From Desulfobia sp. (GTDB lineage: Bacteria > Desulfobacterota > Desulfobulbia > Desulfobulbales > SURF-16): DNA of 10,400 nucleotides. Made by a program: the position numbers and the translations under genes. How positions within the stretch are numbered: position 1 is the stretch's first letter; each line of letters opens with the position of its first letter. Location: positions 1 through 10,400 of the forward strand of contig JAUWDC010000015.1 in the NCBI GenBank assembly GCA_030608985.1, in the 5' to 3' direction. Positions 1 through 10,400 of the stretch are shown here, piece after piece. Under the pieces are notes generated by a model. That model had not been told where the DNA came from, did no database searches, and saw nothing but the letters and a program-made list of their open reading frames with translations.

Positions 1-490
1 TGTTAACAATATGCTGTCCAGCAAAGAGGTAAGGCTTGCCGGAGATCTTTTCACTGAGCTTGCCATAGGCAATCATACTTCCAGTGAAAGTCATAGCGCC
101 TATAAATACGGAAAGAACAAGAACAAAGGCGGTAAAAGCAGGTGCATCCATAATACCTTGATATTTACCACTGTATTCAAACCAGGCGAGAAGCAGACTT
201 GCCGCACCGCCGAAGCCGTTGAAGATGGCGACCATTTCGGGCATTGCGGTCATGGCAACTAACTTGGCAGCGGCAAATCCGATACCACCGCCTATGGCCA
301 TACCAAGCATGATCCACTTGTAATCAATGCCCTGGGAAACCAGGGCTGCACAGATGGCCAGCAGCATACCCATGGCGGAAATCGTATTTCCTTTCCTGGC
401 TGTGGCCGGCGAGCTCAGCATTTTAAGCCCCATGATAAACATGACAGCCGAGATGACATAGCTGAAATTAATAAGCAGGTTGAGGTTCAT
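1..490 (-). CDS. pntB: NAD(P) transhydrogenase subunit beta (PntB), N-terminal part, cut by window edge
   Basis: PntB is the membrane plus NADP(H)-binding subunit of the proton-translocating transhydrogenase, which drives hydride transfer from NADH to NADP+ with the proton gradient. About 163 codons are visible, starting with ATG at 490. The translation is strongly hydrophobic and glycine-rich, starting MNLNLLINFSYVISAVMFIM, and contains AMPEMVAIFNGFGGAASLL at about residues 81-99, a hallmark of PntB membrane domains. It also contains the FTGSMIAYGKL segment typical of the family. The NADP-binding domain III lies beyond position 1. Its ATG shares one base with the pntAB stop (TAATG), which implies translational coupling. 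This family assignment is very secure; only the C-terminal half is unseen. Confidence 0.96.
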   Translation of the reverse strand, partial: MNLNLLINFSYVISAVMFIMGLKMLSSPATARKGNTISAMGMLLAICAALVSQGIDYKWIMLGMAIGGGIGFAAAKLVAMTAMPEMVAIFNGFGGAASLLLAWFEYSGKYQGIMDAPAFTAFVLVLSVFIGAMTFTGSMIAYGKLSEKISGKPYLFAGQHIVN

Positions 491-807
491 TAGTTACCCC
501 CCTCTTTTTTCTTGAACATACTGAGCATCCTGTCGGTAACAATATAACCGCCGACAACATTGATAGTTGCCAGGGTGACAGCTGCAGTACCCAGGATAAT
601 ACCCAGAGTGCTCTGGCCAAGTTGAAGAGAAGCTATCGCGCCAACCAGGGTGATACCGGAAATGGCGTTGGAGCCGGACATCAGGGGAGTGTGCAGTGTA
701 GAAGGTACTTTTGATATCAGTTCAAATCCCAAAAATATTGCCAGGACCAGAACAAATGTAAGAAATACCGGGGTAAGATCTAATGGTATAAGAACTTCTG
801 GAGTCAT
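490..807 (-). CDS. pntAB: NAD(P) transhydrogenase subunit alpha part 2 (PntAB), membrane subunit
   Basis: This 105-residue protein is the small membrane subunit of the three-polypeptide transhydrogenase, equal to the C-terminal transmembrane part of the longer E. coli PntA. It shows three hydrophobic segments, roughly residues 11-32, 48-64 and 66-90. The motif HTPLMSGSNAISGI at about residues 39-52 is typical of the family. A charged tail with KKKEGG ends the protein. ATG at 807 follows a Shine-Dalgarno-like GAGG that overlaps the TGA of pntAA, and the gap between the two genes is 7 nt. It overlaps pntB by one base. Together with its neighbours it forms the proton channel half of the complex in the inner membrane. 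Confidence 0.95.
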   Translation of the reverse strand: MTPEVLIPLDLTPVFLTFVLVLAIFLGFELISKVPSTLHTPLMSGSNAISGITLVGAIASLQLGQSTLGIILGTAAVTLATINVVGGYIVTDRMLSMFKKKEGGN

Positions 808-814
808 ACTATCC

Positions 815-1948
815 TCACTTTACAATACTTTTGTAGGTTTCACTGAAGATCTGTCCCTCATGGGTCATGAGGCAGCCTTTAATTATTTCATCTTCCAGGT
901 CGAGGTTGAATGTTTTCTCCTCCTTATCCCAGAAATGCATGACATAGTTGGTAATATTAGCTGAATACATCTGGCTGGCATGAATTGCTACCTCACCGGG
1001 GAGGTTGCCAAGACCGATAATAGAGACACCGTTTACATCGGCTACTTTGTCCAGCTCAGATCCCTCAACATTGCCACCAGTCTCAACAGCCATATCAACA
1101 ATAACGCTGCCTGGCCGCATCTGTTTCACCATGTCAGCAGTGACAATAACAGGGGCCTTCCTGCCGAATAACTGGGCAGTGGTGATAACAACGTCAGCCA
1201 GAGAGCAATGTTTGGCCATGCCTTCCTGCTGCGTTTTGATCTGTTCAGGGGTCAGTGCTTTAGCGTAGCCGTCTTTTGTCTGGCCGGTTTCACCGAGGTC
1301 AATTTTAACGAATTTGGCACCAAGAGACTGGACCTGCTCTTCAACAACAGGGCGGGTGTCGAATGCTTCAACTCGGGCGCCAAGACGTTTGGCAGTGGCG
1401 ATTGCCTGGAGCCCTGCAACACCGACACCGATGATGAATACCCTGGAAGGCTTGATTGTTCCAGAAGGCGTTGTCATCATCGGAAAAATCTGGTCAAGTT
1501 TTTCAGCGGCGAGAAGAACCGCAACATAGCCTCCCAGGTTGGCCTGGGAACTCAAAACATCCATCTTTTGAGCGATGGTGGAGCGCGGTATCATTTCAAG
1601 GCTGATGGCATTGGAATCAGCGGCCATAAAGGCATCAAGAAGCTCCTTTTCGTTGAAAGGATCAAGGTAGCTGATGTGGATTGCGCCTTTTTTCATCAGC
1701 GGAATTTCTTCAATGGGAGGTTTCCGCAGTCGCAGGATCATGTCGGCGGAAGAGATCAGTTCGTTTCTGTCAGCACTGATCTTAGCCCCGGCTTTTTCAT
1801 AATCTGCATCAGTAAAGCGGCATGTTTCGCCTATTCCTGATTCCACGGTGATGTCGGCGCCGTTTTTGACAAGTTTGTCAACAGATGCCGGGATCAGCGG
1901 AACGCGCTTTTCACCAGGAAAAGTCTCTTTTAGGGCTACTATTTTCAT
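815..1948 (-). CDS. pntAA: NAD(P) transhydrogenase subunit alpha part 1 (PntAA), NAD(H)-binding
   Basis: This is the soluble NAD(H)-binding domain I subunit (377 aa) that delivers hydride to the NADP site of PntB. The N terminus MKIVALKETFPGEKRVPLIP is the alanine dehydrogenase/PntA N-terminal fold. The RQD loop that contacts the nicotinamide is intact, with R122, Q127 and D130 at the expected spacing. The Rossmann fingerprint GVGVAGL lies at 174-180 and an acidic residue-rich strand end (EAFDTRP) near 194-200. The length fits the stand-alone form found when alpha is split into two genes, as in Rhodospirillum rubrum. ATG at 1948 is preceded by an AAAGGGG ribosome binding site. It is the first gene of the pntAA-pntAB-pntB operon and no in-frame defects are visible. 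Confidence 0.97.
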   Translation of the reverse strand: MKIVALKETFPGEKRVPLIPASVDKLVKNGADITVESGIGETCRFTDADYEKAGAKISADRNELISSADMILRLRKPPIEEIPLMKKGAIHISYLDPFNEKELLDAFMAADSNAISLEMIPRSTIAQKMDVLSSQANLGGYVAVLLAAEKLDQIFPMMTTPSGTIKPSRVFIIGVGVAGLQAIATAKRLGARVEAFDTRPVVEEQVQSLGAKFVKIDLGETGQTKDGYAKALTPEQIKTQQEGMAKHCSLADVVITTAQLFGRKAPVIVTADMVKQMRPGSVIVDMAVETGGNVEGSELDKVADVNGVSIIGLGNLPGEVAIHASQMYSANITNYVMHFWDKEEKTFNLDLEDEIIKGCLMTHEGQIFSETYKSIVK

Positions 1949-2013
1949 GAATGCTTTTCCCCTTTCTAAGATTCATATTTTAGATTTTTTTACCCGATAT
2001 TTACTTTATATAA

Positions 2014-2041
2014 CTTTAAACTCAAAATTCTGAGTTTAAAG
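2014..2041. promoter_or_regulatory. Perfect 11-bp inverted repeat upstream of pntAA
   Basis: The arms are CTTTAAACTCA (2014-2024) and TGAGTTTAAAG (2031-2041), a perfect 11-bp inverted repeat with a 6-nt spacer, 66-93 nt before the pntAA start. On the minus strand the arm nearer pntAA contains TTGAGT, which could serve as a -35 box, but the matching -10 region (around AAATAT) is poor. The position and symmetry suit a repressor operator for the transhydrogenase operon. It could instead be a chance AT-rich palindrome. The surrounding 1949-2130 is AT-rich and holds no credible gene. Confidence 0.35.
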
Positions 2042-2139
2042 ATGCAGATTTGTATAACAGGTTATGTAATATTTGCAATTGTATTGAATGAAAAAATGAA
2101 TTTAACTGGGTAAATTATGGCATTTTAATATGTGATGGC

Positions 2140-2306
2140 GTCGCAAAAAGCGTTTATACTGCAGCGACATTTTGTTTATCACCACGAAGAGCACGAAGAA
2201 CACGAAGACTTTTTTCTTTTAACTTCGTGCGCTTCGTGTGCTTCGTGGTAAATAACGACTTCTCGAAGTCTACGCTTATCGGCGAGTTCATCATGAATTG
2301 ATGAAC
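2140..2306. repeat. Chain of intergenic hairpins around a CACGAAG palindrome
   Basis: This stretch upstream of tcdA is a row of inverted repeats. First come GTCGC (2140-2144) and GCGAC (2164-2168). The main palindrome is 2181-2249: three copies of CACGAAG at a 9-nt period (2183, 2192, 2201) face three copies of CTTCGTG (2223, 2232, 2241). This gives 27-nt arms with 4 mismatches around a 15-nt pyrimidine-rich loop. Next is GACTTC/GAAGTC (2257-2262 and 2265-2270), then GTTCATCA/TGATGAAC (2286-2293 and 2299-2306). The heptamer array resembles dispersed intergenic repeats I know from Desulfobacterota and related genomes, where it yields spurious HE-rich peptides. I infer a non-coding repetitive element; a role in mRNA ends or stability is possible but not shown. 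Confidence 0.7.
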
Positions 2307-2338
2307 CTGCAAATATATAGATAGAGGCAACTTTCATT

Positions 2339-3106
2339 GTGATTGGTAATAGATTTTCTCGACTCAAGCGCCTTATCGGGCCCGAAAGGCTGGATCTGTT
2401 AAGGTCAAAAACAGTAACGGTGGTTGGCCTTGGGGCTGTTGGTGGTTATGCCCTCGAAGGGTTGGCCCGGGCAGGCATTAACCACTTCCGTCTTGTTGAT
2501 TTTGATAAAGTCTGTCTGACCAATATAAACCGACAGGTGCTTGCTCTGGAGTCCACCTTGGGGAAACCAAAAGTGGAAGTGGCCCGGGACAGAATAAAAG
2601 ATATTAATCCTGACTGCAGGGTGGAAACCCTTGACCTTTTTGTTGATGCGGAAACGGTTGACCAGGTTTTGTTCCCGCAACCAGATCTTATTATTGATGC
2701 CATTGATTCATTGAATCCCAAGATTGAACTCCTGGTCAGAATTAGAGAACAGAGAATTCCAGTGATTTCTTCCATGGGGGCAGCCCTGAGGACAGACCCG
2801 ACATTAATCCGGGTTGACGATATAATGGATTCCTGGAAATGTCCCATGGCCAAAAGGATTCGAAAAAGACTGCGGCGAAGAGGGGTTGAGGGGGGCATCC
2901 CCTGTGTTTATTCAACTGAAGATATCGATATTGCCCACAGCGGAATTGAAATTGTCGATGAACTGGGGCAAGGACACGAGCAGGGCATTGAAAGGGGCAG
3001 GGTGCGGCAGGTCCTCGGCAGTCTCCCAACCGTAACGGCCATCTTTGGTTTGACCATAGCAAATCTTGCTATCTTGCAATTGTCTTCCCTGGATCCAGAA
3101 AAATGA
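2339..3106 (+). CDS. tcdA: tRNA threonylcarbamoyladenosine dehydratase (TcdA/CsdL, ThiF-E1 family)
   Basis: TcdA uses ATP to cyclise threonylcarbamoyladenosine at position 37 of ANN-decoding tRNAs to its cyclic form. The 255-residue protein has the E1-like nucleotide fold: GLGAVGG at 30-36, the acidic strand end DFD at 54-56, and TNINRQ at 61-66, whose Asn and Arg contact ATP in this family. A segment KCPMAKRIRKRLRRRG and the C-terminal SLPTVTAIFGLTIANLAI match the TcdA layout; E. coli TcdA is similar in size (about 268 aa). The start is GTG at 2339, with AGAGG 11 nt upstream. An in-frame TAG at 2318 excludes a longer form, and no ATG fits. It stands alone, without a visible SufE/CsdE partner. 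Other ThiF-like adenylyltransferases are the alternative, less likely. Confidence 0.88.
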   Translation: MIGNRFSRLKRLIGPERLDLLRSKTVTVVGLGAVGGYALEGLARAGINHFRLVDFDKVCLTNINRQVLALESTLGKPKVEVARDRIKDINPDCRVETLDLFVDAETVDQVLFPQPDLIIDAIDSLNPKIELLVRIREQRIPVISSMGAALRTDPTLIRVDDIMDSWKCPMAKRIRKRLRRRGVEGGIPCVYSTEDIDIAHSGIEIVDELGQGHEQGIERGRVRQVLGSLPTVTAIFGLTIANLAILQLSSLDPEK

Positions 3107-3135
3107 GTACACTTTGTCTTTGTTGTTCTTCCATC

Positions 3136-3168
3136 AACTTAAAACTTAAATCTTGAAACTTAAAACTT
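3136..3168. repeat. Two exact copies of AACTTAAAACTT
   Basis: The 12-mer AACTTAAAACTT occurs at 3136-3147 and again at 3157-3168, a 21-nt period, in the 81-nt gap between tcdA and the MORN gene and just before the MORN ribosome binding site. The region is AT-rich, so a low-complexity origin is possible. No function is evident. Confidence 0.5.
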
Positions 3169-3187
3169 TCAGTTAAAGGAATTCCCA

Positions 3188-3805
3188 ATGAAAAAAGCTT
3201 TTATAATAATGTTTCTGCTTAGCATACTCACACCCAGTCTCTCTTTTGGTGTGGTTGCACTGCCTGCCGCCACTCAGGAGGAAGGGAAATGCGTTGAGGG
3301 TGACTGCGCCAACGGCAAGGGTGTTATGACTTTCCCTATTGGGACACGATACGAGGGTGAATTCAAAAACAATCTTCCCGACGGTAAGGGCACATTCACC
3401 TTTCCCCAGGGGGTAAAATACGTTGGAGAATTTAAGAAAGGAGAATACAGCGGCCAGGGAACGCTGACAACTCCTGAAGGCTTGAAATATGTCGGTCAGT
3501 TTGCCCAGGATGCACCTAATGGAATGGGAACCATGACTATGCCTGACAAGTCAGTGCTCACTGGCAATTTTACCAACGGTCTTCTTAGTGGGTTGGGAAC
3601 GAAAACTTTCCCGGATGGAGCACATTATGATGGGGAATTCTTAAACAGTAAGTTTCATGGACAGGGAACATTCAATTTGATCGATGGGTCGAAATATGAA
3701 GGGGCCTTTGCAAATGGAACGTTCAATGGGAAAGGAGCCTTTGTATCTCCTGACGGCACTCGGCAGGTAGGTCAATTTAAGGATGGTGTCTTGGTGAAAG
3801 AGTAG
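3188..3805 (+). CDS. Exported MORN-repeat protein
   Basis: This 205-residue protein has a signal peptide (MKKAF then a hydrophobic core to about residue 24) followed almost entirely by MORN repeats. The repeat period is exactly 23 residues. Units begin at 54, 77, 100, 123, 146 and 169, with a partial seventh at 192 and a degenerate N-terminal half unit with two Cys at 35 and 40. Each follows the pattern YxGxFxxGxxxGxGTxxxPDG. MORN arrays form elongated beta-hairpin sheets and in bacteria are often of unknown role, sometimes linked to the envelope. Here the protein should be periplasmic or surface-located. ATG at 3188 follows AAAGGA. It converges on the sensor gene, with a 23-nt gap. No partner or enzyme domain is attached, so function is open. 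Confidence 0.88.
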   Translation: MKKAFIIMFLLSILTPSLSFGVVALPAATQEEGKCVEGDCANGKGVMTFPIGTRYEGEFKNNLPDGKGTFTFPQGVKYVGEFKKGEYSGQGTLTTPEGLKYVGQFAQDAPNGMGTMTMPDKSVLTGNFTNGLLSGLGTKTFPDGAHYDGEFLNSKFHGQGTFNLIDGSKYEGAFANGTFNGKGAFVSPDGTRQVGQFKDGVLVKE

Positions 3806-3828
3806 TGGTAACTCTAAAAATAGGAGTG

Positions 3829-5496
3829 TTATGAAGAGGGAATGTCGCCGTTTCGCTTCGCCTCTTCGTACCAGTCCTGTCCGCCATAAAGCTCATCAGA
3901 ACATTGCACGCACATTCCGTGGCTGAGTTTAGCCGCGGAATGGACGGTTAAGTATTGATCAACTTGTTGCCAGTATCCTTCATCATCCCGTATTTTATGA
4001 CATTTTGAACAGATCGGGATAATGCCGCGGAGTGCCTTGATTTCGGTGATATCGTGGATAATGCCAAGGGATCGTATTGGCTCTCCTGTATTACTGTATT
4101 CTGTTTTGCACACCTCGTGGACCCACTTTTCAGTTCCATTGTCTAAAAGAATGCGATGTTCTATGTCGTATTGTGTGTTGTTCTCAATAGACTCTGTGTA
4201 GGCTTTGAGAACGTGTCTCCTTTCATCAGGATGTACTTTTTCCCAAAATGCCTCAAGCGTTCCACTGAACTGCTGAGGCTTTATTTCGAATATTCGGTAT
4301 ACCTCTTCTGACCAGGAAAGGGTATCGGTCTCTATGTTGTGTTCCCAGTGGCCCAGTTTTGCTATCTGCTGGGCTTCTTTCAATTTTTGCTCATTTTTTC
4401 TGAGTTCCCGTTCTGCTTGTATTCGTTGTTGTTTTGCATTCGCTGCTAACCAGCAGCCAAAGGCCAGGATCATGGCGAAAAGACAGTTTAGTAACAGGTA
4501 ATGAACTTTTGTCGGGTGAACCTGTTTTGCTAAAATATCTTTGGGTATATGGGAAACAAGCTTCCAGTAATATTTTTGAGGAGAGAGAGAACTCGCGCTT
4601 CTTGCAAAGGCTTCTGGTGATCCGGTGCTGGATTTAAGGCCTTCTTCAAGTGGATAGATGGTAGTGAAAGTATACATGCCTTTTGTGCCTGTGAATTGGC
4701 CTGAGTCTTTCTGATTTATTTTCCCCCAGGCCTCTGAGAATGTGTTGGCAAAGGAGATTTTCTTCTTATCTTTAAACATAAATCCCCACTCTTCATCCGG
4801 GCTTCGTCCGCGTAACCAGTAGCCGTCTCTATTCAGTAGCATTATGTGACCAGTGGCATACTCTTTTAATTCGTCTATTTTGTTGAGGAGATCTTTTCCC
4901 TTATAATTTAGAATAACAATCCCTGATTTTGTGAGATTGTCATGAAATATGGGAGTCCCAATACGAATCATGGGTTTTCTTGGTTCTTCCACAACACCTT
5001 TTTCAATATTGAGGTCAAATGGGGAAACAAAAATCTCTCCCTTCTGCAGATTAATCGTATCTTGGAAATAATATCGTTTTCCTTTAGGTTGAAGACCATC
5101 CCTCGGGACAATGGCTGGCTTACCATCATTGTCATTGACACGAATTAATTCCATTCCCTTGCTGTCTAAAAGGCGAACCTGATCATAGATTTTCTTTTGC
5201 CTGGCAAAGTGGAGAAATTCTTTAGATACAGTTTTTCTCTCTGTGTCCGTATCATCCTGGTTTTTGTGAACAAAATGTAAATGCTGATGATTTGCCAGGA
5301 TCATCAGATCTGTAGCGATTGATCGAATATCGTTGCGGATAATTTTCTGTTGCTGGACGATATTGATCTTTTCTCGATCTTCCAGTCCTTTTTTGCGACC
5401 CTTATGGTCTGTCATGAAAAATATTGTGAAAATAATGACAGACAGGGTTAAAAGAGGGAGAAAGAGAGAAAGGAAGCTTTTGGTCAGAGGTTTCAT
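3829..5496 (-). CDS. Membrane sensor: periplasmic Cache domain, PAS domain, C-terminal four-cysteine domain
   Basis: The 555-residue protein has an N-terminal membrane helix (about 7-28) and a large periplasmic region (about 30-330) with a double-Cache look: VRLLDSKGMELIRVN, then KGKRYYFQDT, GEIFVSPFDLN and IRIGTPIF. A second helix lies at about 331-352, followed by a short charged coiled linker. A PAS fold of the PAS_3 type (about 372-487) ends in the usual DITEIK. The last 60 residues contain C496-x2-C499, H519, H526 and C529-x2-C532, with IRDDEGYW after the first pair. No histidine kinase, GGDEF, EAL, HAMP or methyl-accepting region follows, so the Cys-rich tail appears to be the output. 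ATG at 5496 puts the membrane anchor at the very start; its ribosome site is weak. It is transcribed alone, divergent from the DUF3108 gene. The ligand is unknown. Confidence 0.85.
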   Translation of the reverse strand: MKPLTKSFLSLFLPLLTLSVIIFTIFFMTDHKGRKKGLEDREKINIVQQQKIIRNDIRSIATDLMILANHQHLHFVHKNQDDTDTERKTVSKEFLHFARQKKIYDQVRLLDSKGMELIRVNDNDGKPAIVPRDGLQPKGKRYYFQDTINLQKGEIFVSPFDLNIEKGVVEEPRKPMIRIGTPIFHDNLTKSGIVILNYKGKDLLNKIDELKEYATGHIMLLNRDGYWLRGRSPDEEWGFMFKDKKKISFANTFSEAWGKINQKDSGQFTGTKGMYTFTTIYPLEEGLKSSTGSPEAFARSASSLSPQKYYWKLVSHIPKDILAKQVHPTKVHYLLLNCLFAMILAFGCWLAANAKQQRIQAERELRKNEQKLKEAQQIAKLGHWEHNIETDTLSWSEEVYRIFEIKPQQFSGTLEAFWEKVHPDERRHVLKAYTESIENNTQYDIEHRILLDNGTEKWVHEVCKTEYSNTGEPIRSLGIIHDITEIKALRGIIPICSKCHKIRDDEGYWQQVDQYLTVHSAAKLSHGMCVQCSDELYGGQDWYEEAKRNGDIPSS

Positions 5497-5710
5497 AGGG
5501 ACGGTATCGTATTTTAAATTGGTGCTTCACCTTGTGAAGATTTCTTTCTTCTTATCTATTTCCATGCTGCTGTATATAAATTGATGCAAGTAACTGAGAC
5601 ATTGTAGTGGTAATTAATACTATTCTTATAAGTATCACATAGTTGAGATATAATTCCTATATTTTTGTAAAAAATGTTATGGAAATTATGTAACTTCTCC
5701 AAAAGTGGTG
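5497..5710. other. Non-coding, AT-rich gap upstream of the sensor gene
   Basis: This is the promoter-side region of the sensor gene. It is AT-rich and carries no convincing coding frame, RNA gene, or clear promoter that I could place. Stop codons interrupt all frames at short intervals. Confidence 0.5.
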
Positions 5711-5713
5711 GCA

Positions 5714-5850
5714 AAATTCCTGGATCCCCGATAAGGACATTCAGGGATGACAACCGTAACTCCTCGTAAACTCGTCATTCCGGCATGTTTTTAGCCGGAG
5801 ATAAGCGAAACGCAGTGTAGACTTCGATCCAGAGATTTCATTTGGAAACC
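5714..5850. repeat. Composite intergenic repeat with two hairpins upstream of the DUF3108 gene
   Basis: Two stem-loops are visible. ATCCCCGA (5724-5731) pairs with TCAGGGAT (5741-5748) with one mismatch, and TCCGGC (5779-5784) pairs perfectly with GCCGGA (5794-5799) around a 9-nt loop. The segment CGTCATTCCGGC to GCCGGA resembles, from memory, a dispersed intergenic repeat of Desulfobacterota that normally continues as GCCGGAATCCAG. Here GCCGGA and ATCCAG are separated by 27 nt (5800-5826). The part 5800-5827 contains GATAAGCG and TAGACTTCGA, which also occur fused and inverted at 2263-2280. This suggests a mosaic of dispersed repeat modules. No gene is present. Confidence 0.55.
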
Positions 5851-5878
5851 AATCATAGGGTGGAACCGCCTGAGTAGT

Positions 5879-6682
5879 ATGATAATGTGTATGATGAGAC
5901 TGATAGTAAGCTGGAAATTTTGTAAAAAGATAAGGAGCCTTTTGTTTTGTCTGTTTATGGCCGTGGGGGTGCAAGCAACGACTTTCTGCATTGCTTTGGC
6001 CAATGAATTTCCCTTTTCAGTAGGAGAGAAATTGACATATGAACTCAAATGGGGGCTCGTCCCGGCAGGAGAGGCATCCCTTGAGGTACTACCGAACGAA
6101 ATCATTGATGGAGTAGAAGGGCATCATTTTCGGATGACGACGAAAAGCAATTCCTTTGTTGATGTTTTTTATAAGGTAAGAGATGTGGTTGACGGGTATA
6201 CCGATTTGACTGTGAGCCGCTCCCTTCTCTATAAGAAAAAACAAAATGAAGGGTCCACCAAAAGGGACATTCTTGTTACCTTTGACTGGAAAACAAATCA
6301 GGCTCGCTACTCTAATTTTGGCAAGACAAAGAAGCCTATTTCCATCAGTGACGGGGCATTCGATCCATTTTCAGTTCTTTATTATTGTCGCCTTTTTAAT
6401 TTTGAGACGAATACGGATATTGTTCGACCTGTTACCGATGGAAAGAAAATTGTAACAGGCGTGGCAAAATTCAAGGGTCGTGAATATATTAAAATTAATG
6501 GCATCAGGTATGATACCTTTTTGATCGAGCCTGAAATTGAGCATATCAGTGGTGTTTTCAAGAAAAGTAAAAAAGCGAAAATACAGATATGGTTGACCGC
6601 CGATAATCGGAGGATTCCCGTGAGGATAAAAAGTAAGGTTGTTGTCGGGAGCTTTGTCGCAGACCTTGTAACTATTCACTAG
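5879..6682 (+). CDS. Exported DUF3108 domain protein, C terminus altered by a MITE-like insertion
   Basis: This 267-residue protein has an N-terminal export signal (hydrophobic core about 20-41, ending ALANE) followed by a DUF3108 domain. The start FPFSVGEKLTYELKWGLVPAGEA (44 onward) is the family signature, and the C-terminal IWLTADNRRIPVRIKSK matches the usual end. DUF3108 proteins are periplasmic, mostly beta, and of unknown biochemical role. The start could be any of Met1, 3, 5 or 6 (ATG at 5879, 5885, 5891, 5894), as no strong ribosome site discriminates. The last three codons and the TAG lie inside the inserted element at 6668. Without it, the frame would continue from Val264 as EKTVTDQ and stop at TAA 6851-6853, giving 271 residues. 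The domain itself is intact, so the protein is probably still functional. Confidence 0.85.
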   Translation: MIMCMMRLIVSWKFCKKIRSLLFCLFMAVGVQATTFCIALANEFPFSVGEKLTYELKWGLVPAGEASLEVLPNEIIDGVEGHHFRMTTKSNSFVDVFYKVRDVVDGYTDLTVSRSLLYKKKQNEGSTKRDILVTFDWKTNQARYSNFGKTKKPISISDGAFDPFSVLYYCRLFNFETNTDIVRPVTDGKKIVTGVAKFKGREYIKINGIRYDTFLIEPEIEHISGVFKKSKKAKIQIWLTADNRRIPVRIKSKVVVGSFVADLVTIH

Positions 6683-6818
6683 CATCTCATCTTCGCCCAT
6701 CTCGGCCTTCTCGAATAGCATAAGTATGCGTCGAAGCCCAAATGAACGAATATGAGGCACTATTAAACAGTTACAGTGCGAGTTAATCGCACCTTATTGA
6801 AATTTGCTGAATAGTTAC
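6668..6818. mobile_element. MITE-like non-coding element 1 (151 bp) with terminal inverted repeats and target duplication
   Basis: The ends are GTAACTATTCA (6668-6678) and TGAATAGTTAC (6808-6818), a perfect 11-bp inverted repeat. Directly outside are CAGACCTT (6660-6667) and CAGATCTT (6819-6826), an 8-bp direct repeat with one mismatch, as expected of a target-site duplication. No transposase is encoded. The core (6668-6678 plus 6756-6818, 74 nt) matches element 2 in this window in size and order of parts; 6679-6755 looks like a later nested palindrome. An internal hairpin GTGCGA/TCGCAC lies at 6776-6792. GTAA termini with 8-bp duplications are established traits of IS66-family elements, so an IS66-type transposase in trans is a plausible but unproven mobiliser. 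Element 1 overlaps the 3' end of the DUF3108 gene. Confidence 0.8.
6679..6755. repeat. Imperfect palindrome nested in element 1
   Basis: CTCAT-n-TTCG-nn-CAT near 6686-6700 mirrors a matching block ending in ATGAG at 6756. The centre folds perfectly as GCATA-AG-TATGC (6717-6728), flanked by CGA and TCG. The intervening stem has several mismatches and a one-base shift. Element 2 lacks this block, where the left terminal repeat runs directly into GGCACT, so it appears to be a separate insertion. The exact junction may be one base either way. Confidence 0.6.
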
Positions 6819-6833
6819 CAGATCTTGTCGAAA

Positions 6834-6873
6834 AAACTGTTACTGACCAGTAACAGTTTCCAACATTTTTTTT
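6834..6873 (+). terminator. Terminator-like hairpin plus T-run after the DUF3108 gene
   Basis: AAACTGTTACTG (6834-6845) and CAGTAACAGTTT (6848-6859) form a perfect 12-bp inverted repeat with a 2-nt centre. Eight T residues follow at 6866-6873. The stem is AT-rich and the T-run starts 6 nt after it, so this is a weaker than ideal intrinsic terminator. In the reconstructed ancestral DUF3108 frame, the stop TAA (6851-6853) lies inside this stem, which fits a gene-end terminator. A protein-binding operator for the downstream glutamate synthase operon is the alternative. Confidence 0.5.
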
Positions 6874-6937
6874 CTAAAAAGTCAGTTTTTCTTAATGTTA
6901 CATTTTTGTGTACTCCCATTCCTGGCGGCCATTTTTC

Positions 6938-7005
6938 TTGACAAGGTTGTTGTTTCGATGTAATCAATTTTGGTTCTGGTATGCTCGTCTGCTGCCCTTG
7001 GCAGC
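6938..7005 (+). promoter_or_regulatory. Candidate promoter and leader hairpin of the glutamate synthase operon
   Basis: TTGACA (6938-6943) is a perfect -35 box. The best -10 candidate is TGTAAT (6959-6964), five of six matches but with a short 15-nt spacer; TAATCA (6961-6966) gives 17 nt but matches less well. A small perfect hairpin GCTGCC-CTT-GGCAGC follows at 6991-7005 in the presumed leader, 54 nt before the first ATG. I looked for a sigma-54 site (GG and GC ten bases apart) and found none convincing here. Confidence 0.35.
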
Positions 7006-7058
7006 CTTACACATATCACAATATAAACTTTAAACCTTTTCAATTTAAGGAGAACATA

Positions 7059-8201
7059 ATGTGCCGGTTAGCGTTAAAGACCGCCAGTGAGCCGTTTTCT
7101 CCCTACACTGTGCTCCAGGCCATGGAAGCAATGCAGGAAGGATATGATGGCAGTGGCCTGGGTCTTCTTCTGAGAGGACTCGACTTTACTGATTACAGTT
7201 ACAAGGCCGGGGACCCAATTCTTTCAGGGATTGCCCATACTGAAGAGGCCTTCCACCGGCTTGGAAGCTTCATGCAGGACAGGGGGTTTGAGCTGAAATA
7301 CGATCATGAATTTGAAACGGATCTCTCCAAGATAGAGGCCAAGGATAGGCATAAATATATTCTCAGGGTGTATAGAAGGCCTGAGGCCTGGAAGAGTCTC
7401 TCCGAGGATGAGGTAGAGCTCCAGATGATGCTCACCAGGATTGCCCTTCGAAAAGATGGAGAAGAACATGGCGGGGACCTCACCGCATTTTCCTTTTGGC
7501 CGGATGTGGCCATGATTAAAGAAGTGGGCTGGCCGCTTAATGTGGGTGAGGCACTTGGATTAGACAGTCATCGTATAAAATCTCGGGTCTGTATGGCCCA
7601 GGGACGTCAGAATACCAACTGGGGAATCAACCTGTATGCCTGTCATCCATTTTTTATCCAAGGCATAGCCACCATGACTAATGGAGAGAACACAGCCTTT
7701 CTTCCAATCAAGGACTGGCTGAGCGGTAAGGGTTTTCCGGGTTATATCGGCTACCAGTCAGACAGTGAGGTCTTTGCCCATATTCTGCACTATACTGTCA
7801 GGCAGCTGAAATTGCCTCTTGAGGCGTATAAGCATATCATTACTCCTCTGAAAACAGAGGAATTAAAGGATCATCCCCAGGGTGATTTCCTGCTGGGACT
7901 GCGCAATGTCTGTCGTCGTCTCATAATAGATGGACCCAACGCGGTAATCGCTACTTTGCCGGATGAAACCTGCATGCTGGTTATGGATGCCAAAAAACTG
8001 CGTCCGGCTACCATTGGCGGAAAACCAGGTGAATGGGCGATTGCCTCGGAAATGTGCGGTGTTGACGCCATGATTCCAGACCGGGATCCTTCATTAGATT
8101 ATCAACCAATGCGTGAGCATACAATTATTGTACCTCCAGACCGACAGGAGTTTCAGATATGGTCTCAATTCGATCAGTTCCCTCTACCCCAAGCGGCTTA
8201 G
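7059..8201 (+). CDS. Glutamate synthase, glutamine amidotransferase (class II) domain subunit
   Basis: This 380-residue protein is the stand-alone glutaminase part of split glutamate synthase. It releases ammonia from glutamine for the FMN subunit. The start is ATG at 7059, with AAGGAG 7 nt upstream. This puts Cys2 right after the initiator Met (MCRLALKT), as needed for the N-terminal nucleophile of class II amidotransferases. A longer reading frame from 6981 would bury this Cys and has no ribosome site. Family motifs are GYDGSGLGL near the N terminus, TNGEN at 207-211 (oxyanion region) and SDSEV at 234-238. Its end overlaps the next gene by 43 nt, which suggests coupled synthesis. It heads an operon with the other two glutamate synthase domains. 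E. coli has all three in one GltB chain. Confidence 0.9.
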   Translation: MCRLALKTASEPFSPYTVLQAMEAMQEGYDGSGLGLLLRGLDFTDYSYKAGDPILSGIAHTEEAFHRLGSFMQDRGFELKYDHEFETDLSKIEAKDRHKYILRVYRRPEAWKSLSEDEVELQMMLTRIALRKDGEEHGGDLTAFSFWPDVAMIKEVGWPLNVGEALGLDSHRIKSRVCMAQGRQNTNWGINLYACHPFFIQGIATMTNGENTAFLPIKDWLSGKGFPGYIGYQSDSEVFAHILHYTVRQLKLPLEAYKHIITPLKTEELKDHPQGDFLLGLRNVCRRLIIDGPNAVIATLPDETCMLVMDAKKLRPATIGGKPGEWAIASEMCGVDAMIPDRDPSLDYQPMREHTIIVPPDRQEFQIWSQFDQFPLPQAA

Positions 8202-9799
8202 CAGCCGGGGATTTTCCCTGGATCATTGAGCATCGGGAAGACCGATGCACACTGTGCGGCCGATGTACAGCAGTCTGCCCGGTTAATGCCATTAAGCTGA
8301 CGTATATGCGGCAGCGTATGCCAAGATTGGTACTCTCTTCAAGCGAGCGCGGGAGCTCCTACCGTACATTTGTTGGTATACGACAAAGAACGGAAGCAGC
8401 CAACCGCTGCATTGGCTGTGGTACCTGCGAGAAAGTGTGTCCGAACCAGGCTATCAAACCGCAGCCGAATACAGTGTCCGAGCGTCACCGTTTTATTAAT
8501 ACAAAAGGTGGTGAGGCATGGAAACGCGGCGGTCGTAAAAATGAGCCTGGCCCAAGTCTCCTTGATAAAATTATTTTCAACAGGATCTCCATGCTGACTG
8601 ATCCTGCTCTTGATGCCGGGCGCCATGAGTTCAGCGTGAATACTCTGCTGGGTCGCGTACTGTCGCCGGAAGAATATCTGCGGAGAAAGATGACAGGAGA
8701 GTGGATTCCGCCGGTGAGAGAGATTTTCCCTTTCATTATTGGTTCCATGTCCTTCGGCGCCTTGTCTCCAAATATGTGGCTTGGGCTTCTACAGGGCGTG
8801 GCCTATTGTAACGAGGTTCTCGGTATTCCTGTTGTCATGGCCACAGGTGAGGGCGGATGTCCTCCCTGGGTCCTGAAAAGTCCGTTTCTGAAATATATTA
8901 TCCTGCAGATTGCATCCGGGTATTTTGGCTGGGATGAAATTATTCGCGCCATACCGGATATGCAGTGTGATCCGGCAGCCATCGAGATCAAGTATGGCCA
9001 GGGTGCAAAACCGGGCGACGGCGGACTTCTCATGTGGTTCAAAGTAAGCAAGCTGATAGCCCGCCTGCGAGGTGTTCCCGAGGGTATTGATCTTCCTTCA
9101 CCTCCGGTTCACCAGACACTCTATTCCATTGAAGAGTCGGTCATGAAAATGGTCCAGTCTCTGTCAATGGCATGGGATTTCAAGGTACCTGTCTATCCGA
9201 AGATCTCCGGTTCCAACTCGGCTAAATCCGTTTTGAATAACCTGGTAAGAAATCCATATGCTTCTGGACTGCTTATTGATGGTATCGATGGCGGTACCGG
9301 TGCAGCATACAACGTCAGTATGGACGCCATGGGCCATCCGATCGCGTCAAGCGTTCGTGAATGTTACCTCGATTTGTGTGCCCAGGGTAAACAGAATGAG
9401 ATTCCGATTTTTGCCGCCGGCGGTGTTGGCAAAAATGGTAATGTTACCCAGAATGGCCTGGCGCTCATTATGCTGGGTGCCAGTGGTGTTCATATGGGTA
9501 AATATATCATGCAGGCTGCCGCCGGTTGTCTCGGCAGTGAACAGAATCGTTGTAATGTATGTAACGTTGGTATCTGCCCGAAAGGCATAACCAGCCAGAA
9601 CCCCAAACTCTACCGCAGGCTCGATCCCGACTTGGTCGCTGAGCGTGTTGCAGAAACCTTCATGGCTATCAATACCGAAATGAAGAAAGTCTTGGCACCG
9701 CTGGGACGATCTCAGAGTCTGCCCATCGGAATGTCTGATGCCATTGGCATAGCTGATAAGGCAGCAGCCGATCAGCTGCAGATTAAGTACGTTTGTTAG
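8159..9799 (+). CDS. gltB: Glutamate synthase, ferredoxin plus FMN-binding synthase domain subunit
   Basis: This 546-residue protein is the catalytic core, which makes glutamate from 2-oxoglutarate and ammonia. An N-terminal bacterial ferredoxin module carries two 4Fe-4S motifs: C30, C33, C36, C40 and C84, C87, C90, C94. The FMN-binding TIM barrel follows, with GSMSFGALS at 195-203, TGEGGCPPW at 229-237, KYGQGAKPGDGG, and IDGIDGGTGAAY. Near the end are C465-x2-C468-x4-C473 followed by PKGITSQ, the place of the 3Fe-4S cluster; the E. coli type spacing is C-x5-C-x4-C. ATG at 8159 has AGGAG 8 nt upstream inside the previous gene, so the 43-nt overlap is real. This ferredoxin fusion is typical of archaeal and Desulfobacterota enzymes. 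Its last stop base (9799) is supplied by the inserted element 2. Confidence 0.93.
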   Translation: MVSIRSVPSTPSGLAAGDFPWIIEHREDRCTLCGRCTAVCPVNAIKLTYMRQRMPRLVLSSSERGSSYRTFVGIRQRTEAANRCIGCGTCEKVCPNQAIKPQPNTVSERHRFINTKGGEAWKRGGRKNEPGPSLLDKIIFNRISMLTDPALDAGRHEFSVNTLLGRVLSPEEYLRRKMTGEWIPPVREIFPFIIGSMSFGALSPNMWLGLLQGVAYCNEVLGIPVVMATGEGGCPPWVLKSPFLKYIILQIASGYFGWDEIIRAIPDMQCDPAAIEIKYGQGAKPGDGGLLMWFKVSKLIARLRGVPEGIDLPSPPVHQTLYSIEESVMKMVQSLSMAWDFKVPVYPKISGSNSAKSVLNNLVRNPYASGLLIDGIDGGTGAAYNVSMDAMGHPIASSVRECYLDLCAQGKQNEIPIFAAGGVGKNGNVTQNGLALIMLGASGVHMGKYIMQAAAGCLGSEQNRCNVCNVGICPKGITSQNPKLYRRLDPDLVAERVAETFMAINTEMKKVLAPLGRSQSLPIGMSDAIGIADKAAADQLQIKYVC

Positions 9800-9873
9800 T
9801 AATTGTTCAGGCACTCCTGAACAATTACAGTACGGTGGTTTTGCTAATTTTGTAGCACCACCTGAATGGTTAC
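9799..9873. mobile_element. MITE-like non-coding element 2 (75 bp) between two glutamate synthase genes
   Basis: The terminal repeats GTAATTGTTCAGG (9799-9811) and CCTGAATGGTTAC (9861-9873) match at 10 of 13 positions when inverted. Flanks GTTTGTTA (9791-9798) and ATTTGTTA (9874-9881) are an 8-bp direct repeat with one mismatch. Inside, a 13-bp perfect hairpin (9799-9811 with 9816-9828, loop CACT) is followed by a second hairpin, GGTGGT and GCTA (9834-9846, TTT bulge) with TAGC and ACCACC (9853-9862). Positions 9808-9834 match element 1 at 6754-6780 in 21 of 27 bases. No T-run follows, so it should not be an efficient intrinsic terminator, but the stem-loops will sit in the operon mRNA. The ribosome site of the next gene lies outside it. 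Confidence 0.8.
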
Positions 9874-9897
9874 ATTTGTTAGAAGAGGAATAAGAAA

Positions 9898-10400
9898 GTG
9901 AGTGAAGCTATTACCGTAAAAGGGCTGGATGAAAACGGCCAGCGGATTGACTCTAAAATATTTAATGAAATGGTCCAGGATGCTTTCGAGAAGACGAATA
10001 AGCTGATTCTGGAAACATATGGTCAGCATAATATCGGCGGTCGCCTTAAGACAAATGGCGAAAAGGTTGATATTCAGTTGACAGGACCATGCGGTCAAAG
10101 ACTCGGTTGTATGGGAATGCCTGGGACAACCATTACCTGCCATGGATCAGCCTCCGATGACGTAGGATATCTCAATATTGGCGCTGATATCACCGTACTT
10201 GGTGACGCTACCAATGGCTGCTGTAACGCCATGGCCGAAGGTAAGGTCTATGTTAAGGGCTCTATCGGTTCCCGTGGCCTGACCATGACCAAATGGAATC
10301 CTGAATATAAGCGCCCGCAACTCTGGGTGCTTGGTTCTGCCGGTGATACCTTTGCCGAGTTCAACTGCGGCGGTACCGCTGTCATCTGTGGTGTTGAGGC
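9898..10400 (+). CDS. Glutamate synthase, GXGXG (domain 3) subunit, C-terminal part beyond window
   Basis: The visible 167 codons, beginning MSEAITVKGLDENGQRIDSK, match the right-handed beta-helix (GXGXG) domain that in single-chain GltB lies after the FMN barrel and holds the domains together. Regular glycine-rich turns are seen in HNIGGRL, GCMGMPGTTI, YLNIGADITVLGDATNG, AEGKVYVKGSIGSRGLTM and LGSAGDTFAEFNCGGTAVICG. The start is GTG at 9898, preceded by AGGAA (9886-9890). No in-frame ATG is available before codon 25. Before insertion of element 2 the spacing from the previous stop would have been 15 nt; it is now 98 nt. The frame is open to the window end. An NAD(P)H-oxidising small subunit is expected downstream, but that cannot be seen. 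Confidence 0.9.
   Translation, partial: MSEAITVKGLDENGQRIDSKIFNEMVQDAFEKTNKLILETYGQHNIGGRLKTNGEKVDIQLTGPCGQRLGCMGMPGTTITCHGSASDDVGYLNIGADITVLGDATNGCCNAMAEGKVYVKGSIGSRGLTMTKWNPEYKRPQLWVLGSAGDTFAEFNCGGTAVICGVE

Follow-up and report, generated by a model that had tools for sequence, protein, structure and literature searches.

Members of the IS66 family of transposons are characterized by 8-bp target duplications and GTAA-type ends. For two of them, ISPpa5a and ISPpa7, the figure 8 stands in what appears to be the direct-repeat column of a published table (PMC3281130). MITEs (non-autonomous DNA transposons) derived from IS66 are, like the element analyzed here, short and gene-less, with inverted repeats starting with GTAA, 8-bp duplications, and ends common to longer IS66-type elements, whereas the element of the order Desulfobulbales described below also has a long covarying hairpin, unmatched in the IS66 elements examined here, and an internal copy of its end. 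ERIC, NEMIS/Correia, and RUP resemble it as short palindromic repeats of comparable size but differ in ends, hosts, and duplications, and are set apart by description. In a further source, ERIC and NEMIS are termed MITE-like, and REPINs and REP palindromes appear as palindromic mobile hairpins with compensatory changes, as in the present case (PMC3116915); unlike REPINs, the Desulfobulbales element has 8-bp duplications and GTAA ends, and its copy number shows no correlation with Y1 transposases. The MITEs of the sulfur bacterium Candidatus Thiomargarita nelsonii are also dispersed, mostly intergenic, and hairpin-bearing, but are reported to be part of a group I intron, and are likewise set apart by description; neither 'IS66' nor 'target site duplication' occurs in that text (PMC4853749). 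A search of the literature on MITEs of Desulfobulbales and cable bacteria, IS66 MITEs, and DruA found no published account of this family.

A MITE copy at the 3' end of a DUF3108 gene

The window, that is, the whole 10,400-nt stretch of Desulfobia sp. DNA analyzed, contains at positions 6668–6818 (plus strand) one copy of a MITE family found in the order Desulfobulbales. The family combines ends of the IS66 type with a hairpin body conserved in structure. The 151-bp copy in the window, which carries no gene, is bounded by perfect 11-bp inverted repeats, GTAACTATTCA (6668–6678, plus) and TGAATAGTTAC (6808–6818, minus), and flanked by two target-site copies equal at seven of eight positions, CAGACCTT (6660–6667, plus) and CAGATCTT (6819–6826, plus), all at the coordinates of the original prediction. 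The left terminal repeat doubles as the base of a 107-nt imperfect palindrome (6668–6774), assigned to the minus strand, whose fold is the more stable of the two (−49.4 kcal/mol, z −8.4, as against −26.1 kcal/mol, z −3.4, for the plus strand). An internal copy of the end (TAAACAGTTAC, 6764–6774, minus) forms the closing arm of the hairpin, and the 44-nt tail (6775–6818, plus) closes with the terminal repeat once more, so that the end sequence occurs three times per element, at the left end, the hairpin closing arm, and the right end. The element exceeds a plain MITE in possessing both the covarying 107-nt hairpin and a tail with its own end copy.

The DUF3108 gene as now read (5879–6682, plus) encodes 267 amino acids and matches the PF11306 profile in a Pfam search (E 4.3e-39, residues 53–264). 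Its product now ends VADLVTIH, with the VTIH residues derived from the element and the stop codon TAG at 6680–6682 lying inside it, in accordance with the predicted TIH terminus and element-supplied stop. Because the PF11306 match extends no farther than residue 264 of the 267, the altered residues lie beyond the DUF3108 domain; VTIH and its stop substitute for residues past the domain, the original 3' end staying downstream, and the insertion is probably near-neutral in the window. That stranded end presumably corresponds to VEKTVTDQ plus TAA (6827–6853, plus): joining of the flanks past the second 8-mer gives VADLVEKTVTDQ with a TAA stop at 6851–6853, as had been claimed. However, the restored frame, offered previously as evidence of insertion, carries no independent weight, because excision of any insertion together with one target copy restores the frame by definition. 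A terminator-like palindrome had also been placed at the old stop; a 12-bp palindrome with a T run after it does overlap it (6834–6859, strand unassigned), whereas a terminator scan found none, leaving a possible terminator at most. Farther downstream, a 406-amino-acid frame ahead of a glutamate-synthase-like gene (window 6981–8201) has no Pfam or NCBIfam match at E 0.001.

The DUF3108 protein was matched in 42 of the 58 genomes searched, the own genome included. Candidatus Desulfobia pelagia (JACNJZ010000094, order Desulfobulbales), the sole other genome of the same genus in the set and the source of the one empty site compared, has a protein match of 74% identity over residues 17–264. Its frame ends VADLVDGGL with the element absent, and the DNA on either side of the site is collinear with the window in pieces of 73–88% identity. 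Of the relative that had been envisaged, lacking the element and ending like EKTVTDQ, the empty site and the VADLV stretch were borne out and the tail was not; as the relative ends in DGGL and only VADLV is common, we infer, rather than observe, the EKTVTDQ tail. The same sequence in all relatives, named beforehand as speaking against an insertion, was not encountered, the Candidatus Desulfobia pelagia site being empty. The empty site supports an insertion event in the lineage of the window.

Further copies, anticipated for the genome, were found as 21 DNA matches in its 1.69-Mb assembly, a number that includes the window copy and counts some copies split in two. GTAACTATTCA occurs there exactly 40 times, compared with once for its reversed control. 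The 12-mer end GTAACTATTCAG is present in 40 of the 58 related genomes (own included), with 229, 137, and 122 occurrences in the richest three, and its reversed control occurs at most twice in any genome; the element DNA was matched in at least 15 of the 58, with no more than 14 first-look candidates scored per genome. From the fetched loci, 102 physical palindrome copies were recovered, which represent the best matches rather than all copies, and 12 without GTAA/TTAC ends or flanks were dropped, leaving 90 to be scored for target duplications. Exact 8-bp duplications flank 39 of these, and duplications with one mismatch another 16, where random pairing of left and right flanks would give 0.05 and 0.39, respectively; the other 35 copies have no duplication within one mismatch. 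Exact repeats at the chosen ends number 39 at length 8, one each at lengths 4–7, and none at 9–12. The 55 duplicated copies lie in 54 distinct targets, consistent with the differing 8-bp flanks predicted, and the target sequences are 71% A+T; 46 of the copies are 150–156 bp long, two are 108 bp (the hairpin without the tail), and seven are 170–180 bp, some of the last with a nested tiny element. The family thus exhibits terminal inverted repeats kept in the copies, fixed-length but varied duplications, dispersal, no transposase gene, and an empty site. Three observations support the original reading of the locus as a true MITE-type insertion: the multi-copy terminal repeats, the copy-specific 8-bp duplications, and the collinear relative without the element.

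A preference of the element for gene 3' ends was considered and is not claimed: 22 of 47 copies lie near a stop codon, compared with 3.9 expected at random positions, but the excess shrank to 23 of 42 copies against 17.4 expected when positions outside genes were used. An orientation lean, which rests on crude open-reading-frame calls, remains: of 36 tail-bearing copies, 28 have the hairpin side turned toward the closest 3' end, as do 18 of the 23 that lie near a stop (p 0.011).

Covariation and strand bias of the hairpin

For the covariation analysis, the 76 copies of suitable length among the 102 were thinned to below 93% identity, and the 57 remaining were aligned by sequence alone and scored against the fold of the window copy's minus strand, which has 44 stem pairs. 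In these 57 copies, 90.6% of the stem cells are paired, compared with at most 45.8% in slid controls, although on this measure the scored structure is favored over its slid versions because it came from one of the aligned sequences. Twenty-eight of the 44 stem pairs have changed on both sides. Double-change cells number 184, whereas shuffling leaves 42.6 and the slid controls never exceed 60. Parsimony on a FastTree tree gives 56 double Watson–Crick switches, versus 1–19 for the slid structures. Wobble pairs are distributed unequally between the strands: G-U cells number 426 for the minus strand as against 56 for the plus strand, a cell count inflated by relatedness among copies; the same lean is seen in all 57, and G-U is the commonest minus-strand pair at six stem pairs. 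Counted as parsimony changes, the wobble amounts to 81 versus 38, and the slid controls lean likewise in five of six slides (mean about 26 versus 20). The strand-biased wobble argues, though not decisively, for constraint on one folded strand over mere palindrome symmetry. Taken together, the compensating changes and strand-specific wobble suggest that a folded single strand, either RNA or single-stranded DNA, is probably under selection.

Paired changes in palindromes are also known to arise when the arms correct each other through intrastrand template switching or gene conversion. The arms may therefore have been kept symmetrical by such a process with the hairpin itself unselected, and the paired changes described above would be obtained equally in that case; however, correction of this kind would erase mismatches equally on both strands, whereas the one-strand wobble persists (426 versus 56 cells), and we regard this explanation as rather doubtful. 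Structured RNA, a single-stranded transposition intermediate, and arm correction are the candidates for the cause of hairpin retention. A tentative possibility, less likely than not, is that the hairpin constitutes a structured module of about 107 nt, made of RNA or single-stranded DNA of one particular strand, which covariation has preserved throughout Desulfobulbales and an IS66-type transposon has disseminated. If so, the terminal repeat would be both a transposase-bound end and the base of a functional stem, and end and stem would co-evolve.

Among the 14 listed tail-bearing copies whose hairpin end departs from GTAACT, base 5 matches the internal arm in 12 and the outer end in one. A general rule that the hairpin end resembles the internal arm more closely than the outer end was rejected, since among 50 copies it is closer to the arm in 16, farther in 22, and equal in 12. 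Searches of seven loci with copies against the Rfam covariance models at E up to 1 gave no match at the element and only a tRNA outside it. An attC-like site was rejected by eye, against what we take to be the attC consensus.

A probable relation to IS66 and DruA transposons

We consider it likely that the locus is jointly explained by a MITE insertion, an IS66-family transposase as the likely mover, and a hairpin kept under probable selection. On this view, the non-autonomous transposon entered the DUF3108 gene behind codon 263 and duplicated 8 bp of target. The enzyme acting on it in trans would most probably be an IS66-family (DDE) transposase, of the DruA+TnpC or TnpC-only type, that recognizes GTAA-type ends. 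Such an enzyme would bind these ends, cut, and insert with an 8-bp stagger, the duplications being the observed part of this scheme and the enzyme the presumed part. The outer base of the hairpin is the terminal repeat itself, and the hairpin is followed by the tail, whose own end copy would supply a further right end. The tail-less 108-bp copies with duplications (two of the 55) suggest that both hairpin bases can serve as ends.

PF03050 was matched in 26 of the 58 genomes, PF05717 in 12, and PF14236 (DruA) in 11; the own genome, 70.5% complete, has no match to any of the three. The IS66 elements resolved here end in GTAAGCG, GTAACT, or GTAAATATTCGG, and 8-bp duplications with GTAA-type ends are found as in an IS66-derived element, but full-length partners with the same ends are found only in other Desulfobulbales genomes. 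Two of these, both with PF03050 and NCBIfam IS66 matches, carry the MITE's type of ends, judged by their terminal sequences: L171, a TnpC-only element (ends GTAACTATCCAG, target duplication GAATATTT), and L186, a DruA+TnpC element (ends GTAACTGTTCAG, target duplication ATTTTATT). A search of ten longer regions around IS66 matches recovered only the L171 element again. In a second DruA-bearing IS66 type, L404 (2490 bp), GTAAATATTCGG stands at both ends, the same motif lies beside DruA in genome G025, and one MITE copy, L246, has exactly this rarer variant at its ends. No matching target duplication was found for L404, and the TnpC matches of genome G037, in two pieces with an internal stop, indicate that the L404 element may be dead. 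A 396-bp copy in G010 (L199) has a DruA fragment between MITE-type ends and, by eye, no target duplication. The hairpin model has no match in L171, L186, L193, or the classical IS66 elements tested. L186, L193, and L404 are IS66-family elements with a DruA gene (PF14236) beside TnpC; no published DruA-carrying IS66 transposon was found in the literature search, and the text of PMC3733652 contains neither 'Desulf' nor GTAAGCG.

Classical three-gene IS66 elements with TnpB were rejected as the direct source, the resolved examples (L162, L163, and L185) ending in GTAAGCG, unlike the window copy, and the occurrence of TnpB matches in only 12 of the 58 genomes also counts against them. In genome G015, a search for an intact mobilizer led to a 3.4-kb stretch between opposed end motifs (L384), which holds a 1027-amino-acid frame and was set aside. 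Five contigs of that genome (C6, C28, C32, C36, and C37) begin inside the MITE hairpin, as judged from the first 50 bases of each contig, suggesting that many near-identical copies break the assemblies.

Across the 58 genomes, MITE counts show no correlation with IS66 counts (rho 0.17, p 0.20) and a weak one with DruA counts (rho 0.32, p 0.013, uncorrected), and only seven of the 12 genomes with at least ten end motifs have an IS66 or DruA match. As copy numbers do not track IS66 and track DruA only weakly, the IS66 assignment is probable rather than demonstrated. A transposase of another DDE family with GTAA ends and 8-bp duplications might instead move the MITE, in line with the lack of a PF03050 match in G010 and G002, two of the three genomes richest in the motif. 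Yet an IS66 transposase is encoded in every longer element found with these end variants, and 8-bp duplications flank two such elements. The MITE-rich metagenome-assembled genomes are fragmented, as the G015 contigs illustrate; with IS66, DruA, and Y1 as the mobilizer families searched, we judge a mover outside IS66 to be unlikely. REPIN-like movement, in which a Y1 (RAYT/TnpA-REP) transposase would mobilize the palindrome in the form of a single-stranded hairpin, is far less probable still. To our knowledge, RAYT elements leave no target duplication. The palindromic body with compensating changes does recall REPINs as described in PMC3116915, and Y1_Tnp was matched in 54 of the 58 genomes, own included, but Y1 and MITE counts are uncorrelated (rho 0.16, p 0.22), and the varied exact duplications in 39 of 90 copies indicate staggered double-strand cutting; with 55 of 90 copies duplicated within one mismatch, the REPIN-like reading is largely refuted by the duplications. 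A chance inverted repeat at a normal gene end, to which the modest 11-bp length and the flanks equal at only seven of eight bases might point, is refuted and of negligible probability, given the many dispersed copies, the empty site, and a scan for perfect 11-bp inverted repeats separated by 40–600 nt and having flanks that agree at seven or more of eight bases, which returned one hit in the window and none in 300 first-order Markov windows.

If the joint explanation of an IS66-mobilized MITE with a selected hairpin is right, a family with hundreds of end-motif copies shapes the intergenic DNA and gene ends of sulfur-cycling Desulfobulbales, DruA-carrying IS66 transposons are linked to MITEs, and a structure-level constraint on a mobile element can be read from many copies. 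The family would moreover include a cultured species in which expression and transposition can be tested.

Distribution of the family and other small repeats

Among cultured species, the family reaches Desulfurivibrio alkaliphilus AHT2 (single contig), in which four of 13 fetched copies have a duplication within one mismatch. Two copies in this genome, L350 and L352, have 9-bp target duplications instead of 8-bp ones. The covariance model of the hairpin, R1, scanned with 13 candidates scored per genome under stricter filters, has matches at E up to 1e-4 in at least six of 297 genomes of the phylum, namely, five of the same order (own included) and a sixth with a single weak match; in the same draw, seven or more further genomes of the order have no R1 match. 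Weak R1 matches are not counted as copies, because the model also weakly hits a short plain palindrome at 9799–9828 in the window (E 0.002).

Several MITE copies contain still smaller repeats. Tiny 18–28-nt sequences of the form AGGTAAGCG-variable-GACTCCG lie at varying positions inside copies (L012, L035, L020, L258, L261, L010, L262, and others). This pattern occurs in 37 of the 58 genomes, with up to 291 copies, and its reversed control has one match in all 58; in genome G004 there are 160 copies of it and none of the MITE 12-mer, and its counts are uncorrelated with Y1 transposases. The repeats look like very small independent mobile elements. A second tiny insert, CTATAACAG-CGAAGCG-GTGTCAT, lies near the hairpin loop in L030 and L025. 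Finally, an element of about 240 bp (L028, 1501–1740) shares the GTAACTATTCAG end, yet its interior differs and contains an inverted repeat of its own; its flanks, CTTATTGA and CTTATTAA, are by eye equal at seven of eight positions.
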